Below, piece after piece: positions 1 through 64,000 of a DNA stretch of 64,000 nucleotides; positions within the stretch are counted from its first letter, which is position 1, and each line of letters starts with the position of its first letter. Origin of the DNA: Actinacidiphila yanglinensis (GTDB lineage Bacteria; Actinomycetota; Actinomycetes; Streptomycetales; Streptomycetaceae). The notes beneath the pieces are model-generated. The model did not search any database. It was not told the DNA's origin and worked only from the letters and a program-made list of their open reading frames with translations. The position numbers and the translations under genes were made by a program. The stretch spans positions 620,001 to 684,000 of the forward strand of contig NZ_FNVU01000002.1 of the NCBI RefSeq assembly GCF_900107965.1, read 5' to 3'.

Positions 1-94
1 ATGCCCCCGGACGAGTTGGGGGATGAGCCGGATGGGCCGCACCACGCCGCCGCGAGAGAGTCGGGGGGTCGGTCGGCAACATGAGGAGAACCCC

Positions 95-703
95 GTGGCA
101 GGCACCATGACAGCAACCGCGACAGGCGGCGGCAGCGCGGCGGCACGCGCCGTTCCGGCCTTCGTCCGGTTCGTCGTCTTCGGCGGCGGGGTCACCCTGC
201 TGGGCAGCGGCGCGCTGCTGCTGATCGGCGATCGCGCACCGGTCGCCGCCGCCAACGCGGTCGTCACCGTCGTCACCACCCTGCTCGCCACCGAACTGCA
301 CACCCGCTTCACCTTCCGGCGCGGCCGGGCGAGTTGGAGCGACCACTGCGCGAGCGGGCTGACCGTCCTGCTGTCGTACCTCTTCACCACCGGCGCGCTG
401 ATCGGCTACGACGCGTGCCACACCGGCGGCGGCGCCCTGGTGCGGCAGGGCGTCTACCTCGCCGCCTCCGGGGCCGCCGGGATCGCCCGCTTCCTGCTGC
501 TGCGTTACGTCTTCGCCCGCACCCGCCGCGTTCCCCGCGCTCAGTCGCCGGCCGCGCGCAGGGTGCGCACCGCGTGGGCCGGGCGGGCCGCGGCGGCCGC
601 CGTGCCGTTCTCCCGGGCCGCCCGCGCGCTGCGCACCCCGCTTCCCGCGCCGGGCCGCGGACCCGAGCCGGTGTCCTTCACCGGGCCCGTCGCGTCCGCC
701 TGA
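95..703 (+). CDS. GtrA-like membrane protein
   Basis: Small polytopic membrane protein of about 202 residues. Four hydrophobic segments can be seen (near residues 16-36, 43-60, 77-98 and 108-128), and the charged stretch HTRFTFRR lies between TM2 and TM3. This matches the GtrA family, which is thought to move polyprenyl-linked sugars across the membrane for cell-surface glycans. I chose the GTG at 95 because AGGAG lies 7 bases upstream; an ATG at 107 is the alternative. About 50 residues after the last TM are Arg/Ala/Pro-rich and not conserved in the family. That tail overlaps the 3' end of the convergent LuxR gene by 163 bp. Family assignment is fairly sure; the substrate is unknown. Confidence 0.7.
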   Translation: MAGTMTATATGGGSAAARAVPAFVRFVVFGGGVTLLGSGALLLIGDRAPVAAANAVVTVVTTLLATELHTRFTFRRGRASWSDHCASGLTVLLSYLFTTGALIGYDACHTGGGALVRQGVYLAASGAAGIARFLLLRYVFARTRRVPRAQSPAARRVRTAWAGRAAAAAVPFSRAARALRTPLPAPGRGPEPVSFTGPVASA

Positions 704-2037
704 GCCGGGATCGCCGCCCCGAGGCCCGGGGCCAGGTCAGCGCCGTGGGCCATGGCCGCGGCCTCCCCGCGCGAGCCCGCGCCGAGCTTGCCCAGGATGT
801 TGGCGACGTGGAACTTCACCGTCGACTCGCTGATGTGCAGCTCCGCCGCGATGTGGCGGTTGCGCCGGCCGAGCGCCAGTTGCTCCAGCACTTCCCGCTC
901 CCTGGGGTGCAGCGACGCCAGCGCGTCCTTCGTCCCCGGCGGCCCGCCGGCGGGCGCCGCGACCGGCGGGTCCAGCGGCACCGTCAGCGTCACCGCGGTG
1001 CCCCAGCCGGGCAGCGCGTCCACCTCGACCCCGCCGTCCAGCGCGGCCAGCCGGTCCGGCACCCGGTGCGACTCCAGCGCGTCCAGCCCCAGCAGCCCGG
1101 GGCCGTCGTCGCGCACCACCGCCCGCAGCCTCTCCTGCTCCAGGGCCCAGCCCACGTGCAGCCGGGCCGGCTCCTCGCCCTGCTCCAGCATCGCCAGCAC
1201 CGCGCCGCGCACCGCGGCCCGCGCGGCGTGCGCCACGTCCGCCGGCAGCGTCCGCCGCGAACCGGGCGGGCGCAGGTCCAGGGCGACCGGGCTGTAGCGC
1301 AGCAGCGCCCGCAACTCGTCGGTGAGCCGGCCGAACGCCGCGTCCGCCGGCTCCTCGCTCATCGTGCGGTCCAGCTCCAGCCCCGCCCTGGTCTCCACCA
1401 GCGCCGCCACCGCGAGGTCCACCGCCGCCCGCCGGGCCGTACGGTCGTCCAGCGACGGCGCGCGCAGGGCGCCGAGGATCGCCGACAGCGCGCTGGCGTG
1501 CGTGTCCGTCAACTCCGCGATGGCCCGCGCCCGCGCGCCGGCCGCCGCCCGGGAACTGGCCGTCGTCACCGGTCCCGCCTCCGCGGTGAGCCGCCGGGTG
1601 TGGGTCATCACCACGTCCCACAGCGCCTGGGTCACCGCCGCCGCGTCCTCCTCCAGCGGTTCGTCCGAGGCGCGCACCACCGCGAGCAGCGAGAGCACGT
1701 GCGTGCCCGGCACCACCACCGCCACCGCGAGCACCGGCCGCCGCCCACCGGCGAGTTCCGCCTCGCCGAGCCACGGCGTCCCCACCGTCACCCGCTCCGC
1801 CAGCCGCCCCAGCTCGGCCGCGGTGATCCGGCCGGTCAGCTCGGCGTTCCCGGCGAACTGCGTCGGCGTGAAGGCGCACACGCTGGCCAGCCGGGCCAGG
1901 CCCACATGCGGCACGACGTCCGCCAGCGCCTCCGACAGCCGGTCCATGGTGTCGGGGAGCGGCGCGGACATCACCGTCAGCGCGCGGGCCAGCGCGTCCT
2001 GCGGGCGTTTCCAGCCATGCGTCTGCATGCGCTCCAC
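541..2037 (-). CDS. LuxR-family regulator with GAF-like and ATPase-like regions
   Basis: A protein of 498 residues. The C-terminal HTH reads LHPREREVLEQLALGRRNR..ISESTVKFHVANILGKLG (about residues 378-432), the classic LuxR/GerE helix-turn-helix. Before it, VRDDGPGLLGLDAL and a G-W-G-T-A-V motif (about 300-350) resemble the ATP-binding (HATPase_c) fold of sensor kinases, and the N-terminal 160 residues look GAF-like. Fused sensor/LuxR proteins of this kind are common in actinomycetes. The start is GTG at 2037 or ATG at 2028. The last 65 residues are low-complexity and run antisense into the GtrA gene, so the reading frame may have been extended by loss of a stop. The signal sensed is unknown. 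Confidence 0.75.
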   Translation of the reverse strand: MERMQTHGWKRPQDALARALTVMSAPLPDTMDRLSEALADVVPHVGLARLASVCAFTPTQFAGNAELTGRITAAELGRLAERVTVGTPWLGEAELAGGRRPVLAVAVVVPGTHVLSLLAVVRASDEPLEEDAAAVTQALWDVVMTHTRRLTAEAGPVTTASSRAAAGARARAIAELTDTHASALSAILGALRAPSLDDRTARRAAVDLAVAALVETRAGLELDRTMSEEPADAAFGRLTDELRALLRYSPVALDLRPPGSRRTLPADVAHAARAAVRGAVLAMLEQGEEPARLHVGWALEQERLRAVVRDDGPGLLGLDALESHRVPDRLAALDGGVEVDALPGWGTAVTLTVPLDPPVAAPAGGPPGTKDALASLHPREREVLEQLALGRRNRHIAAELHISESTVKFHVANILGKLGAGSRGEAAAMAHGADLAPGLGAAIPAQADATGPVKDTGSGPRPGAGSGVRSARAARENGTAAAAARPAHAVRTLRAAGD

Positions 2038-2219
2038 CGTACGGCGTCACCCGACCGGGCGGACTGGTCTTTCGGCCAGGCGAAACCCTCCCAAGAGCCG
2101 GTCGGATCGGGGCCGTCGGGAGGGATGCTGGACGAGGCGGCGCCCGACCGGGGACCTTCCGGAGAGCCCGCCGCCCTCGCTCACGCAAGCCGACGAGACA
2201 CCCAGGAACGGGACACGCC

Positions 2220-3146
2220 ATGACCAAGGCCATCGCCTTCACCGAGTTCGGCAGCGCGGACGTGCTGCACCCCGTCGACGTCGAGCTGCCCGAGCCGGGA
2301 GCCGGGCAGGTGCGGATCGCGGTCCGGGCCGCCGGGGTCAACCCGCTCGACAGCAAGATCAGGACGGGCGCCATGCAGCAGTTCTTCCCGGTCGCCTTCC
2401 CGCACGTGCCCGGCCTCGAAGTGGCCGGTGTGGTCGAGGCGGTGGGCCCCGGCGTCACCGGCTTCGAGGCCGGCACCCCGGTACTGGGCCGGACCGCCAC
2501 CGGTTCCTACGCCGAACAGGCCCTCGCCGACGTGGATCTGCTCACCGTGAAGCCCGACTCCCTGGACTGGGCGCACGCCGCGGCCCTGCCGGTCGCCGCC
2601 GAGACCACCTACCGGGCGCTGGAGCCGCTCGGCCTGCGCTCCGGCGAGACGCTGCTCGTGCACGGCGCCGCGGGCGGGGTGGGCTCCGTCGCCGTCCAGT
2701 TCGCCGTCGCCCGCGGCCTGACCGTCATCGGCACCGCGCGGGAGGACAACCACGCCTACCTGCGGGAGTTGGGCGTCATCCCGGTGCGGTACGGCGACGG
2801 GCTCGTCGAGCGGGTCCGGGCCCTGGCGCCCGGCGGGGTCGACGCCGCCTTCGACCTCTCCGGGCGGCCGGAGGCGCTGATCGACTCCGTCGCCCTCACC
2901 GGCGGCACCGAGCGCGTCATCACCGTCGCCAACGCCGCGACCGCCGCGGAGCACGGCATCGCGTTCACCGGGGGCGGCGGCGACACCGACCGCACCCGGC
3001 CCGGGTACGAGGAGGCGCTCTCCCTGCTCGCCGCGGGAAAGCTGAGGATCGCCCTGCACCACACCTATCCGCTCGCCGAGGCGGCGGAGGCGCAGCGCGC
3101 GAGCGAGGCGGGCCGGCTGACCGGCAAGATCGTCCTGGCGGTCTGA
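2220..3146 (+). CDS. NADP-dependent zinc-free quinone oxidoreductase (MDR family)
   Basis: A 308-residue medium-chain dehydrogenase/reductase of the QOR type. The N-terminal GroES-like domain contains VRAAGVNPLDSKIR and HVPGLEVAGVV. The Rossmann domain carries the nucleotide motif HGAAGGVGSVAVQFA near residue 145. Structural and catalytic zinc ligands are absent, as expected for quinone reductases. Such enzymes reduce quinones or enones with NADPH in the cytoplasm. The ATG at 2220 follows a GGAACGGGA stretch about 8 bases upstream. The gene is divergent from the LuxR regulator (183 bp gap), so that regulator could control it, but nothing in the sequence proves this. Confidence 0.88.
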   Translation: MTKAIAFTEFGSADVLHPVDVELPEPGAGQVRIAVRAAGVNPLDSKIRTGAMQQFFPVAFPHVPGLEVAGVVEAVGPGVTGFEAGTPVLGRTATGSYAEQALADVDLLTVKPDSLDWAHAAALPVAAETTYRALEPLGLRSGETLLVHGAAGGVGSVAVQFAVARGLTVIGTAREDNHAYLRELGVIPVRYGDGLVERVRALAPGGVDAAFDLSGRPEALIDSVALTGGTERVITVANAATAAEHGIAFTGGGGDTDRTRPGYEEALSLLAAGKLRIALHHTYPLAEAAEAQRASEAGRLTGKIVLAV

Positions 3147-3223
3147 CGCCTCTGCCGCCTGAGGCGCCTGCGGCACATCCGGGCCGGAGCGACCGGGGCC
3201 GGTCCGCCCGTTCGCCGCGCGCA

Positions 3224-3264
3224 CGGCAGGGCGGACCGGACTCCGGGTCCGGGCCGCCCTGCCG
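3224..3264. terminator. Bidirectional terminator-like hairpin
   Basis: An 11-bp inverted repeat (CGGCAGGGCGG / CCGCCCTGCCG) with a further internal stem lies between the convergent ends of the quinone oxidoreductase and GH16 genes. There is no U-tract, as is usual in actinomycetes. Confidence 0.6.
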
Positions 3265-3322
3265 CGTTGCCGTCAGGTGAGTCGGGGGCCGTTCACCGCT
3301 GCGCGGAGCGGCGACTCCGGCC

Positions 3323-4363
3323 CTACGGCGCCTTGTTGTAGACCGCCACGTAGTCGATGTTCATCTGCCCGCCGGAGACGGTGGAGGCGTTGGGGCCGCC
3401 GCCGAACGCGTCAGGGAAGCCGCCGCCCATCGCCAGGTCGTAGATGATGAAGAACGGGTGGTCGACAGCGTTCGCCCACGTGGTGGCGTCCACCTGTGTC
3501 GAGTTGACGGTGAAGTAGTTCTGGCCGTCGAGGTACCAGCGGATCTGCTCCGGCGAGACCGAGCGGTCGATCTGCACGGCGTAGGTGTGGTAGCCGGTCT
3601 GGCAGCCGGAGCAGGCGTGCTCGCCCGAGCCGATGCCGGTGGACTCGTTGCAGGGGCCGCCGGGGTTGGTGCCGCAGTGCAGCGTGCCGAACACCGAGCT
3701 GCGGGCGTTGATGTCCTCCAGGATGTCGACCTCGCCCGAGGTCGGCCAGGTCGTGCCGGTACGCAGGGTCGAGCCCAGCATCCAGAACGCGGGCCAGTAA
3801 CCCGCCCCGTTGGAGGTGTTGAGGTCCGGCTGCTGGATCGAGGACTGCATCTCGACCACACCGCCGGCCGGAGCGCCGAACGACGACGACTGCGTCTCGA
3901 TCCGCCCCGACGTCCAGCCCGAGCTGGGATCGGAGCCGGAGTGCAGGGCCTTGAGCACGAGGTGGCCGTTGCCGTCCTCGTAGACGTTGGAGGTGCTGTC
4001 GCTCATGGTCTCGATCTCACCGGTGCCGAAGCTGCTGCCCGGGCCGGTGTCGTACTTCCAGTCCGAACTCGGCACGCCGGTGTTCGCCCCGCCGTTGAAG
4101 TCGTCGCTCCAGGTCGTGGTGAACCCGGCGGGCGGCCCCGGCACGTCGTTCGGCGCGGCGGCCACGGGGACGTCGGCGGCCGTGGGGGTGGCCGCGCCTC
4201 CGGTGCCCGTCGCGGCCGTCATCCCGGCCAGGCTCAACGCGGCGACGGCCACGGTGGCGAAGGCCAGCCGGAGCTTCGACCTGCGGGCCCGGTGCGCCGT
4301 GGGGCCCGAACGGCCTGGCTCGTACGCGGAGTTCTCCTGCTCGTCTTCCTGTCCGCTGGACAT
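3323..4363 (-). CDS. Secreted GH16 endo-beta-glucanase-like glycoside hydrolase
   Basis: About 346 residues. The N-terminus has a charged region followed by a hydrophobic signal (LAFATVAVAALSLAGMTA, about residues 33-50), so the product is exported. The mature domain shows the GH16 active site SGEVDILEDIN, with E211 as likely nucleophile, D213 as helper and E216 as acid/base. W and F residues of GH16 sugar subsites (GYWPAFWMLG) sit just before it. The fold cleaves beta-1,3 or beta-1,3-1,4 glucans such as laminarin or lichenan; exact specificity cannot be read. I chose ATG at 4363 because AGGAG lies 6 bases upstream; a longer frame reaches 4477. There is no carbohydrate-binding module. A LacI-type operator palindrome about 210 bp upstream suggests sugar induction. 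Confidence 0.88.
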   Translation of the reverse strand: MSSGQEDEQENSAYEPGRSGPTAHRARRSKLRLAFATVAVAALSLAGMTAATGTGGAATPTAADVPVAAAPNDVPGPPAGFTTTWSDDFNGGANTGVPSSDWKYDTGPGSSFGTGEIETMSDSTSNVYEDGNGHLVLKALHSGSDPSSGWTSGRIETQSSSFGAPAGGVVEMQSSIQQPDLNTSNGAGYWPAFWMLGSTLRTGTTWPTSGEVDILEDINARSSVFGTLHCGTNPGGPCNESTGIGSGEHACSGCQTGYHTYAVQIDRSVSPEQIRWYLDGQNYFTVNSTQVDATTWANAVDHPFFIIYDLAMGGGFPDAFGGGPNASTVSGGQMNIDYVAVYNKAP

Positions 4364-4571
4364 GCGATCTCCTGTCCCGATCGGAATGTGGGGGTTGCGC
4401 CGGCGCGGCTCCGACCGGTCCACGGCGGCGCGGTGGTGGGGGTGGGGGATGAGCGGGCGGGCGTGCTCACGCCGCACGAGGCCCGGCTCTCGCGAGTGCT
4501 GCGCCGCGGGTGGCCGACATGCGTGTCTCTCCTGACCGGGTGGGGGACCGTGCAGGCTGTGTACGCCCGTT

Positions 4572-4583
4572 GAGAGCGCTCTC
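4572..4583. promoter_or_regulatory. LacI-type operator upstream of GH16 gene
   Basis: Perfect 12-bp palindrome GAGAGCGCTCTC with the central GCGCTC typical of LacI/GalR-family sites; it resembles CebR boxes (TGGGAGCGCTCCCA) of cellulolytic streptomycetes. It lies 209 bp upstream of the GH16 start. No LacI-family gene is in the window. Confidence 0.6.
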
Positions 4584-4788
4584 TTCGTCAGACAGAGGTC
4601 TAGTGCCCCGCGTTTTCGCGGTCAACCAGCCCCACAGAACCCTCACGTAACACCATCCCCATCACCACGACTCGCCCACGGGCCCGCCGTCCGGCGGAGG
4701 TTGGCGGGGCCGGGGCCGGGGTTGGGGGCGGGAGAGGGGGCGGCGCGGGGTGGGGACGGGCGTGGCGGGTTGGGCGATGGCGGGTGCC

Positions 4789-4827
4789 CGGGGCCGAGTA
4801 GTTCCGGTACAGGATTTGGCGCTGAGA
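4789..4827 (+). repeat. Left terminal inverted repeat of Tn3-like element
   Basis: 39 bp, exactly the reverse complement of 8457-8495. The outer end is CGGGGCCGAGTAGTTCCGGT. The preceding five bases (4784-4788) are GTGCC, repeated just beyond the right end. Confidence 0.9.
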
Positions 4828-4931
4828 AGGATCACGATCTGGCTCTCCGCCGATAGGCGGCCCGTCCCTGCCCGTCCCCGACCCGCGAAATCGGCTCGCC
4901 CAGGTCGGGGCCCCACCGCCAGGATGTCCCG

Positions 4932-5498
4932 GTGAGTACCGCGCCGCTCCTGACCTCCGATAGCTACGAACGACTCGTCGCCGGCCTGCGCGGACGAACC
5001 ATCGTCGCGGTCGACTACTTCGTGCTGATGGTCGGAGACGAAGGCACCGATCCCGACGAGTGGGACTACGGCGCGTGGCACGAACCCACGATGGGCGTCG
5101 AGCTGATCATGGACGACGGCGGCACCTACTCGGCTGTGTGGGGCAGCACGTTCGACTACTACGGGGTCGAGCTCCACTTGGCGCCTATGCGCGACTTCCT
5201 CTCCCGCATCGACGAGCCGGGCGGGTCGGCGCGCGTCGTGGTCGCGGATCACGCCCTCTGGGCCGGGGTCGTGTCCGCCCCGATCGAGTCGTGCCGCATC
5301 CAGTGGTGCGGCGAGGAGCACGGCGCCCCGCGTCCGGTGCCGGAAGCCATCCACCTGCGGACCGCCACCGGGCAGGTGTGGATCGCCTCTGGCCGCTCGG
5401 CCACTTACGAGCCTGACGGGCCGGGGCCGTTCTACTTGTGCACCGACGATGTGCTCGTCATCTTCGACACGGATGTCGCCGAGCGCGCCGGACTCTGA
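4932..5498 (+). CDS. Hypothetical protein (element cargo)
   Basis: 188 residues from a GTG start, acidic and rich in aromatic residues, with no signal peptide or membrane segment. I do not recognise the family. The alternating hydrophobic pattern (TIVAVDYFVLMV, GVELIMDDGGTYSAVWG, DDVLVIFDTDVA) suggests a beta-rich soluble fold, and two Cys flank the QW of CRIQWC near residue 122. It starts 105 bp inside the left inverted repeat, so it is the first cargo gene of the transposon-like element. Codon use looks like the rest of the genome. An immunity-type or regulatory role would be a guess. Confidence 0.65.
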   Translation: MSTAPLLTSDSYERLVAGLRGRTIVAVDYFVLMVGDEGTDPDEWDYGAWHEPTMGVELIMDDGGTYSAVWGSTFDYYGVELHLAPMRDFLSRIDEPGGSARVVVADHALWAGVVSAPIESCRIQWCGEEHGAPRPVPEAIHLRTATGQVWIASGRSATYEPDGPGPFYLCTDDVLVIFDTDVAERAGL

Positions 5499-5549
5499 GT
5501 CTGATCAACGGCCTCGAACGGGCTCACGGGCCGACAGCCAGGCGTCCCG

Positions 5550-5861
5550 TCAGCCAGATCGTTCGGCACCGTAGTAGGCCCTGTACTCCCGAAGCTGCCG
5601 CGAAGTGACAAGCAGCTCTACGTAATCGGGCGGTCTTGGTGTAGCCGGATGCAGCGGTGATTCAGCAGGTCGAGCGCATTGTGAATGCCGCCGTCGGACT
5701 CGTCACGGATCCTCTGCAGGCCTTGAATTTCTGCGCCCCTCCAAGATCAGGTAGTCGATCTGCGACCAGCGCGGGTCTGTACCGTCGCTGGGTTGCTTGA
5801 GGGCATCAATCTCGGCCCGCAGTTGGGCGACAGCGGCGACGATCTCCTTATCGGACGCCAC
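5550..5861 (-). pseudogene. Frameshifted small gene after the resolvase
   Basis: Reading the minus strand from the GTG at 5861 gives a helical protein start (ASDKEIVAAVAQLRAEIDAL..WSQIDYLILEG). It then needs a one-base shift near 5735 to continue as AEIQGLQRIRDESDGGIHNA and LDLLNHRCIRLHQ. A second shift near 5625 is needed to reach DYVELLVTSRQLREYRAYYG and a stop at 5550. Codon bias and sense continue across both shifts, so this looks like a real gene of about 100 residues that has decayed. It begins 12 bp after the resolvase stop, in the same frame. The family is not recognised; the N-terminal helix resembles accessory proteins found next to resolvases. Confidence 0.5.
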
Positions 5862-5873
5862 GCTCAGGGACAG

Positions 5874-6230
5874 TCAGCCCTTGGGGTCCCGGTTCCTGAC
5901 GCAGGATTCCGAGCTCTCTGCAGAGCCACGCGCGCAGAGGGTGCCGCCGAGCGAGAGCTTGACGCCGCGGGCGGTGAGCGAGTCGCCGATGTCGCGGGCG
6001 TCAGGGACGGAGCGTGCGAGGCGGTCGAGCTTCGGGACGACGAGGGTGTCGCCGGCGCGCACCGCCGCGAGGGCCTGGGCCAGGCCGGGCCGGTCGCGAT
6101 TGGTTCCGGTCAGTCCGTGGTCCAGGTAGATCCGGTCCTCCGGGACGTCCAGGCTGAGCAGGATCTCGCGCTGGGCTGTGAGGTCCTGCTTGTCCAGACT
6201 GCATCTCGCGTACCCGACGCGTTCGCTCAT
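5874..6230 (-). pseudogene. Truncated serine resolvase/invertase
   Basis: The 118-residue product begins MSERVGYARCSLDKQDLTAQ. It has the resolvase catalytic serine (S11) with its neighbouring Arg, and the motifs DHGLTGTNRDRPGL and PKLDRLARSVPDARDI. After GVKLSLGGTL the sequence turns unrelated (CARGSAESSE) and stops. The rest of the catalytic domain, helix E and the DNA-binding HTH are missing (full resolvases are about 180-200 residues). It is therefore broken, by deletion or frameshift. In Tn3-family elements this enzyme resolves cointegrates at a res site. The divergent 165-bp gap before the HD gene (6231-6395) is where such a site would be expected, but I could not define one. Confidence 0.8.
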
Positions 6231-6395
6231 GCCCGGACCGTACGGTAAGCCCCCGCTCACCGTACAGATCACCGGACACCCTAAATGAGACGCCGTCGGC
6301 GCAGGTCGATCATTCCGACCGGGCAAAATCGCGATTGCTCGGTGGGGGTTCCCCTATCGGACATAAAAGAGGGCCGCGGTCAGTACCCTGACGCG

Positions 6396-6992
6396 GTGAC
6401 GACCGACACCGCTTTGTCGAGGGCTATGGGCTGCACCGTCGACCCGCCGCTGCGCCCGCTGCCTGATCGCGTCGTAGAGCTCCTGACCGAGCTGGGGAGT
6501 TCACCGCGGCTGGCGGCTCACCTGCGGGCCGTCCACGATGTCGCGCACCAAGTGGTCGGCTGAATGAAAGAGCGCCACCCAGCCGTGCTTTTCGACCGCG
6601 AGGCGGTGCTCTTCGGGGCCGCGACACATGACATCGGGAAGACGGTGCACGTCTCCGAGCTCTCTGGACCAGGAGCGGCGCACGAGGAGGCTGGACAGGC
6701 TCTTCTGCTCGGCCGCGGCGTCAGCCCGGAGCTCGCTCGCTTCGCCGCGACACACGCGTCGTGGGCCGAGCCCCGTGTCGGCTTGGAGGACCTCCTGGTG
6801 AGCCTTGCTGACAAGATCTGGAAGAACAAGCGCGTCTCCGACCTGGAGGACCTCGTCGTTGCCCGGCTGGCCGAAGAAACCGGCCGGGCGGCATGGGAGG
6901 AGTTCATCGCTCTCGACGAAGTCCTCTCCCGCATCGGCGATGACGCCGACGGTCGCCTGGCGTTCCAGGCGTCCTTCCCGATCCACACCTGA
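6396..6992 (+). pseudogene. HD-domain phosphohydrolase interrupted by an in-frame stop
   Basis: Two consecutive segments in one frame (GTG 6396 to TGA at 6561-6563, then ATG 6564 to 6992) together make one protein of about 198 residues. The first part ends LRAVHDVAHQVVG and the second continues MKERHPAVLF..FGAATHDIGKTVHV..ADKIWKNKRV. The spaced H...HD...D pattern is the metal-binding core of HD phosphohydrolases. The TGA stands where relatives carry Trp (VVDWLKE-like), so TGG to TGA is the simplest cause. A -10-like TACCCT ends about 8 bases before the GTG, which suggests a leaderless transcript. The ATG at 6564 might restart translation, but that product would lack the first metal ligands. 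It is cargo of the Tn3-like element. Confidence 0.65.
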
Positions 6993-7015
6993 GAGAGGGG
7001 AAGGACACCGCGACG

Positions 7016-7474
7016 ATGAGCCCCGACGGCCCCGGCCAGACGCCGAACATCCCGCCGAGGCCGCAACTTCCCGATCTCGCCGCGGCCCGCGAGCTTGGAC
7101 CTGCGGCGACCGTGGAGGCACGCTGGCAGCAACTGCTGCTCGTCTGGCAGTGGCATCACATGCGGCACGAGATCTTGAAACCGGGAACTGCCTACCCGGG
7201 CATCGTGTCCCTGATCGAGGCGGCCGGAGCGGAGCCGAGACTGCGGCAGTTCTACCCCTTCACCAGCCATTTCAGCCTGAACTTCAGCAGCTTCACGAGC
7301 TACCCGTGGTCAGTTCAGGCGCCGTCGGTCGATCCTCTGCATGACGGGCGGTTCCGTGTCCGCCGTCCTCGAAGTTCGGAGGTCATCGGGTTCGCCCACA
7401 CCGCGGACGCCGCGGTGTCCCTCGTCGTCGGCAACCTCCCGGCCGGGCTCGGCCCGGCCGTCGCCCATGAGTAG
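7016..7474 (+). CDS. DUF6193-like protein (cargo)
   Basis: 152 residues. The stretch AEPRLRQFYPFTSHFSLNFS, then FTSYPWSVQAPSVDPLHDGRF and the C-terminal VVGNLPAGLGPAVA, resembles DUF6193, an uncharacterised family common in Streptomyces and usually encoded near recombination or signalling genes. Family members I know of are about 200-280 residues, so the N-terminal part is probably missing here, although the ATG at 7016 follows a good GAGAGGGGAAGG region. It begins 24 bp after the HD hydrolase and may share its transcript. No catalytic motif, signal peptide or membrane segment is visible. Confidence 0.65.
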   Translation: MSPDGPGQTPNIPPRPQLPDLAAARELGPAATVEARWQQLLLVWQWHHMRHEILKPGTAYPGIVSLIEAAGAEPRLRQFYPFTSHFSLNFSSFTSYPWSVQAPSVDPLHDGRFRVRRPRSSEVIGFAHTADAAVSLVVGNLPAGLGPAVAHE

Positions 7475-7504
7475 ACCGGCCGCTGACGCAAAGACCCGAG
7501 GGCT

Positions 7505-7979
7505 CTACTCCTCGCTGTCGGTGTCCTCGGGAGCCGTTCGGTCCCGCAGGGGCCGCAGACCCTGGGACGGCGAGGTGGCTTCGAAGGCGTAGCGGCCGTG
7601 GAAGTTGATGTGGTGGTTCTGCAGCGGGGAAAGGCGCTTGACGTCCTCCTCGGCCACCGCTTCGCCCGCCATGCGCAGCGCGGTGAGGGCGGCATCCAGG
7701 TATCGGTGTTCCACAGCACCACGGCGTTCAGGACCAGACCGAGGGCGGCGAGCTGGTCTTCTTGGCCGTCGCGGTAGGCCTGACGGATCTGCCCGTTCCC
7801 ACCGTGGGCGATGGTGCGGGCGAGGCGGTGCCGCGACGTGCCCGGCCGCCGTCCGGCGGGACGACGATCTCGACCTTCGCGTCGTCGCCGGCCTCCTCCA
7901 GGCGGGCCTGCATCTGCCGCCACCCGGCGTCCAGGGCGCACACCTGTCCGGCCAGGTGCTCGGTTGCGTCTTTGACTGA
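7505..7979 (-). pseudogene. Tn3-family transposase remnant
   Basis: Minus-strand fragments in three frames add up to pieces of a Tn3 transposase. One is CALDAGWRQMQARLEEAGDD (about 7940-7870). Another is IAHGGNGQIRQAYRDGQEDQ followed by LAALGLVLNAVVLWNT (about 7818-7705). After a one-base deletion at about 7705 comes RYLDAALTALRMAGEAVAEE followed by DVKRLSPLQNHHINFHGRYAF, ending in a stop at 7505. GQEDQL..LGLVLNAVVLWNT and RLSPL..HIN..GRY are the hallmark C-terminal sequences of TnpA. A full TnpA is about 1,000 residues; only about 150 remain, with an internal deletion between the first and second fragments. The protein cannot be functional. Confidence 0.82.
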
Positions 7980-8046
7980 ACGGCCTCAAACCCGCCGCAG
8001 CCTGTGCTATCGACAAAGCCGCTGCCTTGGCTGATGGCGCGGGTAC

Positions 8047-8391
8047 TCACGTGCTGTCCAGAGCGTCAGCGTGCTGAGTGAGTTCCGCCGCGATGTCGTC
8101 CCAGTCCGGCCCGTGCAGCCACAGGTTCTCTGCGGCCGACCTGAGCAAAGCCGGCTCGTCCGGCCGCTGCAGGAGCGCAAGCCGGTAGGCGAGGTTGCGG
8201 ACCCACACCGGGAGGCGGCCGTCGACCACGTTCGGGCAGAGCTCATGCAGCATCGAGAGGATCGTGTCCACGTCCGCGAAGGTCAGCTCCTCGACGAAGT
8301 AGTGCTCGCGGTGCTCCTGGCCGCACTCCGGTGTGGGGCGGTACTCATCTCCGTAGAGACAGCGGGCGTGCTCCGTCAGCGTCTTGTGCAC
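8047..8391 (-). CDS. Small hypothetical protein (cargo)
   Basis: 114 residues, acidic, starting MHKTLTEHARCLYGDEYRPT, with helical segments (FADVDTILSMLHELCP, LLRSAAENLWL) and no signal or membrane segment. It lies between the right inverted repeat (66 bp upstream of its start) and the transposase remnant and is transcribed in the same direction as both broken recombination genes. The family is not recognised. Codon usage and length suggest a real gene. In Tn3-like elements this position is often taken by passenger genes. Confidence 0.55.
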   Translation of the reverse strand: MHKTLTEHARCLYGDEYRPTPECGQEHREHYFVEELTFADVDTILSMLHELCPNVVDGRLPVWVRNLAYRLALLQRPDEPALLRSAAENLWLHGPDWDDIAAELTQHADALDST

Positions 8392-8456
8392 GGGCTGGAG
8401 CCTACGGCGTCGCGATCCGCCAGATAGAACTCAGCCCCAGGTCAGCCCGTGATCGA

Positions 8457-8495
8457 TCTCAGCGCCAAATCCTGTACCGGAACTACTCGGCCCCG
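8457..8495 (-). repeat. Right terminal inverted repeat of Tn3-like element
   Basis: 39 bp, exact reverse complement of 4789-4827, followed by the duplicated target bases GTGCC (8496-8500). The methyltransferase stop codon is 60 bp further on. Confidence 0.9.
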
Positions 8496-8559
8496 GTGCC
8501 TGGCGGCCGGGTGTCGTGGGGGTGGTGTGCGGACGACCGGTGGCGGCGTCCGGACCCGG

Positions 8560-9399
8560 TCAGCCGGCGGCGGACCGTACCGCGGTGGTCGCCAGGGTGG
8601 TGGAGCGCATGGTGAAGTGGCCGCCCAGGGCGTCGATGGCCTGGCCCACCGCGCCCAGGATCTCGGCCAGTTGGTCGGGGCGGAGCCGGGTGAGGCCGCC
8701 GGTGGTGGGGAGCAGGTCCAGCCACCGGTCGCGGGTGTAGGACCGCTCCCAGTCGAACCGCCACTGCTCCGGCTCCTCGAACTGCCCGTTCTCCCGGAGC
8801 GTGTCGGCGATCGTCGCGTACCCCGCCTGGTAGACGTCCAGCGGGCGTCGCGCGGGCCGGCCGCTGAACGGCGAGTCCGGTGCCACCCGACGGAGAGCGG
8901 CGGCGAACGGCTCGGCCACCTCGGCGGGCGGCTCGAAGACGTGCCCGAAGATCGCCAGGCGCCCGTGCGGGCGCAGCACTTGGGCCGCTTTCGCGGCGCC
9001 GGCGACCGGGTCCACCCAGTGCCACGACTGCGCGGCGATCACCGCGTCGAACGACCGGCCGGCCGGTTCCCAGGTCTCGAAGGTCGCCGTCTCGACCCGC
9101 AAGCCGCGGGATCGGGCGAAGTCGGCCATGCGGACGTCGGGTTCGACACCGGTCACGGTGCAACCGGCGGTCTGGAACTGGCGGGCCGCGATGCCCGTCC
9201 CGCAGCCGACGTCGAGCACGTCGAGGGGGTGCGGGGTGCCCGGCGGCGGGCTTCCGGCGAGGACCCGCGCCACCAGGTCGTCGGGGTAGGGCGGTCGGGC
9301 CCGGTCGTAGCGCTGGGCATCGGTGCCGAAGGACTCGGCCGTCTGCCGGGCCTCATGGAGTGGCGGCGGCGCGGGCCGCTCCGGCGGTAAAGTGGGCAT
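8560..9399 (-). CDS. Class I SAM-dependent methyltransferase
   Basis: 279 residues of the Methyltransf_11/25 type. Motif I is LDVLDVGCGTGIAA (about residues 59-72), the acidic motif II is VTGVEPD, and the post-I region FDAVIAAQSWHWVDP is typical of UbiE/trans-aconitate methyltransferase-like enzymes. LRPHGRLAIFGHVFEPP follows as motif III. The product is soluble and cytoplasmic; the substrate cannot be predicted. It is divergent from a TetR regulator, and two 18-bp operator-like palindromes overlap the gap and its own ATG. It is therefore very probably repressed by that regulator, a common arrangement for resistance or detoxification genes. Confidence 0.85.
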   Translation of the reverse strand: MPTLPPERPAPPPLHEARQTAESFGTDAQRYDRARPPYPDDLVARVLAGSPPPGTPHPLDVLDVGCGTGIAARQFQTAGCTVTGVEPDVRMADFARSRGLRVETATFETWEPAGRSFDAVIAAQSWHWVDPVAGAAKAAQVLRPHGRLAIFGHVFEPPAEVAEPFAAALRRVAPDSPFSGRPARRPLDVYQAGYATIADTLRENGQFEEPEQWRFDWERSYTRDRWLDLLPTTGGLTRLRPDQLAEILGAVGQAIDALGGHFTMRSTTLATTAVRSAAG

Positions 9400-9428
9400 G
9401 CGTTCACTCTAGTGGGCGGGTGCCCACT
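9391..9428. promoter_or_regulatory. Twin TetR operator-like palindromes
   Basis: Two 18-bp sites begin with AGTGGGC and end with CACT: 9391-9408 (AGTGGGCATGCGTTCACT, imperfect) and 9411-9428 (AGTGGGCGGGTGCCCACT, a perfect 7-bp inverted repeat). They are two bases apart and lie between the divergent methyltransferase and TetR genes. The first covers the methyltransferase start codon. Confidence 0.65.
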
Positions 9429-9470
9429 TTCCAACGGATGCCAGGGATCCCACGACGGGAGGATCGGTAC

Positions 9471-10076
9471 GTGCCGACCGGGGTACACCTGCGCGACGCG
9501 CGGCAGCAGCTGTTCGACGCGGCCGAGCGCGTGCTCCTGCGGGACGGCCCCAACGGGCTGACCAGCCGGGCCGTCACCGACGAGGCGTCCTGCGCCAAAG
9601 GCGTCCTGCACCGGCACTTCGCCGACTTCGACGCGTTCCTCGCCGAGCTCGTGCAGGACCGGGCCGCGCAACTCGCGGTACAGGCAGAGGCGTTGGGGGA
9701 GTGCGTCGGCACGGGCACCCTGGCCGGCAACCTCACCGGCGCGCTGACCACCCTGTTCGGCCCGGTGCCGGTCGCGATCATCCCGCTCATCACGTTCCGG
9801 GACGAGCTGCGCGCGCGGTTGCGGCGGGCGAGGCCCGGAGGCGGCATCGCCATCCTCACCGAGCTCACGGCCGCGGTCTCCGGCTACCTGGCCGAGGAGC
9901 GTGCCGCGGGCCGTATCGCGGCCGAGGCCGACATCGACTCCCTCACCCTCTCCCTGGTGGGCGGCGGGCACCTCCTCTTCGCGGACCGCGACGCCGGGCC
10001 TCCGTCTCCGACGACGGTCCGCCGGATGGTGACCGCGGCGCTCGCCGACGTCGTGCGGGAGGACGGCGAACTCTAG
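9471..10076 (+). CDS. TetR-family transcriptional regulator
   Basis: About 201 residues from GTG 9471, preceded by GGGAGGA at 7 bases. The N-terminal HTH (LFDAAERVLLRDGPNGLTSR..VTDEASCAKGVLHRHFADFDAFLAE, residues about 11-55) is typical TetR. The C-terminal ligand domain (ITFRDELRARLRRA.., AAVSGYLAEERAAGRI) has no feature that identifies its effector. It probably represses the divergent methyltransferase and itself through the twin palindromes at 9391-9428. A longer frame starting at ATG 9438 would overlap no operator, but its Shine-Dalgarno site is poor. Its stop overlaps the end of the convergent DUF397 gene by 4 bp. Confidence 0.85.
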   Translation: MPTGVHLRDARQQLFDAAERVLLRDGPNGLTSRAVTDEASCAKGVLHRHFADFDAFLAELVQDRAAQLAVQAEALGECVGTGTLAGNLTGALTTLFGPVPVAIIPLITFRDELRARLRRARPGGGIAILTELTAAVSGYLAEERAAGRIAAEADIDSLTLSLVGGGHLLFADRDAGPPSPTTVRRMVTAALADVVREDGEL

Positions 10077-10300
10077 GACAGCTCGCCGTTCTTGAGGGCA
10101 GTGAGGAAGGCGGTCCAGGCCGGGGCGTCGAAGAGGAGGGCCGGGCCGTGGGGGTCCTTGGAGTCGCGTACGGGGACGCCGGTGGGGTGGTGGTCGATGA
10201 TCTCGACGCAGCTTCCGCCGTCGCCGTTGCTGTAGGTGGACTTGCGCCAGCCGGTCAGGGCGGAGGCGTCCGGGATGGTGTGGTGGGCCATGCTGTCCAT
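10073..10300 (-). CDS. DUF397 protein, copy 1
   Basis: 75 residues with the DUF397 signature GWRKSTYSNGDGGSCVEI followed by VPVRDSKDPHGPALLF and AWTAFLTALKNGEL. DUF397 proteins in streptomycetes are small partners of DUF5753-type XRE regulators (BldB/WhiJ/AbaA-like systems). The start ATG at 10300 has GGAGGACC directly upstream. It is almost identical to the copy at 10989-11216, but no XRE partner is adjacent to this one. This makes it an orphan antitoxin- or adaptor-like copy, probably produced by duplication. Confidence 0.88.
   Translation of the reverse strand: MDSMAHHTIPDASALTGWRKSTYSNGDGGSCVEIIDHHPTGVPVRDSKDPHGPALLFDAPAWTAFLTALKNGELS
10086..10258 (+). repeat. Direct repeat covering DUF397 coding region (copy 1)
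   Basis: 173 bp matching 11002-11174 in the same orientation with, by my reading, four mismatches. The period between the copies is 916 bp and includes the HAD gene. Confidence 0.85.
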
Positions 10301-10335
10301 GGTCCTCCGACCGTCAATGCTGCGAGGGTGAGCGG

Positions 10336-10980
10336 ATGATGACGGGAGCGGGCCCTGCTGCTGTTCTGTTCGACGTGGACGGTGTGTTGATCGACTCCGG
10401 GGCCGCCCACAACCGGGTGTGGTCCGCCTGGGCGGGACTCCGGCGACTGGATCCGGCGTACGTACGGCAGGCCGCCCAAGGTCGGCGTCGCCTAGACACG
10501 CTCCGTCTGGTGGCCCCCGATCTTGACATCGCGGAGGAACACCGCGCCCTGGACGAGCTGATGGCCGCCGAGGAAGTGCACCTGCGCGCTTACCCGGACG
10601 CCGCCCGTGTGCTGGGCGCTTTGCGGACCCGCTGGGCGGTCGTGACCTCCAGCCGACGCGAGGCGACCCGTCCGCGCATGGAACGACTCGGACTCCCCGT
10701 ACCGGAGGTGCGGATCTGCGCCGAGGACGTCCCGTACGGCAAACCCGCACCGGACGGCTACCTCGCTGCGGCCGCACGACTCGGCGCCGACCCGCGGCAC
10801 TGCACGGTGATCGAGGACTCGCCGGCGGGCATCCGCGCCGGCCGCGACGCCGGCTGCACCGTCCATGCCGTGACCACCACGCACACGAAGGACCAGCTCG
10901 CGGAGGCCGATGCGTGCTTCTCGACGTTGGAGCGGGCTGTGCGTGCGGTGGAGGGTGTGCTGTGGGAGATGCCGGGGTGA
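10336..10980 (+). CDS. HAD-superfamily hydrolase (phosphoglycolate phosphatase-like)
   Basis: 214 residues. Motif I AVLFDVDGVLIDS (nucleophile and acid Asp, residues about 9-21), motif II VVTSS (about 96), motif III Lys in YGKPAPDGYL and motif IV VIEDSPAGIRAG are all present. The helical cap between motifs I and II is of subclass IA. The enzyme hydrolyses a small phosphate ester; similar proteins act on sugar phosphates or phosphoglycolate. It lies alone on the plus strand between two nearly identical DUF397 genes on the opposite strand, so it forms part of a duplicated-flank module. No regulator site is evident. Confidence 0.88.
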   Translation: MMTGAGPAAVLFDVDGVLIDSGAAHNRVWSAWAGLRRLDPAYVRQAAQGRRRLDTLRLVAPDLDIAEEHRALDELMAAEEVHLRAYPDAARVLGALRTRWAVVTSSRREATRPRMERLGLPVPEVRICAEDVPYGKPAPDGYLAAAARLGADPRHCTVIEDSPAGIRAGRDAGCTVHAVTTTHTKDQLAEADACFSTLERAVRAVEGVLWEMPG

Positions 10981-10988
10981 GGTGAACG

Positions 10989-11216
10989 CTAGGCGAGTTC
11001 ACCGTTCTTGAGGGCGGTGAGGAAGGCGGTCCAGGCGGGGGCGTCGAAGAGGAGGGCCGGGCCGTGGGGGTCTTTGGAGTCGCGTACGGGGACGCCGGTG
11101 GGGTGGTGGTCGATGATCTCGACGCAGCTTCCGCCTTCGCCGTTGCTGTAGGTGGACTTGCGCCAGCCGGTCAGTCTGGACGCATCAGCGATCGAGTGCT
11201 TTGTCATGGTGTCCAT
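10989..11216 (-). CDS. DUF397 protein, copy 2
   Basis: 75 residues, differing from copy 1 mainly in the first 15 positions (MDTMTKHSIADASRLTGWRK) and in one Asp/Glu and one Ser/Ala change. The gene overlaps the 3' end of the DUF5753-type XRE gene by about 30 bp and is translated from the same strand, the usual regulator-partner pairing. ATG at 11216 or 11207 could serve as start. In the family the pair controls development or antibiotic production; here the target is not known. Confidence 0.88.
   Translation of the reverse strand: MDTMTKHSIADASRLTGWRKSTYSNGEGGSCVEIIDHHPTGVPVRDSKDPHGPALLFDAPAWTAFLTALKNGELA
11002..11174 (+). repeat. Direct repeat covering DUF397 coding region (copy 2)
   Basis: Second copy of the 173-bp repeat at 10086-10258. 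Similarity ends sharply at the 5' coding end of both genes (after the codons for LTGWRK on the coding strand). Confidence 0.85.
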
Positions 11217-11994
11217 AGTCCTTAGCCGTCGCTACCAGGAGAGCGATGGACTCCCGCATGGGGATCGCATCGCCCAGAGCCAGATCGTAGCGACCTTGCA
11301 GTGCCTGGACGACGGTCGGGGAATCGTGGACCTTCCCGATGGACGCTCCTTCGCTGTAGGCGGCGGGTGGCTGGTCCTCGAACCACATCAGGGTCAACAT
11401 GCCTGCCAGAATCGGTTGGTATCCGACTCCGAAGGGCAGGACGTGCAGGCGGACGCGTCGACGCTCCGCCAAGTCGGCAAGGTGCATGAGCTGTTCAGCC
11501 ATGACCTCCGGGCTGCCGATGACTCGCCGCAGAACCGACTCGTCCAGTACGGCCCATACGGCAGGGCTCGACGGGTGGTTCAGGATCTCAGCCCGCTGTC
11601 GCCTGGTGACGATGAAACGGTCGCGCTCCTCTTCGGTGCGGGCGGGGTACCACGTGTCGAACACCGCCCGCGCGTACGCCTCCGTCTGGAGGATGCCGGG
11701 TACGAAGGTCAGGGCGAACTCGCGGATCTCCGTCGCCTGTTGTTCGAGCTGCCGGGCCGCCTCGAAGTAGTCGGCGACGGCCACGTCCCGCTCCGGCAGG
11801 AAACTGCTCAGCACGTCGCCGGTGTTGAGCGCCTTGTCCAGTCGCTTGGCGTCGTCCGGGGACGGCAGGCGGCGGCCCGCCTCGATGTGCGCGATGTGCG
11901 AGCGGGTCATCACGGCGGCCTGGGCCAGCTCTTCCTGGGTGAGCCCCGCTGCGAGACGCCGCGCCTTGAGCCAGTGGCCATAGGTATTACTCAC
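11185..11994 (-). CDS. XRE-family regulator with DUF5753 domain
   Basis: 269 residues from the GTG at 11994, chosen because GAGGAG lies 8 bases upstream; another GTG sits 9 bp earlier. The N-terminal HTH (LKARRLAAGLTQEELAQAAV..RSHIAHIEAGRRLPS) is XRE-type. The remainder (FVPGILQTEAYARAVF, RRQRAEILNHPS, VLPFGVGYQPILAGMLTLM, EGASIGKVHD) is the DUF5753 domain. These proteins work with the small DUF397 partner encoded next, which overlaps its end. They are abundant in Streptomyces and modulate differentiation and secondary metabolism. Confidence 0.9.
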   Translation of the reverse strand: MSNTYGHWLKARRLAAGLTQEELAQAAVMTRSHIAHIEAGRRLPSPDDAKRLDKALNTGDVLSSFLPERDVAVADYFEAARQLEQQATEIREFALTFVPGILQTEAYARAVFDTWYPARTEEERDRFIVTRRQRAEILNHPSSPAVWAVLDESVLRRVIGSPEVMAEQLMHLADLAERRRVRLHVLPFGVGYQPILAGMLTLMWFEDQPPAAYSEGASIGKVHDSPTVVQALQGRYDLALGDAIPMRESIALLVATAKDYGHHDKALDR

Positions 11995-12122
11995 GGTCAA
12001 CACTCCTCGGACAAAAGGGGTTTCATCTGCCCTGTGCGATGAGCGTAGCGTGAGCGATGCCTCTGTGTATGCGGATCGTTACGGATCGACCCTGTTCGCT
12101 TCCGATCGTCCGGCGCACGAAA

Positions 12123-12162
12123 ACGGTCGGCGGCGGCTCCTTTCGTTGCCACCGCCGACCGT
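12123..12162. terminator. Terminator-like hairpin after nuclease gene
   Basis: 11-bp inverted repeat (ACGGTCGGCGG / CCGCCGACCGT) with an 18-base loop. It lies 25 bp past the ExeM-type nuclease stop, on the side from which its minus-strand transcript exits. Confidence 0.65.
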
Positions 12163-12186
12163 CAACGGGTCAGTGCCGAGAGCGTG

Positions 12187-14721
12187 TCACGGCTTGAGCC
12201 GGATGACCTGCGGGTCGTGGTCGCTGGTCTGGTTCGCGAACTCGGAGTTGATGTGGACCACGTCGTAGTCCACGTGCTTGTCGAGGTTCGGGCTGACCAG
12301 GATGTGGTCGAGTACCTGGGAGTTGCCCTCGTAGACGTAGGAGTAGCGCTCCACGACCGGGAGGGTGTTGACGAGGTCGGTCAGCGTCTTGCCGTTGTCG
12401 GTGAGGGAGGTCACCGCGGGCGAGAACTGGTAGTCGTTGAGGTCGCCGAGAACGACGACCTCGGCCTTCGGGTCGGCGGTCTCGAGCTGCTGCACGAAGT
12501 CGTGCTCGATGATCGCCTGCCGCACCCGCTGCACCTCCGAGCTGCGCACGGGAGGCTGGAAGCGGCTGTCGATGCCCTGGTCGCCGCCCTTGCTGTCGAA
12601 GTGGTTCGCGATGACGAACAGCTTCTTGCCGCGGAAGGTGAACTCGCCCGCCAGCGGCTTGCGGCTGTCGGTCCACGCCGTGTCGTTCGGCGCGATCCGG
12701 CCGGGGGAGGCGGTGAGTTCGGTCGAGTTGCCGGTGCCGGTGATGCCGACCGCGGTGGTCGAGTCGCCACCGGCGTGGTCGGTGAAGCCGACCCGGTCGG
12801 GGTTGAAGAGGAAGGCCTGGCGGATGTTGCCGCCGGGCTCGCCGCCGTCCTTGTCGTTGACCGGGTCGATCTCGCGCCACTGGTAGTGCGGGCCGCCTGC
12901 CGCGACGATGGCGGCGGTGAGCTTCGTCAGCGTCTGGTCGGCGGCGACCACGCCGTCGTCCTTGGCGCCGTCGTTGTCCTGGATCTCCTCCAGCGCGACG
13001 ACGTCCGGCGAACGCAGGTTGGTGACCAGGCCCTTGGCCAGCGCGTCGAACTTCGACTGCGGGTTGTCGGGCGCGAGGTTCTCCACGTTGTACGTGGCGA
13101 TGGTGGCCTGGTCCGACTTCGCCTTCGCGGTGACCTCGGGGGTGATGCCGCCGCTCTTGACGGTGCCGAGGGTGCGGGCCTGGATCGCGTAGGTGCCGCC
13201 GAACTGGTTGTAGTCCAGCGGGCCGGCGGTGGTGCCGTTCAGCGTGTCGCCGACGTTCGCCGTCGGGAAGGCCGAGGTGGAGGTCGGGATGAGCGACTGG
13301 ACCATCAGGCGGCCGGAGTTGGGGCCGTCGTAGCCCTCGTAGAGGGTGCCGCCGCGCTTGGTCGGGTTCTCCTTCGGCTTCACCGTGACCCACAGCTCGG
13401 AGTACGGGTCGGTGGCGCCGACCACCCGGCTGCTGCCGATCTGGACGTTCATCCCTTCGAGGGAAGCGTACAAATCGAGCGCGTATTCGGACGGGCGCAG
13501 GGGCAGGTTCTCGATGGAGCCGCCGCCCGCGCTGGGCACGAAGGAGTCGGGGACCTTCGTGTCATCGAGGACGACGGGGGCGGGCAGCGCGTTGCCGCTG
13601 GAGATCTTGGTCACCGCGGGCTTGGTGATCTCCGTGACCGCCTGCACCCCCGTGTCGGCTCCACCCGGGTAGTAGTCCGAGACCGTGCCGTCGACGGAGA
13701 CGCTGTCGCCGACCGAGACCGTGGGAGAGGAGCTGGTGTAGACGAAGATTCCCTCGCTGGTGCGCGGGTCGTTGTCGGGGTGCGGGTCCTGGAACCAGAA
13801 ACCCTGCGACGAGCCGTAGGCGCGCACTCCGGTGACGATGCCGGTCGCGCCGGTCACCGCCTTGCCCTCGTACGGCGACACCCGGGTGTCCCCCTGGATG
13901 TCGTGGATCTTCACCGCGGCCGGCGGTGAGGTGGGGGGCGGCGTGGTGGGCGGAGTGGTCGGCGGCGAGGTCGGACCGCCGCCGGTGCCCGCGGAGTTCT
14001 GCGGGGTCGGGTCGCCCGCGGTGAAGTCGGCGGCGTTGTCGTCGGTGTCGGTCAGCGCGGTCCCGCGCGCCACCGACTCGGTGTTGCTCGCGCCGGCCGC
14101 CGGACCACTGCCCTCGTGCACCACGGCCGTGCCGTAGCCGACCAGGTCCTTGACCCGGGAGTCCGCCGCGCAGTCCGCCGCCGTCACGCAGGTCAGCGGG
14201 TCCGCACCCTGCACGAGTGCGATGGTGCCGGACGTGCCCGACATCGCGATGGTCCCGCTCGCGTCCGGCGTCGGCAGCGCGGTGCTGCCGCCGGTGCCCG
14301 CGGCCTCGCCGACCAGGTAGCGGCCGCCCGCCGCCAGCGATCCGGTCAGCGGGGTGGCCTGCCACTTCGAGCTGGCGGTCGGCGCGCCCGGCAGGTACTG
14401 GACGCTGTAGGCACCCAGGTCCAGCGCCGAGTTGCCGGCGTTGGCCAGCTCGACGAAGTCGTTGGTGTACGTGGCACCGGAGTTGCCCCCGCCGCCGTAC
14501 ACCTCGGCGACCACCGCGTCGGCGGACGGCGAGGCGAACGCTGAGTGGACGCCGATGCCCGCCAGGACGACGGCGCCGGCTATGCCGAACGGCAGGACCC
14601 GCTTGCGCAACCGGGCGGAGTGTGGCGTGCCGGTCGCGGACGTGGCCTGCGCGGGCTGCGACGGCTGCCCGGACGTACCGGGTCTCGCGGGGGGCGAGGC
14701 GGCCCCAGAGGAGTGCGACAC
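12187..14721 (-). CDS. ExeM/NucH-type secreted endonuclease with lamin-tail domain
   Basis: 844 residues. An N-terminal charged region and hydrophobic segment (VLPFGIAGAVVLAGIGVHSAFA, about 43-64) give export. Residues about 65-185 form a lamin-tail domain (VVAEVYGGGGNSG, DFVELAN). A Thr/Pro linker follows (about 255-275), then an OB-fold-like region. From about 540 there is an endonuclease/exonuclease/phosphatase domain: TYNVENL, VVALEEIQDNDG, ANHFDSKGGDQG, VVVLGDLNDYQFSP and a final TSDHDPQV. The metal and catalytic residues N, E, D-N and D-H are all present, so it should cleave extracellular DNA. The GTG at 14721 has AAGGAG 9 bases upstream. Roles in phosphate scavenging or biofilm DNA are known for the family. 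Confidence 0.9.
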   Translation of the reverse strand: MSHSSGAASPPARPGTSGQPSQPAQATSATGTPHSARLRKRVLPFGIAGAVVLAGIGVHSAFASPSADAVVAEVYGGGGNSGATYTNDFVELANAGNSALDLGAYSVQYLPGAPTASSKWQATPLTGSLAAGGRYLVGEAAGTGGSTALPTPDASGTIAMSGTSGTIALVQGADPLTCVTAADCAADSRVKDLVGYGTAVVHEGSGPAAGASNTESVARGTALTDTDDNAADFTAGDPTPQNSAGTGGGPTSPPTTPPTTPPPTSPPAAVKIHDIQGDTRVSPYEGKAVTGATGIVTGVRAYGSSQGFWFQDPHPDNDPRTSEGIFVYTSSSPTVSVGDSVSVDGTVSDYYPGGADTGVQAVTEITKPAVTKISSGNALPAPVVLDDTKVPDSFVPSAGGGSIENLPLRPSEYALDLYASLEGMNVQIGSSRVVGATDPYSELWVTVKPKENPTKRGGTLYEGYDGPNSGRLMVQSLIPTSTSAFPTANVGDTLNGTTAGPLDYNQFGGTYAIQARTLGTVKSGGITPEVTAKAKSDQATIATYNVENLAPDNPQSKFDALAKGLVTNLRSPDVVALEEIQDNDGAKDDGVVAADQTLTKLTAAIVAAGGPHYQWREIDPVNDKDGGEPGGNIRQAFLFNPDRVGFTDHAGGDSTTAVGITGTGNSTELTASPGRIAPNDTAWTDSRKPLAGEFTFRGKKLFVIANHFDSKGGDQGIDSRFQPPVRSSEVQRVRQAIIEHDFVQQLETADPKAEVVVLGDLNDYQFSPAVTSLTDNGKTLTDLVNTLPVVERYSYVYEGNSQVLDHILVSPNLDKHVDYDVVHINSEFANQTSDHDPQVIRLKP

Positions 14722-14988
14722 CGGAGCGGATCTCCTTCGTGCGGTGGGTGACTGACGGTGTCACGGGCACGTCCGCTTCCCGTCGGGGAAGGAGGAGGCG
14801 CGCGCGACCGCGCTCAAGATACGCGCGTAGACCGGCCGCAGAAGGTACTTTGCGTTAATTCCCGGTGCTGATCGTCGTGTTCGGCGGCGGCTTGCGGGCG
14901 GCGGAGACGGCCCCGCCGGTCCGGCGGGGTGCACCGCGGGGGCAGCCGGGTGCCCGTGAGGCGGGCCGCGCCAGGGGTTCCTGCCGGG

Positions 14989-15660
14989 TCAGCCGGCGAC
15001 CGGACGGGCCGCGTTCTGCAGTCCGCGCAGCCCGGTGACGATCAGTTCGAGTCCGCGCCGGTAGTACAACTCGGCGCTCGCGCACATGGACAGGGCGTCC
15101 GCGGCGTTGACGACGTGCGGGTAGCGGCGCGGCGGGAGGGACTGCAAGTAGGCCCGCCGGCCGCGGAGTTCGGCGTCCTGCTCCTCGGCGGATCCGGCCG
15201 CGACCCCGGGTTCGCCTATCACCAGGGTGATCAGCGAGAAGAGCACGTGGCAGGCGCTGTCCGCCGCCTGCTGGACGTCCATCCCGGCGGCTTCGAGCTG
15301 GGTGAGGACGCGCTCGGTGAGGTCGAGGCCGGCCTCGCTCGCCACGATCCGGTTGATCAGCAGCACGGCGGCGTTCGGGTGCGGGCGCAGCGAGTCGAGC
15401 ACGCCGGACAGGAGGTCCTCCAACTGCTCGTGCCAGGGCCGGTCGTCCGCCTCCGGCACCTCGACCTCGTCGAGCAGGCGCTCGGCGATGGCGTCGAGCA
15501 GGCCGTCCTTGTCCGGGAAGTGCCGGTAGAGGGCCATGGGCGTCACGTCGTGCTGCTGCGCGACCCGGCGGATGGTGACGGCCTCCAGACCTTCCGCGTC
15601 GATCACGCCCAGGGCTGTCGCGACCAGCTCGTCCCGGTTGAGGCGCTTGTGCGCGGCCAT
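14989..15660 (-). CDS. TetR-family regulator of the adjacent MFS pump
   Basis: 223 residues. The HTH (ATALGVIDAEGLEAVTIRR..AQQHDVTPMALYRHFPDKDGLLDAIAE, residues 14-58) and the C-terminal TetR_C-type domain (ASEAGLDLTERVLTQLEAAG, YYRRGLELIVTGLRGL) are clear. It is divergent from an MFS exporter with a 283-bp gap holding three related operator-like sites. That is the standard layout for a drug-responsive repressor that also represses itself. Ligand identity cannot be inferred. Confidence 0.88.
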   Translation of the reverse strand: MAAHKRLNRDELVATALGVIDAEGLEAVTIRRVAQQHDVTPMALYRHFPDKDGLLDAIAERLLDEVEVPEADDRPWHEQLEDLLSGVLDSLRPHPNAAVLLINRIVASEAGLDLTERVLTQLEAAGMDVQQAADSACHVLFSLITLVIGEPGVAAGSAEEQDAELRGRRAYLQSLPPRRYPHVVNAADALSMCASAELYYRRGLELIVTGLRGLQNAARPVAG

Positions 15661-15687
15661 GTCTCCGCCTTCCGATCAGCTCGGTCG

Positions 15688-15836
15688 TGTACATCGTACG
15701 CAGCGTGCGCGCACGTCGAGCCCGGTCGGCGGTGCCGCCGGTCCTCCCCCCTGGTTTCCCGGCGACCCGCTCCGGGTCGCCGGTATACGTTGTACACATC
15801 TCATGTATGGTGACTCCGTAAGCATACGCCGTACAC
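15688..15836. promoter_or_regulatory. Three operator-like 15-bp sites in TetR/MFS divergent region
   Basis: Sites related by GYATACGYYGTACAC: 15783-15797 (GTATACGTTGTACAC), 15822-15836 (GCATACGCCGTACAC), and an inverted, more divergent copy at 15688-15702 (GTGTACATCGTACGC). Each is an imperfect inverted repeat, suitable for a TetR dimer. The inverted copy is closest to the tetR start and the other two to the MFS gene. Confidence 0.65.
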
Positions 15837-15943
15837 AACGGCGATGCCCACCGGATCCGGCCTGTCCCGATCCGGAGCACCGGCGACCGATCGCCCGATC
15901 GCCGGCCACCAGTCACCAGTCACCAGCTATCTGCGGAGACACC

Positions 15944-17368
15944 ATGCGACGCAGTCCCTGGGCCACGCTCACCGTGCTGGCCCTCGCTCAATTCATCGTG
16001 GTGCTCGACGTGACGATCGTGAACGTCGCGCTGCCCGACATCCAGTCCTCGCTGGGCTTCAGCACCGACGGCCTGCAATGGGTGATCAGCGTCTACACCC
16101 TCCTGTTCGGCGGGTTCCTGCTCCTCGGCGGCCGCGCGGCCGACCTGCTCGGGTCCCGCCGGATCTTCGTCGCCGGGCTCGTCCTGTTCGGCGTCACCTC
16201 GCTGGCCGGCGGCCTGGCCGGCTCACCCGGGCTGCTGATCGCGGCCCGCGCCGTGCAGGGCCTGGGCGGCGCGATGCTCTCACCGGCCGCGCTGTCCATC
16301 CTCACCGTTACCTTCGAGCACGGCCGCCGGCGCAACATCGCCATGGGCATCTGGGGCGGTCTCGCCGGTCTCGGCGGCACCCTCGGCGTGGTCGCGGGCG
16401 GGGTGCTGGTGGACTCCTTCAGCTGGCGCTGGGTCTTCATCGTCAACGTGCCGATCGTGGTCGGCCTGGTCATCGCCACGCCGATGTTCGTCCGGCACTT
16501 CCCGGCCAGGACCGGTACCCGCTCCTTCGACCTGCCGGGTGCGCTGCTGGGCACCGGGGGCCTGCTCGCGGTCGTCTTCGGCGTGGTGCGGGCCGAACCG
16601 GCCGGCTGGTCCTCCTTCCAGGTGCTCGGCTGCCTGGTCGGCGGGGTGGCCATGCTGATCGGCTTCCTCGCGGTCGAGTCCCGCGCGGTCGCACCGCTGG
16701 TGCCGCTGCGGCTGCTGCGCTCCCGCGCGCTGAGCACGGCCGGCGGCGCGCTGGCGCTCAACGGGGCCGGCTTCCTGTCGATGTTCTTCCTGACCGCGAT
16801 CTTCCTCCAGCAGGCCCGGCACGGCTCGGCGCTGCACGCGGGCGTCGAGTTCCTGCCGATGGGCGGCACCGCGATCTTCGGCGCGGTCGCGGCCACCCCG
16901 CTGGTCACGCGGTTCGGCACCCGCCCGGTGCAGATCGGCGGCGCCGTGATGAGTACGGTCGGGTTGCTGCTGCTCACCAAGGCCGGCGCCGACGGGTCCT
17001 ACGCGGCCCAACTGCTGCCCGGGCTGCTGCTGTTCGGCGCGGGCATCACCTCCGTCGCGGTGCCCGCACAGATCGCCGCGGTCGCCGACGTCTCCGCCCA
17101 CGAGGCCGGGGCCGCCTCCGGCGTCGTCACCGCCTTCAACCAGGTCGGCGGCGCGCTCGGCCTCGCCGTCGTCACCACGCTGTCCACGTCCAAGTCCACC
17201 TCCGACCTGGCGCACGGCAGTTCGCCGTCGGATGCGCTGGTGGCCGGGTTCCACCGGGGGCTGCTGATCGCGGCGGCCTTCATGGTGGTGGCGATCCTGG
17301 TCACCGCGGTGTCGCCCCGGCTGGCGCCCAGCGCGGAGCAGATCGCCGAGGCGGCAGCGGCGGCCTGA
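15944..17368 (+). CDS. MFS multidrug exporter, DHA2 (14-TM) family
   Basis: 474 residues with about 14 hydrophobic segments. Diagnostic motifs are FIVVLDVTIVNVALPDIQ in TM1 (motif D1), GGRAADLLGSRRIF after TM2 (motif A) and the antiporter motif C-like GLGGTLGVVAGGVLVD in TM5. Proteins of this group expel drugs, antibiotics or dyes in exchange for protons. The ATG at 15944 follows GGAG at about 7 bases. Control by the divergent TetR is likely. A 13-bp hairpin at 17430-17471 ends the transcript. Confidence 0.92.
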   Translation: MRRSPWATLTVLALAQFIVVLDVTIVNVALPDIQSSLGFSTDGLQWVISVYTLLFGGFLLLGGRAADLLGSRRIFVAGLVLFGVTSLAGGLAGSPGLLIAARAVQGLGGAMLSPAALSILTVTFEHGRRRNIAMGIWGGLAGLGGTLGVVAGGVLVDSFSWRWVFIVNVPIVVGLVIATPMFVRHFPARTGTRSFDLPGALLGTGGLLAVVFGVVRAEPAGWSSFQVLGCLVGGVAMLIGFLAVESRAVAPLVPLRLLRSRALSTAGGALALNGAGFLSMFFLTAIFLQQARHGSALHAGVEFLPMGGTAIFGAVAATPLVTRFGTRPVQIGGAVMSTVGLLLLTKAGADGSYAAQLLPGLLLFGAGITSVAVPAQIAAVADVSAHEAGAASGVVTAFNQVGGALGLAVVTTLSTSKSTSDLAHGSSPSDALVAGFHRGLLIAAAFMVVAILVTAVSPRLAPSAEQIAEAAAAA

Positions 17369-17429
17369 GCCCGGGCCGGGCCCGCCCGCACCTACCCGTA
17401 CCCGTACGGACGGGCCCGCCCGAGACCTG

Positions 17430-17471
17430 CCCGCCCGTACGCACCTCGGTCAACCGGGGCGTACGGGCGGG
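17430..17471. terminator. Terminator-like hairpin after MFS gene
   Basis: 13-bp perfect inverted repeat (CCCGCCCGTACGC / GCGTACGGGCGGG) with a 16-base loop, 61 bp after the MFS stop. Confidence 0.65.
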
Positions 17472-17490
17472 CGGTTGCGGTCCTCCCGCG

Positions 17491-17546
17491 GTGACCGTCA
17501 GGCGGTGACCGTCAGGCGGTGGCCGACGGGCGGTGGCCGGGCGGCG
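17491..17546 (+). repeat. Four tandem 14-bp repeats
   Basis: Units begin GTGACCGTCAGGCG (two identical copies), then GTGGCCGACGGGCG and GTGGCCGGGCGGCG, ending 2 bp before the cutA stop codon. The array may be replication slippage; no coding role is visible. Confidence 0.7.
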
Positions 17547-17548
17547 GG

Positions 17549-17872
17549 TCAGCCCGCGGCCGTCTCCGCGTCCAGCCACGCCAGGTACTCCGCGCTGCCC
17601 CGCTCGACCGGCAGCGCGATGATCTCCGGAGTGTCGTAGGTGTGGGCCGACCTCAGGACCGCTTCGAGGGTGTCGTACCGCTCGGCCGGGGTCTTGAACA
17701 GCACCCGCCACTCCTGGTCGGTGCGGACCTCGCCCTGCCACCAGTACACCGAGCGGATCGGGCCGTCGATCTGCGCGCAGGCCGCGGCGCGGGCCCCGAC
17801 CGCCGCTCGCGCCAGTTGCTCGGCACGCTCGGCACTGTCGGTCGTGGTCAGCACGGTGACGTACCCGGACAC
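17549..17872 (-). CDS. cutA: Divalent-cation tolerance protein CutA
   Basis: 107 residues from GTG 17872 (GGGGAGG upstream), the usual size for CutA1. Family features are VTVLTTTDSAERAEQLARAA near the start, ACAQIDGPIRSVYWWQGEVRTDQEW and the C-terminal HTYDTPEIIALPVERGSAEYLAWLD. CutA forms very stable trimers related in fold to PII proteins and is linked to copper tolerance, though its biochemical role is unclear. It stands alone here, between the MFS gene and the glycosidase. Confidence 0.92.
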   Translation of the reverse strand: MSGYVTVLTTTDSAERAEQLARAAVGARAAACAQIDGPIRSVYWWQGEVRTDQEWRVLFKTPAERYDTLEAVLRSAHTYDTPEIIALPVERGSAEYLAWLDAETAAG

Positions 17873-17933
17873 GGAACCTCCCCAAGTCGGCTGCGGCGAG
17901 CGTAGTGGCACCCGCGCCACGCGGCGCGCCGCG

Positions 17934-20021
17934 TCACTCCACGAAGGTCGCGACCACGACCGCGTACCCGCCCAGGGTGCAGGTGTCGGCGTGGTTCCAC
18001 TCGCCGCGGATCTCGCCGCCGCCCGACTGCTGGTCCACGATGCGGAGGTGCGCTCCCCGCAGGCCGGGGATGTCCACGGTGACCGGCGCGTTGGTCCGGT
18101 TGATCAGCAGCACCTTGCGGCGGCCCCGGTCGTCGAGCGCGAGCACATAGGCGCCCGAGGCGGGCTGACCGGCGACCTCGATGAGGCGGCTTCCCGTCCG
18201 GATCTCGTCGAGAATCAACTCCAGTACCCGGTAACGGGCGTTGGGGGCGCCGGTGTTCCAGTCCAGCATCGAGACCGATGGGTACTGGCTCGGGTACCCC
18301 ATCAACTGGCTCTCGCCGACCACATCGATGCCCATCAGGGCCAGCCGGGCGAACACGTAGGCGTAGATGCCGCCGGAGAAGTTCCAGTACGCGTCCGGGA
18401 TCGGCGCCGGATCGGCCTGGGTGGCCGAGCCCGGGAGGATCGAGCCGAGCTCGTCGACGGTGGTGCGGACGTCCGGCGCGAGCTGCTTGCGGATCGCCTC
18501 GACCTGCTGGACGGTCGAGAGGAAGCCGTCCGCCTGCGCGAAGCCGTCGGGCCCGTAGTCGTCGGCGGTGTCGGCGGGGTTCGGCTGGGCGTAGAAGTGG
18601 TAGCTGATGAAGTCCAGCGGCACGCCCGGCTGGTGGTTGGCCCGGTCCAGGAAGTACCGGTAGTAGTCGAAGCCGGCCGAGTTGCCGAGGGCCAGCCCGA
18701 CGAACTTCGTGCGTGGCGACACCTCGCGGATCGCGGTGACGATCGCGTCGTACAGCTCGGTGTACTCCTGCGGGCTGAGGGCGTGCTCGAAGTCGACCTC
18801 GTTGAGCACTTCCCAGTACGGCAGTTCGTAGTGGTGCGGCGAGCGGTGGAAGGTGCCGTACTCGTCGGTGAAGCCGCCCGCGGTGTACCAGGAGACGAGG
18901 CGCCGGTAGTAGTCGGCCACCACCGAGACGGGGACGGCGAGCCGCTGGCCCTGGGAGTAGCCGAAGGCGGGGGCGTCCGGGTCGTCCGGGTAGGCGACGG
19001 GCGCCGCCCACCGGGACAGGTCGCCGGAGAAGTCGTCGGCCAGGAGCGTCTGTCCACCGGCGGCCGTCACCTGCACGTTGTCGAAGGTGGCCGACTCCGA
19101 GCCGTTCTCCCGGAAGCCGACCGTCCCCGCGGCGAAGGTGGTGTCGTGCACGGTCAGCACGTCGGTGCCGTCGACGCTGACGGTCAGGTCGGCGCCGGCG
19201 ACCGTCGTCCGCACCTGGTAGGTCGTGCCGGCCTCGACGGCGAAGGGCAGCGCCGTGGGCTGGACGGAGGCGACCCCGCCGTTCTGGAACCGGACGAAGG
19301 TGAGGTAGCCGGTCGCGGCCGGCGACGTGTAGGGGTAGTTGGACAGCAGGAAGGCGTAGCCGTTCCCGGCGTCCTGCATCCGGACCATCCAGCCCGCCTG
19401 CGCGTAACTGGCGCCGTCCTGCGCGCCGGTGCCCAGCGGAGTCACGTCGACGGCGAGGGTGTAGTCCGTCCAGTCCGTGCCGCTCGCGGCGATGCCGTTG
19501 TCGCCGCCGTACACGCGCAGCGCGCCGTCCTGGATCGTCCAGGGGGCGGGCTGCCACATCCACTCCGGGGTGGTGCTGAAGTTGAGGATCGTCGATCTGC
19601 CGCGGGTGGCCTTCTCGAAGTCCTCCACGAGCGGGTCGATCAGCGAGAAGTCCCAGCTGGTACGGCCGTCGGCGGGCGCTTCGAGTTCGGCCACGCCGAG
19701 CTTCGGATACGGGAACCACGGGACGAAGCGGATGTAGTCGGTGTCCAGGTTCCGCAGCGCGCTGTAGACGGCGTCGTGGATCGGCGACTCGCGGCGGATC
19801 TTGGGGTTGACCACGACCTGGAGGGTCGGGGTCGTCTTCGAGACGGTGCTCGGGCCGTTCCAGTCGATGGCCGGCGCGGCTCCGGTGCCTTCCGCGTGCG
19901 CGGTGCTCAGGGGCAGCAGCGGGGTGGCCGCGGCGGCGACCCCCGCGGCGCCGAGCGACTTCAGTACGGTGCGGCGGCGGGGCGGCACCGGGCCACCCGC
20001 TTCGTGGGTCGAACGATTCAT
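17934..20021 (-). CDS. TAT-exported GH39-like glycosidase with inserted beta-sandwich domain
   Basis: 695 residues. PPRRRTVLKSLGAAGVAAAA at the start is a twin-arginine-type signal. The barrel begins at about 65 (LQVVVNPKIRRESPIH, DTDYIRFVPWFPYPKLGVAE), is interrupted after TPEWMWQPAP (160) and resumes at about 353 (FGYSQGQRLAVP..VVADYYRRLVSWYTAGGFTD). The acid/base is in YWEVLNEVDFEH (E408) and the nucleophile is probably E524 in TTVDELGS. The roughly 190-residue insert (ALRVYGGDNG..WTDYTLAVDVTPL..ATFDNVQVTA) looks like a LamG/CBM66-type beta-sandwich. A C-terminal beta domain closes the protein. The substrate is unknown; xylosidase- or iduronidase-like is possible. A LacI-type palindrome lies 118 bp upstream. 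Confidence 0.78.
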   Translation of the reverse strand: MNRSTHEAGGPVPPRRRTVLKSLGAAGVAAAATPLLPLSTAHAEGTGAAPAIDWNGPSTVSKTTPTLQVVVNPKIRRESPIHDAVYSALRNLDTDYIRFVPWFPYPKLGVAELEAPADGRTSWDFSLIDPLVEDFEKATRGRSTILNFSTTPEWMWQPAPWTIQDGALRVYGGDNGIAASGTDWTDYTLAVDVTPLGTGAQDGASYAQAGWMVRMQDAGNGYAFLLSNYPYTSPAATGYLTFVRFQNGGVASVQPTALPFAVEAGTTYQVRTTVAGADLTVSVDGTDVLTVHDTTFAAGTVGFRENGSESATFDNVQVTAAGGQTLLADDFSGDLSRWAAPVAYPDDPDAPAFGYSQGQRLAVPVSVVADYYRRLVSWYTAGGFTDEYGTFHRSPHHYELPYWEVLNEVDFEHALSPQEYTELYDAIVTAIREVSPRTKFVGLALGNSAGFDYYRYFLDRANHQPGVPLDFISYHFYAQPNPADTADDYGPDGFAQADGFLSTVQQVEAIRKQLAPDVRTTVDELGSILPGSATQADPAPIPDAYWNFSGGIYAYVFARLALMGIDVVGESQLMGYPSQYPSVSMLDWNTGAPNARYRVLELILDEIRTGSRLIEVAGQPASGAYVLALDDRGRRKVLLINRTNAPVTVDIPGLRGAHLRIVDQQSGGGEIRGEWNHADTCTLGGYAVVVATFVE

Positions 20022-20138
20022 GTCGGCTCCTGGCGTGGTCTGGGCAGGCTCATGACAGCGCTCTGCGCGAAGCGGTTGGTCGGGGCGTTTCGTGCCGGAC
20101 GGCCGCGCGGGGGGTCGCGCGTTACCCCTCGCATGGGG

Positions 20139-20152
20139 ATGAAACGTTTCAT
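20139..20152. promoter_or_regulatory. LacI-family operator upstream of GH39-like gene
   Basis: Perfect 14-bp palindrome ATGAAACGTTTCAT, close to the LacI/GalR consensus with central CG, 118 bp upstream of the glycosidase start. It stands out as AT-rich in a very GC-rich region. Confidence 0.7.
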
Positions 20153-20544
20153 ATGGGCGGAACGACGCGAGACTATGCGGTGCGTCCCGGGGGTGTCCAG
20201 GGTCCGGGCGATATCCGCGCCGCGTCCCCGCGAACGGAGTAACGGCGGGGTGGGGTGGGGGTGTTCGCGGTCGCGGTTCCCGGGTGCCGGGGTGGCCGGG
20301 CGGTGCGCGGTCCGGAGGTCCGGGCCGGGGGGCGGGCGGGCCGGGGGAGCGGAGGTCCGGGCGGGCCGGTGGCCTGTGCTCTCCCTGCTACCGCGTGCCT
20401 GCCCACCCTGCTCCCGCCACGGCAGCGTTCCGCGGCTCCATGACGTACGAAGGTGATCCGGCTCCACGGGTAGGACAAGGCAGTTCGGGCCCAGGGGTGG
20501 GAGAGGGCCTGTGCGTCGCATGGCACGGCGTGATCGAATAGGGG
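20153..20544. other. Intergenic, G-rich low-complexity
   Basis: About 390 bp without a convincing gene. Bases 20240-20370 on the plus strand are strongly G-rich (runs of GGGG, GGCCGGG) and give spurious open frames. The GNAT gene promoter must lie in the last 60 bases. Confidence 0.5.
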
Positions 20545-21105
20545 ATGACTTCGTTCTGGACTGGTGAGCGGGTACGTCTGCGCGGTATCGAGCCCGAGGA
20601 CTGGACGGCGTTCGTGGGCTTCGCCATCGATGAGGAGCGGTCGGGAGGCCTCCTGCATCCGCCTCGGTCCGCCGAGGGGTTCCGGGCCTGGGCGAAGGAA
20701 CAGGCCGTCGCGAAGTCCGACGGTGACTGCTTCGCTCTGGCCGTCGAAGCCGTGGACACGGGGCAGATCGTCGGGGCTGTCGGCTCCCACTACGCGGATC
20801 CGCGGGCGGGGCGGTTCGAGTACGGCATCACGATGGGCGCTGGGCACCGGCGTAAGGGCTACGCGGCAGAAGCCGTGGTGATGCTGCTGCGGTTCATGTT
20901 CGCCGAACGGCGCTATCACAAATGCGAGGCGCGGATCTTCGCGCACAACGAGGCATCGCTGGCACTGCATCGCCGTCTTGGCTTCGCCGAGGAGGGGCGC
21001 CTGCGCGATCACGTGTTCTTTGCCAGCCGACACCATGATCTCGTCGTCATGGGCATACTCGCCGACGAGTTTGCGCAGCTGTACTCGATGAGCGAACTCG
21101 AGTAA
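20545..21105 (+). CDS. GNAT-family N-acetyltransferase (RimJ/RimL-like)
   Basis: 186 residues of the Acetyltransf_3 type. RLRGIEPEDWTAFVGFA is the usual N-terminal strand-helix, FEYGITMGAGHRRKGYAAEAVVML gives motif A with the acetyl-CoA loop (Q/RxxGxG/A variant R-R-K-G-Y-A), and the segment from KCEARIFAHNEASLALH to RRLGFAEEGRLRDHVF is motif B. Such enzymes acetylate protein N-termini, antibiotics or small amines; I cannot say which. It is single, with a 500-bp gap upstream and a decayed gene downstream on the other strand. Confidence 0.85.
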   Translation: MTSFWTGERVRLRGIEPEDWTAFVGFAIDEERSGGLLHPPRSAEGFRAWAKEQAVAKSDGDCFALAVEAVDTGQIVGAVGSHYADPRAGRFEYGITMGAGHRRKGYAAEAVVMLLRFMFAERRYHKCEARIFAHNEASLALHRRLGFAEEGRLRDHVFFASRHHDLVVMGILADEFAQLYSMSELE

Positions 21106-21318
21106 ACGGTCGGCCTCCGGACCAGGGTGGGGCTGCGGCAGCCTACCGACGACCTCCGCTCTTCGGGGTGCGCTGCTCCGTCCGCCGGCGACGGCGGGGT
21201 TTGTGCGTCGATCACGGTCGTTGCGCGTTGTCTCGACGCAGTTCAGCCGTGCGGGTGGCGGAGACGACGACGGTGCGATGCAGGCGGTCGCTGGCCGTCT
21301 CGTCACTGATGACGGCCC

Positions 21319-21584
21319 TCACGGGACAGGCACCGCGAGCACTTCGGCGATGGTGCGTCGCCCAAGCTCGGCCATGGCAGGGTTGGTCCGGCGGTAGTAC
21401 GTGATCCCACCGACGAATGTCAGGGCCCAGCCTCGCCCCCGGGCAAGCTGCCGCCGAGCTTCATGTACCGCCGCTCGGGCGTGACGTAGCGGTGAACCAG
21501 GGCGAGCAGTTCGGGATCCTCATCGGCATGGCGCATCACAGGACCGATCCTGCCGAGCCGGTGTGCAACGAGGCCACTCCCTTT
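21319..21584 (-). pseudogene. Decayed gene fragment (family not recognised)
   Basis: On the minus strand a coding-like stretch reads GLVAHRLGRIGPVMRHADED, then PELLALVHRYVTPERRYMKL and GGSLPGG. It needs a one-base shift near 21428 to continue as GWALTFVGGITYYRRTNPAM followed by AELGRRTIAEVLAVPVP and a stop at 21319. Both parts have good amino-acid complexity and codon bias, so a frameshifted gene is likely, cut at its 5' end. I do not recognise the family. The remaining part of this 594-bp gap (21106-21318 and 21585-21699) shows nothing. Confidence 0.4.
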
Positions 21585-21699
21585 TGGCGCGGCGCCGCCC
21601 TTCTGAGGAGAGAGCCCGCGTCCCACGCTTCCGCGCCCCGCGCCCTACCGCGCTCGCGCGGGCTCGGCGCGAGGTCGTCGGGTGGCCAGGAGGGAGCCC

Positions 21700-21969
21700 T
21701 TACGCGGTCAGGGGTTCGGGTTCGTCCGCGGCGGCGCACTCGGCGGCGAGCCGGTCGGCGGACAGGCCGAGGGCGGCGGCGAGGGCGGTGATCGTGAAGA
21801 AGGCGGGGGTGGGGGCCCGGCCGGTCTCGATCTTGCGCAGCGTCTCCGCGGAGATGCCGGCCGAGGCCGCGACGGCGGTCATGCTCCGGTCGCCGCGGGC
21901 AGTGCGGAGCAGCGCGCCGAGACGTTCGCCGCGGGCTCGCTCTTCGGGGGTCAGAGGATTGCGCACCAT
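21700..21969 (-). CDS. Small XRE-type HTH regulator
   Basis: 89 residues. The HTH occupies most of the protein (RLGALLRTARGDRSMTAVAA..GISAETLRKIETGRAPTP..FFTITALAAALGLSADRLA). It is divergent from the methionine aminopeptidase gene with only 57 bp between the two starts, so the two promoters overlap. Pairs of a small XRE regulator and an accessory MetAP occur in several streptomycetes. It probably controls the pair. The AT-rich ATACTAATACCGGGATAGTTATCC region (21978-22001) must carry the promoters. Confidence 0.8.
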   Translation of the reverse strand: MVRNPLTPEERARGERLGALLRTARGDRSMTAVAASAGISAETLRKIETGRAPTPAFFTITALAAALGLSADRLAAECAAADEPEPLTA

Positions 21970-22026
21970 GGACGTGATACTAATACCGGGATAGTTATCC
22001 GGTATGAGAATGGGGAGCGTGGTCCC

Positions 22027-22794
22027 GTGGTCGAGATCAAGACGGACGCGGCGCTGGACGCGATGCGCGAGGCGGGACGGGTGGTGGCGCAGGCACTGGC
22101 CGCGGTGCGGGCGGCCGCCGCGGTGGGCGTGCGCCTCACCGAACTGGACGAGGCGGCACGCGAGGTGCTCGCCAAAGCCGGTGCGAGCTCGCCGTTCCTC
22201 GGCTACCGGCCCTCGTTCGCCCCCGTGCCGTTCCCCGCGGTGATCTGCGCCTCGGTCAACGACGCCGTCGTGCACGGCATCCCGAACGACTACCGGCTGC
22301 GCGACGGCGACCTGGTCAGCATCGACTGCGGCGCCGAACTCGACGGCTGGACCGGCGACGCCGCGACCAGCTTCACCGTCGGCACGCCCCGCCCCGAGGA
22401 CACCGCGCTGATCGAGGCCACCCAGCGGGCGCTCGACGCGGGGATCGCCGCCGCCGTGGTCGGCCACCGGATCGGCGACATCTCGCACGCGGTGGGCGAG
22501 GTGGCCCGCGCGGCCGGCTGCGGCATGCCCGCGGACTTCGGCGGGCACGGCATCGGGCGGCGGATGCACGAGGACCCGCACGTGCCGGGGCGCGGCCGGC
22601 CCGGCCGCGGCTACCCGCTGCGGCACGGCCTCGCGCTGGCCATCGAGCCGATGCTGATGTCCGGCGGGCGGGACGCCTACGTCACCGACCCGGACGGCTG
22701 GACCCTGCGCACCGTGGACGGCAGCCGCGCCGCCCACATCGAGCACACCGTCGCCGTCACCGAGTCCGGCCCGCGGGTGCTCACGCTGCTCTGA
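22027..22794 (+). CDS. map: Methionine aminopeptidase, type I (accessory copy)
   Basis: 255 residues from GTG 22027 with GGGGAG about 9 bases upstream. All five metal ligands can be seen: the two Asp of SIDCGAELDGWTGDAATSF, His of GGHGIGRRMHEDP, Glu of LALAIEPML and Glu of HIEHTVAV. The substrate-binding His is in VVHGIPNDYRL. The enzyme removes initiator methionine from nascent proteins in the cytosol. The housekeeping map gene usually sits in the ribosomal protein secY-adk cluster, so this copy beside a small HTH regulator is probably an extra, conditionally used paralogue. Confidence 0.92.
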   Translation: MVEIKTDAALDAMREAGRVVAQALAAVRAAAAVGVRLTELDEAAREVLAKAGASSPFLGYRPSFAPVPFPAVICASVNDAVVHGIPNDYRLRDGDLVSIDCGAELDGWTGDAATSFTVGTPRPEDTALIEATQRALDAGIAAAVVGHRIGDISHAVGEVARAAGCGMPADFGGHGIGRRMHEDPHVPGRGRPGRGYPLRHGLALAIEPMLMSGGRDAYVTDPDGWTLRTVDGSRAAHIEHTVAVTESGPRVLTLL

Positions 22795-22905
22795 ACGGCC
22801 CGCGCCCGCACGGGGATCGGCCGGCCGCCGCCACCCGCGGCGACCGCCCGCCGGTGCCGTAAGGTACGGGCGCGAACGGGGCCGGACGGCGAGGAGAGAA
22901 CCACC

Positions 22906-23475
22906 GTGAACGTGAACGACCAGGTGAACGCGGCACTGCTGCTGATGGACTTCCAGAACGGCGTGGTCGAACGCCTCGGCACCCCGCAGACGCTGGCCGC
23001 GGCCGCCGACGCGCTGGCCGCCGCCCGTGCGGCGGGCGTGCCGGTGATCCACGTCCGGGTCGGCTTCCGCCCCGGCTACCCGGAGGTCTCTCCCGCCAAC
23101 CAGTCCTTCTCCGCGATCGCCACCAGCGGCGCCGACCTGTCCGAGGGCGGCCCCGCCACCCAGGTGCACGCGGACCTGGCGCCGGCCGACGGCGAGACGG
23201 TCGTCGTCAAGCGCCGGGTGAGCGCCTTCACCGGCAGCGACCTGGAGGTGGTGCTGCGGGCGCAGGGCGTCCGCACCCTGGTGCTCGGGGGCATCGCGAC
23301 CAGCGGGGTGGTGCTGTCCACCCTGCGGGAGGCGGCCGACCGCGACTACCGGCTCGTCGTGCTGGCCGACGCCTGCGCGGACGCCGACCCCGAGGTGCAC
23401 CGGGTGCTCACCGAGAAGGTCTTCCCCCGGCAGGCCGAGGTGACCACGGTCGCGCGGTGGACCGCCGCGAGCTGA
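22906..23475 (+). CDS. Isochorismatase-like hydrolase lacking the usual Cys
   Basis: 189 residues. ALLLMDFQNGVVE carries the first Asp, VVVKRRVSAFTGSDLEVVLR the Lys region, and TLVLGGIATSGVVLSTLREA the loop where cysteine hydrolases have their nucleophile. That Cys is absent here (TSGVV), as in true isochorismatases and some related groups. The protein therefore probably hydrolyses a vinyl ether or related bond, or does not follow the amidase mechanism. GTG 22906 has GAGGAG about 10 bases upstream. It follows map after 111 bp and may be co-transcribed with it. Confidence 0.8.
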   Translation: MNVNDQVNAALLLMDFQNGVVERLGTPQTLAAAADALAAARAAGVPVIHVRVGFRPGYPEVSPANQSFSAIATSGADLSEGGPATQVHADLAPADGETVVVKRRVSAFTGSDLEVVLRAQGVRTLVLGGIATSGVVLSTLREAADRDYRLVVLADACADADPEVHRVLTEKVFPRQAEVTTVARWTAAS

Positions 23476-23612
23476 CCTCCCGAGCCGGATGGAGCCGCCC
23501 CCCGCGGGTCCTGCGTCCGCGGGTGCGTCCCCGCGGGGCGCGTAAGCGGAGGGCGCGGCTCCAACCAGGCCCAGGTGAAGGCGAGTTCCTGGCCTGTGCG
23601 AGATTGGGCCGT

Positions 23613-24350
23613 ATGATCCGGACCCGCCGATCGGAAGCTTCGCGCCCGCCTGCCCGGACGCGGCGGGCCCGCGTCCCGCGCACCCTGCTCGTCGCGGCGG
23701 GCCTCGCCCCGCTGCTCGCCGCGTGCGGCCTCGGGGGCGGCTCGCACGGCAACGGCGGTGGCGTCACCGACGACCTCGCGCCGATCGCCGTCGCGGACCG
23801 CGTCGCGGCACCCGACCTGACCGGCTCCACGCTGACCGGGGGACAGGAAAGCCTCGCCGCCTACAAGGGCCACGTGGTGGTGGTCAACATCTGGTCCAGC
23901 ACCTGCGGTCCCTGCCGCGCCGAGGCACCCGGGCTGGCCTCGGTCGCGACGTCCACCCGCGCGCAGGGCGTGCGGTTCCTCGGCATCGACACCCGCGACG
24001 GCGGCCGGGCCAACGCCGCCGCCTTCCAGAAGCGGTTCGCGCTGCCTTACCCGAGCCTGTTCGACCCGTTCGGCCGCGAAGTGCTCAAGTTCCCCAAGGG
24101 CAGCGTCAATCCGCAGAGCGTGCCGGCCACCGTGGTGATCGACGCCCAGGGCCGGATCGCGGCCCGCGCGCTGCACATCGTCGACGAGGCGGACCTGCGG
24201 CACATGCTGCGGCCCTTCCTGCCCGCGTCTGCGTCGGCGCCGTCGTCGGCGTCTTCCCCACCCGCCGCACCGTCGTCCGCACCCGCCGCACCATCCTCCG
24301 CGCCCGCCGGCTCCCCGTCCTCGGCCGCCCCCGCGCGGACCCGTACGTAG
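23613..24350 (+). CDS. TlpA/ResA-like thiol-disulfide lipoprotein
   Basis: 245 residues. After an Arg-rich N-terminus, TLLVAAGLAPLLAACG forms a lipoprotein signal with lipobox LAAC (Cys about 39). A thioredoxin-like AhpC/TSA domain follows, with WSSTCGPCRAEAPGL (CXXC), VRFLGIDTRDG and the cis-Pro region SVPATVVIDAQGRI. The last 45 residues are an Ser/Ala/Pro tail rich in PSSAPA repeats. The protein acts outside the membrane, reducing or exchanging disulfides, for example in cytochrome c maturation. It ends 14 bp from the convergent XRE gene. Confidence 0.87.
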   Translation: MIRTRRSEASRPPARTRRARVPRTLLVAAGLAPLLAACGLGGGSHGNGGGVTDDLAPIAVADRVAAPDLTGSTLTGGQESLAAYKGHVVVVNIWSSTCGPCRAEAPGLASVATSTRAQGVRFLGIDTRDGGRANAAAFQKRFALPYPSLFDPFGREVLKFPKGSVNPQSVPATVVIDAQGRIAARALHIVDEADLRHMLRPFLPASASAPSSASSPPAAPSSAPAAPSSAPAGSPSSAAPARTRT

Positions 24351-24363
24351 CCCGCACCGGACC

Positions 24364-25938
24364 TCACCCCCGCGGGCCCGCCGCGGTTCCGGCGACCGTC
24401 TCGCCCACCGCCACCGGAGCCCGGTCGCACCAGAGCTCCAGGGTCTCGGCGTACTCCCGCACGGCCTGCTCGGCGCGCCACGGCGCGGTCCTGGCCAGCA
24501 GCTCGTGCGCGCGCTGGGCGACCGACCTGATCGGGCTGTCCACGGTGAGTTCGAGCGCCGACCGGCCCAGCGACAGGGCGTGTTCGAGGTCGGGCCCGGG
24601 CCGCTCCAGCAGCGCGGTGGCGACGTCGAGCGCGACCAGGGCGCGGCTCCACACCGAGTCGGAGCCGTTGACGTGGGCCTCGACCTCGTCGGCGTAGCCG
24701 AGCACCCGCGCGGTGTCGCCGAGCGAGAGGTGGGCGGTCGCGAGGTTGGCGAGGGTGCGGGCCCGGCCGTAGGGGGCCGGCGAGACGCACGGGGTGAGGC
24801 CGGCCGGCAGCGCGGTGTCCTCGCTGAGGTGGAGGGCCCGGTCGGCGGCGCGCTCCACGCCGGCCCGGTCGCCGAGCCGGCCGAGCGCGCGGGCGACGCC
24901 GTTGGCGAGCAGCCGGACGGCCTGCGGGCTGCCGGGCGCGGCGCGCAGCCCGGCGAGGGCGAGCTCGTGGGCCTCGGTGTAGCAGCCGCCGTAGTACGCC
25001 GCGAAGGACTGGGTGCCGCGGATCCACGCGACCAGGTCGCGGTCCTCGACCTCCTCGGCCAGCCCCAGCGCGTGGGCGGCATAGGTCGCGGAGACCGTCA
25101 ACCGGCCCGCGTTGACCGACATGTAGGCCAGCAGCGCGGCGGTCGTCGCGGTCAGCGTGTACAACGCGTGCCGTTGACGCGGGTGTTGGGGACCGCCGAG
25201 CAACTCGTGCTGGAGCCGGAGCAGTCCGGCGGCACGGGGGGCCAGCAGCCCGGGCCCGTCCGCCTCGTACCGCGCGACGATCTCGTCGATCGCGCCGCGC
25301 AGGGCGACGAGGGTGCCGTCGTCGACGTTCACCGCGGCGACGCTGCGGGCGCGGTCGGCGACGGCGACGGGGTCGGCCCAGTCGGGGTCGGCGCCGGCGG
25401 TCGCGCCGCGCTCGGGAACTCCGGTGCCGGCGAGCCCGCCGCGGAGCGGGCCCGCGAGCCCGGTTCCGATCGACCCCGCGAGCCCGCCGCCGAGCCCGCC
25501 CGAGCCGGTTCCCGCGACGCGCGGCGCACCGGCCGCCTTATTCGGTACCGAGTCCGTGTGTTTTCCCGGGAGAAGTGTGAAGGAATGCGGTACGCCCAGT
25601 CCGTTCACGAACTGGAGTGCCTTTTCCAGGTTCGTCAGCCGCCGCGCGCCGGACTCAAGTGCCGACAGGTAGGATTGCCGAATTCCGGTCAGTGCCGCGA
25701 CGTCCTCCTGGCGCAGGCCGGTGCGCTCCCGGACGATCCGGCTCAACCCGCCGAAGTCCATCTTGCCCAGTGCGTCCCGCACCTCGGGCTCGTCCCACAG
25801 GCGGGCGGGTATGGCGTGCGGCCCCGGTACCGCCTCGCGCGGCCGCGTCCGCGCGCACGCACCGCACCTCACCGCGTCGTTGTACCGGCTTAATCGGCAG
25901 CCGCACTGCACGCAGCGGCGGTCCTCCTCCTCGGCCAC
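24364..25938 (-). CDS. Zinc-ribbon XRE regulator with TPR-like C-terminus; TTA codon
   Basis: 524 residues from GTG 25938 with an AAGGGG site. The N-terminus has a four-Cys ribbon ([14 protein letters not shown], residues 8-28), then an XRE HTH ([33 protein letters not shown], about 58-95), a Gly-rich linker and a long helical region with TPR-like repeats ([38 protein letters not shown]). Codon 16 is TTA (plus-strand TAA at 25891-25893), a leucine codon that needs the bldA tRNA in streptomycetes. The gene is therefore probably translated mainly late in development. A GTGATATCAC palindrome lies 62 bp upstream. The target is unknown. Confidence 0.82.
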
Positions 25939-26358
25939 GAAAGCCCCTTCCCCGTCCGTCCGTCGGCCGCGGCTTCTCCGAATCGCGGATATTACCCCTG
26001 TGATATCACCGCTGTGATGTGCGTGCCCGGGATTCTGATCAGATGCTTTCCCCGCCACCACCGAACGCTCGACCGGACACGGGGTTTTACGGTGGCGACA
26101 AGGAACCGTGGCCGAGGCGACATGACCGTATATCGACGGGCGAACATCCCGAAGTGCCGCCATTTCCGGCATCACCGGACCATGGACTCCGAGCAACTGC
26201 CGCGACGCTGCCTACCCCCATTGAGGTAACCCGATGCCCTTGCCATCGGCCGGCGCCCCGCCGGGTCTGATGCGCGACCGCACGCCCGACCGCCGCTCCC
26301 CGGGCGAAGGCCCCGCACGGTGTCGCCGTGCCTGCGTACCGGACGGCCGGACCGCCTG
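25939..26358. other. Intergenic region with GTGATATCAC palindrome
   Basis: About 420 bp, lower in GC than its surroundings between 25970 and 26200. It holds the perfect 10-bp palindrome GTGATATCAC at 26000-26009 and a near direct repeat of its left half (CTGTGATATC, then CTGTGATGTG) at 25999-26021. Short open frames here lack coding character. Confidence 0.5.
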
Positions 26359-27426
26359 GTGAGCGCACTGCGCAAGGGGGCCGGTTCGTCGGGCCGCAAG
26401 GGCGCCGGGCAGCCGGGCAGGAACGACTTCAACCCTTCCTTCGATCCGGTCGGGCTCGACTCCGAACTGCGGATCGCCCTGGAGGAGGTCCGGATCGGAC
26501 GCTGGCTGGCGATGCGCGACCTGCTGGCCCGCACCGGGGACCGGTGGGGCCTGCGCACCGCCCGCTCGCAGGTCCTCGCGTCCGCCGCGGCCCGCTCGCA
26601 CGTGGTGCGCGAGTGGCTGTCGGAGGAGCCCGGCAGCGTCGACGCGATGATGATGCGGGCCCGGGTCGGCACCGAGCGCGTCCTGCGCGCCCACCGCTCC
26701 GGCCACGAGGACGCGGCCCAACTCGCCGAGCAGGCCAGGAGCACGGTCTGGGACGCCGCCCGCCTGGCCCGCGCCGACCCGGTGCCCTGGGTGTGCCTGC
26801 TGGCCCTCGCCGTGCTCGACGCCGAGCAGCTCATGCCCGAGCACCGGATGGCCGCGCCCGAGGACATGCTGCCGCCCGGTCCCTGGCGGCTGCTCCAGGA
26901 GGCGCGGCGCCGCGACCCGTACAACCGCGAAGCCCACCACCGGATGCTCCAGTTCCTGCTGAAGGCGCGGCTCGGCGGACCCGCGCAGGCGCTGAACTTC
27001 GCCCACTGGGTGGGCACATGGGTGGAACTGGAGTCGGGCTCCCCGCTGCTGGTGCTGCCGGTGTACGCCTACGCGCAGCACTACTGGGCCAAGCGCGAGG
27101 GCGGCAGGTACGACCCGATCGGGCGGGTGCAGTGGACCCGCGAACCGCTCACCGCCGACGTCGACCGGGCGCTGCGCGGCTGGTTCCGGCGCGCCCTGCC
27201 CGCCGAGTCCTCGCCGCTCGACCTGAACCACCTGGCGCACGCGCTGTGGGCGGGCCGCCGCTTCGACGAGGGCGCCGAGGTCTTCCGGGTGCTCGGCACC
27301 CATGTCACCGCGCAGCCCTGGACGATGGTCGCCGCCGACCCCGCCGACCCGCAGTCCGGGCTCGACGAGTTCCTCAAGGCCCGCAGGCAGTGCCTGTCGA
27401 TCGCCGGCGCGCCCCCGAACGGGTAG
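26359..27426 (+). CDS. Conserved hypothetical protein, helical-repeat-like
   Basis: About 355 residues starting at GTG 26359 (a GTG at 26320 is possible). It is soluble and mostly helical with many Trp and Arg: NDFNPSFDPVGLDSELR, WLAMRDLLARTGDRWGLR, VREWLSEEPGSVDAMMMRAR, EARRRDPYNREAHHRMLQFL. The spacing of these helices suggests a TPR-like repeat fold similar to DUF4034-type proteins found in streptomycetes. No catalytic motif or signal peptide is visible. It precedes the APC permease by 94 bp in the same direction. Function unknown. Confidence 0.7.
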   Translation: MSALRKGAGSSGRKGAGQPGRNDFNPSFDPVGLDSELRIALEEVRIGRWLAMRDLLARTGDRWGLRTARSQVLASAAARSHVVREWLSEEPGSVDAMMMRARVGTERVLRAHRSGHEDAAQLAEQARSTVWDAARLARADPVPWVCLLALAVLDAEQLMPEHRMAAPEDMLPPGPWRLLQEARRRDPYNREAHHRMLQFLLKARLGGPAQALNFAHWVGTWVELESGSPLLVLPVYAYAQHYWAKREGGRYDPIGRVQWTREPLTADVDRALRGWFRRALPAESSPLDLNHLAHALWAGRRFDEGAEVFRVLGTHVTAQPWTMVAADPADPQSGLDEFLKARRQCLSIAGAPPNG

Positions 27427-27520
27427 GCAGCGCCCGGGCGTTGAACCGCCCCGGCCCCTCGGGCCCACAAGGCCCCGAACCCATCCGCCCCCGACCCGTG
27501 ATCCCCCAGGAGGTTGTGCC

Positions 27521-29050
27521 ATGTCACAGGCCGAACCCGGCCCCGCCGTATCACGGCTGGACGACGACAGTCTGTTGCGCGAACTGGGCTACGAGCCCGA
27601 ACTGAGCCGGAAGATGAACGGATTCGGCAACTTCGCCATCTCGTTCTCGGTGATCTCGGTCCTCTCCGGCTGCATGACGCTGTACGGGTTCGGGCTGAGT
27701 ACCGGCGGCCCCGCGGTGATGCTGTGGGGCTGGGTCGTGGTCGGCGCCATGGTGATGCTGGTGGGCGCCGCGCTCGCGGAGGTCACCTCGTCGTACCCGA
27801 CCAGCGGCGCGCTCTTCGACATGGCCAACCGGCTCGGCGGCCCCCGCTGGGGCTGGTACACCGGCTGGCTCAACCTGCTCGGCCTGCTCGGCGCGATCGC
27901 CGGCATCGACTACGGCGCCGCCCTGTTCACCGGCGCCTTCGCCAACCTGGAGTGGGGCTTCCATCCCACCCCGGGCCGGACGATGGCCATCTACCTGGTG
28001 ATCCTGCTGCTGCACGCGGCCCTCAACCTCTTCGGCGTGCGCCTGGTCAACCTGCTCAACTCGGTGTCGGTGTGGTGGCACCTGGCCGGTGTCGCGGCGA
28101 TCGTCGCGGCCCTGGTGATCGTTCCCGACCGGCACGAGTCGCCGCACTTCATGGCCACCACGTTCGTCAACGACACCGGCTGGTCGTCGCACTGGTACGT
28201 CGTCCTGATCGGCCTGCTGCTCGCCCAGTACACCTTCTGCGGCTACGACGCCTCCGCGCACCTGTCGGAGGAGACCACCAAGGCGCAGGTCAGCGCGCCG
28301 CGCGGGATCGTGCACGCGATCGGCTGGTCGTGGCTGGCCGGGTTCGTGCTGCTCTGCGGCCTCACCTACGCCATCCAGGACTACGCCGGCACCCAGAACA
28401 CCGGCACCGGCGTGCCGCCGGCGCAGATCTTCCTCGACGCGCTCGGCTCGGGCGGCGCCAAGGCGCTGCTGCTGGTGGTGATCATCGCGCAGCTGTTCTG
28501 CGGCAACGCCGAGGTCGCCGCCTGCTCCCGGATGGTGTTCGCGTTCTCCCGTGACGGCGCGCTGCCCGGCTCGCGGCTCTGGCGCCGGGTCAGCGGCCGT
28601 ACCGGCACGCCGACCCGGGCGGTGTGGCTGGCCGTCGCCGTCGCCGCGGTGCTCGCGCTGCCCGCCCTGTACAGCACCGTCGCGTACGGCGCGGTGACCG
28701 CGATCAACGTCATCGGCATCACCCCGGCCTACGCCATCCCGATCTACCTGCGGCTGCGCGCCGGCCGCCGCTTCCAGCGCGGGCCCTGGCACCTGGGCCG
28801 CTGGAGCGCGCTGATCGGCTGGACCGCGGTCACCTGGGTGGTCTTCGTGACCGTGCTGTTCTGCCTGCCGCAGACCCGCCCCGCGCACCACCTGGTGACG
28901 GTCTCCTCCTTCAACTACGCGCCGATCGCGCTCGCGGTGGTGCTGATCCTCGCCACCGTCTGGTGGCTGGTCGCCGGCCGGCGCGACTACGAGGCGCCGA
29001 CCCTGGCCGGGCAGGCGGAGATGGCGGAGTACGCGGAGGGCGTCGTCTGA
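27521..29050 (+). CDS. APC-family amino acid permease
   Basis: 509 residues with about 12 hydrophobic segments. The family signature GFGNFAISFSVISVLSGC near the start, EVTSSYPTSGALFDMANRLGG in TM3 and QYTFCGYDASAHLSEETTKA in the TM6-7 region mark the amino-acid/choline transporter (ACT) group that includes GABA and choline permeases. ATG 27521 has AGGAGG 8 bases upstream. It should import an amino acid or amine by cation symport. No metabolic neighbour points to its substrate. Confidence 0.9.
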   Translation: MSQAEPGPAVSRLDDDSLLRELGYEPELSRKMNGFGNFAISFSVISVLSGCMTLYGFGLSTGGPAVMLWGWVVVGAMVMLVGAALAEVTSSYPTSGALFDMANRLGGPRWGWYTGWLNLLGLLGAIAGIDYGAALFTGAFANLEWGFHPTPGRTMAIYLVILLLHAALNLFGVRLVNLLNSVSVWWHLAGVAAIVAALVIVPDRHESPHFMATTFVNDTGWSSHWYVVLIGLLLAQYTFCGYDASAHLSEETTKAQVSAPRGIVHAIGWSWLAGFVLLCGLTYAIQDYAGTQNTGTGVPPAQIFLDALGSGGAKALLLVVIIAQLFCGNAEVAACSRMVFAFSRDGALPGSRLWRRVSGRTGTPTRAVWLAVAVAAVLALPALYSTVAYGAVTAINVIGITPAYAIPIYLRLRAGRRFQRGPWHLGRWSALIGWTAVTWVVFVTVLFCLPQTRPAHHLVTVSSFNYAPIALAVVLILATVWWLVAGRRDYEAPTLAGQAEMAEYAEGVV

Positions 29051-29145
29051 CGCCGCGCCGCCGGCGCGGTTCGCGACGGTGGATCGGCGGGCGCCCCGGG
29101 CACCCGCCCCGCCGTCCCGGCCCGCACCGGCGCCACGGATCGCGC

Positions 29146-29604
29146 TCAGCACATCTTGTACGCCACCCGCGTCGAGTTGTACGAGCAGGTGTCGACCTTG
29201 GTGCCCTTGGACGACCGGAGCGTGGCGGTGTCCTTGTCGTTGTTCCACACGTAGGCGGCCCGGCCCTGGTACCGGTTGGCCGCGGTGTTCGTCCCCTTGC
29301 CGGTGCGGACAGCCACCGTCTTGTGCGCGCCGAGCGTGTACGTGCCGAAGGTGTAGGTGTGCCTCGACGCGTCGGTGAGCGTCCAGCCCTTCAGGCTCGC
29401 GGACTTCGACGTGGTGTTGGCGATCTGCACGTACTCCGCGTTGAGGCTGGAGTTGGTCCGCGTGTCGGAGCCCGGGCTGTTGTAGTAGATCTTGTACAGG
29501 TGCACGGACCCGGCCGACGCGTCCGCCTGGGCGGGCGCGAGCAGTGCTCCGGCGACGGCCGCGGCGGCGACCGCGGCGGCGGCGAGCATACGAGAGCGGT
29601 TCAT
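29146..29604 (-). CDS. Secreted lamin-tail-domain protein
   Basis: 152 residues. A Sec signal (RMLAAAAVAAAAVAGALLAPAQADA) is followed by one lamin-tail domain: VHLYKIYYNSPGSDTRTNSSLNAEYVQIANTTSKS and LKGWTLTDASRHTYTFG. The C-terminus has two Cys (VDTCSYNSTRVAYKMC) that probably form a disulfide. Single-domain proteins of this kind are common in the Streptomyces secretome; their role is unknown, with wall or DNA association sometimes proposed. Confidence 0.85.
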   Translation of the reverse strand: MNRSRMLAAAAVAAAAVAGALLAPAQADASAGSVHLYKIYYNSPGSDTRTNSSLNAEYVQIANTTSKSASLKGWTLTDASRHTYTFGTYTLGAHKTVAVRTGKGTNTAANRYQGRAAYVWNNDKDTATLRSSKGTKVDTCSYNSTRVAYKMC

Positions 29605-29730
29605 GGTGTCCCTGATGTCCCCTGATCGAACCCCGGGCGCCCCCCTGGCAAACCCGGTGGGACAGTCAGACTAAGGACGAAGCCCGCGCACCGCCCGCCC
29701 GTTACCCAACCGGGACAATCGTTCCTTCAC

Positions 29731-29793
29731 GCGCCCCGCGCCCCGCGCCCCGCGCCCCGCGCCCCGCGCCCCGCGCCCCGCGCCCCGCGCCCC
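29731..29793 (+). repeat. Nine tandem GCGCCCC repeats
   Basis: Nine perfect head-to-tail 7-bp units followed by one altered unit (GCGCACC, 29794-29800). The array ends 72 bp before the ABC transporter start, between it and the divergent lamin-tail gene. A 7-bp unit would shift frame if translated, so it is noncoding; copy number may vary. Confidence 0.9.
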
Positions 29794-29871
29794 GCGCACC
29801 TCGCGCCGAAGGCAGGTCGGCAGTTTCCGGGTTCCCCCGCGCGGCCGGCCGCGGAGCGGCAGGCTTGACGC

Positions 29872-30729
29872 ATGGCCGAGGGGGACGCGGTACGCGTACG
29901 GGGGCTGCGCAAGCGGTACGGCGACGTCGTCGCGCTGGACGGCCTCGACCTGGACATCCGGGCGGGCGAGGTGTTCGGGCTCCTGGGGCCCAACGGCGCC
30001 GGCAAGAGCACCACGGTGGAGATCCTCCAGGGCCACCGGTCCCGCGACAGCGGCGAGGTGAGCGTGCTGGGCGCCGACCCCGCCGCCCCGGACCGCCGGT
30101 GGAAGGCACGGGTTGGCATCGTGTGGCAGGACGAGTCGGCGGTCACCGAGATGACCGTCGGCGAGACCGTCCGGCACTTCGCCCGCTACTACCCGCGGCC
30201 GCGGGACCCGGCCGAGGTCATCGCGCTGGTCGGGCTGGAGGCCAAGGCCCGCAGCCGGGTCAAGGAGCTGTCCGGCGGGCAGCGCCGGCGGCTCGACGTG
30301 GCGCTCGGCGTGATCGGCGGACCCCGGCTGCTGCTGCTCGACGAACCGACCACCGGCTTCGACCCGGTGGCCCGGCGTCAGTTCTGGGAGCTGATCCGCA
30401 CCCTCGCCGCGGAGGGCACCACCATCATCCTCACCACGCACTATCTGGAGGAGGCCGAAGCCCTCGCCGACCGCCTCGCGGTGATCGCCGCCGGCCGGGT
30501 CGTCGCCGAGGGACCGCCCGGCTCGCTGGCCGGCCGGGCCGAGGCCCGGGCCACCGTGCACTGGGCCGGTCCGGACGGCGTCGAGCGGTCCGAGGAGACC
30601 GGCACCCCGACCGCCACCGTCACCTCGCTCGCCCGGCGCTTCGACGGGGAGATCCCCGGACTGCGGGTCACCCGGCCGACCCTGGAGGACGTCTACCTGC
30701 GACTCATCGGACAGGAGGACCCGCGATGA
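29872..30729 (+). CDS. ABC-2 exporter ATP-binding protein
   Basis: 285 residues. Walker A is GLLGPNGAGKSTT, the Q-loop GIVWQDESAVTEM, the ABC signature VKELSGGQRRRLDVAL, Walker B RLLLLDEPTTGFDPVA and the switch His in ILTTHYLEEAEALAD. The C-terminal DUF4162-like tail (VHWAGPDGVERSEETGT..IPGLRVTRPTLEDVYLRL) places it with DrrA/CcmA-type drug or polyketide exporters. It overlaps the permease gene by 4 bp (ATGA), so the two form one unit. Confidence 0.93.
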   Translation: MAEGDAVRVRGLRKRYGDVVALDGLDLDIRAGEVFGLLGPNGAGKSTTVEILQGHRSRDSGEVSVLGADPAAPDRRWKARVGIVWQDESAVTEMTVGETVRHFARYYPRPRDPAEVIALVGLEAKARSRVKELSGGQRRRLDVALGVIGGPRLLLLDEPTTGFDPVARRQFWELIRTLAAEGTTIILTTHYLEEAEALADRLAVIAAGRVVAEGPPGSLAGRAEARATVHWAGPDGVERSEETGTPTATVTSLARRFDGEIPGLRVTRPTLEDVYLRLIGQEDPR

Positions 30730-31622
30730 CCGCCGCCGACGCCGCGCCGCCCGCGGCCCAGCCGGAACCCGACGGCGCCGACGGCGCCGGCACCGCCGGC
30801 GGGACCGGCAGCGACCGGGAGCGGCTGCCCGGAGCGTGGCAACTCGGGCTGCTGCGCGGCGCGATGGAGATCAGGCTGTTCTTCCGCCAGCGCGAGCAGG
30901 TGGTGTTCACCTTCGCCTTCCCCATCGTCTTCCTCTTCCTCTTCGCCTCCATCTTCAGCGACACCATGAAGAACACCGGCACCACCGCGTCGCAGTACTA
31001 CGTCACCTCGATGATCGCGTCCGGCATCATGTCGACCAGCTTCCAGTCGCTGGGCATCTCCATCGCCATCGAGCGGGACGAGAAGGTGCTGCGGCGGCTG
31101 CGCGGCACCCCGATGCCCCCGGCCGCGTACTTCCTCGGGAAGATCTGGCTGGTGCTGGTCACCGGCGTGCTGGAGACCGCGGTCCTGCTCGCCTTCGGCA
31201 CCACGGTCTACGGCGTGGACCTGCCCTCCACCGCCGGCCGCTGGCTGACCTTCGGCTGGGTGTTCGTGCTCGGCATCACCGGCTGCGCGCTGCTCGGCAT
31301 CGCGATCAGCAGCGTGCCCAGGTCCGGGCGCAGCGCCACCTCCGTGGTCGTCCTGCCCTTCCTGGTCCTCCAGTTCATCTCCGGTGTCTACATCCTCATC
31401 GACACCATCCCGAACTGGATGCTCACCGTCGGCTCCTTCTTCCCCCTGAAATGGCTCTGCCAGGGCCTGCGCAGCGTCTTCCTCCCGCAGGCCGCCGCCG
31501 CTCTCGAACCCGCGGGCGCCTGGGAGAGCGGCCGCACCGCGCTGGTCCTGGGCGCGTGGTGCCTCGGCGGCCTGCTGCTGTGCCTGCTGACCTTCCGCTG
31601 GAAGAACCGCGGCGACGCCTGA
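30726..31622 (+). CDS. ABC-2 type permease
   Basis: 298 residues. A 40-residue acidic Ala/Gly tail precedes six hydrophobic segments: VVFTFAFPIVFLFLFASIF, ASGIMSTSFQSLGISIAI, LVLVTGVLETAVLLAFG, LTFGWVFVLGITGCALLGIAI, VVVLPFLVLQFISGVYIL and ALVLGAWCLGGLLLCLLTF. The amphipathic stretch ERDEKVLRRLRGTPMPPAAY is typical of DrrB-like ABC-2 membrane proteins. Together with the preceding ATPase it should export a hydrophobic compound. Confidence 0.92.
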   Translation: MTAADAAPPAAQPEPDGADGAGTAGGTGSDRERLPGAWQLGLLRGAMEIRLFFRQREQVVFTFAFPIVFLFLFASIFSDTMKNTGTTASQYYVTSMIASGIMSTSFQSLGISIAIERDEKVLRRLRGTPMPPAAYFLGKIWLVLVTGVLETAVLLAFGTTVYGVDLPSTAGRWLTFGWVFVLGITGCALLGIAISSVPRSGRSATSVVVLPFLVLQFISGVYILIDTIPNWMLTVGSFFPLKWLCQGLRSVFLPQAAAALEPAGAWESGRTALVLGAWCLGGLLLCLLTFRWKNRGDA

Positions 31623-31675
31623 ACGCCCCCTGCCGTACGCCTGGTCGGGGGTATGCGGAGGCGGATTCACCCTGC

Positions 31676-31694
31676 GTGAACGACGGGCAACTTC
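31676..31694 (+). repeat. Motif GTGAACGAC+GGGCAACTTC, copy A
   Basis: The same two words occur in inverted orientation at 32347-32376, there separated by 11 bases. The pair flanks the YegP-like gene. Possible shared regulatory element. Confidence 0.45.
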
Positions 31695-31841
31695 GTGGTG
31701 AAGTATCCCGCGCCGATCCTGTGAAGCATGCCCAAGGCAAGATTCCGCAAATACATTGCCGGTGCCGCGCGCGGGTTCACGGCGTGCGGCCGTGCCTCGG
31801 GCGTGGGGCCGGGGGCGAGCCGACAAGGGTGGGGTGGGGCG

Positions 31842-32234
31842 ATGACCCGGGAGACCGGGGCGCTGGGGGTCGGCGGGATCGGGACCCGGTGCCAGATCGA
31901 CATCGGCGAGGACGGCTGGTACTCGTGGCGGCTGACCGCGAACAACGGGCGGGTGATCGCGCTCGGCGCGGTCACCCATCCCGACGAGAAGGCCTGCCGG
32001 GCCGCGTTCGAGGCGCTGTGCGAGGCGGCGGCCTCGCTGCTCGGCGGGGTGCAGCACGCGGCCGAGTCCAACGGGTGGATCTGGCGATTACGGGACGCCG
32101 ACGGCGAGGTCCGGGCGGTGTCCTCGCGGGCGTACGAACGCCACTCCACCTGCCAGGCCGCGTACGACCGGTTCCGCGTGCTGTTACTGGACCTGGGCGC
32201 CGCGCCGTCGGTTCCCTGGGGCGACGCGCACTGA
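31842..32234 (+). CDS. YegP/DUF1508-like protein with two TTA codons
   Basis: About 130 residues with two YegP-like repeats: WYSWRLTANNGRVIALGAVT..EKACRAAFEAL and WIWRLRDADGEVRAVSSRAY..STCQAAYDRF. These small proteins bind unknown partners; the fold is a simple beta-beta-beta-alpha repeat. Two TTA leucine codons, at 32088-32090 and 32184-32186, are in frame and fall within the repeats. In streptomycetes such codons are rare and make translation depend on bldA. Start at ATG 31842 (or 31728 in the same frame). A strong hairpin follows the stop. It precedes the pst-like operon but is separated from it by that hairpin. Confidence 0.75.
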   Translation: MTRETGALGVGGIGTRCQIDIGEDGWYSWRLTANNGRVIALGAVTHPDEKACRAAFEALCEAAASLLGGVQHAAESNGWIWRLRDADGEVRAVSSRAYERHSTCQAAYDRFRVLLLDLGAAPSVPWGDAH

Positions 32235-32265
32235 GCCGGGCCGGCACCCGTACCGGTACCCGTAT

Positions 32266-32314
32266 GGAGGGGGCCGCCGTTCCGCCGCACCGCGACGGAA
32301 CGGCGGCCCCCTCC
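32266..32314. terminator. Strong hairpin terminator before the pst-like operon
   Basis: Perfect 19-bp inverted repeat with an 11-base loop. The arms are 32266-32284 (GGAGGGGGCCGCCGTTCCG) and 32296-32314. It should insulate the pst-like operon from upstream transcription. Confidence 0.8.
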
Positions 32315-32346
32315 GCTTGTGTGGGGTGATCGCCGCGAGGTGAACG

Positions 32347-32376
32347 GAAGTTGCCCCTACGGGTGCTGTCGTTCAC
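32347..32376 (-). promoter_or_regulatory. Inverted motif upstream of pstC (copy B)
   Basis: On the minus strand GTGAACGAC, 11 bases, GGGCAACTTC; related to copy A at 31676-31694. Read on the plus strand it contains GTTCAC (32371-32376) facing GTGAAC (32340-32345). These GTTCAC half-sites resemble PhoP box units but are not in the 11-bp tandem register of a proper PHO box. It is the only candidate control element I can see for the operon. Confidence 0.4.
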
Positions 32377-32382
32377 ACACTG

Positions 32383-33441
32383 GTGCGGGCGCGGCCACTG
32401 CACCCCGTGATCGTGCGTTCGGTGAGCATACGAACACAGCCGCGACCGGCCGGGCCCGACCACGGCGCGGACCGGCGCCGCCGGCTGTACTCCGACTCCG
32501 CCCTGCCCGACCGGCTCTTCCACGCGGTGGCCCGCAGCGGCGGCGGCCTGGTGCTGGCCGTCATGCTGCTGGTCGGCGGGTTCCTGCTGTACCGGGCCTG
32601 GCAGGCGCTGCGCAAGGCCGGCCTCGGCTTCCTCACCACCGCCCAATGGGACCCGGACGCCGGCCACTTCGGGATCGCCGCGGTACTCACCGGCACCGTG
32701 CTGATCGCCACCGTCGCGGTGGTGATCTCGGTGCCGCTGGCCATCGGCACCGCGCTGTACATCGCGGAGTACGCCCCCGTCCGGCTGCGCCGCACCCTGG
32801 TGAGCGTGGTCGACCTGATGGCGGCGGTGCCCTCGGTGGTCTACGGGCTGTGGGGGCTGTTCTTCCTCCAGGGCAAGGTGATCGGCCTGGCCCGCTGGCT
32901 GTCCACCTACGGCGGCTGGTTCCCGCTGTTCACGGTGGACGGGGCCGACCCGCACGACCCGCTGGCCACCGCCACCGTCTACACCGCCTCCACCTTCGTG
33001 GCCGGCATCGTGGTCGCGATGATGGTCACCCCGATCATCTGCTCGATCATCCGGGAGGTCTTCTCCCAGGCGCCGGTCGGCGAGCGTGAGGGCGCGTACG
33101 CGCTGGGCGCGACCCGCTGGGGCATGATCCGCTCGGTGGTCCTGCCGTTCGCCACCGGCGGCATGATCGGCGGCACCATGCTCGGCCTCGGCCGCGCGCT
33201 GGGCGAGACGATCGGCGTCTACCTGGTGATCTCCCCGGTGTTCGCGATCCAGCCGCACATCCTGCAGACCGGCACCAGTTCGGTCTCGTCGCTGATCGCG
33301 CTGCGCTACGGCGAGGCCAGCCCGTTCGGCATGTCCGCGCTGATGGCAGCCGGACTCGCCCTGTTCCTGATGACGCTGGTGGTCAACTTCGCCGCGTCCT
33401 CGATCGTCGCCCGCAGCCGTTCCGGTGCCACCGCCGAGTAG
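32383..33441 (+). CDS. pstC: Phosphate-type ABC permease PstC
   Basis: 352 residues with six predicted TM helices. SVPLAIGTALYIAEYAPVRLRRTLV..DLMAAVPSVVYGLWGL and the EAA loop REGAYALGATRWGMIRSVVLPFA followed by GMLGLGRALGETIGV-like residues (TMLGLGRALGETIGVYLVI) are characteristic of PstC. The start is uncertain among GTG codons at 32383, 32407, 32413 and 32422. It opens a nine-gene block that ends with pstB. The order differs from the common pstSCAB, and two binding-protein-like genes plus surface proteins are inserted. Confidence 0.88.
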   Translation: MRARPLHPVIVRSVSIRTQPRPAGPDHGADRRRRLYSDSALPDRLFHAVARSGGGLVLAVMLLVGGFLLYRAWQALRKAGLGFLTTAQWDPDAGHFGIAAVLTGTVLIATVAVVISVPLAIGTALYIAEYAPVRLRRTLVSVVDLMAAVPSVVYGLWGLFFLQGKVIGLARWLSTYGGWFPLFTVDGADPHDPLATATVYTASTFVAGIVVAMMVTPIICSIIREVFSQAPVGEREGAYALGATRWGMIRSVVLPFATGGMIGGTMLGLGRALGETIGVYLVISPVFAIQPHILQTGTSSVSSLIALRYGEASPFGMSALMAAGLALFLMTLVVNFAASSIVARSRSGATAE

Positions 33442-33552
33442 CCGCCCCCACCGGCTGCCGCGCCGGCCCGATCGTCCCCCCACCGCCCGCCCGCCCGAGA
33501 CCTGTCCCACACCAGCCGCGCAGCAACCGGCGGATCGAGGAGATGCCCCCGC

Positions 33553-35013
33553 ATGACCACGGATGTCACCAGCGCCGCCGGCGCGGCCGGTCCCGGCCCG
33601 CACGCCGCGCAGCCGCCGCGGCCGGGCGGGGCGGAAACGCCGCGGGATCCCGCGCCCCCACCGCCGGCCACCACGCTGCCGCGCACCGCCGGGACGACCG
33701 GCACCGCTCCCGAGCGGCGCCGCTCCACCGGCACCACGCGGCAGTCCGACGTGCTCGCCCTGGTCGGCGCGGCGGCCGCGGCCCTCTCCACCACCTGGCT
33801 GTTCTTCACCCGCCTCGCGCCCTTCAGCGGCGGCCTCGGCTTCGTCGTCTGCGCGTACCTGCTCTTCCTCGCGTTCTACGCGCTGCTGGTCTCCTTCGAC
33901 GAGGACGGCCCCGCGGTCCGCGACCGGATCGCCTCGGCGATCGTGCACAGCCTGGCGCTCCTGCTGCTGGTGGCCCTGACCTTCGTCCTCGTCTACACCC
34001 TGTGGTCCGGGCGCAAGGCGCTGCCGCACCTCAACTTCCTCACCCAGGACATGCGGAAGGCCGGACCGCTCGATCCGCTGACCGTCGGCGGCATCCGGCA
34101 CGCGATCATCGGCACGCTGATCCAGATCACCATCGGCCTGGTGCTCACCGTCCCGGCCGGCCTGCTGTGCGCGGTGTTCCTCAACGAGGTGCCCGGCCGC
34201 TACGCGCGTTTCGTGCGGACCGTGGTCGAGGCGATGACCGCGCTGCCGTCCATCGTCGCGGGCCTGTTCGTCTACGCGACCGCCATCCTCGCGGTCGGCC
34301 TGGACAAGTCCGGCCTCGCGGCGTCGCTGGCGATCTCGGTGATGATGCTGCCGATCATCATCCGGGCCTCGGACGTGGTGATCCGGCTGGTGCCCGGCAC
34401 CCTGCGGGAGGCGTCGTACGCGCTCGGTTCGCCGCGCTGGCGCACCGTGTGGCACGTGGTGCTGCCGACCGCCCGGTCCGGGCTGACCACCGCGGTGATC
34501 CTGGGCACCGCCCGCGGGGTGGGCGAGACCTCGCCGGTGCTGCTCACCGCGGGGTTCACCGCGGTCACCAACTACCAGCCGCTGCACAACCCGATGGTGT
34601 CGCTGCCGCTGGCCGCGTTCGAGTTCGTGCAGTCGCCGCAGCCCGCGATGATCGCGCGCGGCTTCGGCACCGCCTCGGTGCTGGTGGTGCTGGTGCTCGC
34701 GCTCTTCGTGGTCGCCCGCGTCATCGGCGGCCGGGGCCCCGGCGAGCTGACCCGGAGCGGCACGCACCGCGCGGTGCTCGCCTCCCGCCGGGACCAGCAG
34801 CGCTTCGCCCGGCGCGCCGCCGCGAGCACCGCGGCCACCGCCACGGGCAGCACCGCGAGCGCCGCCGCCGACACCGTCACGACCAGCAGCGCCGCCGCCG
34901 ACACCGTCACGACCGGCGGCATCGCTGCCGATGGCCCCGGCCGTACCGACACCGCCGAGCAGGACCACGCACACCCCGACCAGGGGCCCGCACAGGGAGT
35001 TGACGGATCGTGA
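33553..35013 (+). CDS. pstA: Phosphate-type ABC permease PstA with extended tails
   Basis: 486 residues against about 290 for typical PstA. A 65-residue Pro/Ala/Thr N-terminal extension and two additional TM segments (LALVGAAAAALSTTWLFF, FVVCAYLLFLAFYALLV) precede the core: IGTLIQITIGLVLTVPAGLLCAVFLNE, VVEAMTALPSIVAGLFVYA, the EAA loop REASYALGSPRWRTVWHVVLPTA and ARGVGETSPVLLTAGFT. The last 100 residues are hydrophilic and contain a duplicated 10-residue stretch (ASAAADTVTT). ATG 33553 follows GGAG. Its stop overlaps the next start, so pstS-like translation is coupled. Confidence 0.88.
   Translation: MTTDVTSAAGAAGPGPHAAQPPRPGGAETPRDPAPPPPATTLPRTAGTTGTAPERRRSTGTTRQSDVLALVGAAAAALSTTWLFFTRLAPFSGGLGFVVCAYLLFLAFYALLVSFDEDGPAVRDRIASAIVHSLALLLLVALTFVLVYTLWSGRKALPHLNFLTQDMRKAGPLDPLTVGGIRHAIIGTLIQITIGLVLTVPAGLLCAVFLNEVPGRYARFVRTVVEAMTALPSIVAGLFVYATAILAVGLDKSGLAASLAISVMMLPIIIRASDVVIRLVPGTLREASYALGSPRWRTVWHVVLPTARSGLTTAVILGTARGVGETSPVLLTAGFTAVTNYQPLHNPMVSLPLAAFEFVQSPQPAMIARGFGTASVLVVLVLALFVVARVIGGRGPGELTRSGTHRAVLASRRDQQRFARRAAASTAATATGSTASAAADTVTTSSAAADTVTTGGIAADGPGRTDTAEQDHAHPDQGPAQGVDGS
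34858..34914 (+). repeat. In-frame 27-bp duplication in pstA tail
   Basis: Two copies (34858-34884 and 34888-34914) of the unit encoding SAAADTVTT, 30-bp period, keeping the reading frame. Confidence 0.75.
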
Positions 35014-36719
35014 GAAGGATTCGGGCGGCAGCGGCAGCCCTCGGGCTGCTCATCTGCTCGCTGCTGGTACTCGGCCAGCAGGGGCCGAGCGCCTCCGCGG
35101 CCACCTACGCGCGGATCAGCGGCGCGGGCTCCACCTGGAGCCAGAACGCCATCGACCAGTGGCGGCGCAACGTCACCCAGTACGGCATGACGATCGACTA
35201 CGCCGGCACCGGCTCCTCCGACGGCCGCCAGCAGTTCCGCAACGGCACCGTCGACTTCGGGGTGTCCGAGATCCCGTACGGCATGACCGAGTTCGGTGTG
35301 CGCGAACCTCCGCCCACCCGCGGCTACGCCTACATGCCGATCGTGGCCGGCGGCACCGCGTTCATGTACAACCTGCAGATCGGCGGGAAGCGGGTCACCA
35401 ACCTGCGGCTGAACGGCGACACCGTCAGCAGGATCTTCACCGGCAAGATCACCAACTGGTCGGACAAGGCGATCGCCGCCGACAACCCGGGGCTGACGCT
35501 GCCGAACCGCAAGATCATCCCGGTGGTCCGCTCCGACGGCTCCGGCACCACCGCCCAGTTCTCGCTGTGGATGTCCAAGGAACACGGCTCGGTGTGGAAC
35601 GACTACTGCCGGCGCGTCGGCAAGCCGGTGCCCTGCGGCCTGACGTCGTACTTCCCGGTGGTCCCCGGTTCGGGCTTCATCTCCCAGTCGGGCTCGCTCG
35701 GGGTGTCCGGCTACACGCGGCAGAACTACGCCAACGGCGCCATCACCTACGTCGAGTACTCCTACGCGGTCACCACCGGCTTCCCGGTCGCGAAGATCGA
35801 GAACTCCGACGGCTACTACACCGAGCCCACCGCCTCCAACGTCGCGGTGGCGCTGACCCAGGCCCAGATCAACCAGAACAAGAGCTCGTCGCAGTACCTG
35901 ACGCAGATCCTCGACAACGTCTACCACTACAAGGACCCGCGCACGTATCCGCTGTCCAGCTACAGCTACATGATCCTGCCGACCAAGGTGGAGAAGGGCT
36001 TCACCACCGACAAGGGCAACACGCTCGGGGCGTTCGGCTACTACTTCCTCTGCGAGGGTCAACGCCAGGCCGAGCCACTGGGCTTCTCACCGCTGCCGAT
36101 CAACCTGGTGCAGGCGGGCTTCGACCAGCTCAAACGGATCCCCGGGGTGCAGGTCCAGAGCATCAACCTCAAGGGCTGCGACAACCCGACCTTCTCCACC
36201 AACGGCACCAACACGCTGGCGAAGAACGCGCCCTTCCCCAAGTCCTGCGACAAGGCGGGGCCCACGCAGTGCTCGGACGGCACCGGTGGCGCGAGCCATG
36301 TCAAGACCCCGGTGAAGTCCTCGGCCGGCGGCGGCACCGGCGGTTCCTCCGCCGGCACCGCGGGCTCCGGCAGCGGTACCACGGCAGGGAGTTCGGGCAC
36401 CGGCTCCGGGACCACCGCCGGTTCCGGCAGCACCTCGGGCGCCGGCTCCGGGACCACCACCGCGGGCGCCACCTCCGCCGGTACCTCCGGCGGAGTGGAC
36501 CCCGACACCGGCCTGTCCACCGGTGACGCGGGTGGCAGCGGCGACGGCGGCCAGGACATCGCGGCCTCCACCGTCTCCGTCGGCTCCGAGTCCTTCTGGG
36601 GCCTGCGCACCTGGCTGATGGGCCTGTCCGCGCTGCTGCTGCTCGCCGTCGTCGTCGCCCCGCCCACCATCGCCCGCCGGCTCACCACCAGGACAGGAAA
36701 GCGTCATGGCAGTGCGTAA
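35010..36719 (+). CDS. Membrane-anchored phosphate-binding protein (PstS-like)
   Basis: 569 residues. A Sec signal (AAAALGLLICSLLVLGQQGPSASA) comes first. The PstS-type domain (residues 32-400) has ISGAGSTW, TIDYAGTGSSDGRQQFRNGTVDFG, RIFTGKITNWSD and the phosphate-binding motif VVRSDGSGTTAQF. A Gly/Ser/Thr linker (about 415-520) leads to one C-terminal TM helix (FWGLRTWLMGLSALLLLAVVVA) and a basic tail. Classical PstS is a lipoprotein; here attachment is by a C-terminal anchor with a long flexible stalk. It overlaps pstA by 4 bp and the next gene by 14 bp, so all are one transcript. Phosphate is the likely ligand but is unproven. Confidence 0.82.
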   Translation: MRRIRAAAAALGLLICSLLVLGQQGPSASAATYARISGAGSTWSQNAIDQWRRNVTQYGMTIDYAGTGSSDGRQQFRNGTVDFGVSEIPYGMTEFGVREPPPTRGYAYMPIVAGGTAFMYNLQIGGKRVTNLRLNGDTVSRIFTGKITNWSDKAIAADNPGLTLPNRKIIPVVRSDGSGTTAQFSLWMSKEHGSVWNDYCRRVGKPVPCGLTSYFPVVPGSGFISQSGSLGVSGYTRQNYANGAITYVEYSYAVTTGFPVAKIENSDGYYTEPTASNVAVALTQAQINQNKSSSQYLTQILDNVYHYKDPRTYPLSSYSYMILPTKVEKGFTTDKGNTLGAFGYYFLCEGQRQAEPLGFSPLPINLVQAGFDQLKRIPGVQVQSINLKGCDNPTFSTNGTNTLAKNAPFPKSCDKAGPTQCSDGTGGASHVKTPVKSSAGGGTGGSSAGTAGSGSGTTAGSSGTGSGTTAGSGSTSGAGSGTTTAGATSAGTSGGVDPDTGLSTGDAGGSGDGGQDIAASTVSVGSESFWGLRTWLMGLSALLLLAVVVAPPTIARRLTTRTGKRHGSA

Positions 36720-39201
36720 CCACCCCCAAGAGGGCCGGGCGCAGTTGGTACGCCTGGGCGGCCTGCTGTCCGCACTGCTCGCGGCGGTCGGCCTGGTGCT
36801 GCTGCCGCTGCCCGCGGGCACCACCGCGGCGCACGCCGCCGACAGCAGCGGCTCGGCGGTCACCAGGTCCGGCACGAAGGGCACCTGGGACGACTTCTCC
36901 TCGCTCAAGGTGACCGTCGAGCAGACGAAGGGACTGCGCGACCAGGGCCTGAAGGTGTCCTGGTCCGGCGGCGCCCCGACCACGATGGCCAACGGCACCC
37001 AGTTCGGCTACGACTTCCTCCAGATCATGGAGTGCTGGGGGAACTCGCCGGACGGTCCCACCCGCGAGCAGTGCGAGATGGGGGCGCCGCCGGGCGGCAT
37101 CGCCCCCTCCCAGACGGCCCGGCGCATGGTGGGCTACCCCGCCACGACCGCGCTGTACGACCCGCAGGAGACCACGTACACCGGCGGCGGGCAGACGCTG
37201 CCCTTCCAGCCGGTCAAGGGCGCGGCCAGCACCGACACCAACACCTTCTTCACCGCACTGACCAGCAACGAGCAGGACTTCGCCCCCACCGCGGCCGACG
37301 GCACCGGCGAGGCCGTCATCGACCTGCTGTCCGCCGTCGACGCGGACTACCTCGGCTGCGGGGCGGTGGCCGAGGACGGCGCCGCCCCCGAGCCGTGCTG
37401 GCTGGTGGTGGTCCCGCGCGGCACCCACGAGCCCGACGGCACCATCCCCGACCTCGGCAACGGCGGGCTGTCCACCTCGCCGCTGTCCGCGACGAACTGG
37501 GCCCAGCGCATCGTCTTCCGGCTGGACTTCGCGCCGATCGGCGGCTACTGCACCATCGGCCAGAAGGAGCAGATGACCATCGGCTCCGAGATGGCCGAGG
37601 AGGCGATCACCTCCTGGCAGCCGACGCTGTGCACCGAGGACAGGATCACCTTCGGCTACGAGCGGGAGACCGACGACCTCGGGCGCAGCGCCGTCACCCG
37701 GCCCACCGACGGCTCACCGGGGCTGGCCTTCATGGAGGCACCGATCTCGCCGCCCCCGCAGGGGAAACCCGTCGTCTACGCGCCGGTGTCCATGTCCGGC
37801 CTGGTGATCAGCTACAACGTCGAGGTCGCGGCGTCGACGAAGATGGTGCCCAGGATCAGGCTCGACGCGCGGCTGGTGGCGAAGATGCTCACCGGCTCCT
37901 ACCAGTGGGACGTGCCCGGCACCGACCCGCCGCGCGGAAACCTGCCGAAGGAGAACGCCGAAGGGCTCTCCAGGGACCCCGAGTTCCTGAAACTCAATCC
38001 CGACCTCGGGAACTACGCAGGCTCCAGCGCGATCGAGGGCATCGCGATGCCGCAGGGATCGGGCGACTTCATCGCGGAACTGTGGCGATGGCTGCGCTCC
38101 GACCCGGACGCGAAGAGCTTCCTGGAGGGAAAGCCGGATCCGTGGGGCATGACCATCAACCCCTATTTCCTTTCCCAGTTGAAGCCGGCTGATTCCGCCA
38201 TCTCGGAATTCCCGAAACCCGATCCGACCACCTATCGGCCGTCGGCGGCCTATCCCAACCTGATCATCGACAGCACCGCGGCCAATCCGTACACCGCCTC
38301 GCTGCACGACGACGCGACGCGGGTGCTCACCGCGGCCCAGCCCGGCGCGACCGGTGTCGACCTCACCGCCCAGCCGCCGAAACTGCAGATCGGCCAGACG
38401 CTGCCCGGCCAGGCGTTCTCCTTCGGCGTGACCGACGCGGCCACCGCCGCCCGCTACCGGCTCGGCGTCGCGGAACTGCTCAACCCCGCCGGCCAGTGGG
38501 TCTCCCCGACCACCGACTCCATGACCAGGGCGGTCAACGGCTGGAAGGACGGCCCGGTCCCCGGGGTGCTCGACGAGGACCCGGGGCTGAGGACACCCGG
38601 CGCCTACCCGCTGACCACCGTCACCTACGCGACCGCCGCCCTCGGCCAGGACGCCACCGCGCGCAAGGACTACGCGGCCATGATCCGCTACGCGACCGGC
38701 CCGGGACAGCAGTCCGGTATCGGCCCCGGCCTGCTCCCACCCGGCTACGCGCCCCTCACCGCCCACCTGCGGGACCAGGCGGCAACCGCCGCGTCCCAGC
38801 TGGTCACCGGCGTGCTGCCGGCGTCCGGCGGTACGGCGGGCGGCTCGTCCGGGGGCGGCGGCTCGACGGCCTTCGGGGACTCCGGCGGCGGCTCGTCCGG
38901 CATCACCGGCGGGTCGGCGACCGGCGGCGCGAGCGCCGCCGGGGGAGCCTCGCCGTCGTCCTCCGCGTCGAAGGCGGCGCTGACCGGAGGGTCGAACGGC
39001 ACCTCGGGCAGCAAGCCCGCGGCCGACGCGCGCGGCACCACGCCCGGCGCCTTCCTCGGCGCGGTGCGCTGGGTGCTGCTCATCGTGCTGATCGCGGGCA
39101 TCGCCGGGTCGCTCGGCGGACCGCTGCTGATCCGCGCGGGCGGGATACGCGGCGCCGGCCGGTCACTGATCCCCCCGCGTTTCCGGCGGAGGACGGCATG
39201 A
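36706..39201 (+). CDS. Large anchored surface protein with PBP-like segment
   Basis: 831 residues. A signal peptide (GLLSALLAAVGLVLLPLPAGTTAAHA) leads into a large extracellular region with several Cys. Near residues 340-420 the stretch VVYAPVSMSGLVISYNVEVA..PRIRLDARLVAKMLTGSYQWD parallels the YN..LRL..VSRIFTGKITNW segment of the preceding PstS-like protein, so part of it is a diverged phosphate-binding-protein fold. A Gly/Ser/Ala-rich stalk (about 708-785) precedes a C-terminal TM helix (GAVRWVLLIVLIAGIAGSLGGPLLI) and basic tail. Length and architecture do not fit any standard Pst component. It may be a co-receptor or scaffold of the same transporter. Confidence 0.7.
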   Translation: MAVRNHPQEGRAQLVRLGGLLSALLAAVGLVLLPLPAGTTAAHAADSSGSAVTRSGTKGTWDDFSSLKVTVEQTKGLRDQGLKVSWSGGAPTTMANGTQFGYDFLQIMECWGNSPDGPTREQCEMGAPPGGIAPSQTARRMVGYPATTALYDPQETTYTGGGQTLPFQPVKGAASTDTNTFFTALTSNEQDFAPTAADGTGEAVIDLLSAVDADYLGCGAVAEDGAAPEPCWLVVVPRGTHEPDGTIPDLGNGGLSTSPLSATNWAQRIVFRLDFAPIGGYCTIGQKEQMTIGSEMAEEAITSWQPTLCTEDRITFGYERETDDLGRSAVTRPTDGSPGLAFMEAPISPPPQGKPVVYAPVSMSGLVISYNVEVAASTKMVPRIRLDARLVAKMLTGSYQWDVPGTDPPRGNLPKENAEGLSRDPEFLKLNPDLGNYAGSSAIEGIAMPQGSGDFIAELWRWLRSDPDAKSFLEGKPDPWGMTINPYFLSQLKPADSAISEFPKPDPTTYRPSAAYPNLIIDSTAANPYTASLHDDATRVLTAAQPGATGVDLTAQPPKLQIGQTLPGQAFSFGVTDAATAARYRLGVAELLNPAGQWVSPTTDSMTRAVNGWKDGPVPGVLDEDPGLRTPGAYPLTTVTYATAALGQDATARKDYAAMIRYATGPGQQSGIGPGLLPPGYAPLTAHLRDQAATAASQLVTGVLPASGGTAGGSSGGGGSTAFGDSGGGSSGITGGSATGGASAAGGASPSSSASKAALTGGSNGTSGSKPAADARGTTPGAFLGAVRWVLLIVLIAGIAGSLGGPLLIRAGGIRGAGRSLIPPRFRRRTA

Positions 39202-39444
39202 CCGGGCAGCGGGAATTCCTGCCCCGGCGGGGACTTGCGCGCCCCGTGGAAGGAAAATCCAGATGATTTTCACCGTCCCTTTGTTCACTTTACCGGAGCT
39301 TTTCTTTTGGTTGCCGCCCGGTGGTGCGGTCGGCAGACTGACCGGTGTCCGGCAGCGCCGGATGTTCTCCGCAGAAAACCGGGGAATCAGTTTTCCCCGG
39401 CACGTCGCACCTGAAATTCCATCCGCCTTATTCGGAGGAAGCAA

Positions 39445-40548
39445 GTGAACGTGAAACTCGCCAAGCGCGCGGCTGTCGCCGCAGGTGTCGCCGCACTGAG
39501 CTTCGGGCTGGCCATGCCCGCCGCGCAGGCCGACCCGGGCAGTGACCCCGTCACCGGCAGCAACTTCCGCGAGCTGGTCGGTGTCGGCTCCGACACCACC
39601 CAGGACGTGATGAACGGTCTGGGCGCCGTGGTCCAGGACCCCGACGCCGACCCGGCGTCGCTGCTGATCGGCTCCTACGACGCGGTCGACCCCAGCACCG
39701 GTGCGGTGCACGGCACCATCACGACCCGGGCCGGCCACGCCGCCGTGCAGCGCCCGAACGGTTCGGCCGAGGGCGTCAACGCGCTGGCCGCCGACATCAA
39801 CTCCGGCGCCAACAACTTCGACTTCGCCCGCTCCTCCTCCAAGCCCACGCTGCCGGCCTCCTCCGGCATCAGCGGCACCTGGGTCCCCTTCGCCCTCGAC
39901 GCGGTCACGGTGGCGGTCTCCGGCACCAGCACCCTGCCGGCCAACTTCTCGCTCCAGGACCTCACCCGCGCCTACAACTGCCAGGACCCGGCGACCGGCA
40001 ACGCGCTGCCGTCCGGCCAGTTCCCGGTGATCGGCGGCGTGACCGTCCACCCGCTGGTGCCGCAGGCCGGCTCCGGCACCCGGAAGTTCTGGGCCTCCAC
40101 CCTCGGCTTCAACGCCACCACCCTGCCCTCCTGCGTCAAGGACACGGACAAGGACGGCGTCGCGGTCGAGGAGCACGACGGCGGCTCGCTGAAGCGCACC
40201 GTCGCCGCCAACGGCTCCGAGGACATCGCGCCGTTCTCCATCGCCCAGTACATCGCGCAGACCAACAGCGCGCAGACCGGGGTGCGCGACCGGCGCCACG
40301 GCGCGCAGCTGCGCTCCATCAACAACGCCGCCCCCATCATCAGCGGCGCGCTCAACGACCAGTTCCCGGTCCACCGCAACGTCTACAACGTCTTCCAGAC
40401 CTCCCGGCTGACCGAGCCCGACATCGCGCAGGCCTTCGTCGGCTCGACCTCGGACGTGTGCGCCAACTCCGACGTCATCAAGGAGTTCGGCTTCGGCACC
40501 ATCAGCGACTGCGGCGACGTCAGCCTGACCGGCGCGCTCCAGCTCTGA
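39445..40548 (+). CDS. Secreted substrate-binding-like protein
   Basis: 367 residues starting at GTG with GGAGGAAG 7 bases upstream. The Sec signal is AAVAAGVAALSFGLAMPAAQA. The mature part begins with VGVGSDTTQDVMNGLGAVVQ and contains INSGANNFDFARSSSKP, VPFALDAVTVAVS, FSLQDLTRAYNCQDP and PQAGSGTRKFWAS. The last matches the S-G-T region that binds oxyanions in PstS-like proteins. It is a third periplasmic-binding-type fold in the operon, with no TM anchor or lipobox. It could be a released binder that feeds the anchored ones. The ligand is not certain. Confidence 0.75.
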   Translation: MNVKLAKRAAVAAGVAALSFGLAMPAAQADPGSDPVTGSNFRELVGVGSDTTQDVMNGLGAVVQDPDADPASLLIGSYDAVDPSTGAVHGTITTRAGHAAVQRPNGSAEGVNALAADINSGANNFDFARSSSKPTLPASSGISGTWVPFALDAVTVAVSGTSTLPANFSLQDLTRAYNCQDPATGNALPSGQFPVIGGVTVHPLVPQAGSGTRKFWASTLGFNATTLPSCVKDTDKDGVAVEEHDGGSLKRTVAANGSEDIAPFSIAQYIAQTNSAQTGVRDRRHGAQLRSINNAAPIISGALNDQFPVHRNVYNVFQTSRLTEPDIAQAFVGSTSDVCANSDVIKEFGFGTISDCGDVSLTGALQL

Positions 40549-40699
40549 CACCACCTCAGTACCGCTGAGCACGCACCGACGGGCGGTCCGACCGCCGGGG
40601 CCGGGCACCTCCACGGAGGTGTCCGGCCGTACCCCCCGTGGTCCGGCCGCCGGGCGGCCGGACCCGATCGACCCTCCGAGCTCCCAGGAGACACCACCG

Positions 40700-41827
40700 A
40701 TGAACCGAAGACTGTACGGCGCGCTGGTCGGCGCGTTGACCTTGCTCATGGGCGCAGGTGCCGCGCTCGGCGCGACCGGCACCGCCAGTGCGCAGACCGC
40801 GACCCGCCACGACCCGGCGGGACCGAAGGTCACGCTCACCGCCCGCAGCGACAGCCTCACCGACAGCTCGCCGTTCAGCCTCGTCTCGGTCGCCCGTGCC
40901 TGCCCGGCCGGCTACCAGGACAACCTCGGCGTGTACCTCGTCGTGCCCGACGGCCGCGAGTCCGCGCTGGCCCTCAACCTCACCGACGGCGCCCCCTACA
41001 GCGCGGACACCGTCACCACGCGGCCGCCCGCCCAGCCGGCAACCGGCGTCCTGGTGCGGTCGCTCGCGTCCGCCTTCCAGATCGTGCACGTGCCGGTCGC
41101 CGACGGGGTGTACCCGATCCACGTCGTCTGCGGCAACGCCGACCACGCCGACTTCCCGGACCGGCCGACGGCCACCGGCTTCGTCCAGGTCAGCGGGAGC
41201 ACCTTCACCGTCGCCGACCTGCCCGCCCCGGTCGAGACCACGCTGCGGCTGTCCGCCGACCCGGCCACCCACGTGCAGGCCGGCAACACCTTCACGCTGA
41301 CCGCCAGGGTCAGCGCGGCGGCGAGCGGCACGGTCCGCTTCACCACCGACAACACCAACCCGATCGGCAGCCCCGTCCCGGTGGTGAACGGCACGGCGCA
41401 GGTCACCGCGCCGGCCAACGCCAACCCGGGCGTGCGCCGCTACGTCGCCACCTTCGTGCCGTCCGACCCGATCGGCTACGCGCAGGACGTGGCGGTCTTC
41501 TCGTACGCGTTCACCGCGGCGCCGGGCATCCAGGTCACCGACGCGGCCGGCAACGCGCTCGGGGACACCCCGCGGCTGACGCCCGGTCAGCACGTCGAGG
41601 TCTCCGCGCAGGGCTTCCTGCCCGCTTCCGAGGAAGAGGTCACGGCCTCCGTCAGCGGCGCGCTCGGCTTCTTCCCCGCGGTCACCACCGACGCCGCCGG
41701 CGCGGTGACCGGCTACGACCTCCACGTGCCGTACGTGATCGCCGACGGCACCCACACGCTGACCCTCAGGGGTCGGACCAGCCATGTCTCGGTCACCTTC
41801 ACCTTCACCACGAAGTGGCCGTCATGA
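40700..41827 (+). CDS. Secreted Ig-like repeat protein, paralogue 1
   Basis: 375 residues. A signal peptide (YGALVGALTLLMGAGAALGATGTASA) is followed by three beta-sandwich regions: an N-terminal domain with Cys pair (ARACPAGYQDNLGVYLVVPDG..HVVCGNAD), an Ig_3-like bacterial domain (TTLRLSADPATHVQAGNTFT..LTARVSAAASGTVRFTTD) and a C-terminal domain (VEVSAQGFLPASEEEVTASV..HTLTLRGRTSHVSVTFTF). There is no sorting signal or TM, so it is secreted or held by partners. The same layout, including HVSVTFTF / HIAVDFPF ends, recurs in the next gene; the two come from a tandem duplication. It probably forms a surface structure with the next protein. Confidence 0.75.
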   Translation: MNRRLYGALVGALTLLMGAGAALGATGTASAQTATRHDPAGPKVTLTARSDSLTDSSPFSLVSVARACPAGYQDNLGVYLVVPDGRESALALNLTDGAPYSADTVTTRPPAQPATGVLVRSLASAFQIVHVPVADGVYPIHVVCGNADHADFPDRPTATGFVQVSGSTFTVADLPAPVETTLRLSADPATHVQAGNTFTLTARVSAAASGTVRFTTDNTNPIGSPVPVVNGTAQVTAPANANPGVRRYVATFVPSDPIGYAQDVAVFSYAFTAAPGIQVTDAAGNALGDTPRLTPGQHVEVSAQGFLPASEEEVTASVSGALGFFPAVTTDAAGAVTGYDLHVPYVIADGTHTLTLRGRTSHVSVTFTFTTKWPS

Positions 41828-41936
41828 CGGGCTGACCAGCACCATCGCGCCACCGGCCGGGCACCCACAGGTGCCCGGCTGCCGCCGTGAGGACGGCACC
41901 GCACCACCGACCGCATCCCCGAGGGGACGAGGAGAG

Positions 41937-43406
41937 ATGAAACGAAGAATGCGCGCCGCACTGCTGAGCGTGCCGGCGCTGATCCTGGGCACCGGTGCAC
42001 TGGTGTTCACCACATCGGGGACCGCGCGAGCGGAGATCGACGGCACCGTGACCCTCACGCCGGCGAGCGGCACCGTCACCGACAAGCCCTTCGTCACCGG
42101 GCTGTCGCTGTCGGCGGGGTGCCCGGCGCCCTACCAGGACGGGCTGCGGGTCTCGCTGGTCGCGACGGACGGCACGTCGAAGATCCTGCTGCTCGTCCGC
42201 GACGGCGCCCCGTACACCTCCGTCCCGGCCGAGGTGGCGCTGCCGGCCACCGCGCCGAGCGGCGAGCTCTACAACTCCATCACCACCGCGCTGCGGACCG
42301 TCGCCGACGGCACCTACCCGCTCACCGTCGAGTGCGGCACCACCACACCGGCCACCGACCAGGCCCTGCGGACGTACACCACGTCCCTCGAGATCACCGG
42401 GCAGAACTGGGCGATCAAGCAGGCCGCGCCGGCCACGCAGACCAGCGTCACCCTCACCACCGATCCGGTGGGCCACGCGGTGGTCAACAACACGGTCACC
42501 CTCACCGCGAAGGTCCAGCCGGCCGACGCGGCGGGGAAGGTGCGGTTCCTGCGGGACGGCACCTCGCAGATCGCCGAGGCCACCGTGACCAACGGCACGG
42601 CGACCGCCCAACTCCCGGCGGTGGCCAACCCGCTGGTGGTACCGCTCGGGGCGACCTTCGTCCCGGACGACAGCACCAAGTACACCCAGAGCTCCACGAC
42701 GGCGAGCTACTCGATCGTCGACGAGCCGTCCCTCACGGCGCTGGACGACACCGGCAACGCCCTGAGCGACACGCCGAACCTGGCGGGCGGCCAGAAGCTC
42801 TCGCTGACGGCGGCGGGCTTCCTCCCGGCGGTCTCCGGCAGCACCAGCGAGACGGTGGACCTCACCCTGGACGGCGCCGCGGCGACACCCTCCACCGCGA
42901 CCGCCGACAGCGCCGGGGCGGTCGACAACCTCGCGTACACGCTGCCCGGTTCGATCGCGGACGGCAGCCACAAGCTGACCCTCACCGGCCACACCAGCCA
43001 CATCGCGGTGGACTTCCCGTTCACCACCGGCGCCGCGGCCGGGAGCACCGACGGCACGACGTCGGGCGACACCGGGGACGACTCGGGCGCCACCGCCGGC
43101 GACACCGCGGGCGACTCGGGGACCACCGCCGGTGACACCGCCGGCGACTCGGGCACCACCTCGGGCGACACCGGCACGACCGGGACCACCGGGACCACCG
43201 GGTCGGCGGGCGAGGACGTATCCGGCGGCAGCACCGGCACCGGCGGGTCGTCCGGCGGCGGCGGATCGCTCGCGGCCACCGGAGCGGGCGGCGTCCTCCC
43301 GCTGACCGGGCTCGCCCTGGTGCTCGCCGCGGGCGGCGGCTACGCCGTCCACCGGGTGCGCCGGGACGGCAAGTTGCTCAGTTTCGGCCCGCACCCGAAG
43401 GACTGA
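41937..43406 (+). CDS. Cell-wall-sorted Ig-like protein with LAATG signal, paralogue 2
   Basis: 489 residues with GAGGAG just before the ATG. After the signal peptide the N-terminal Cys-pair domain (SAGCPAPYQDGLRVSLVATD), the Ig-like domain (VTLTTDPVGHAVVNNTVTLT..AKVQPADAAGKVRFL) and the SQGFLP-like C-terminal domain match paralogue 1. A repetitive Asp/Gly/Ser/Thr stalk (about 365-440, units of SGTTAGDTAGD) then leads to LAATG (445-449), a hydrophobic helix (VLPLTGLALVLAAGGGYAV) and RRDGK. LAxTG is the class E sortase motif of actinomycetes, so this protein should be linked to peptidoglycan. The next gene encodes a sortase-fold protein. Confidence 0.82.
   Translation: MKRRMRAALLSVPALILGTGALVFTTSGTARAEIDGTVTLTPASGTVTDKPFVTGLSLSAGCPAPYQDGLRVSLVATDGTSKILLLVRDGAPYTSVPAEVALPATAPSGELYNSITTALRTVADGTYPLTVECGTTTPATDQALRTYTTSLEITGQNWAIKQAAPATQTSVTLTTDPVGHAVVNNTVTLTAKVQPADAAGKVRFLRDGTSQIAEATVTNGTATAQLPAVANPLVVPLGATFVPDDSTKYTQSSTTASYSIVDEPSLTALDDTGNALSDTPNLAGGQKLSLTAAGFLPAVSGSTSETVDLTLDGAAATPSTATADSAGAVDNLAYTLPGSIADGSHKLTLTGHTSHIAVDFPFTTGAAAGSTDGTTSGDTGDDSGATAGDTAGDSGTTAGDTAGDSGTTSGDTGTTGTTGTTGSAGEDVSGGSTGTGGSSGGGGSLAATGAGGVLPLTGLALVLAAGGGYAVHRVRRDGKLLSFGPHPKD
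43063..43200 (+). repeat. Imperfect tandem repeats encoding Asp/Gly/Ser/Thr stalk
   Basis: About four in-frame units near 33 bp (SGTTAGDTAGD and variants) followed by short GTT repeats. They make a flexible wall-spanning stalk. Confidence 0.7.
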
Positions 43407-43527
43407 GCCCCCGCCCGGCGGGTACGGCGGCACCGCCGTACCCGCCGGGCGCGCACCGCCGCACCGGCACGCACCCGTGCACCGCCCGACCGCACCCCTC
43501 GCCCACGCCGCACCCAAGGAGCCACCC

Positions 43528-44472
43528 GTGGCCGTCATCTCACCGCCGCAGCCGGAGGCCGGGCCGCCGCCTTCGCACCCGTCCTCGCCGCAGGGGTCGC
43601 AGCCGGCGGTGCCCGCGCAGGAGCGCAAAGGCCCCGACCCGCGGTTCACCGTCCCGGGTGCGGCACTCACCCTCCTGGCCGCGCTGCTGCTCGGCTTCGC
43701 CGCGCATCTCACCGTGCTCGGCCACATCGAGCACGCCCGCGCCCAGCAGACCGGATACGACCGGCTGCGCGACGAACTCGCCCTCGGCACCGCTCCGGTG
43801 GGCCCCCGCGACCAGCAGGGCAGGCCCGTCCCGAACGGTGCCCCGGTGGCGGTGCTGCACATCCCCGCGATCGGTCTGCGCGAGGTGGTGTTCCAGGGCA
43901 CCAGCTCGGAGGTGCTGATGTCCGGTCCCGGCCACCTGCGGAACACCCCGCTGCCCGGCCAGCCCGGCACCAGCACGATCCTCGGCCGGCAGTGGGGGTA
44001 CGGCAGCCCGTTCAACCACCTCGACCAGCTGCGCGCCGGGGACCCCATCACCGTCACCACCGGCCAGGGCCAGCAGCACTACACCGTCACCGGCACCCGC
44101 CGGGCCGGCGACCAGGACCCCGTGGCGCTGACCGCAGGGCAGGGCCGGCTGACCCTGGTGACCGCGACCGGCGGCTACTACACCCCGCACGGCGTGCTGC
44201 GGGTCGACGCGCGGCTCGTCGGCCAGGCGCAGCCCGCGCCGGCGGCCGGCGGCGCCGTCCCGGCGGCCGAACTGCCGCTGGCGGGCGACCAGTCGGCATG
44301 GCTGCCGGTGCTGCTGTGGCTCCAGGCGCTGCTGGTGGCCACGGTCGCCGTCAGCTGGGCGTACCGCCGCTGGGGCCGCTGGCAGACCTGGATCGCTGGA
44401 CTGCCGGTGCTCACCGCGCTGGTGATCGCCCTGTCCGGAGCGGCCACGGCGCTGCTGCCCAACCTGATGTGA
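43528..44472 (+). CDS. Sortase-fold protein lacking catalytic His and Cys
   Basis: 314 residues from GTG 43528 (AAGGAG 7 bases upstream). One N-terminal TM (about 43-62) precedes a sortase-like domain (108-232): [42 protein letters not shown] and [32 protein letters not shown] align well with class E/F sortases. The catalytic His position (usually GHR) reads LGRQ (R154), and the TLxTC cysteine position reads TLVTATGG (A213). An Arg remains at 225. Two more TM segments close the protein (258-278, 289-310). With both residues lost it cannot act as a transpeptidase; it more probably binds the neighbouring LAATG protein or anchors the complex. Similar Cys-less sortase homologues may exist in other actinomycetes. 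Confidence 0.72.
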
Positions 44473-44510
44473 CCCACCCACCCACACCCGCCCCGAGGGG
44501 ATCGCCCGCC

Positions 44511-45404
44511 ATGCCAGCCACCGACAAGACCGTGGAACTGCCGCCCGTGCCCGTGCGGCCGTCCGCTCCCGGTCCGTCCGCAGCCCCCGGTCCGTCCGCG
44601 GTCCCCGGCTCGTCCGCCCCCGGCGCGCACCCGGCCACCCTGGACGCCCGCGAGGTCTCCGCCTGGTTCGGCGACCACAAGGTCCTGGACCGCGTCTCGC
44701 TCACCATGCCCGCGCGGCACGTCACCGCCCTGATCGGCCCGTCCGGCTGCGGCAAGTCCACCTTCCTGCGCATCCTCAACCGGATGCACGAACTCGTCGG
44801 CAGCGCCTCGCTCGCGGGTCAGGTGCTGCTGGACGGCGAGGACATCTACGACCGCGGCCGCCGCATCACCCATGCCCGACGCGAGATCGGCATGGTCTTC
44901 CAGAAGCCCAACCCCTTCCCGGCGATGTCGATCTACGACAACGTGCTCGCCGGGCTGAAGATGAACGGCGTCAAGGCCACCCGCGACGAGCGCGACGGCC
45001 TGGTCGAGGAGTGCCTGAGCAAGGCGGGCCTGTGGCGGGAGGTCGCCGACCGGCTGCGGCAGCCGGGCGGGGCGCTGTCCGGCGGGCAGCAGCAACGACT
45101 CTGCATCGCCCGCTCGCTGGCCGTCCGGCCCCGGGTACTGCTGATGGACGAGCCCTGCTCCGCGCTCGACCCCACCTCGACCCGGCGGATCGAGCAGACC
45201 ATCGGGGAGCTGTCCGCCGAGGTCACCATCGTCATCGTCACCCACAACATGCAGCAGGCCGCGCGGGTCTCCGACCAGTGCGCCTTCTTCCTCGCCGAGC
45301 AGGGCACCCCCGGGGTCATCGTCGAACACGGCTCCACCGAGGCGATGTTCGACCACCCCCAGGACCCCCGCACCACCGACTACGTCCAGGGCCGGTTCGG
45401 CTGA
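44511..45404 (+). CDS. pstB: Phosphate ABC transporter ATP-binding protein PstB
   Basis: 297 residues. A 43-residue Pro/Ala/Ser extension precedes the PstB domain: [21 protein letters not shown], Walker [10 protein letters not shown] (76-84), ILNRMHELV, the Q-loop [18 protein letters not shown], signature [15 protein letters not shown], Walker [14 protein letters not shown] and switch [20 protein letters not shown] and DEPCSALDP are specific for PstB. It should energise the PstC/PstA pair encoded 9-12 kb upstream in the same block; no phoU is present. A hairpin 9 bp after the stop ends the transcript. Confidence 0.93.
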
Positions 45405-45412
45405 CCGGCCCC

Positions 45413-45445
45413 GCCCGGCCCGCCGCGTCCGCGGCCGGGCCGGGC
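45413..45445. terminator. Terminator-like hairpin after pstB
   Basis: 10-bp inverted repeat GCCCGGCCCG / CGGGCCGGGC with a 13-base loop, directly after the pstB stop and before the LysR gene. Confidence 0.65.
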
Positions 45446-45463
45446 GACTCGCACAATGGGCGG

Positions 45464-46372
45464 ATGCCCCCTCGCGACGACGTCTCCACGGACGACCTCC
45501 GGCTGCTCCTGGCCCTCGCGCGCACCGGCCGGCTGGTCGCGGCCGCGGCGCTCGTCGGTATCGACCACACCACGGTCCGGCGCCGCCTGCGCCGGCTGGA
45601 ATCGGGCCTGGGCGTCACGCTCATCGAGCACGGCCCCGACGGCTGGGTGCTGACCGAGGTCGGCCGCAGCGTCGTGGAGCGCTCCGTCCGGCTGGAGGAC
45701 ATCGTCCAGGACGTGCGCGCCGCGGTCCGGGGCGAGGAGGGGACCGTCCGCGGCACCGTCCGCATCGCCGCCCCGGACGGCTTCGGCGCGACCCTGGCCC
45801 CCGTGGCGATCGCCGAGGTGGTCCGCGAACACCCCGGCGTCAGCGTCGAGCTGGTCACCATGACCCGGCCGCTGAGCCCGCGCGCGGCCGGGTACGACCT
45901 GTCGGTCAGCATCGGGGAGCCCCGGCAGGGCTGGCTCACCTCCGAACTGCTCACCCACTACGAGCTGGGCCTGTACGTCGCGCACGACTACCTGCGCCGG
46001 CACGGCCCGCTGCGGGGTACCGCCGACCTCGCCGACCACCGGCTGGTCTTCTACGTCGACTCCCACCTGGCGGTGGCCGAACTCGACCTGGCCCGCAGCT
46101 TCGCCGGGACCGGCGTCGGCCTCGCCTCCACCAGCGTGCACGCCCAGGTCGCGGCGACCCGGGGCGGCGCCGGGATCGGCCTGCTGCCGTCCTTCCTCGC
46201 CGAGCCGGAACCGGACCTGGTGCGGGTGCTGCCCGCCGAGGTCCGGTTCGTCCTGGCGTACTCCCTGAGCCGCCGCAGGGACAGCCCCGCCCCCGAGGCC
46301 GTCGACCTCATCCGGGCCGCCCTGCACCGGCACGTGGCGCGGCACCGGAGCGAGCTGCTGCCCCTCGGGTGA
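45464..46372 (+). CDS. LysR-family transcriptional regulator
   Basis: 302 residues. The N-terminal winged HTH (DDLRLLLALARTGRLVAAAA..LVGIDHTTVRRRLRRLESGLG, residues 9-50) and the effector domain (GTVRIAAPDGFGATLAPVAI.., YDLSVSIGEPRQGWLTSELL, ATRGGAGIGLLPSFLAEPEP) are of the LTTR type. It lies 369 bp upstream of mmsA on the same strand. A role in controlling mmsA is possible, but LysR regulators are more often divergent from their target, so this is only suggested by proximity. Confidence 0.88.
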   Translation: MPPRDDVSTDDLRLLLALARTGRLVAAAALVGIDHTTVRRRLRRLESGLGVTLIEHGPDGWVLTEVGRSVVERSVRLEDIVQDVRAAVRGEEGTVRGTVRIAAPDGFGATLAPVAIAEVVREHPGVSVELVTMTRPLSPRAAGYDLSVSIGEPRQGWLTSELLTHYELGLYVAHDYLRRHGPLRGTADLADHRLVFYVDSHLAVAELDLARSFAGTGVGLASTSVHAQVAATRGGAGIGLLPSFLAEPEPDLVRVLPAEVRFVLAYSLSRRRDSPAPEAVDLIRAALHRHVARHRSELLPLG

Positions 46373-46636
46373 ACCCCGGTGCCGGGGGTTCGGGGTGCCG
46401 GGGGCCTGGGTGGCGGGGGGCCTGGGTGCCCGGGTGAACTCCCGTGCCCCGGACCGCGTTCCGGGCCGGGTCCCGCCGGTGCCCACCCGTATCCCCGGCC
46501 CGCCGCGAAGCGGACTGTGCACAAACGCAGATCCGCTGTGCGGGATCGGTGGTTGTCCACCGTCCGGTGCGGGGTGCAGGCTTGGCGCTGATCACGCCGC
46601 CGCACCGCGGAGCAGCGGGTCCGCACGCCGGCGGCC
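46373..46636. other. Intergenic with G-rich imperfect repeats
   Basis: Bases 46376-46440 are made of imperfect repeats of GGTGCCGGGGGCCTGGGT-like units on the plus strand. The rest shows no gene. Several short frames here are artefacts of composition. Confidence 0.45.
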
Positions 46637-46674
46637 CGCGGCCGATCACGGGCAGCGGTCCGTGATCGGCCGCG
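46637..46674. promoter_or_regulatory. 15-bp perfect inverted repeat upstream of mmsA
   Basis: CGCGGCCGATCACGG (46637-46651), 8-base loop, and its exact complement (46660-46674), 67 bp before the mmsA start. It may be a terminator for the LysR gene or a regulator/attenuator site for mmsA; sequence alone does not decide. Confidence 0.6.
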
Positions 46675-46741
46675 GTCGCCGGACGCGACCGCGTCCGGGC
46701 CCCGGGCGGGCCGGCGTTCGACCCACCCCGAAAGGCCGCCC

Positions 46742-48262
46742 ATGCCCGAGTCCGCCTCCGCCGTGCCCGACGAGCGCATCCCGCACTGGATCGACGGCGC
46801 ACCCGTCGACCCGGGCGACGGTGCCCGGCTGGGTCCGGTGCACGACCCCGCCCTCGGCTCGCGGACCGCGTCCGTCGTGCTGGCGGCGCCGGCCGACGTC
46901 GACCGGGCCGTGGCCTCGGCGGCCCGCGCCTTCCCGGCCTGGCGCGACCTGTCGATGGCCCGCCGCCAGGTGATCCTGTTCCGCTTCCGCGAACTGCTCA
47001 ACGCCCGCCGGGAGGAGCTGGCGGCGATCATCACCGGCCAGCACGGCAAGGTCCTCCCCGACGCGCTCGGCGAGATCGCCCGCGGCCAGGAGGTGCTGGA
47101 GTTCGCGCTGGGCTTCCCCGAGATCCTCAAGGGCGCGTTCTCCCGGAACGTCTCCAACGGCGTCGACGTCCACTCGTTCCCCGAGCCGGTCGGGGTCTGC
47201 GCCGTCATCAGCCCCTTCAACTTCCCGGCCATGGTGCCGATGTGGTTCTTCCCGGTGGCCCTCGCCGCCGGGAACACGGTGGTGCTCAAGCCCAGCGAGA
47301 AGGACCCGTCGGCCGCGGTGTGGCTGGCCGCCCTGCTCACCGAGGCGGGCCTGCCCGACGGGGTGCTCAACGTGGTGCACGGGGACAAGGTGGCGGTGGA
47401 CGCGCTGCTCACGCACCCCGAGGTGGCGGCCGTGTCGTTCGTCGGCTCCACCCCGATCGCCGCCAAGGTCTACGAGACCGCCGCCCGGGCCGGGAAGCGG
47501 GTCCAGGCGCTGGGCGGCGCGAAGAACCACATGCTCGTTCTCCCCGACGCCGACCTCGACCTCGTCGCGGACGCCGCGGTCAACGCCGGTTTCGGCTCCG
47601 CCGGTGAGCGGTGCATGGCCGTCTCGGTGGTGGTGGCGGTCGAGCCGGTCGCCGACGCGCTCCTCGCGAAGACCGCCGAGCGGATGGCCGCGCTGCGCAC
47701 CGGGGACGGCCGGCGCGGCTGCGACATGGGCCCGCTGATCACCCGCGAGCACCGCGACAAGGTCGCCTCCTACATCGAACTGGCGGAGCAGGACGGCGCC
47801 GCGGTGGTCGTCGACGGCCGCGGGGTCGTCCCCGACGGGGACCCCGGCGGCTTCTGGCTCGGCCCCACGCTCCTCGACCGCGTCCCGACCACCTCGAAGG
47901 TCTACACCGAGGAGATCTTCGGCCCGGTGCTGTCGGTCGTGCGGGTGGCGTCCTACGAGGAGGGCGTGCGGCTGATCAACTCCGGCGCCTTCGGCAACGG
48001 CACCGCGATCTTCACCCGCGACGGCGGAGCCGCCCGCCGCTTCCAGCACGAGGTCCAGGTCGGCATGATCGGCGTCAACGTGCCCATCCCGGTGCCGGTC
48101 GCCTTCCACTCCTTCGGCGGCTGGAAGGCGTCGGCCTTCGGCGACACCAAGGCCTACGGCACCCAGGGCTTCCACTTCTTCACCCGCGAGAAGGCGGTGA
48201 CCACCCGCTGGCCCGACACCGGCCACGGCGGCATCGACCTCGGGTTCCCCCGCAACGACTGA
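46742..48262 (+). CDS. mmsA: CoA-acylating methylmalonate-semialdehyde dehydrogenase
   Basis: 506 residues of the aldehyde dehydrogenase superfamily. MmsA-type features are PVGVCAVISPFNFPAMVPMWF, VLKPSEKDPSAAVWLA, FVGSTPIAAKVYETAARAGKRVQALGGAKNHM, the catalytic Cys in FGSAGERCMAVS, and the C-terminal IPVPVAFHSFGGWKASAFGD. The lack of the usual general-base Glu (GGAKNH instead of ELGGK) is diagnostic of the CoA-dependent branch. It converts methylmalonate semialdehyde to propionyl-CoA in valine breakdown, or malonate semialdehyde to acetyl-CoA in inositol or beta-alanine breakdown. A long hairpin follows the gene. Confidence 0.93.
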   Translation: MPESASAVPDERIPHWIDGAPVDPGDGARLGPVHDPALGSRTASVVLAAPADVDRAVASAARAFPAWRDLSMARRQVILFRFRELLNARREELAAIITGQHGKVLPDALGEIARGQEVLEFALGFPEILKGAFSRNVSNGVDVHSFPEPVGVCAVISPFNFPAMVPMWFFPVALAAGNTVVLKPSEKDPSAAVWLAALLTEAGLPDGVLNVVHGDKVAVDALLTHPEVAAVSFVGSTPIAAKVYETAARAGKRVQALGGAKNHMLVLPDADLDLVADAAVNAGFGSAGERCMAVSVVVAVEPVADALLAKTAERMAALRTGDGRRGCDMGPLITREHRDKVASYIELAEQDGAAVVVDGRGVVPDGDPGGFWLGPTLLDRVPTTSKVYTEEIFGPVLSVVRVASYEEGVRLINSGAFGNGTAIFTRDGGAARRFQHEVQVGMIGVNVPIPVPVAFHSFGGWKASAFGDTKAYGTQGFHFFTREKAVTTRWPDTGHGGIDLGFPRND

Positions 48263-48288
48263 GCGGCGCGGCGCGGGCGGGCCCCGCA

Positions 48289-48335
48289 CTCCCCGGCGGG
48301 GCGAGGTGCCCCGGGCACTTCGCCCCGCCGGGGAG
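48289..48335. terminator. Strong hairpin terminator after mmsA
   Basis: 16-bp perfect arms (CTCCCCGGCGGGGCGA and complement), with an inner GTGCC/GGCAC stem extending it. It ends 30 bp before the proposed sigK promoter. Confidence 0.8.
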
Positions 48336-48364
48336 GGGGCGCGGTCGCGCGGGTTAGCGTGCGA

Positions 48365-48392
48365 CCAATCCGCGGTGCGCGTGGCTCCGGAT
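48365..48392 (+). promoter_or_regulatory. Putative SigK-type ECF promoter of sigK
   Basis: CCAATCC (48365-48371), 15-base spacer, CCGGAT (48387-48392), resembling the mycobacterial SigK consensus CCATCC..CCGAAT. The identical hexamer pair and spacing lie upstream of the FAD oxidoreductase operon at 55330-55357. This implies autoregulation; the sigK start is 43 bp further on. Confidence 0.7.
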
Positions 48393-48435
48393 TACCAGGG
48401 GATGTCCCCCCAGTCCGGCCCGTGGGAGAACCAAC

Positions 48436-49020
48436 GTGAAGGAACCCGTACACATCGGTGGAAGCCCGTCCGCCGCACCCGATCTGCAGGACCTGCTGCA
48501 CGACGTGGCCCTGGGCGACCAGGACGCCTTCGCGTCGGTCTACGACGCGGTGGTCGGCCCGGTGCTCGGCGTCGCCCGGGCGGTGCTGCGGGACCGGGCG
48601 CAGTCGGAGGAGGTCGCGCAGGAGGTGCTGGTGGAGGTGTGGCGCACCGCGCCGCGCTACCGGCCCGAGCGCGGCAGCCCCCTCAACTGGATCCTCACCC
48701 TCGCTCACCGGCGCGCGGTGGACCGGGTCCGCTCGGTGGAGGCCGCCGCCGCCCGGGACACCAAGGCCGCGCTGCTCGCGCACCAGCCGGTCTACGACGA
48801 GGTGACCGAGCAGGTCGAGACCCGGCTGGAGCAGGAGCAGGTGCGCCGCTGCCTGCGGACCCTGACCGCGCTGCAGCGCCAGTCGGTCACCCTGGCCTAC
48901 TACCGCGGCCTGACGTACCGGGAGGTCGCCGAGGCGCTCGCGCTGCCGCTCGGCACCGTCAAGACCCGGCTGCGCGACGGGCTGATCCGGCTCCGCGACT
49001 GCCTGGGGGTGACCGCGTGA
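48436..49020 (+). CDS. sigK: ECF RNA polymerase sigma factor SigK
   Basis: 194 residues from GTG 48436. Region 2 (DLLHDVALGDQDAFASVYDA..VVGPVLGVARAVLRDRAQSE, EEVAQEVLVEVWRTAPRYRP and GSPLNWILTLAHRRAVDRVR) and region 4 (QVRRCLRTLTALQRQSVTLA..YYRGLTYREVAEALALPLGT) are intact. It is followed by an anti-sigma factor gene overlapping by 4 bp (GTGA). The presence of FAD oxidoreductase, DUF1365, cyclopropane synthase-like and DUF1295 genes next door is the same set as around mycobacterial sigK, which supports this assignment over other ECF groups. Confidence 0.9.
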   Translation: MKEPVHIGGSPSAAPDLQDLLHDVALGDQDAFASVYDAVVGPVLGVARAVLRDRAQSEEVAQEVLVEVWRTAPRYRPERGSPLNWILTLAHRRAVDRVRSVEAAAARDTKAALLAHQPVYDEVTEQVETRLEQEQVRRCLRTLTALQRQSVTLAYYRGLTYREVAEALALPLGTVKTRLRDGLIRLRDCLGVTA

Positions 49021-49766
49021 CCACCACCGATCCGCACGCCCTGACCGGTGCCTACGCGCTGCACGCCCTCCCGGACGAGGAGCGGGCCGCCTTCGAGCGC
49101 CACCTCGCCGGGTGCGAGTCCTGCGCGCAGGAGGTCGCCGAGTTCAGCGCCACCGCCGCCCGCCTGGCCCTGGCCGCGGCCGTGCCCACCCGCCCCGCCA
49201 TGCGGGAGGAGGTGCTGCGGCGCGTGGCCACCGTACGCCAACTGCCGCCCGCCGCGGCGTCGTTGGACCGGGCGCGGCGGAGTGTGTGGCGTGGACGCGG
49301 TGCGGGCCGCCGGGCGCTGGCCGCCTGCGTGGCCGCGGCGGTCGCGTGCGGCGGCGTCGCGGTCTGGCAGTACCAGCGCGCCCAGGACGCCGGGGACCGG
49401 GCCGCGCGGGCCCAGCGGCAGGTCGAGGAACTCGCCGGGGTGCTCGCGGCCCCCGACGCCAAGTCGCGTGTCGCGCGGATCGGGGACGGCGCCGCCACCC
49501 TCGTGGTCTCCGCCGGCCGGGACCGGGCGGTGTTCGTCGCCTCCCGCATGGCCGCGCCCCCGCGGGGCAAGGTGTACGAACTCTGGTTCTCCGACGGCGG
49601 GAAGATGCGCGCGGCCGGCCTGATGGACCCCGACCGGAGCAGCCAGGCCGTCCTGCTGCGGGGCAAGGTCGACGGCGCTTCCGGCATCGGCATCACGGTG
49701 GAGCCGGAGGGCGGCTCCCGCGCGCCGACCACCCCCCCGCTCGCCCTGCTCGGCCTGCCGACGTGA
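49017..49766 (+). CDS. rskA: Anti-sigma-K factor RskA
   Basis: 249 residues. The N-terminal zinc-binding-type anti-sigma motif is LTGAYALHALPDEERAAFERHLAGCESCAQEVAEF (H..CxxC, residues 6-42). One TM segment (LAACVAAAVACGGVAVWQY, about 101-119) follows, then an extracytoplasmic RskA domain (VFVASRMAAPPRGKVYELWFSDGGKMRAAGLM). It should hold SigK at the membrane and release it when cleaved by regulated proteolysis. It is translationally coupled to sigK. It ends 71 bp from the convergent DUF1295 gene, so a shared terminator region is expected there, although no strong hairpin is obvious. Confidence 0.9.
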   Translation: MTTTDPHALTGAYALHALPDEERAAFERHLAGCESCAQEVAEFSATAARLALAAAVPTRPAMREEVLRRVATVRQLPPAAASLDRARRSVWRGRGAGRRALAACVAAAVACGGVAVWQYQRAQDAGDRAARAQRQVEELAGVLAAPDAKSRVARIGDGAATLVVSAGRDRAVFVASRMAAPPRGKVYELWFSDGGKMRAAGLMDPDRSSQAVLLRGKVDGASGIGITVEPEGGSRAPTTPPLALLGLPT

Positions 49767-49837
49767 CAGCCGCCGGCATGCCGACCTGAGCGCGGGCGGG
49801 GGAGCGAGCCCGTGCCGCGGCCCGACCTCCCCCGCCC

Positions 49838-50647
49838 TCACCGGGGGCGGCGCGGCGGCCGGGGCAGGAAGCCGCTGGTGCGGGCGGCGTAGGCGGCCCA
49901 GCCCGGCCGGCCCTCCATGCGGCGTTCCGTCAGCCGCTTCCCGCTGCCCTGGGTCAGCAGCAGGCTCATGACCACCGGCGAGACCACCGAGACCACGGCG
50001 GGGGAGAGCCCCCCGTCGCAGGCGACCAGGAACAGGCCCCACCAGACGCAGAAGTCGCCGAAGTAGTTGGGGTGCCGGGTCCAGCTCCACAGCCCCCGGT
50101 CCATGATCCGTCCGCGGTGGGCCGGATCGGCCTTGAACCTGTCCAACTGGGCGTCCCCGACGGCCTCGAAGAACAGGCCCACCGCCCACACCCCCGCCCC
50201 GGCCCAGGCCAGGGCGGACAGCGGCCGGGGCGCGTACTGCGCGGCCTGCACCGGCAGCGACACCAGCAGGACCAGCGCCGCCTGCAGCAGGTACACCATC
50301 CGCAGGGCGTACAGGTTCCGGTTCCCCGGCGCGCGGGCCAGCATCGCGTCGTACCGCGGGTCCTCGCCGTGCCCGCTGCCCCGGCGCGCGATGTGGACCG
50401 CCAGGCGCAGCCCCCACACGACGGTGAGGACGGTCACCAGCAGGCGCCTGCCGAGGTCGCCGTGCCCGGCCGAGGCGGCGAAGGCCACCACGGCCACCGC
50501 GGCGAAGGCCGCGCCCCAGGCGACGTCGACGACCCGGTGCAGGCCGCGGACCACGGCGACCGCGAAGGTGACGAGCAGGACGGCCAGGGCGGTCGCCGCG
50601 GCCCAGCCGAGTCCGATGGCGAAGGCACCCCAGGCGAAGGCGCTCAC
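49838..50647 (-). CDS. DUF1295 membrane protein (steroid 5-alpha-reductase-like)
   Basis: 269 residues from GTG 50647, overlapping the upstream stop as GTGA. Several TM helices (AATALAVLLVTFAVAVV, FAAVAVVAFAAS, LLQAALVLLVSLP, ALAWAGAGVWAVGLFFEAV) and the conserved end GLWSWTRHPNYFGDFCVWWGLFLVA..RRMEGRPGWAAYAARTSGFLPRPP mark the DUF1295 family. This is related to isoprenylcysteine methyltransferase and steroid reductases. In mycobacteria the equivalent gene lies in the sigK operon. It is probably a membrane reductase or methyltransferase acting on a modified lipid made by the upstream enzymes. Confidence 0.87.
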   Translation of the reverse strand: MSAFAWGAFAIGLGWAAATALAVLLVTFAVAVVRGLHRVVDVAWGAAFAAVAVVAFAASAGHGDLGRRLLVTVLTVVWGLRLAVHIARRGSGHGEDPRYDAMLARAPGNRNLYALRMVYLLQAALVLLVSLPVQAAQYAPRPLSALAWAGAGVWAVGLFFEAVGDAQLDRFKADPAHRGRIMDRGLWSWTRHPNYFGDFCVWWGLFLVACDGGLSPAVVSVVSPVVMSLLLTQGSGKRLTERRMEGRPGWAAYAARTSGFLPRPPRRPR

Positions 50648-51963
50648 CGGCCGGCCAGGTCCCGGTACCAGTCCGCGGGTTCGGCCGCCCCCGGGTCGAT
50701 GCCCCCGTCGTCGGACGGCCGCGCGCACAGGATCTGGTCGACGCCCATCCGGCCCTCCTCGAAGGCCAGCGCGCCGCCCACCAGGTACAGCCGCCACACC
50801 CGCGCCGTCTCCTCGCCGGCCAGCCGCACGAACGCGTCCCAGCGGTCCTCCAGCGTGCGGTGCCACGCCCGGATGGTCCGCACGTAGTGCTCGCGCATCG
50901 CCTCCACCGACCGCACCTCCAGCCCCGCCGCCTCCAGCAGGCCGACGGTTTCGCCGACCGGGCGCATGTGCATGTCCGGGGCGATGTACGCCTCGATGAA
51001 CGCGCCGCCGCCCGGTGCGTTCGCGCCGCGGGACATCTGCTGGACGAGCACGCGTCCGCCCGGGCGGACCCGGCGGTGCAGGGCGGCGGCGAAGGCCGGG
51101 TACTCCGCGTCCCCCACGTGCTCGCCCATCTCGACGGTGGCGACGGCGTCGTAGCCGGTGCCGGTGATGTCCCGGTAGTCCTGGCCCACCACCTCCACCA
51201 GCTGCTCCAGCCCCCGCTCGCGCACCTGCTGCCGTACGTACCCGGCCTGTTCGCGGGAGAGGGTGACGGCGGTGACCCGGGCCGCGTGCCGCTCGGCCGC
51301 GTGCAGGGTGAGCGAGCCCCAGCCGCAGCCGATGTCGAGCAGGCGCGCCCCGGGGGCCAGGGCGAGCTTGCGGCAGACCAGTTCCAGCTTCGCGCGCTGG
51401 GCCCGCGCCGGGTCGCCGGTCGCGGGCTCCCGCGCCGTCCAGTAGCCGCAGGAGTAGGCCATGGTGTCGTCGAGCAGGAGCCGGTAGAAGTCGTTGGAGA
51501 GGTCGTAGTGGTGGCTGATCGCCGCGCGGTCCCGGTCCTTGCTGTGCAGGCCGCCGCGCAGCCGCGCCTGGGAGGCCGGAGCCGGCGGTGGCGCGCCGAC
51601 GGCGCCGAGCCGGACGGCCGACCCGGCGACGCGTGCCCAGCCTGCCGGTGACAGCCGCGGGGTGTGCGGGCCCCGCGCGCGGGCGGCGCCCCACACGGCG
51701 CGCAGGCCCTGCGCGAGGTCGCCCTCCACGTCCAGTTCCCCGGTGACGTACGCCTGGGCGAGGCCGAGTTCGCCGGACCGCCACAGCAGGCGGCGCAGCG
51801 CGCGCCGGGACCGGACCACCACCGTGGGTGCGCCGTCCGGGCCGGTCTCGCTGCCGTCCCAGGCGCGCAGCCGGACCGGGAGGGGGGTGCCGAGCGCGTC
51901 CTCGGCGAGTGCGGCGAGCCGGTGGGCCGCACCGGGCCGGACGAGGGTGCGGGCGGTGGTCAT
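50644..51963 (-). CDS. Cyclopropane-fatty-acyl-phospholipid synthase-like methyltransferase, copy 2
   Basis: 439 residues. An N-terminal region (VVVRSRRALRRLLWRSGELGLAQAYVTGELDVEGDL) precedes the CMAS methyltransferase domain: AISHHYDLSNDFYRLLLDDTMAYSCGYW, SAM motif LLDIGCGWGSLTLHAAE (about 218-234), VTLSREQAGYVRQQV and VEMGEHVG. The bicarbonate-ligand Glu/Tyr/His set of CFA synthases appears present. It would transfer a methylene or methyl group from SAM to an unsaturated acyl chain. It overlaps both neighbours by 4 bp. Two CFA-like genes in a row are unusual for this locus; the pair may act in sequence or on different positions. Confidence 0.87.
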   Translation of the reverse strand: MTTARTLVRPGAAHRLAALAEDALGTPLPVRLRAWDGSETGPDGAPTVVVRSRRALRRLLWRSGELGLAQAYVTGELDVEGDLAQGLRAVWGAARARGPHTPRLSPAGWARVAGSAVRLGAVGAPPPAPASQARLRGGLHSKDRDRAAISHHYDLSNDFYRLLLDDTMAYSCGYWTAREPATGDPARAQRAKLELVCRKLALAPGARLLDIGCGWGSLTLHAAERHAARVTAVTLSREQAGYVRQQVRERGLEQLVEVVGQDYRDITGTGYDAVATVEMGEHVGDAEYPAFAAALHRRVRPGGRVLVQQMSRGANAPGGGAFIEAYIAPDMHMRPVGETVGLLEAAGLEVRSVEAMREHYVRTIRAWHRTLEDRWDAFVRLAGEETARVWRLYLVGGALAFEEGRMGVDQILCARPSDDGGIDPGAAEPADWYRDLAGR

Positions 51964-53264
51964 CGGGCGGGGCCCTCCTTGGTGAGCAGGTATTGCTGGA
52001 CATCCAGGTAGCCGGCGCGGAACCCGGCCTCGGAGTAGGCGAGGTAGAAGGTCCACATCCGGCGGAAGGTGGCATCGAAGCCGAGGGCGGCGACGTCCTC
52101 GGCGCGCTCGGCGAACCGCTGCCGCCACAGCCGCAGCGTCTCGGCGTAGTGGGCCCCGAAGCCGTCCCGGGCCGCCACCGACAGCGCGGTGTGGTCGCGG
52201 ACGGCCTCCTCGACCGCCCGCGTCGAGGGGATCAGGCCGCCGGGGAAGACGTACTTCTGGATCCAGGTGTGGGTGCCGCGGGCGGCCAGCATCCGCGCGT
52301 GGGGCATGGTGATGGTCTGCAGGGCGGCCCGGCCGCCGGGGGCCAGGCGCGCGTCGATCGTGCGGAAGTACACCGGCCAGAACTCGGCGCCGACGGCCTC
52401 GATCATCTCCACGCTCACCACCGCGTCGTAACGCCCCCCGGCCTCGCGGTAGTCGCGCAGCTCGATCGACACGCGGTCGGCGTACCCGGCCGCCCGCACG
52501 CGTTCCCGGGCCAGCCGGCGCTGCTCCTGGGAGAGGGTCAGCGAGGTGACGTGCGCGCCCCGGGCCGCGGCGCGCAGGGCGAGTTCGCCCCAGCCGGTGC
52601 CGATCTCCAGCAGCCGGGTGCCCTCCCGGACGCCGGCCAGGTCGAGCAGCCGGTCCACCTTGCGCTGCTGGGCGGCCGCCAGCAGGGACCGCTCGGCGGG
52701 GAAGCCGCGGAAGACGGCGGAGGAGTAGCTCAGGGTCTCGTCGAGGAACAGCGCGAACAGGTCGTTGGAGAGGTCGTAGTGGCGGCCGACGTTGGTACGC
52801 GACCCGCGCGGGGTGTTGCGCTGCGCTGCCGGCTGCCGGTGCGCCCACAGGCCGCGCAGCCGCTGCAGCGGGGCGGGGATGAGCTCGGCCGCGTGGGCGG
52901 CGAGCACCGTGAGCACGCCGACCAGGTCGGGGGCTTCCCACTCCCGGGCCATGTACGACTCGCCGAAGCCGATCAGGCCGCGGCTGCCGAGGCGGGCGTG
53001 GAACGCCCGGGCGTCGCGCACCTCCAGCAGCGGGCCGCCCCGCCCGAGGGCGGAGCCGTCGGCGAACCGGACCCGCAGCGGCAGCCCGTCCAGTGCGTGC
53101 CGGACGAGCGCGGCGGCGACCGCCCGCACCGGCCACGACGTCCGCGGCACCGCGGCCACGTCGGGCCAGCGGGCAGCGGCGGCCGGTTCCGCCGGTTCAG
53201 TCGGTTCGGACGGGTGGTCGTCGGTTCCGCGGGGTGCGGCGGAACGGGATTCAGCTGTGGTCAT
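51960..53264 (-). CDS. Cyclopropane-fatty-acyl-phospholipid synthase-like methyltransferase, copy 1
   Basis: 434 residues, same family as the next gene but clearly diverged: LEVRDARAFHARLGSRGLIGFGESYMAREWEAPD, VGRHYDLSNDLFALFLDETLSYSSAVF, SAM motif LLEIGTGWGELALRAAARG, VVSVEMIEAVGAEFWPVYF and TITMPHARM. It corresponds to UfaA1 (Rv0447c) in position and type. UfaA1-like proteins with an FAD partner make branched (tuberculostearic-type) acids, so 10-methyl branching rather than cyclopropanation is possible. It overlaps the DUF1365 gene by 14 bp. Confidence 0.87.
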   Translation of the reverse strand: MTTAESRSAAPRGTDDHPSEPTEPAEPAAAARWPDVAAVPRTSWPVRAVAAALVRHALDGLPLRVRFADGSALGRGGPLLEVRDARAFHARLGSRGLIGFGESYMAREWEAPDLVGVLTVLAAHAAELIPAPLQRLRGLWAHRQPAAQRNTPRGSRTNVGRHYDLSNDLFALFLDETLSYSSAVFRGFPAERSLLAAAQQRKVDRLLDLAGVREGTRLLEIGTGWGELALRAAARGAHVTSLTLSQEQRRLARERVRAAGYADRVSIELRDYREAGGRYDAVVSVEMIEAVGAEFWPVYFRTIDARLAPGGRAALQTITMPHARMLAARGTHTWIQKYVFPGGLIPSTRAVEEAVRDHTALSVAARDGFGAHYAETLRLWRQRFAERAEDVAALGFDATFRRMWTFYLAYSEAGFRAGYLDVQQYLLTKEGPAR

Positions 53265-54021
53265 GACGCATCTCCGGGGTGCGGCGGCCCGGGTGCGGCT
53301 GCACCGGCAGGCCGCGCAGGTACAGGCGGACGCCGTGGAAGCGGATGGCGGCCGACACCGCGAGGGTCGACCAGGGGTGGCGCAGGGCCAGGCGCAGCAG
53401 TGCGGCGGGGGTCGCCTCCCGCCGGCGGCCGCGGACGGCGGCGGTGAAGGGGGGGCCGCCGGGCCGGTCCAGACGCACGGTCAGGTCCAGCCGCTCCCGG
53501 GGCAGCGGCAGCCGCATGCGGTAGCTGCCGTCGACGGGATGGAACGGCGAGACGGGGAACTCCTTGCCGACCCGCGCGGTGCCGTCCGGGCCGGGACGCA
53601 CCAGGTAGGCATGGCGCTGCCCGTAGGTGTTGTGGACCTCGGCGACCACGCAGCGCGGGGTGCCGTCGGGGCCGTGGCACCAGTACAGGGTCAGCGGGTT
53701 GAAGACGTACCCGAGCACCCGGGCGTGCGCGAGCATCAGGACCGGGCCGCCCTCCAGGTCGACGCCGTGCGCGGCCAGGAAACCGTCGAGCCCGGCCCGG
53801 ATCGACGGGGCGCGGCCGGTGAAGTGGTCGCGGGCGCGGAAGCGGGCGAGCGGCCGCAGCGGCCGCGGCAGCACGGGCGGGCGGTCGGGGTCGATCAGCC
53901 ACAGGTAGGTGCGGTGCCGCAGGACGGAGCGCCACGGCGCCCTGCGCACGTGCGTGATCGTGCACGGGTAGAGGGCGGGCACCACCGGTACGGGCCGCCG
54001 GTCGGCAGGGGCGGTCACCAT
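53251..54021 (-). CDS. DUF1365 protein
   Basis: 256 residues. Family hallmarks are ALYPCTITHVRRAPWRSVLRHRTYLWLIDPDRPP, ILMLAHARVLGYVFNPLTLYWC-like (LMLAHARVLGYVFNPLTLYW), VVAEVHNTYGQRHAYLV and KEFPVSPFHPVDGSYRM. Function is unknown but the gene almost always sits with the FAD oxidoreductase and CFA-like genes, in proteobacteria as well (ChrR/RpoE singlet-oxygen regulons). It overlaps the oxidoreductase by 7 bp and the first CFA-like gene by 14 bp. Confidence 0.9.
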   Translation of the reverse strand: MVTAPADRRPVPVVPALYPCTITHVRRAPWRSVLRHRTYLWLIDPDRPPVLPRPLRPLARFRARDHFTGRAPSIRAGLDGFLAAHGVDLEGGPVLMLAHARVLGYVFNPLTLYWCHGPDGTPRCVVAEVHNTYGQRHAYLVRPGPDGTARVGKEFPVSPFHPVDGSYRMRLPLPRERLDLTVRLDRPGGPPFTAAVRGRRREATPAALLRLALRHPWSTLAVSAAIRFHGVRLYLRGLPVQPHPGRRTPEMRHDHS

Positions 54022-55322
54022 CGCACCCCCAGGGCCGCGGCCGCCTCCACACCGCTGCGGCAGCCGTCCTCGTGGAAGCCCCAGCCGTGGTAGGCGCCCG
54101 CGAACGCCGTGACGGACGTGCTCAGTTCGGGCAGCCGGCGCTGGGCGGCCACCGACCCGGGCGTGTACACCGGGTGGTCGTAGGTCATGCGGGCCAGCAC
54201 CCGGGCGGGGTCGACGCGGTCCTCGCCGCCGAGGGTGACGACATAGGTCCGCGGCGCGTCGAGCCGTTGCAGCCGGTTCATGTCGTAGCTCACCCGCACC
54301 CGGTCCGCGCCGGCCGCGCAGGAGGGCATCAGGTAGTTCCAGGAGGCGCGGGCCCCGCGCGCCCGCGGGAGCAGGGTGGTGTCGGTGTGCAGCAGCGTGG
54401 GGTTGCGGGAGTAGCGGAAGGCGCCCAGCAGTTCCTTCTCCAGCGGGGTGGCGTCCCCGAGCAACCGCAGCGCCTGGTCGGGGTGCACGGCGACGACGAC
54501 GTGGTCGTAGCGCGCTGTGCTGCCGTCCGCCGCGACCACGTCGGCGCCGTCCGCGTGCCGCAGCACGGCCCGGACCGCGGTGGCAGCGCGCACCTCGTGC
54601 ACGCAGGCCGCGATCCGCTCCACGTAGGAGCGCGAGCCGCCCGTGACGGTGCGCCACGCCGGCGAGCCGCCGACCGACAGCAGCCCGTGGTGGGCCAGGA
54701 AGCGGAACAGGTGGGAGGCCGGGTGGCGCAGGGCGGCCCCCGCGTCGCAGGACCACACCGCGGACACCAGCGGGGTCATGAAGTGGGCCCGGAAATAGGG
54801 CGAGAAGCCCGCCTCGTCGAGGAAGGCGCCGAGCGTGAACGCGTCGTCCTCCCCACCCCGGTCGAGCAGGCGGCGCGCCCTGCGGTGGAAGACCGGGACC
54901 TCCGCGAGCATCCGCAGGTAGGCGCTGCGCAGCGCGTTGCGCGGCTGGGCGAGCAGCCCGCGCGGCCCGCGCGCGCCCGCGTACTCCAGACCGCAGCCCT
55001 CGCACCGCACCGACATGCTCATCTCCGACTCCTGCGTGGCGACGCCCAGTTCCCGGAAGAGCCGCAGGAGGTGCGGGTAGGTACGGCGGTTGTGCACGAT
55101 GAAGCCGGAGTCGACGCGGTCCGTGCGCCCGCCGTGCGCCACCAGGTCGTGGGTGTGGGCGTGGCCGCCGAGCCGGCCGTCGGCCTCGTACAGGGTCACG
55201 TGGTGCGCCCGCCCCAGGACGTACGCGGCCGTCAGGCCCGCCACCCCGCTGCCGACCACGGCGGTGCGGGGCGCGGCCGGGCGGCCGCGCGGTGTTCGGT
55301 GGTTGCTCGCCTCGTCCGTCAC
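54015..55322 (-). CDS. FAD-dependent amine oxidase-like oxidoreductase (SigK operon leader)
   Basis: 435 residues from GTG 55322. The dinucleotide motif AVVGSGVAGLTAAYVLGRAHHVTLYEA is at residues 21-47. GGHAHTHDL and DSGFIVHNRRTYPHLLRLF are typical of the subgroup found with DUF1365 and CFA synthases, and the C-terminus AGAYHGWGFHEDGCRSG is the second FAD contact. No Shine-Dalgarno site precedes the GTG, but the -10 element of a SigK-type promoter ends 8 bases upstream, so the transcript is probably leaderless. It likely reduces or desaturates the lipid product of the neighbouring methyltransferases. Confidence 0.88.
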   Translation of the reverse strand: MTDEASNHRTPRGRPAAPRTAVVGSGVAGLTAAYVLGRAHHVTLYEADGRLGGHAHTHDLVAHGGRTDRVDSGFIVHNRRTYPHLLRLFRELGVATQESEMSMSVRCEGCGLEYAGARGPRGLLAQPRNALRSAYLRMLAEVPVFHRRARRLLDRGGEDDAFTLGAFLDEAGFSPYFRAHFMTPLVSAVWSCDAGAALRHPASHLFRFLAHHGLLSVGGSPAWRTVTGGSRSYVERIAACVHEVRAATAVRAVLRHADGADVVAADGSTARYDHVVVAVHPDQALRLLGDATPLEKELLGAFRYSRNPTLLHTDTTLLPRARGARASWNYLMPSCAAGADRVRVSYDMNRLQRLDAPRTYVVTLGGEDRVDPARVLARMTYDHPVYTPGSVAAQRRLPELSTSVTAFAGAYHGWGFHEDGCRSGVEAAAALGVRW

Positions 55323-55329
55323 GCAGGGA

Positions 55330-55357
55330 ATCCGGTGCCGCGACCTTGGCGGATTGG
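55330..55357 (-). promoter_or_regulatory. Putative SigK promoter of the lipid/redox operon
   Basis: On the minus strand CCAATCC (55357-55351), 15 bases, CCGGAT (55335-55330): same elements and spacing as in front of sigK. The GTG start at 55322 falls about where transcription should begin, implying a leaderless mRNA. Confidence 0.72.
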
Positions 55358-55621
55358 TGGCACCCGCGCCGAGACGGGAGAAAACCGCGGGCATCCCTCC
55401 GCGGCGCTTCCGGCGACGGTGCGGGTCCCGGAACGTGGCACCGGCGACCGCCGGTCTGATATGCACCATTCGCCCGAGAATAGCCAGGAAGTCGGCCGCG
55501 GGCGCGCGGTCCGGCGGGGGTGCACCCTGATGCCGGGGCGGCACGGGCTGTTGCGATCATGGCGAGGGGCGGGACCGTCGCACCGGTCCCGACGGGCGGC
55601 GCCGCACCTGCCCGCGCACCC

Positions 55622-55668
55622 CGTACGTCCGTGCATCCTGTACGTCCGTGCATCCCGTACGTCCGCAT
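55622..55668 (+). repeat. 17-bp direct repeats upstream of peptidase gene
   Basis: Units CGTACGTCCGTGCATCC (55622-55638) and TGTACGTCCGTGCATCC (55639-55655), then a partial third (55656-55668). They lie about 60-105 bp before the iminopeptidase start in a 404-bp divergent gap (55323-55726), the rest of which shows only the SigK-type promoter. They could bind a regulator or be slippage. Confidence 0.65.
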
Positions 55669-55726
55669 GCCGCCGGCCGCGGCCCCGGGAGCGGCCCCGG
55701 GGGCGAGGCAGAAAGAGGGCTTCTCC

Positions 55727-57046
55727 GTGACCCCCGTGACCTCCACCAACACCGTGAACGGCACCACCACCTACACGATCCCCGGCATGCGGGTGCGCGA
55801 GGGCGTCACCGACGTCCCGCTGGACTGGTCCGATCCCGACCGGGGCACCCTCCAGCTGTTCTTCCGCGACATCGTCGACCCCGCGCGGGCCCGCGAGGAC
55901 CTGCCCTGCCTGGTCTACCTCCAGGGCGGACCGGGCGGGAAGGGGCCGCGGCCGCTCGATCGCGGCGGCTGGCTCGGCGTCGCGCTGGAGACCCACCGGG
56001 TGGTGCTGGTCGACCAGCGCGGCACCGGCCGCAGTACCCGGATCGACGGCCGCCGGATGGGCGCGTTCGGCACCGCGCGGGAAGCCGCGGACTTCCTCGC
56101 CTGCTTCCGGGCCGACGCGATCGTGGCCGACCACGAGCACCTGCGCACTTCCGTCTACGGCGGCGGCCGCTGGTCCACGCTGGGCCAGTCCTTCGGCGGA
56201 TTCCTCACCCTGGCCTACCTGTCGCGGGCGCCCCAGGGCCTGAGCGCCTGCTACGTCACCGGCGGGCTGCCGGGCCTGGACCCGTCGGCGGCCGAGGTCT
56301 ACCGGCGCACCTACCCGCGGGTCGAGGCGAAGAACGCGACCTTCTACCAGCGCTATCCGCACCAGGTCGCGCAGGTCGCCCGGATCGCCGACCATCTGGC
56401 CGAGCACGACGTGCGCCTGCCCGACGGCGACCGGCTGACCGTCCGGCGCATGCAGAGCCTGGGCCTGGACCTGGGCATGAAGCCGGGCCACGAGCGCCTG
56501 CACTGGCTGCTCGACGAGGCGTTCACCGGGGCGGAGTTGTCCACCACGTTCCTGCACCAGGTGCTGGCCCGCACCTCCTTCGGCGACAACCCGCTGTTCG
56601 CGGCGATGCAGGAGAGCGTCTACGGCCACGGCCCCGGCGCCACCGGATGGGCGGCGCAGGCCGAGCGGGCCGCGCACCCGCAGTTCGCCGAGGACGCGCG
56701 CCCGTTGCTGTTCACCGGGGAGATGATCTACCCCTGGATGTTCGAGGAGATCGCCGAACTGCGCCCGTTCCGCGGCGCGGTCGAGCTGCTGGCGGCCCGC
56801 GAGGAGTGGCCGCCGCTCTACGACCTCGACCGGCTGGCCGGCAACGAGGTCCCGGTCGCGGCCGCGGTCTACTTCGACGACATGTACGTGGACTCCGGCC
56901 TGCAACTGGACACCGCGTCCCGGGTGGGCAACGTCCGCACCTGGGTCACCAACGAGTACGAGCACGACGGCGTCGGCGACGCCCGGGTCCTGACCCGGCT
57001 GAGGGACATGGTCCGCGAGTCGGGGGGAGGGCTCGCCGACGCGTGA
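55727..57046 (+). CDS. Proline iminopeptidase-like alpha/beta hydrolase
   Basis: 439 residues from GTG 55727, preceded by AAAGAGGG. LVYLQGGPGGKGPRP gives the HGGPG-like oxyanion motif of the S33 family (here QGGPG), DQRGTGRSTRI is the next signature, and the nucleophile elbow is WSTLGQSFGGFLTLAYLS (GQSFG). The catalytic Asp is probably in AAVYFDDMYVD and the His in NEYEHDG near the end. It removes N-terminal proline or hydrolyses amides in the cytoplasm. It precedes the hydroxyproline operon by 125 bp, and release of proline or hydroxyproline from peptides would feed that pathway, but this link is an inference. Confidence 0.87.
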   Translation: MTPVTSTNTVNGTTTYTIPGMRVREGVTDVPLDWSDPDRGTLQLFFRDIVDPARAREDLPCLVYLQGGPGGKGPRPLDRGGWLGVALETHRVVLVDQRGTGRSTRIDGRRMGAFGTAREAADFLACFRADAIVADHEHLRTSVYGGGRWSTLGQSFGGFLTLAYLSRAPQGLSACYVTGGLPGLDPSAAEVYRRTYPRVEAKNATFYQRYPHQVAQVARIADHLAEHDVRLPDGDRLTVRRMQSLGLDLGMKPGHERLHWLLDEAFTGAELSTTFLHQVLARTSFGDNPLFAAMQESVYGHGPGATGWAAQAERAAHPQFAEDARPLLFTGEMIYPWMFEEIAELRPFRGAVELLAAREEWPPLYDLDRLAGNEVPVAAAVYFDDMYVDSGLQLDTASRVGNVRTWVTNEYEHDGVGDARVLTRLRDMVRESGGGLADA

Positions 57047-57094
57047 CGGCGGGCGCGCCCGGCCGTCCGGCGTTCCGCGGGTGAACGAGCCTTC

Positions 57095-57106
57095 TGTCAT
57101 GTGACA
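57095..57106. promoter_or_regulatory. GntR-type operator before hydroxyproline operon
   Basis: TGTCATGTGACA, 5-bp arms with two central bases, 65 bp upstream of the DapA-like gene. It fits FCD-type GntR operators (TGT...ACA). The GntR regulator encoded third in the operon is the probable binder. TTGCAC..GTAGCC next to it could hold promoter elements. Confidence 0.65.
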
Positions 57107-57170
57107 TTGCACTGGTAGCCTCGGCTCACCGTCACCACCTCGGCCCGCCTTCACCAGAGGAGCCGCAGCA

Positions 57171-58076
57171 ATGACCACCTCCGCGACACCGTGGCAGGGC
57201 GTGCACGTCGCCACCGCCCTCCCGTTCCACGCCGACCTGTCGGTCGACCACGATGCCTACGCCGAGCACGTCCGCTTCCTCGCCGCCGGTGGCTGCGACG
57301 GGGTGGTGCCCAACGGCTCGCTGGGCGAGTACCAGACGCTGACACCGCAGGAGCGGGCCCGCGTCGTCGAGACGGCGGTCCAGGCCGCGCCGGCCGGGTT
57401 CGGCGTCATGCCGGGCGTGGGCGCGTACGGCGCGCTGGAGTCCTGCCGCTGGGCCGAGCAGGCGGCCGAGGCCGGAGCCACCTCCGTGCTGCTGCTGCCG
57501 CCGAACACCTACCGGGCGGAGCGGGCCGCGGTCCTCCACCACTACCGCGAGGTGGCCAAGGTCGGTCTGCCGGTCGTGGCGTACAACAACCCGCACGACA
57601 CCAGGGTCGACCTCACCCCGGAACTGCTCGCCGAACTCTTCCAGGAGGGCGCGATCGTCGCCGTGAAGGAGTTCACCGGCGACGTCCGCCGGGCCTACCA
57701 GATCGCCGAGTCCGCGCCCGGCCTCGACCTGCTGGTCGGCGCCGACGACGTGCTGCTCGAACTGGGCCTGGCCGGCGCCGTCGGGTGGGTGGCCGGCTAC
57801 CCGAACGCGATCCCGGAGAGCACCGTGGAGCTCTTCCGGCTGGCCACCTCCGGCGATCCCGCCGACCTGGCCCGGGCGGTGCCGATCTACCGCGACCTGC
57901 ACCCCTTGCTGCGCTGGGACTCCCGGACCGAGTTCGTGCAGGCGATCAAGCTGTCGATGGACGTCGCGGGCCGCAAGGGCGGTGCCTGCCGCCCGCCGCG
58001 CTCGCCGCTCCCGCCCGAGGCGGCCGCCCGCATCACCGCCGACACCGAGGCCGCGCTCGCCAAGGGCTACAAGTGA
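57171..58076 (+). CDS. DapA-family lyase, probable 4-hydroxy-pyrroline carboxylate deaminase
   Basis: 301 residues of the dihydrodipicolinate synthase superfamily. GVVPNGSLGEYQTLT carries the carboxylate-binding loop (GSxGE), LPVVAYNNPHDTRVDLTPEL the catalytic Tyr, and IVAVKEFTGD the Schiff-base Lys (about 163). The gene is followed, with 4-bp overlaps, by proline racemase-type, GntR and D-amino-acid dehydrogenase-type genes. In hydroxyproline degradation the equivalent enzyme turns pyrroline-4-hydroxy-2-carboxylate into 2-oxoglutarate semialdehyde. That role is inferred from context. Confidence 0.85.
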   Translation: MTTSATPWQGVHVATALPFHADLSVDHDAYAEHVRFLAAGGCDGVVPNGSLGEYQTLTPQERARVVETAVQAAPAGFGVMPGVGAYGALESCRWAEQAAEAGATSVLLLPPNTYRAERAAVLHHYREVAKVGLPVVAYNNPHDTRVDLTPELLAELFQEGAIVAVKEFTGDVRRAYQIAESAPGLDLLVGADDVLLELGLAGAVGWVAGYPNAIPESTVELFRLATSGDPADLARAVPIYRDLHPLLRWDSRTEFVQAIKLSMDVAGRKGGACRPPRSPLPPEAAARITADTEAALAKGYK

Positions 58077-59074
58077 GGTCCCGCCGCACCTTCCACGCGG
58101 TCGACTCGCACACCGAGGGGATGCCGACCCGGGTCGTCGTCGGCGGGGTGGGCACCCTGCCGGGCGCGACCATGGCCGAGCGCAGGCGCTGGTTCATCGA
58201 CCACAGCGACGACGTCCGCACCCTGCTGATGTACGAGCCGCGCGGGCACAGCGCGATGAGCGGCGCGATCCTGCAGCCGCCGACCCGCCCCGACGCCGAC
58301 TTCGGCGTGCTGTTCATCGAGGTCTCCGGCCTGCTGCCGATGTGCGGCCACGGCACCATCGGGGTCGCCACGGTCCTGGTCGAGACCGGGATGGTGCCGG
58401 TCGAGGAGCCGGTCACGACGATCCGGCTGGACACCCCCGCCGGCCTCGTCGTCGCCTCCGTCGCGGTCCAGGACGGCGCGGCCACCTCCGTCACCCTCGA
58501 GAACGTCCCGTCGTTCGCCCACACCCTGGACGCCACGGTCGAGGTCCCCGGCCTCGGGCAGGTGGCGTACGACCTCGCGTTCGGCGGGAACTTCTACGCG
58601 ATCGTCGAACTCGCCGACCTCGGGCTCCCCTTCGAGCGGTCCCGGGCCGGCGACCTGCTCGCCGCCGGGCTGGCGATCATGGACGCCGTCAACGCCGCGG
58701 CCCCGCCGGTGCACCCCGAGCGCGCGGACATCACCGGATGCCACCACGTCCACCTCACCGCCCCGGGCTCGACCGCGGAGCTGTCCCGGCACGCCATGGC
58801 GATCCACCCCGGATGGTTCGACCGCTCGCCCTGCGGCACCGGCACCAGCGCGCGGATGGCGCAGCTGCACGCCCGCGGTGCGCTGGCGATCGGCGCCGAG
58901 TTCGTCAACGAGTCCTACATCGGCACCCGTTTCACCGGCCGCCTGCTCGGCGAGACCACGGTCGGCGGCCACCCGGCGGTGCTGCCGTCCATCACCGGCC
59001 GCGCCTGGGTCACCGGCACCTCGCAGTTCCACCTCGATCCGACCGACCCCTTCCCCGCGGGATTCCTGCTGTGA
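58073..59074 (+). CDS. 4-Hydroxyproline 2-epimerase (proline racemase family)
   Basis: 333 residues. Two catalytic Cys are in place: LLPMCGHGTIGVAT (about residue 88) and DRSPCGTGTSARMAQ (about 251). This fits epimerases or racemases rather than the Thr-containing dehydratase branch. AVDSHTEGMPTRVV and YEPRGHSAMSGAI are further family motifs. It should convert trans-4-hydroxy-L-proline to cis-4-hydroxy-D-proline, substrate of the downstream FAD dehydrogenase. The start GTG overlaps the previous stop (GTGA). Confidence 0.88.
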   Translation: MRSRRTFHAVDSHTEGMPTRVVVGGVGTLPGATMAERRRWFIDHSDDVRTLLMYEPRGHSAMSGAILQPPTRPDADFGVLFIEVSGLLPMCGHGTIGVATVLVETGMVPVEEPVTTIRLDTPAGLVVASVAVQDGAATSVTLENVPSFAHTLDATVEVPGLGQVAYDLAFGGNFYAIVELADLGLPFERSRAGDLLAAGLAIMDAVNAAAPPVHPERADITGCHHVHLTAPGSTAELSRHAMAIHPGWFDRSPCGTGTSARMAQLHARGALAIGAEFVNESYIGTRFTGRLLGETTVGGHPAVLPSITGRAWVTGTSQFHLDPTDPFPAGFLL

Positions 59075-59751
59075 GCGCACCCACCTCCTCGAACCTGCGC
59101 ACCCTCGGGCAGCGGGAGACGCTGCGCGACCGGGTCAGGGACGCCCTGCGCGCCGCGGTCATCTCCGGCGAACTGGAGCCCGGCGCCGTCTACTCCGCGC
59201 CCACCCTCGGCGCGCGGTTCGGCGTCTCGCCCACCCCGGTCCGGGAGGCCATGCTCGACCTCGTCAAGGAGGGCCTGGTCGTCGCCCAGCCCAACAAGGG
59301 CTTCCGGATCACCGAGGTGTCCGAGCAGGATCTCGACAACCTGGCCGCGGTGCGGCTGCTCATCGAGCCGCCGACGGTCCGCGACTGCGTGCCCGTGATC
59401 CCCGACCGGGACCTCCCGGCGCTGCGGGCCCTGGCGCAGGACATCGTCGACGCGGTCGACCGCGAGGACCTGATCGGCTACATCCGGGCGGACCACGTCT
59501 TCCACCTGGCCCTGCTCGGCTACAGCGGCAACCGGCACCTGGTCGATGTCGTCTCCGACCTGCGCACCCGCACCCGGCTGCTCGGCCTGGCCCCGCTGCT
59601 GCGCAGCGGCCGGCTGGACCGCTCCGCCGCCGAGCACCACGACCTCGTGGACCTGATCGAGGCCCGCGACCCCGCCGCCGCCGAGGAACTGATGCGGCGT
59701 CACATCGGGCACGTGCGGGGCCTGTGGGCGAGCGGCACGGAAGAGCCGTGA
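59071..59751 (+). CDS. GntR-family regulator (FCD domain)
   Basis: 226 residues. The winged HTH (LRDRVRDALRAAVISGELEP..YSAPTLGARFGVSPTPVREAML, residues about 17-60) and the FCD ligand domain with its metal-binding His/Asp residues (RADHVFHLALLGYSGNRHLV, AAEHHDLVDLIEARDPAAAEELMRRHIGH) are complete. It is embedded in the operon, overlapping both neighbours by 4 bp. It should sense a pathway intermediate and act on the TGTCATGTGACA site before the first gene. Confidence 0.9.
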   Translation: MSAPTSSNLRTLGQRETLRDRVRDALRAAVISGELEPGAVYSAPTLGARFGVSPTPVREAMLDLVKEGLVVAQPNKGFRITEVSEQDLDNLAAVRLLIEPPTVRDCVPVIPDRDLPALRALAQDIVDAVDREDLIGYIRADHVFHLALLGYSGNRHLVDVVSDLRTRTRLLGLAPLLRSGRLDRSAAEHHDLVDLIEARDPAAAEELMRRHIGHVRGLWASGTEEP

Positions 59752-60956
59752 CCGCGGCAGCCGGGAGCGCCGATCTCGTGGTCGTCGGCGCGGGCGTCGT
59801 CGGTGCGGCAGCCGCCTACTTCGCCGCGCTGGCCGGCCTGCGGGTGACGGTCGTCGAGCGCGGCGCGCCCGGGGGCGGCACGTCCAGCGCGGGGGAGGGC
59901 AACCTGCTGGTCTCCGACAAGGAGCCCGGTCCCGAACTCGACCTCGCGCTCCACTCGCAGCGGACCTGGCGCGAGGACCTCGCCGAGCACGCCGGGCAGT
60001 GGGAGTTCGAGTCCAAGGGAGGTCTGGTCGTCGCCTCGACGGGGGACGGCGTCGCCTCCCTGCGGGAGCTGACCGCCCACCAGCGCGCCTGCGGTGTCGA
60101 GGTCGTGCAGGTCGCCGGCGCCGAACTGCGGGGGTACGAGCCGCACTTGTCCGAGGACCTCGCCGGCGGGGCGTTCTACCCCCAGGACGCCCAGCTCCAG
60201 CCGATGCTGGCGGTGGCCCACCTGCTGCGCCTGGCCCGGGGCCTGGGGGCGTCGGTGTGCCCGCACACCGAGGTGACCGGCTTCCTGCGCGACGGCGACC
60301 GGGTCACCGGCGTCATCACCACCGGGGGCGACCTGCCCGCCGGCGCGGTGCTCAACGCCGCGGGAACGTGGGCCGGCCAGGTGGCCGCGCTGGCCGGGGT
60401 GCCGCTCCCCGTCCATCCCCGGCGCGGCTTCGTCCTGGTCACCGAACCGCTGCCGGCCCGCACGATCCGGCACAAGGTCTACGCGGCGGAGTACGTCGGC
60501 GACGTCGCCAGCTCCGACGCCGCACTGCAGACCTCGCCCGTGGTGGAGGGCACCCGCGCCGGCACCGTCCTGATCGGCGCCTCGCGCGAGCGGGTCGGCT
60601 TCGACCGCACCGTGTCGGTGCCCGCCCTCGGCGCGCTCGCTTCCAAGGCGATCGCGCTGTTCCCGATGCTGCGTCAGGTGCGCCTGATGCGGACGTACCT
60701 CGGCTTCCGCCCGTACTGCCCGGACCATCTGCCCGTCATCGGCGCCGACCCGCGGGCGCCGGGGCTGTGGCACGCCTGCGGCCACGAGGGCGCCGGCATC
60801 GGACTGGCCGCGGGAACCGGCAAGCTGATCGCCCAGGCCCTGGCGGGGCGGGAGCCGGACCTCGACCTGGCCGCGTTCGCCCCCGAGCGGTTCTCCGGGG
60901 GAGCCCCCGGGAGTTCTCCCGGCCGGCCGCGGGACACCGGGGAGGCGCGGCCGTGA
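59748..60956 (+). CDS. FAD-dependent D-hydroxyproline dehydrogenase subunit (DadA-like)
   Basis: 402 residues. DLVVVGAGVVGAAAAYFAALAGLRVTVVER is the N-terminal FAD site (residues 8-37). GTSSAGEGNLLVSDKEPGPE is typical of glycine/D-amino-acid oxidase-like subunits, and the C-terminal MRTYLGFRPYCPDHLPVIGA..ACGHEGAGIGLAAGTGKLIA binds FAD and substrate. It probably oxidises cis-4-hydroxy-D-proline, working with the 2Fe-2S and FAD/NAD subunits encoded next. Confidence 0.88.
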   Translation: MTAAAGSADLVVVGAGVVGAAAAYFAALAGLRVTVVERGAPGGGTSSAGEGNLLVSDKEPGPELDLALHSQRTWREDLAEHAGQWEFESKGGLVVASTGDGVASLRELTAHQRACGVEVVQVAGAELRGYEPHLSEDLAGGAFYPQDAQLQPMLAVAHLLRLARGLGASVCPHTEVTGFLRDGDRVTGVITTGGDLPAGAVLNAAGTWAGQVAALAGVPLPVHPRRGFVLVTEPLPARTIRHKVYAAEYVGDVASSDAALQTSPVVEGTRAGTVLIGASRERVGFDRTVSVPALGALASKAIALFPMLRQVRLMRTYLGFRPYCPDHLPVIGADPRAPGLWHACGHEGAGIGLAAGTGKLIAQALAGREPDLDLAAFAPERFSGGAPGSSPGRPRDTGEARP

Positions 60957-61261
60957 CGTACCGGATGACGTTCCGCGGTGCCACCGTCCCCGCCGAACCC
61001 GGGCAGAGCGTCGCCGCGGCGCTGGTGGCGGCCGGCATCCTCGACTGGCGGACCACCCGGAAGGAGGGCCGGCCGCGCGGGCTGTTCTGCGGCATCGGGA
61101 TCTGCTTCGACTGCCTGATCACCGTCGACGGCGTCCCCGGCGAGCGCGCCTGCCTGGTCCCGGCCGCCGACGGCATGCGGCTGGGCGACGGCACGGACAC
61201 CGGGGACGACCCCGCGGGCCCCGGACCGGGCAAGGAGGACGGCGATGCCGCATCCGCATGA
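60953..61261 (+). CDS. (2Fe-2S)-binding small subunit of the dehydrogenase
   Basis: 102 residues. RTTRKEGRPRGLFCGIGICFDCLITVDGVPGERACL holds four Cys (CGIGICFDC and later C) of a plant-type 2Fe-2S cluster, as in HcnA and the small subunits of hydroxyproline or octopine dehydrogenases. The last 25 residues are an acidic Gly/Asp tail. It starts inside the end of the DadA-like gene (GTGA) and overlaps the next gene by 17 bp, so equal-ratio expression is likely. Confidence 0.9.
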   Translation: MTYRMTFRGATVPAEPGQSVAAALVAAGILDWRTTRKEGRPRGLFCGIGICFDCLITVDGVPGERACLVPAADGMRLGDGTDTGDDPAGPGPGKEDGDAASA

Positions 61262-62747
61262 CGTGGCCGTGGTCGGTGCCGGACCGGCCGGGCTCGCCGC
61301 CGCCGTCGAGGCCGCCGAGGCGGGGCTGGACGTCGCGCTCGTCGATGCCGCCGGGCAGCCCGGCGGCCAGTACTGGCGGCACTTCGACGAGCGGCACGCC
61401 GCTCCCGGCGACGCCCGGGGCCTCCCCGGTGGGCCGGTCTTCACGGATCTGCGCGCCCGCCTGCGCGCGCTGAGCGGCAGCGGCCGGGTCCGCTACCTCC
61501 CGGGGCGGCAGGTGTGGCTGGCCACCCGCGACGACGACGGCACCTTCACCCTCCGGACGACCGCGACGGTGTCCGCGCCCGTGTCCGCGGCCGCGTCAGT
61601 GCCCGTGTCGGCGCCCGAGTCGGTCACCGCGCGGGCGCTGATCCTCTGTCCCGGGGGGTACGACCGCCAACTGCCCGTGCCCGGCTGGGACCTGCCGGGT
61701 GTCATGGCGGCGGGCGGGGTGCAGGCCCTGCTCAAGGGACACCGCACCCTCGCCGGGAAGCGCGCGGTCGTGGCCGGCACCGGGCCGTTCCTCCTCCCGG
61801 TCGCCACCGGACTCGCCCGCGCCGGGGCGGCCGTCGCCGCCGTCGTCGAGGCCAACGGCACGCTCGGCTGGTCCCGTGACCCGCGCGGCGCGGTCTCCGC
61901 CCCCGGCAAGGGGGTCGAAGCCCTCCGCTACGCCGCCTCGATGGCCCGCCACCGCATCCCGTACCGGACCGGCACCGTCATCCGCGAGGTCCTCGGCGAC
62001 GGCAGGGTCGAGGCCGTCAGGACCGCAGTGCTCGCCCGCGACGGCCGGCCGGCCGGGCCGGAACGGGAGATCGCCGCCGACCTGGTGGCGCTCGGCTGGG
62101 GGTTCACGCCCTCGCTCGAACTCCCGCTGATGCTGGGCGCGCGGACCCGGCTGGACCTCGACGGCTCCCTCGTCGTGGTCGTCGACGCGTTGCAGCGCAG
62201 CAGCGTGGAGGGGGTGTACGTGGCCGGCGAGGCGACCGGGGTGGGCGGCGCCGCGCTGGCCGTCGCCGAGGGCCGGCTGAGCGCGCTGGCCCTGGCCGCC
62301 TCGACGGGTGATCCGGCCGGTACGGCCGCCATCCGAAGGGTCCGGCGCCGGATCCGGCGGGCCCGGCGGTTCGCCGCCGCGATGCACCGGGCCTACCCGG
62401 TCCCGGCCGGCTGGCCGCGGTGGCTGCCGGACTCGGCCGTGGTGTGCCGCTGCGAGGAGGTCACCTACGGGGACCTCCGCCACGCGCACGCCGACCTCGG
62501 CGCGACCGACCCGCGCACCCTGAAGATGCTGGCCCGCCCGGGGATGGGGTGGTGCCAGGGCAGGATCTGCGGGTTCGCCACCGCGGGGATCGCGTCCTGC
62601 CTGAGCGGCCGCCCCAGCACCGCGGAGGACCTGCGGGCACTGTCCGGCCGTACCCCCGCGGCCCCGGTCCGCCTCGGCGAACTCGCGGCGCTGGCCGAGG
62701 AGACGGGGGGTGGCGGCCCCGCCGAGGAGACGGGCGGCAGCTCCTGA
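61245..62747 (+). CDS. FAD/NAD(P)-binding large subunit of the dehydrogenase
   Basis: 500 residues. The FAD motif DVAVVGAGPAGLAAAVEAAEAGLDVALVDA is at 6-35, a second nucleotide site at RAVVAGTGPFLLPVATGLARAGAAV, and GVYVAGEATGVGGAALAVAEGRLSA is near 320. The C-terminal Cys cluster CRCEEVTYGD..GMGWCQGRICG is a BFD-like 2Fe-2S site found in HcnB-type subunits. It passes electrons between the small subunit and the acceptor. A run of Val/Ser/Ala/Pro (residues 109-127) interrupts the domain. This is the last gene of the operon, converging on serine dehydratase. Confidence 0.88.
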   Translation: MPHPHDVAVVGAGPAGLAAAVEAAEAGLDVALVDAAGQPGGQYWRHFDERHAAPGDARGLPGGPVFTDLRARLRALSGSGRVRYLPGRQVWLATRDDDGTFTLRTTATVSAPVSAAASVPVSAPESVTARALILCPGGYDRQLPVPGWDLPGVMAAGGVQALLKGHRTLAGKRAVVAGTGPFLLPVATGLARAGAAVAAVVEANGTLGWSRDPRGAVSAPGKGVEALRYAASMARHRIPYRTGTVIREVLGDGRVEAVRTAVLARDGRPAGPEREIAADLVALGWGFTPSLELPLMLGARTRLDLDGSLVVVVDALQRSSVEGVYVAGEATGVGGAALAVAEGRLSALALAASTGDPAGTAAIRRVRRRIRRARRFAAAMHRAYPVPAGWPRWLPDSAVVCRCEEVTYGDLRHAHADLGATDPRTLKMLARPGMGWCQGRICGFATAGIASCLSGRPSTAEDLRALSGRTPAAPVRLGELAALAEETGGGGPAEETGGSS

Positions 62748-62816
62748 CGCGTCCGGTGCCGGGCGGTACGCAGCCCTGCCCGGCGGATCACGCCGGCGGG
62801 ACCGACGGCTCCACCG

Positions 62817-64000
<1,184 letters not shown>

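Follow-up and report, generated by a model that had tools for sequence, protein, structure and literature searches.

Sortases are known as enzymes, and the live group nearest in our trees to the protein considered here is formed by class E-type sortases. The class E enzymes of S. coelicolor (SrtE1, 5cuw) and S. avermitilis (5go5) have solved structures, and the class is marked by a His-Cys-Arg triad. In SrtE1, Tyr229 in the beta3/beta4 loop is the proposed reader of the LAXTG sorting signal (PMC5148588, in extract). A second described system bears on the locus, the PstSCAB importer, whose operon encodes the permeases PstC and PstA, the ATPase PstB and a PstS protein with a phosphate-binding loop. 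The PHO boxes that mark PhoP-type pst operons are pairs of 11-base direct repeats (PMC7866108, in extract).

We analysed a window of 64,000 nucleotides from Actinacidiphila yanglinensis (contig NZ_FNVU01000002.1, positions 620,001 to 684,000 of the forward strand) that holds a gene for a protein of sortase fold. The preliminary description dealt with this protein and an adjacent one, and missed that the gene is part of a Pst-type ABC transporter operon in the order pstC, pstA, S1, S2, S3, Ig1, Ig2, pseudosortase, pstB (Table 1). Its observations are partly confirmed and its interpretation is partly supported by what follows.

Table 1. Features of the Pst-type operon, in window coordinates.
Feature	Positions	Strand	Remarks
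Candidate promoter GGAAGTTGCC...CGTTCA	32346..32375	+	before pstC; ECF-sigma-like
pstC	32383..33441	+	permease; TIGR02138 255.9 bits, cut-off 196.45
pstA	33553..35013	+	permease; TIGR00974 213.4 bits, cut-off 193.45
S1	35010..36719	+	PstS-like binding protein; C-terminal hydrophobic anchor; phosphate loop kept, Glu at Asp56 position
S2	36706..39201	+	PstS-fold protein without phosphate loop; N-terminal region, PstS fold at residues 286-703, C-terminal helix
S3	39445..40548	+	small secreted-type protein with PstS-like GSGT motif; putative binding protein
Ig1	40619..41827	+	secreted-type protein, putatively Ig-like
Ig2	41937..43406	+	Ig-like; carries an LAATG sorting signal, a TM segment and a basic tail; directly upstream of pseudosortase
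Pseudosortase gene	43528..44472	+	one TM helix at the N terminus, then the dead sortase domain (~103-235) and a C-terminal TM hairpin whose loop reads WGRWQTWI
pstB	44511..45404	+	ATPase; TIGR00972 338.5 bits, just under cut-off 343.2

The reading frame opens with a GTG codon, six bases 3' of the end of an AAGGAG motif; orthologue start codons were picked as those nearest to the window's start and so give no independent proof of this GTG. The product passes the cut-offs of Pfam Sortase (67.1 against 26.6 bits) and TIGR01076 (45.6 against 39.35 bits), so that annotation will probably label it an active sortase, and falls far short of the class E model NF033747 (79.2 against 160 bits). An AlphaFold2 model built with 37 aligned sequences (mean pLDDT 87.3) consists of a long N-terminal helix (38-86), a beta domain (106-231) and, as had been described, two additional C-terminal helices (255-282 and 284-307). 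Among the structural matches listed, the best are solved sortases (4d70, Z 18.9, rmsd 2.9 over 153; SrtE1, 5cuw, Z 15.7, rmsd 2.0 over 129 residues). The beta-barrel fold, supported by Pfam, model and structure matches alike, is common to the pseudosortase and the class E sortases of both Streptomyces structures. The pseudosortase has a shorter connection between strands 6 and 7, which spans 192 to 206 in the model and is a 26-residue loop in SrtE1 (PMC5148588, in extract).

From the helices and the distribution of charges we infer a topology with the N-terminal end inside, the domain outside, the WGRWQTWI loop inside and the C-terminal end outside. The hairpin is well conserved at several residues: W288 is kept in 95, P311 in 97 and N312 in 94 of 97 orthologues. 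The loop motif is invariant in one set of 37 sequences; among the 97, each of its positions other than W288 is conserved in 62 to 88.

The preliminary description had read the catalytic His as replaced by Arg and the catalytic Cys by Ala. Both substitutions are borne out by an hhalign comparison with 16 live class E-type sortases, class E type being our own label (probability 99.5, E 2.7e-23), which places R154 at the His, A213 at the Cys and V223 at the Arg. They also hold among the 97 distinct orthologues, a set that excludes identical rows, the window copies and the live sortases of the same genome: the His site is Arg in 94 and Lys in 3, and the Cys site is Ala in 82, Ser in 9, Thr in 3 and Gly in 3, never Cys. 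The further claim that a late Arg was retained does not survive. The residue in question, R225, lies two positions on from the expected one and is Arg in 68/97 orthologues; the catalytic column is V223 (Arg in 0/97) or, in an ungapped alternative, G222 (Arg in 1/97), and we rejected R225 as a retained catalytic Arg. The window protein therefore lacks all three members of the triad. Judged by its sequence, it is a sortase-fold pseudoenzyme, from which no transpeptidation is expected.

In a tree of 59 rows, 35 dead proteins form one side of a single branch (support 99/93) beside the class E-type sortases. A smaller tree search returned this branch with 91 by SH-aLRT, and leaving out the active-site columns gave 96/65, a bootstrap value that is not fully settled. 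Of 296 genomes sampled across the class, 41 were matched at E 1e-18 or better. One of these matches (G073) was false, consisting of two live sortases, and was removed from the profile; the residue-by-residue check covered part of the other 40 genomes. A search of plasmids returned no match. Among the papers listed in searches of the open-access literature, none dealt with a pseudosortase or described a sortase encoded within a Pst operon. One orthologue (L019, G005:C2:5616861-5617782) is broken into two matches that overlap but lie in different frames, owing to a frameshift or a sequencing error.

The operon shares with PstSCAB importers its permeases, both over their NCBIfam cut-offs, and PstB and S1, both just under theirs (S1 202.3 against 205 bits). 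The phosphate loop is present in S1, and in its homologues reads RSDGSGTT or RSDGSGTS in 33/52, with mostly close variants in the rest. At the position that we take to correspond to Asp56 of E. coli PstS, 43 of the 49 homologues covered have Glu, four Asp and two Ser, and from the sequence this Glu may alter the ligand of S1. Beyond the PstSCAB set, the window operon encodes two further PstS-type or PstS-like proteins, the Ig-like proteins and the pseudosortase. Residues 286-703 of S2 superimpose on 4lvq (Z 31.4, rmsd 2.3 over 304), and the RSDGSGT loop is absent from the aligned block in 26/26 sequences, so S2 is a pseudo-PstS that shares its operon with a pseudosortase. S3 gave no match in a family search and its role as a binding protein is accordingly putative; the Ig-like label of Ig1 is likewise provisional, because a Pfam scan found nothing over a cut-off.

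This context is constant. In all 62 flanked loci examined (L038-L079, L088, L108-L126), several of them short contigs on which only pstB is visible, Pst-type genes lie near the pseudosortase gene, and in 61 of them on the same strand. The exception is L126, where pstC, pstA, pstB and S1 run on the opposite strand and S2 is matched only weakly, on the strand of the pseudosortase. In 51/62 loci pstB follows within 700 bases downstream. Across the 296 class genomes, profiles of S2 and the pseudosortase, searched at different limits (E 1e-10 and 1e-18, respectively) under the same genome handles as far as listed and with a part of the non-matching genomes listed, matched together in 37, with the pseudosortase alone in three (G078, G123, G200) and S2 alone in three (G130, G132, G292). 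The relevant contigs of these three S2-only genomes stop short of the expected position of the pseudosortase gene or inside it; G292 has a match to the start of the pseudosortase right at the contig end. The Fisher value of this co-occurrence, 5e-39, was computed with G073 still included, that is, with four genomes having the dead sortase only. The window's own genome also carries an ordinary pst operon elsewhere (L150), with no sortase match in 13 kb.

The two operons also differ in their upstream regions. The candidate promoter, which we take to resemble those of ECF sigma factors, matches its pattern once in the window, against 0.01 matches expected. Among 18 Streptomycetaceae sequences, the window included, 17 have the element or a variant of it before pstC (L066 lacks it), the first half being exact in 9 and the second in 15; it was found in none of seven sequences from outside the family. 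In the window only 8 bases separate its end from the annotated start of pstC, a gene that may therefore really begin further downstream. The only other exact match in the genome is inside an open reading frame, and no regulon was thus found. A PHO box, by contrast, reaches at best 11/14 positions in the 400 bases before the window's pstC, as against 14/14 before the genome's ordinary pst operon, and PHO-box control of the window operon is not supported; a first pattern search had given 10 matches against 4.8 expected, no clear signal. PHO boxes do occur in other loci, with a perfect tandem box (14/14) in Galbitalea L073, ahead of pstC and within 400 bases before position 631, and 12/14 in L071. 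In this the Galbitalea copy departs from those of Streptomycetaceae.

We think it rather probable that the pseudosortase is a non-catalytic accessory membrane subunit, serving as a scaffold or docking site, of a second, divergent, wall-linked Pst-type ABC importer. This reading rests on the loss of the triad in 97/97 orthologues, the single dead clade, the constant Pst context and the co-occurrence with S2, together with the conserved hairpin residues, the retention of the protein in 3/37 genomes without another PF04203 match, and the lack of a sortase match in 13 kb at the ordinary pst operon that the window's genome also has. In such an arrangement the N-terminal helix and the C-terminal hairpin would place the protein beside PstC and PstA, and the predicted cytoplasmic WGRWQTWI loop would touch PstB or the permeases. 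Outside, the old peptide groove would present a putative cluster of arginines (R138, R154, R191, often also R137 and R225), which could dock the extra binding proteins or wall-attached Ig proteins and keep them at the transport port. Complex formation and transport by the Pst-like system are presumed here, and a shared operon is no proof of a complex. The lesser conservation of the loop motif among the 97 orthologues also counts against a subunit, and the Glu at the Asp56 position of S1 leaves phosphate as a putative substrate.

If a clade of dead sortases is indeed kept in many Actinomycetota families next to the same transporter, this would show that the sortase fold can act structurally or as a receptor in an import system. 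The locus also draws attention to a Pst-like system that includes a pseudo-PstS. A bolder form of this proposal, which we put forward tentatively and regard as doubtful, is that a sortase was captured by the ABC transporter. Its dead site would now be an Arg-lined docking or anion-binding pocket. Together with the pseudo-PstS and the wall-attached Ig proteins, the former enzyme would be indispensable to a Pst-type machine spanning the wall, through which phosphate groups might be taken from the cell wall or moved across it.

The first of the competing explanations, which we judge unlikely, stays closest to the interpretation first offered for the gene, that a non-catalytic sortase might hold or gate sorted proteins: the dead sortase would bind the LAXTG tail of Ig2 uncut and hold it at the membrane or hand it to a live SrtE. 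The substrate-like neighbour is real. Ig2, whose ATG at 41937 is our reading of an open reading frame listed from 41784 (searches used 41931-43403), carries the LAATG signal that had been reported, together with a transmembrane segment and a basic tail, and a gene of this kind lies no more than 6 kb upstream in 29/29 Streptomycetaceae loci (22 LAXTG, 7 MAXTG). This could mean direct contact in that family, and is a point against the subunit reading, as is the presence of further PF04203 matches in 34/37 genomes; the window's own genome has six, two of them neighbouring on contig C20. Elsewhere, however, LAXTG is present in only 2 of 32 loci, with LPXTG-like signals (VPVTG, IPRTG) in two more. 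The equivalent of Tyr229, which falls at position 137, is Arg in 69, Leu in 14, Gln in 7, Val in 4, Ser in 2 and Glu in 1 of the 97 orthologues and never Tyr, and the protein has lost an Arg that in SrtE1 possibly touches the backbone of the peptide (PMC5148588, in extract). In three of the 37 genomes (Galbitalea G063, G327 and the MAG G065, with completeness known for G327 only, at 95%) the pseudosortase is the sole PF04203 match. Because LAXTG is rare elsewhere, the Tyr is absent and these three genomes lack another sortase match, holding sorted proteins is unlikely to be the core role.

Domains of wall-type proteins also occur in further loci. A domain scan of the genes in six other loci found Big_3_5 Ig proteins over the cut-off in L073, L108 and L112, and the wall-binding domain WxLIP_PGBD (PF06030) over the cut-off in L109 and under it in L072 and L116; in the latter three loci it sits between S3 and the pseudosortase, and in a Pfam scan it is absent from the window's own Ig1 and Ig2. 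Given the rarity of LAXTG outside Streptomycetaceae and the recurrence of Ig and WxLIP_PGBD domains, wall-type partners are a recurrent feature, with varying means of attachment, around a constant pseudosortase.

Slightly less probable still is that the protein is an anion receptor, in which a putative pocket lined with Arg would bind phosphate, polyphosphate or teichoic acid, either to feed the transporter or to sense its ligand. The basic residue at the His site in 97/97 orthologues, the Arg residues kept in the old peptide groove (R138 in 92/97, R191 in 94/97) and the Pst operon context all fit such a role. The same arginines could, however, equally bind carboxylates of partner proteins, and a PstS-type site is already provided by S1.

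That the protein is still an active enzyme with relocated residues is very improbable. Some pseudoenzymes may have migrated residues (PMC10211241, in extract), yet 94/97 orthologues have no cysteine at all in the domain and position 214 varies, and a moved catalytic Cys was rejected. The three exceptions are the Microbacteriaceae orthologues L077, L078 and L079, each with a pair of cysteines, in the columns of positions 144 and 183, that perhaps forms a disulfide. Decay into a pseudogene, for which the lost catalytic residues might speak, can be dismissed in view of the open reading frame, the synteny and the strongly conserved positions across many families.

The pseudosortase thus differs from class E enzymes in the missing triad and Tyr229 equivalent, in its extra C-terminal hairpin and in its location in a Pst operon. 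In a phylum-wide sample 11 of 296 genomes were matched at 1e-22, and the matches include live hairpin sortases (G609, G551 and one of two in G373). Three proteins from genomes outside the class (L163, L165 and L166) have a similar C-terminal hairpin and chains ending LLPANY, LLPAGY and ALPGNY, but they keep His, Cys and Arg and group with the live sortases, and a search of about 14.8 kb around each for the window's Pst genes gave no match. Orthologues retaining both His and Cys, which would have spoken against a pseudoenzyme, are absent from the 97; the three hairpin proteins, as relatives with an intact triad, qualify this result. Another protein (L164, L171:7959-8936) has Arg for His and Ser for Cys, retains the Arg and lies beside pstC, pstA and pstB. 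With all columns it is the first branch of the dead clade (95/84); once the active-site columns are dropped it falls outside (within it in 5% of bootstrap trees). L164 may represent an early step or an independent loss, and is a possible intermediate.
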